In this document: positions 1 through 5,322 of the stretch, piece after piece | How the letters are laid out: each line of letters starts with the position of its first letter | How positions within the stretch are numbered: position 1 is the first letter of the stretch | From: Deltaproteobacteria bacterium RBG_13_61_14 | Lineage (GTDB): Bacteria; RBG-13-61-14 | Direction of reading: 5' to 3' | Assembly (NCBI GenBank): GCA_001797815.1 | Contig: MGQK01000099.1 | Coordinates: 20,565 to 25,886, forward strand | Length of the DNA stretch: 5,322 bases | Notes under the pieces: generated by a model | Seen by the model: only the letters and a program-made list of their open reading frames with translations | What the model was told of the DNA's origin: nothing | Databases searched by the model: none | Translations under genes and position numbers: made by a program

Positions 1-141
1 GAAGCCGCCGAGCCGGGGCGAGGCGAACACACCGGCCACTGCGCCGGAGGCGATGCCGAGGACCGAGGGCTTGCCGTGCTTGATCCATTCCATGAACATC
101 CGGGAGAGCGTGGCGGCGGCGCGGCCTGCTGGCGCGGTTGC
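1..141 (-). pseudogene. amt: Ammonium transporter (Amt/AmtB) fragment, 5'-truncated and running off the window
   Basis: The minus strand reads, after an in-frame TGA at 142-144, a 47-codon open stretch containing MFMEWIKHGKPSVLGIASG (from 97-99 down to about 46-48) followed by AVAG. This matches the highly conserved Amt/AmtB/Rh membrane segment in which a Trp-containing helix is followed by (H/R)GKPS-LG-ASGAVAGL. Amt proteins carry ammonium through the inner membrane. Signs of decay: the codon before MFMEW is CGG (Arg, 100-102), where the family usually has Trp (TGG). Beyond AVAG the frame reads VFASPRLGGF, where the family has roughly LVAITPASGFV. A single-base shift there restores an A-P-A run, so a frameshift is likely. 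The roughly 200 residues expected upstream are missing, since a stop and the end of an unrelated gene lie there. Homology is firm. Pseudogene status is inferred, and an error at a contig edge is an alternative. Confidence 0.72.
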
Positions 142-209
142 TCAGCCTTTTCTGAGATAGAATTGGGAGGAGAAGATCTTTGCTTACCGCTAATTGACTG
201 ACTGACGAC
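142..209. other. Short spacer between the amt remnant and the orphan gene
   Basis: This 68-bp spacer contains no recognisable gene. It holds a short TGAC tandem (ATTGACTGACTGAC, about 193-206) just beyond the orphan gene's TAA stop. I found no convincing intrinsic terminator hairpin with a T-run. The change from GC-rich amt sequence to AT-rich sequence takes place here. Confidence 0.5.
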
Positions 210-926
210 TTACTTCATTTTCGATAAATCGAGAGCTATCTTTTGCTCAAAATTTCTAATAGTATCTATGATTACGAGAGTTGACTTTGCTTTTGGATCA
301 ATTTCGCTTTCAGGAAATGAGGCCGTAAAAGCGCTCCACCAGGTGGTTGAAAGATTATCAACTTGAGCTCGGGGAACATCTTCTTTGCCCGTTATATTGA
401 TGGGCTGAATAATTTTTTCGCCTTGCTTTAATACAATATGGATACCCCTTGGAAATTCATCGTAAGTATTGGTGGCAACACAAGTAATCAGTAAATTATT
501 GGAAAGTTTTATTTCTTCTATTGCTTGCGGGTTAATTTCCTGATATTTGGCATTTTGGTCTGAAGCATGTTCAGCTATTCGTAAATATTTAGTATGAACA
601 ACAGCTTCGGGCATAATCCCACCACCGGCATATTTGGCAAATGTCCCAAGAGCTTCCCCCCATATTCCGTGGTAATCCCTTTCCAGAACATTTCTTTTGT
701 TTGCCTTGCCCCAGGAAACGGCGTCTTGGATCTCTTGCTCGGATAAAGTGAATTTTATCCCGTCGTGGTAAGAGCCTGAAGCCAAAGAAGAGCTATTCGA
801 AGCAGGGGTTGATGGGGCAGGGGGAGTTGCCAGAGCCTTTTTCGCCTTTTCCTTTAGATCTTTGAGATCAGCTCTGGAAATAATGGGTAACATCATGACC
901 AGCAGGATCCAAAACACCTTTTTCAT
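210..926 (-). CDS. Secreted protein of unknown function, AT-rich orphan
   Basis: This is a 238-residue protein that I do not recognise. Residues 1-19 (MKKVFWILLVMMLPIISRA) form a typical Sec signal peptide with a likely signal peptidase I cut at SRA|D, so it is probably periplasmic or exported. A Lys-rich helical segment (20-34) and a Pro/Ser/Ala-rich linker (about 35-53) precede a globular region. That region starts near FTLSEQEIQDAVSWGKANK and ends with alternating strand-like segments (GIHIVLKQGEKIIQPINIT, then FPESEIDPKAKSTLVIID) that suggest a beta-sandwich end domain. The start at 926 is preferred over an in-frame start at 962 because AAGGAGG lies 5 bp upstream and the signal peptide begins there. 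Base composition is far more AT-rich than its neighbours (18/60 G+C at 241-300), consistent with transfer. There is no cysteine at the signal cleavage site, so it is not a lipoprotein. Function is unknown. Confidence 0.85.
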   Translation of the reverse strand: MKKVFWILLVMMLPIISRADLKDLKEKAKKALATPPAPSTPASNSSSLASGSYHDGIKFTLSEQEIQDAVSWGKANKRNVLERDYHGIWGEALGTFAKYAGGGIMPEAVVHTKYLRIAEHASDQNAKYQEINPQAIEEIKLSNNLLITCVATNTYDEFPRGIHIVLKQGEKIIQPINITGKEDVPRAQVDNLSTTWWSAFTASFPESEIDPKAKSTLVIIDTIRNFEQKIALDLSKMK

Positions 927-931
927 AATAG

Positions 932-938
932 CCTCCTT
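932..938 (-). promoter_or_regulatory. Ribosome binding site of the orphan secreted protein
   Basis: The minus strand reads AAGGAGG, then CTATT, then ATG at 926. This is an almost perfect Shine-Dalgarno sequence at 5-nt spacing. It decides the start at 926 over the longer reading from 962. Confidence 0.85.
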
Positions 939-943
939 TCTCA

Positions 944-971
944 AACAACCTTCAACCGCCAACGGTCAACC
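944..971. repeat. Four degenerate 7-bp tandem units (consensus NNCAACC)
   Basis: The units are AACAACC (944-950), TTCAACC (951-957), GCCAACG (958-964) and GTCAACC (965-971). The CAAC core recurs exactly every 7 bp at 946, 953, 960 and 967. The run lies just upstream of the orphan gene's ribosome binding site, in the 3' intergenic region of the apt operon. Confidence 0.55.
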
Positions 972-988
972 GGCTTCCGCCTGAAGCC
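972..988. other. Small hairpin downstream of apt
   Basis: GGCTTC (972-977) and GAAGCC (983-988) form a perfect 6-bp stem with a 5-nt loop. It lies downstream of the apt stop on the minus strand, but no T-run follows in that direction, so it is at best a weak terminator-like structure. Confidence 0.35.
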
Positions 989-1019
989 TTGGTGTTGATT
1001 CGTGGATAATCCATTCTGG

Positions 1020-1054
1020 CTCTTGTCTCCTGCCTCTGGCCTCAAGCCTGGTCC
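1020..1054. repeat. Degenerate 7-bp tandem units (consensus CTCNNGC)
   Basis: Read in steps of 7 on the plus strand: CTCTTGT, CTCCTGC, CTCTGGC, CTCAAGC, and an imperfect CTGGTCC. The CTC phase is kept for four consecutive units from 1020. The run ends directly at the apt stop codon (1056-1058), so it occupies the immediate 3' flank of the operon. Confidence 0.5.
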
Positions 1055-1055
1055 C

Positions 1056-1577
1056 TCACGAGTCGTATTGCACCAGGGAGAAGATGGGGATCCCGGCCAG
1101 CTTCCTGCGGCCGTGAAGAAAGTTAAGCTCAATCACAAACGCGCAGGCCACCACCTCCCCGCCCGAGCGCCGGACCAGTTCGACCGCGGCCGCGGCCGTG
1201 CCGCCGGTCGCGAGTAAATCATCCACGATCAGCACCCGCTCGCCTTTGCCGATGGCATCTTCGTGGATCTCGATCGAGTCGGTGCCATACTCCAGTTCAT
1301 AACTGGCCGAGATGGTGCGGAAGGGCAGCTTGCCCTTTTTGCGCACCGGGGCGATTCCCAAGCCCAGCTTGTAGGCCACGCCGGCGCCGAAGAGGAACCC
1401 GCGCGCGTCAATGGCCAGGACCCGGGCGATTTTCTTGGCCGCGAACTCGCCCGCGATCCGGTTCACCGCCTGGCGGAAGGCCGTCCCGTCGGCCAAAAGC
1501 GTGGTGATGTCATAAAACAGGATGCCGGGTTTGGGAAAGTCCGGGATTTCGCGGATGATTTTTTTGAATTCGTCCAT
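1056..1577 (-). CDS. apt: Adenine phosphoribosyltransferase
   Basis: Apt is a cytoplasmic purine-salvage enzyme that converts adenine and PRPP to AMP and pyrophosphate. The 173 residues match the usual family length. Visible hallmarks are the N-terminal IPDFPKPGILFYDITTLL (11-28), the A-R-G-F segment (58-61), the flexible loop region ending in SYELEYGTDSIEIHEDAI (92-109), and the PRPP-binding motif VLIVDDLLATGGT (115-127) with its paired aspartates 119-120. The start at 1577 fits the family N-terminus and has AAGGAGG 10 nt upstream; an in-frame start at 1649 would lie inside the preceding gene. Only 2 bp separate it from the stop of the LysM-M23 gene, so it is the last gene of the surE operon and probably translationally coupled. 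No key residue appears to be missing. Confidence 0.96.
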   Translation of the reverse strand: MDEFKKIIREIPDFPKPGILFYDITTLLADGTAFRQAVNRIAGEFAAKKIARVLAIDARGFLFGAGVAYKLGLGIAPVRKKGKLPFRTISASYELEYGTDSIEIHEDAIGKGERVLIVDDLLATGGTAAAAVELVRRSGGEVVACAFVIELNFLHGRRKLAGIPIFSLVQYDS

Positions 1578-1579
1578 GC

Positions 1580-2389
1580 TTATTTCGCCTCCTTCAAATA
1601 AAACAGCGGATTGACCGCCTGCTTGCCCAGGCGCACCTCGAAATGGCAATGGCTGCCCGTGGCCCGGCCGGTCTCGCCCACCTCCGCGATCTTCTGGCCC
1701 CGCCGCACCATTTCTCCCTCATGCACCAGGTTCTTGCGGTTGTGGGCATAGACCGTGGCCAGGTTGCCGGCGTGCTTGAGCACGATCATGTTGCCATAGC
1801 CGCGGATGGTGTTGCCCGAATAGGTAACCTTGCCGTCGTCCGCGGCCAGGATGGCCGAGCCGGCCGGGGCGGAAATATCTATCCCGTCGTGCATGGCGCC
1901 GTTGCGCATCCCGTAAGGCGAATACAATTTCCCGTTCGGGACCGGCCAGAGCAGGGGCGCGGAGCTGGGCTTGCGGGGAATCGGATAGGTTGCCGCTGGC
2001 TTGGTCGGAGACCCGGGCGCCGGGGCCGGCGCGCCCTTGAAGCCCGGGTAAGGCTCCACCTTCAGCGCCTGCCTGGCTCCAGGGATGAAAATTTTTTGTC
2101 CCACCCGGATCTGGGCCGCGTCCGGGATCCGGTTCACCCGGGCCACTTCGCCCGGGTCCACCCCATAAGTTTTGCAGATCCGCCAAAAGGTCTGGCCCGG
2201 CTCCACCGTGTGCCAGACGCCTTGTATTCCGCCTGGTGTCTTTTCGGGTTGCTTCGAAGAGGGAGCGGCGGAGCGGCTTTCCGCCGGGGCTTTCTTGACC
2301 TCTTTGCCCGACTCGCGCTCGACGCACGAATGAAGCGCCAGGAGCAGGCCCAACCCGCTCAGCGCAAGAGCCTTCGCCGGGATCCGCAT
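1580..2389 (-). CDS. LysM-M23 lipoprotein, NlpD/EnvC-like murein hydrolase or activator
   Basis: This 269-residue envelope protein has a lipoprotein signal with lipobox L-H-S-C, putting the lipidated cysteine at 22. A Lys/Pro/Ser linker follows, then one LysM peptidoglycan-binding domain (about 58-104, VEPGQTFWRICKTYGV to IRVGQKIFIPG), a second Pro/Ala-rich linker, and a C-terminal M23 (LytM) domain (about 146-265). The M23 zinc ligands appear intact: H167 and D171 in HDGID, and H249 in HCH, with H216 (YAH) and H247 as likely catalytic residues. It may therefore be an active endopeptidase, unlike E. coli NlpD, which has lost these residues and only activates amidases. The architecture and the position downstream of surE-pcm match the nlpD locus. 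The start overlaps the preceding gene by 31 bp and has only a weak AAGG-type ribosome site. The family is sure; the exact role is inferred. Confidence 0.93.
   Translation of the reverse strand: MRIPAKALALSGLGLLLALHSCVERESGKEVKKAPAESRSAAPSSKQPEKTPGGIQGVWHTVEPGQTFWRICKTYGVDPGEVARVNRIPDAAQIRVGQKIFIPGARQALKVEPYPGFKGAPAPAPGSPTKPAATYPIPRKPSSAPLLWPVPNGKLYSPYGMRNGAMHDGIDISAPAGSAILAADDGKVTYSGNTIRGYGNMIVLKHAGNLATVYAHNRKNLVHEGEMVRRGQKIAEVGETGRATGSHCHFEVRLGKQAVNPLFYLKEAK
1588..1594 (-). promoter_or_regulatory. Ribosome binding site of apt, inside the end of the upstream gene
   Basis: AAGGAGG on the minus strand lies 10 nt before the apt ATG at 1577, within the last codons of the M23 gene. It supports the 173-residue start and fits with coupled translation. 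Confidence 0.75.
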
Positions 2390-2877
2390 GCCGCGACCGC
2401 CTTGTCCACTGCCTCCACCGCGTCCTGGGCCGGGATGACATCCGGCGCCACTTCCCAGGTCTGAAGACCGATCACCGGTTTTCCGATCTTGAGCGCGAGC
2501 GCAATTTCCGAGAGCGTGCCGTATTCGCCGGCGAGCGCGATCACCGCGTCCGCGGTCCGCACCAGGATCAGGTTGCGGCCCTCGGCCAGGCCGGTCACCA
2601 CCGGCACGTCAATCCAGGGGTTGGCCTCCAACTTGCTCGCGCCCGGCAAGATCCCCAGGGTCATGCCCCCGGCCTGCTTGGCGCCCCGGGCCGAAGCCTC
2701 CATCACCCCGCCCAGGCCGCCGCAGGCGAGCATAAGCCCGCGCCGGCCGATCTCCCGGCCCACCGCTTCGGCCAGCGCCGCGGTCTTGGCGTCGCACTGG
2801 CCGGCGCCGCAGACCGCGATGATGGCCGGCAGGGCCGGCCCGCCGAAAGCACGCTTGCGCTCACTTGTCCCAGCCAT
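2359..2877 (-). CDS. TIGR00725/LOG-like Rossmann-fold protein
   Basis: This 172-residue cytoplasmic protein belongs to the SLOG/LOG superfamily, closest to the TIGR00725-type group as I recall it. It opens with a nucleotide-binding strand (IIAVCGAGQCD, 19-29), followed by CGGLGGVMEASARGA (52-66), an ILPG turn (76-79), GRNLILVRTADAVIAL (100-115) and GEYGTLSEIALALKIGKPVIGL (117-138). True LOG phosphoribohydrolases carry PGGxGTxxE; here the first three residues are A-G-E (116-118), while the GTxxE part, including E124, and R101 are kept. Activity on nucleoside monophosphates is possible but unproven. Related proteins have been annotated as molybdenum-cofactor carriers or cytokinin-activating enzymes, often without evidence. 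It overlaps pcm by 17 bp and the M23 gene by 31 bp, so coupled translation is likely; no clear ribosome site precedes its ATG. Confidence 0.85.
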   Translation of the reverse strand: MAGTSERKRAFGGPALPAIIAVCGAGQCDAKTAALAEAVGREIGRRGLMLACGGLGGVMEASARGAKQAGGMTLGILPGASKLEANPWIDVPVVTGLAEGRNLILVRTADAVIALAGEYGTLSEIALALKIGKPVIGLQTWEVAPDVIPAQDAVEAVDKAVAACGSRRRLLR

Positions 2878-3502
2878 ATTCGCCGATCAACTCTACGAAG
2901 CGGTAAGCGCCCAGGCTCTCGTGCTGGAACTCGCTTCCCCGCCTCGTCACCCGGGTCATGGTTTGGGTGTAGGGATCTCCCACCGGGATCACCAGCCGGC
3001 CGCCTTCGCCGAGTTGCTGGAGCAGAGGCTCGGGCACCTTGGGCGCGCCGGCGGTGACCATGATCCGGTCAAAGGGCGCCTCGGATTTCCAGCCGCGGGT
3101 GCCGTCGCCCACCCGGATAGCCACGTTGTCGTAGCCCAGCTCATCCAGCAGCTCCCGCGCGGACTTGGCCAGCTCCGGAATCCGCTCGATCGAATAGACC
3201 CATTCCGCCAACTCGGCCAGGATCGCACTCTGGTAACCCGAGCCGGTCCCGATCTCCAGCACCCGCTCCCGGCCGGTCAGGCCCAGGGCTTCGGTCATCA
3301 CCGCCACCGTGTAGGGCTGGGAGATGGTCTGCTTGTGCCCGATGGGCAGCGGGCAATCGTCATAAGCCTGGTCCTGGAACGCCTCGGGGAGAAAGCGATG
3401 GCGCGGAATTTTTCGGATGGCCCGGAGAACCGCCGGGTCGGAGACGCCCCGGGCCTCGATCTGGGTTCGCACCATCTTTTCCCGCCGGCCTTCGTATTTC
3501 AT
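2861..3502 (-). CDS. pcm: Protein-L-isoaspartate O-methyltransferase
   Basis: PCMT transfers a methyl group from S-adenosylmethionine to isoaspartyl residues, starting repair of age-damaged proteins in the cytoplasm. The 213 residues are a normal length. Visible signatures are REKMVRTQIEARGVSD (7-22), RHRFLPE (34-40), the substrate-region motif PLPIGHKQTISQPY (51-64), SAM-binding motif I RVLEIGTGSGYQ (80-91), the acidic E106 in SIER, GDGTRGW (132-138), FDRIMVTAGAP (144-154), GGRLVIPVG (167-175), and the C-terminal FVELIGEYGW typical of the family. It follows surE after a 6-bp gap, the usual arrangement in proteobacteria, and its end overlaps the next gene by 17 bp. The upstream sequence offers only a weak GCAGG-type ribosome site, so coupling to surE translation is likely. 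Confidence 0.97.
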   Translation of the reverse strand: MKYEGRREKMVRTQIEARGVSDPAVLRAIRKIPRHRFLPEAFQDQAYDDCPLPIGHKQTISQPYTVAVMTEALGLTGRERVLEIGTGSGYQSAILAELAEWVYSIERIPELAKSARELLDELGYDNVAIRVGDGTRGWKSEAPFDRIMVTAGAPKVPEPLLQQLGEGGRLVIPVGDPYTQTMTRVTRRGSEFQHESLGAYRFVELIGEYGWDK

Positions 3503-3508
3503 GCCTGC

Positions 3509-4252
3509 TTAGATCTTGAAACCGCGCAACTGCAAAAGGGCCGGGTAAGAGGTCGTGTCCAGTTGCAGGGGAGTGATGGAAATGTGGCCCTGATCCACGG
3601 CCACGATGTCGCTGTCCTCGATCGGCTCGCCGCTGGCGCTGTCGCCGCCCAGGACAAAGCCGGGCTGGCCGTTGGGCTTTAGGATTTCTTCGATCTTCTT
3701 GGAGTAGATCCGCCGGCCCTGGCGGGTGATGCGGAAGGGCTTGATCTCGGCCGGCGGCAGGTCCGGCAGGTTGACGTTGAGGAAGGTGGGCGGCTGGATC
3801 TTCCTCGCCAGCACCTGCCGGGCCAGCTTGACCGCGAACTCGGCCGCCGGCTGGAAATTGGGATGGCTGTTCCAGCTATTGAGCGAAATGGCAAAGGCGG
3901 GAAATCCGAGGAGCGCGGCCTCCCGGGCCCCGGCCACGGTGCCGGAGTAGATGATGTCGCAGCCGAGGTTGGCGCCATGGTTGATGCCGGAGATGACCAG
4001 GTCGGGCTTGAAGTCGAGCAGCTTGAGCACGGCCAGGTGCACGCAGTCCACCGGCGTGCCCTCGATGGCCCAGCGCCTTTTCCCCAGCTCCCGAAGCCCG
4101 ATCGGCTTGCGCAAGGTCACGGAATGGCTGGTGGCGCTCCGCTCCTGGTCCGGGGCCGCGACCGCGATCTCGGCTTGGCCGGCAAAGGCCTGCACTAAGG
4201 TCGCGAGCCCCGGGGCCTCGATGCCGTCGTCGTTGGTGATCAGAATTTTCAT
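3509..4252 (-). CDS. surE: 5'/3'-nucleotidase SurE
   Basis: SurE is a divalent-metal-dependent phosphatase acting on nucleoside 5'- and 3'-monophosphates, and in some species on short polyphosphate; it is linked to stationary-phase survival. The 247 residues are a normal length. Hallmarks are MKILITNDDGI at the very start with metal-binding D8 and D9, PDQERSATSHSVTL (34-47) containing S39, GTPVDCVHLAV (65-75), DLVISGINHGANLG (84-97) with metal-ligand candidates N91 and N95, IIYSGTVAGAREA (100-112), and FLNVNLPDLP. The start at 4252 is preferred because the family begins with MKIL. An in-frame TTG at 4261 would precede the predicted transcription start. It is the first gene of the surE-pcm-LOG-like-M23-apt operon. 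The mRNA leader is predicted to be only about 6 nt, so initiation may be leaderless. Confidence 0.97.
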   Translation of the reverse strand: MKILITNDDGIEAPGLATLVQAFAGQAEIAVAAPDQERSATSHSVTLRKPIGLRELGKRRWAIEGTPVDCVHLAVLKLLDFKPDLVISGINHGANLGCDIIYSGTVAGAREAALLGFPAFAISLNSWNSHPNFQPAAEFAVKLARQVLARKIQPPTFLNVNLPDLPPAEIKPFRITRQGRRIYSKKIEEILKPNGQPGFVLGGDSASGEPIEDSDIVAVDQGHISITPLQLDTTSYPALLQLRGFKI

Positions 4253-4264
4253 AAAGTTCAATCT

Positions 4265-4293
4265 ATTTTATCCGCCTCCCGGAAGATCGTCAA
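4265..4293 (-). promoter_or_regulatory. Sigma70-type promoter of the surE operon
   Basis: The minus strand reads TTGACG (-35, 4288-4293), exactly 17 bp, then TAAAAT (-10, 4265-4270). Both boxes differ from consensus at one position. Transcription would start near 4258, leaving about 6 nt before the surE ATG. The GGGAGG in the spacer looks like a ribosome site but lies upstream of the predicted transcript start. Confidence 0.72.
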
Positions 4294-4296
4294 GGT

Positions 4297-4306
4297 GGCG
4301 CGCGCC
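4297..4306. repeat. Perfect 10-bp palindrome GGCGCGCGCC
   Basis: This self-complementary 10-mer lies 4 bp upstream of the surE -35 box and overlaps the left end of the larger inverted repeat. It could be an operator half or simply part of the palindromic element. No further evidence separates these. Confidence 0.4.
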
Positions 4307-4342
4307 TTTGCCCTCCCTCAGTTTTCCGGGAACCGGGGGTAG

Positions 4343-4362
4343 GGGCGCGATTTATCGCGCCC
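4343..4362. repeat. Inner hairpin 1, 9-bp arms with a 2-nt loop
   Basis: GGGCGCGAT (4343-4351), TT, ATCGCGCCC (4354-4362). The stem is perfect. It shares the pattern GGCGCRAT-NN-ATYGCGCC with the second inner hairpin. Confidence 0.75.
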
Positions 4363-4374
4363 TGGCAGGGACTG

Positions 4375-4392
4375 GGCGCAATGAATTGCGCC
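4375..4392. repeat. Inner hairpin 2, 8-bp arms with a 2-nt loop
   Basis: GGCGCAAT (4375-4382), GA, ATTGCGCC (4385-4392). The stem is perfect. The G/A and C/T differences from hairpin 1 are compensatory, so pairing is preserved while the sequence differs. Confidence 0.75.
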
Positions 4393-4463
4393 ACTACGAA
4401 GGCCGAAAATATGCGGTGCGGACAAAAACTGAGGGAGGGCAAGGGCTCGTGCCGGAAGAGACC

Positions 4464-4479
4464 CGAAGGACCGAAGGAC
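4464..4479. repeat. 8-bp tandem duplication CGAAGGAC x2
   Basis: CGAAGGAC occurs at 4464-4471 and again at 4472-4479, immediately adjacent, upstream of the putative promoter of the plus-strand gene. It may be a small slippage duplication or a regulator site. Confidence 0.4.
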
Positions 4480-4486
4480 TGCTCGC

Positions 4487-4515
4487 TTGATTTGAGCATG
4501 GAGCTGTAATATGTT
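4487..4515 (+). promoter_or_regulatory. Weak candidate promoter of the MshEN gene
   Basis: TTGATT (4487-4492), 17 bp, TATGTT (4510-4515). Each box matches consensus at four of six positions. An alternative -10, TAATAT at 4507-4512, lacks a well-placed -35. Either would put the transcript start within a few bases of the ATG at 4524. Confidence 0.3.
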
Positions 4516-4523
4516 AGCGAATC

Positions 4524-5322
4524 ATGGCGGGAAAGGCACCGGGCGAGCGGCTGGGCGACATTCTGATCCGCAAAGGGCTGATTACCCCGGATCAGCTCGA
4601 CCAGGCCGTGCAATGCCAAGTGATCTTCGGCGGCCGGCTGGGCACCAACCTGCTCGAGCTCGGCCACCTGCGGGAAGATGAGCTCAACGAGATCCTGGCC
4701 CAGAAATGCCAGGTGCCGGCGGTGCGCAAGGAGGAGTTGGAGGACGTTCCGCCGAGGGTTATTCAACTGGTCTCGCGGGAAATGGCCGGCCGCTACCTGG
4801 CCGTGCCGGTGCGGCTGGTAGGATCGAACCTCTACACCGCCATGCTCGACCCCAACGACTCCGCCGCGGTGAAATTGCTGGTTTCCGCCACCGGCAAGGC
4901 GATCCAGCCCGGCATGGCCTTGGAGGTTTACCTGCGCTGGGCCCTGGACCGCTACTACGGGATCAAGCGGGAAGCCCGCTTCATCAACCTTGAGCGCACC
5001 CTGGCCCTGCGGCAAGAGATCGAAGCCGACCCGGCCCGCCGCGCCGCCTTACGCACGCCGGTTAAGCCCCTGGGCCCGGGCGATACTTTCTGGGCCGGCA
5101 GCCAGACCATTCCTTTCCTGCCGATGGAGCCCCTGCTGCCGGATCCCCAGAGCATCACCGCCATGGAAGGCGCGCCCAAGTCGCTCGACGATTTCTGGGA
5201 ACGGGTCGGCCGCACCTCTCATCCTCACCACTCGTTGCCTCGGGTCTTCCGCCAACTGCAAGAAGCCAAAGACCGCGACCAGATCGCCCAGATCATCCTC
5301 GACCTCGGCCAGCGGGTCTTGC
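4524..5322 (+). CDS. MshEN (T2SSE_N) domain protein, 3'-incomplete, probably c-di-GMP-responsive
   Basis: The first 266 residues of a protein that runs off the right edge. Residues 8-147 form an MshEN/T2SSE N-terminal domain: first repeat R9-L-G ... G18 ... Q32, a 5-residue spacer, second repeat R38-L-G ... G47 ... K61, then a half ending in RYYG. MshEN domains with two 24-residue RLGxxLxxxG motifs 5 residues apart bind c-di-GMP; here the last Gln of the second motif is Lys. After a Pro-rich linker (about 180-230) a second domain begins near SLPRVFRQLQEAKDRDQIAQIILDLGQRVL. I see no (A)SDIHIEP-type N2 segment in the 119 residues after the first domain, so it is probably not a GspE/PilB ATPase. 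It resembles myxobacterial-type MshEN regulators with a GAF-like C-terminus (weak inference). TAG at 4515 bounds the start, and no ribosome site is evident. Confidence 0.82.
   Translation, partial: MAGKAPGERLGDILIRKGLITPDQLDQAVQCQVIFGGRLGTNLLELGHLREDELNEILAQKCQVPAVRKEELEDVPPRVIQLVSREMAGRYLAVPVRLVGSNLYTAMLDPNDSAAVKLLVSATGKAIQPGMALEVYLRWALDRYYGIKREARFINLERTLALRQEIEADPARRAALRTPVKPLGPGDTFWAGSQTIPFLPMEPLLPDPQSITAMEGAPKSLDDFWERVGRTSHPHHSLPRVFRQLQEAKDRDQIAQIILDLGQRVL

Follow-up and report, generated by a model that had tools for sequence, protein, structure and literature searches.

A transposase-less element beside the surE promoter of a deltaproteobacterium belongs to a MITE family that appears to insert at a fixed distance upstream of sigma70 promoters

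The window, that is, the whole stretch of 5,322 nucleotides that was analysed from Deltaproteobacteria bacterium RBG_13_61_14, carries the surE gene and, facing away from it, a gene encoding an MshEN domain. Between the two lies a palindromic element that adjoins the surE promoter. The features referred to below are as follows.

3509..4252, minus strand: surE, the gene of the apparently targeted promoter (Pfam PF01975, E 1.8e-64)
4265..4270, minus strand: -10 box of the surE promoter, TAAAAT, after a 17-bp spacer
4288..4293, minus strand: -35 box of the surE promoter, TTGACG; CTTGAC begins 2 bp past the duplication
4297..4306, no strand: promoter-proximal copy of the target-site duplication, GGCGCGCGCC, which matches the distal copy at 8 of 10 positions
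4307..4443, plus strand: MITE, 137 bp, one of a family with about 40 members in the genome; its ends follow from the terminal repeats together with the 10-bp duplications
4307..4325, plus strand: left terminal inverted repeat TTTGCCCTCCCTCAGTTTT (consensus CTTGCCCWCCCYCAKTTTT), 19 bp
4343..4362, no strand: inner hairpin 1, GGGCGCGAT-TT-ATCGCGCCC, stem invariant in 21 aligned copies
4375..4392, no strand: inner hairpin 2, GGCGCAAT-GA-ATTGCGCC, stem invariant in 21 aligned copies
4425..4443, minus strand: right terminal inverted repeat, read on the minus strand as CTTGCCCTCCCTCAGTTTT, 19 bp
4444..4453, no strand: target-site duplication, distal copy GGCTCGTGCC, 8/10 identical to the promoter-proximal copy
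4524..5321, plus strand: divergent gene with an MshEN domain on the other side of the element, continuing past the window (Pfam PF05157, E 4.3e-13)

The outer inverted repeat (4297-4325 and 4425-4453) was 90% complementary over 29 nt with a perfect core of 18 bp; this core and the two hairpins nested within it were present as an earlier sequence-only reading had described them. That reading placed the element at 4304-4446. The palindrome was real, but the true element spans 4307-4443, a 137-bp unit that starts with TTTGCCCTCCCTCAGTTTT and closes with the inverted copy AAAACTGAGGGAGGGCAAG. Complementarity beyond these ends (4297-4306 and 4444-4453) belongs to the 10-bp target duplication, which is by chance partly palindromic.

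A search of the organism's own genome (4.74 Mb, 132 contigs) recovered about 40 dispersed copies (at least 40 scored places, E below 1e-20), which were 75-100% identical, mostly full length, 135-149 bp long and present in both orientations; a search by terminal repeat added copies interrupted by contig ends. The possibility of a single-copy chance palindrome was thereby refuted. Among the 37 two-ended copies, the flanks matched in 26-31 at each of the 10 duplication positions, and the match dropped towards background immediately outside them (3-14 of 37). The duplication was retained at all 10 positions in 16 of the 37, and no mismatched flank pairing, used as a control, got as far as 8/10. 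The sequence-only reading had proposed a mobile, MITE-like repeat, and this was borne out: the palindrome is a non-autonomous transposable element, being short, dispersed in many copies and lacking a transposase gene, with terminal inverted repeats and a duplication of constant 10-bp length. Autonomous partners with the same ends were found in other genomes (at L119, L204, L205 and L167, described below).

The earlier remark that the element adjoins the -35 box of surE was correct and proved to be the key observation, as the spacing was fixed across copies and genomes. Reading outwards from the ends, 21 of the 41 copies in the own genome had exact TTGAC at offset 13, past the 10-bp duplication, two further bases and a C. 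At every other offset the word occurred in 0-2 copies (one at offset 14, none at 12, 15 or 16). Given an intergenic TTGAC rate of 0.0014, estimated from 400 kb of stretches of the same genome, the binomial P for offset 13 was about 1e-41. The reverse word GTCAA gave no offset peak among these copies. TTG stood at offset 13 in 32 of the 41 copies, with the consensus CTTGACA and never on both sides of one copy, leaving nine without a recognisable -35 box at this position. In one copy (L014) with a perfect 10-bp duplication and no -35 box at the usual offset, TTGAC lay 20 and 27 bp out, on either side.

An ORF of at least 100 aa in the same direction followed within 350 bp in 31 of the 32 targeted promoters, and insertions had either orientation towards the promoter (22 versus 10). 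That so many of these promoters face a gene would also be accommodated by a MITE with loose target choice whose harmful insertions elsewhere were lost and whose insertions upstream of promoters remained, since purifying selection too would leave mainly intergenic copies. Selection alone, however, would give a broad range of distances to the -35 box, yet the observed distribution was one base position wide, and the same spacing recurred in unrelated genomes. Loose choice is largely contradicted by this fixed spacing, and we regard it as highly improbable.

A logo built from copies regardless of any -10 box showed such a box 17 bp beyond the -35 box, with T and A in its first two positions and T in the sixth. 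TAnnnT at a spacing of 16-18 bp was found at 19 of 28 targets; the corresponding figure for ordinary CTTGAC-like sites upstream of genes, in a 400-kb sample of this genome, was 17 of 113 (odds ratio 12, p 1e-7). Enrichment beyond the level of such sites speaks for a mechanism that recognises the promoter itself. It bears on a simpler model, in which a short DNA word is all that the transposase reads and no promoter is recognised: CTTGAC resembles the element's own terminal CTTGCC (5/6), so that CTTG(A/C)C is present in both target and ends, and most of the information in the target lay in TTG and the preceding C, with CTTGCC and CTTGCG among the accepted variants. The -10 enrichment could moreover reflect where such words survive insertion. 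Against the model stand the -10 box at promoter spacing, which other CTTGAC-like sites upstream of genes mostly lacked, and the acceptance of ATTGAC and GTTGAC. The likeness between target and end keeps plain sequence recognition alive, and the CTTGAC word alone, without RNA polymerase, could be what is recognised; we nevertheless consider this model unlikely, if a serious contender.

At surE itself the promoter reads CTTGACG-17-TAAAAT, and the ATG follows 12 bp downstream of the -10 box. In two members of the same order, a surE promoter occupies the corresponding position and no element is present: TTGACG-17-TATCAT in G001, and in G002 a CTTGCG -35 box, a 16-bp spacer and a TAAAAT -10 box (TAAAATAGAT). 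Since both relatives have the promoter without the element, the surE promoter is ancestral and was not imported with the insertion. Only DNA farther out than about -47 has been replaced by the element, with the core promoter untouched, so the effect of the insertion on surE is, judging from the sequence, probably mild.

Folding of the element gave z = -9.4 on the plus strand and -7.7 on the minus strand, and none of 200 shuffled sequences folded equally well. A strong fold on both strands, the invariance of the inner hairpins among copies and the position between divergent genes are what would be expected of a structured RNA or regulatory cruciform that is kept for its effect on surE and the divergent neighbour. 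When 21 copies were folded as an alignment, however, paired changes were confined to the terminal repeats and the inner stems did not vary (covariation term, -0.46 kcal/mol). The base differences between the two inner hairpins, previously called compensatory, are therefore not covariation, both hairpins being invariant among copies. Such invariance among MITE copies is no evidence for an RNA, and paired changes in the terminal repeats are what a transposase would enforce. An Rfam search of the element matched no family; the sole match, to a human lncRNA model below threshold, was put down to chance. With about 40 dispersed copies bearing target duplications, in either orientation relative to promoters, and with a surE promoter in the same position in two order-mates that have no element, the structured-RNA idea of the sequence-only reading was not upheld, and we give a retained RNA or cruciform very little credence. 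The statement in that reading that the element is not a terminator is reasonable.

The same ends were sought elsewhere by scanning 84,980 species genomes with the terminal repeat CTTGCCCWCCCYCAKTTTT alone, which yielded 79 stretches, some of them chance matches. MITEs with these ends but other lengths (158, 191, 192, 206 and about 325 bp) occurred in Deltaproteobacteria, Acidobacteria, Nitrospinota, Troglogloeales, Tectomicrobia and other groups. Among 83 unselected ends, TTGAC stood at exactly offset 13 in 18 and within 1 bp of it in 22, across 15 genomes, while farther offsets had at most two each. A search for the MITE in 59 relatives matched only the inner hairpin motif, in three distant genomes, and a search of Nitrospinota returned the known copy in G062 alone.

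The terminal repeats flanked IS4-family transposases at L119, L204, L205 and L167 (a remnant), and further ends and fragments were found. The transposase at L119, in an Acidobacteria genome, was intact (399 aa), and that at L167 was broken. The linked transposases matched PF01609 (E 2.6e-14) and no other family, and in them Y278, R281, E285 and K292, which make up the IS4-type signature Y(2)R(3)E(6)K, were invariant. The best curated NCBIfam IS4 equivalog, NF033591, scored 136 bits, below its cut-off of 152. By these matches, the linked transposases are IS4 relatives that fall outside the curated equivalog models. The duplication was 10 bp in the MITEs; the complete insertion sequences had no clean duplication to measure. 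Because the terminal repeats are shared and the length of the duplication fits that of IS4 elements, we infer that an IS4 transposase mobilises the MITEs.

A small ORF of the DUF6788 family stood beside the transposase at seven loci: L167 (5515-5826), L205 (1463-1798), L119 (about 2540-2880), L204, L203, L209 and L206. The encoded protein is a candidate accessory or target-choice factor. An IS4-type relative in another genome (L202, in G138, 1319-2294) had, ahead of its transposase gene where DUF6788 would be expected, a different kind of ORF encoding 325 aa.

About eight transposase-bearing ends were examined for a promoter, and only those at L205, L167 and L188 lay at one; L188 seems to have accessory-gene sequence in common. 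The complete element at L205 was 11 bp from CTTGACA-17-TAATAT, the ORF downstream of which we take, from our reading of its sequence, to be rnpA-like. Either flank of L167 had a -35 box at offset 13. L167 was rejected as a single intact element on account of mismatching flanks, when read as a duplication, and the broken transposase; two fused insertions may account for it. The transposase-bearing ends at L119, L204, L209 and L203 were not at a promoter.

No transposase with these ends was found in the organism's own genome. Its PF01609 transposases (L093, L094 and L095) were rejected as the source, having no matching terminal repeats, and the source transposase may have been lost or may be unassembled. 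Searches of 386 relatives, 395 Nitrospirota genomes, plasmids and viral contigs yielded no autonomous element; the larger of these searches considered the best four candidates per genome, so that copies can be missed.

Copy number, repeats, the 10-bp duplication, the fixed distance to the -35 box, the -10 spacing and recurrence in unrelated genomes can all be read directly from the sequences. The explanation that best accommodates them, and which on this footing is very probably correct, is that a MITE of an IS4-type group inserts at sigma70 promoters at a fixed 12 bp upstream of CTTGAC. This pattern points to an IS4-type transposon able to recognise either the machinery that starts transcription or the promoter sequence it uses. 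The terminal repeats would belong to a distinct IS4-family group whose full-length members combine a DDE/YREK transposase with a small DUF6788 protein. The transposition complex would select a sigma70 promoter as its target and make a staggered 10-bp cut with the near edge 2 bp upstream of CTTGAC; insertion there would therefore place the element 12 bp ahead of CTTGAC without disturbing the core promoter. The transposase or DUF6788 would recognise either the promoter DNA or RNA polymerase bound there. The likely benefit would be dispersal that spares genes and leaves promoters working.

Guerillot et al. 2014 (PMC3942029) described insertion 13-17 bp upstream of sigmaA promoters for TnGBS/ISLre2 elements and some members of the ISKra4 group; that study called promoter targeting unusual, ascribed it to a transposase motif and suggested contact with RNA polymerase. 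The present elements resemble these in the fixed distance upstream of the -35 box of a sigmaA/sigma70 promoter, in their near-symmetric inverted repeats and in their insertion in both orientations. They differ in having a 10-bp duplication and a 12-bp distance, and the element in the window is a MITE. The transposases of TnGBS/ISLre2/ISKra4 are p-MULT enzymes (IS256 superfamily, Mutator-like), whereas the linked transposase here is of the IS4 family (PF01609, YREK). In function, then, the present elements are like TnGBS/ISLre2/ISKra4 without being members, their transposase family being another. We tentatively propose, at somewhat less than even confidence, that this IS4-family group evolved promoter-guided transposition independently of Mutator-like elements, and that DUF6788 (or the transposase) is a target selector docking on promoter-bound RNA polymerase or sigma region 4.

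The present elements share with the IS4 family, as characterised in PMC2266710, a DDE transposase bearing Y(2)R(3)E(6)K, and the 10-bp duplication of the MITEs agrees with the length of about 10 bp given there. According to the same source, their 5'-CTTGCCC ends misfit the end consensus (5'-CA..) of IS231, ISH8 and IS4Sa, and the extra DUF6788 ORF departs from the single-ORF transposases given there as an IS4 hallmark. Promoters are nowhere mentioned in its text. Strong target-arm conservation in some IS4-subgroup elements and in ISRm22 is mentioned there, through which part of the promoter-targeting pattern may have been glimpsed before. Likeness to bacterial MITEs in general lies in the short, transposase-less form, inverted repeats, target duplications and many copies. 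Most bacterial MITEs are not known for fixed-distance promoter choice. Within the openly searchable literature, neither IS4-family elements nor MITEs were found described as targeting promoters.

If the interpretation holds, there would be two unrelated transposase families that find bacterial promoters with base-pair precision, the new one in several phyla, and how a transposase sees a promoter would become testable by comparison. Each insertion would mark a sigma70 promoter and so provide a natural annotation tool for unculturable organisms. DUF6788, a family of unknown function, would gain its first concrete hypothesis.

Three minor observations concern the make-up of repeats in this and other genomes. 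The left end of one copy (L005) had a partly duplicated terminal repeat. At another locus (L060, G000:C130), a lone terminal repeat lay near a different hairpin repeat, GGTAGGGGCGGTTCGCTAACCGCCCCTACC, which represents another small repeat family in the genome. The inner hairpin words GTAGGGGCGCGATTTATCGCGCCC and GGGCGCAATGAATTGCGCCCCTAC (window 4343-4392) were repeated in the distant genomes G041, G033 and G056 (L063-L082), where the remainder of the MITE was unmatched; these words may be an older, separate repeat family that was captured by the MITE.
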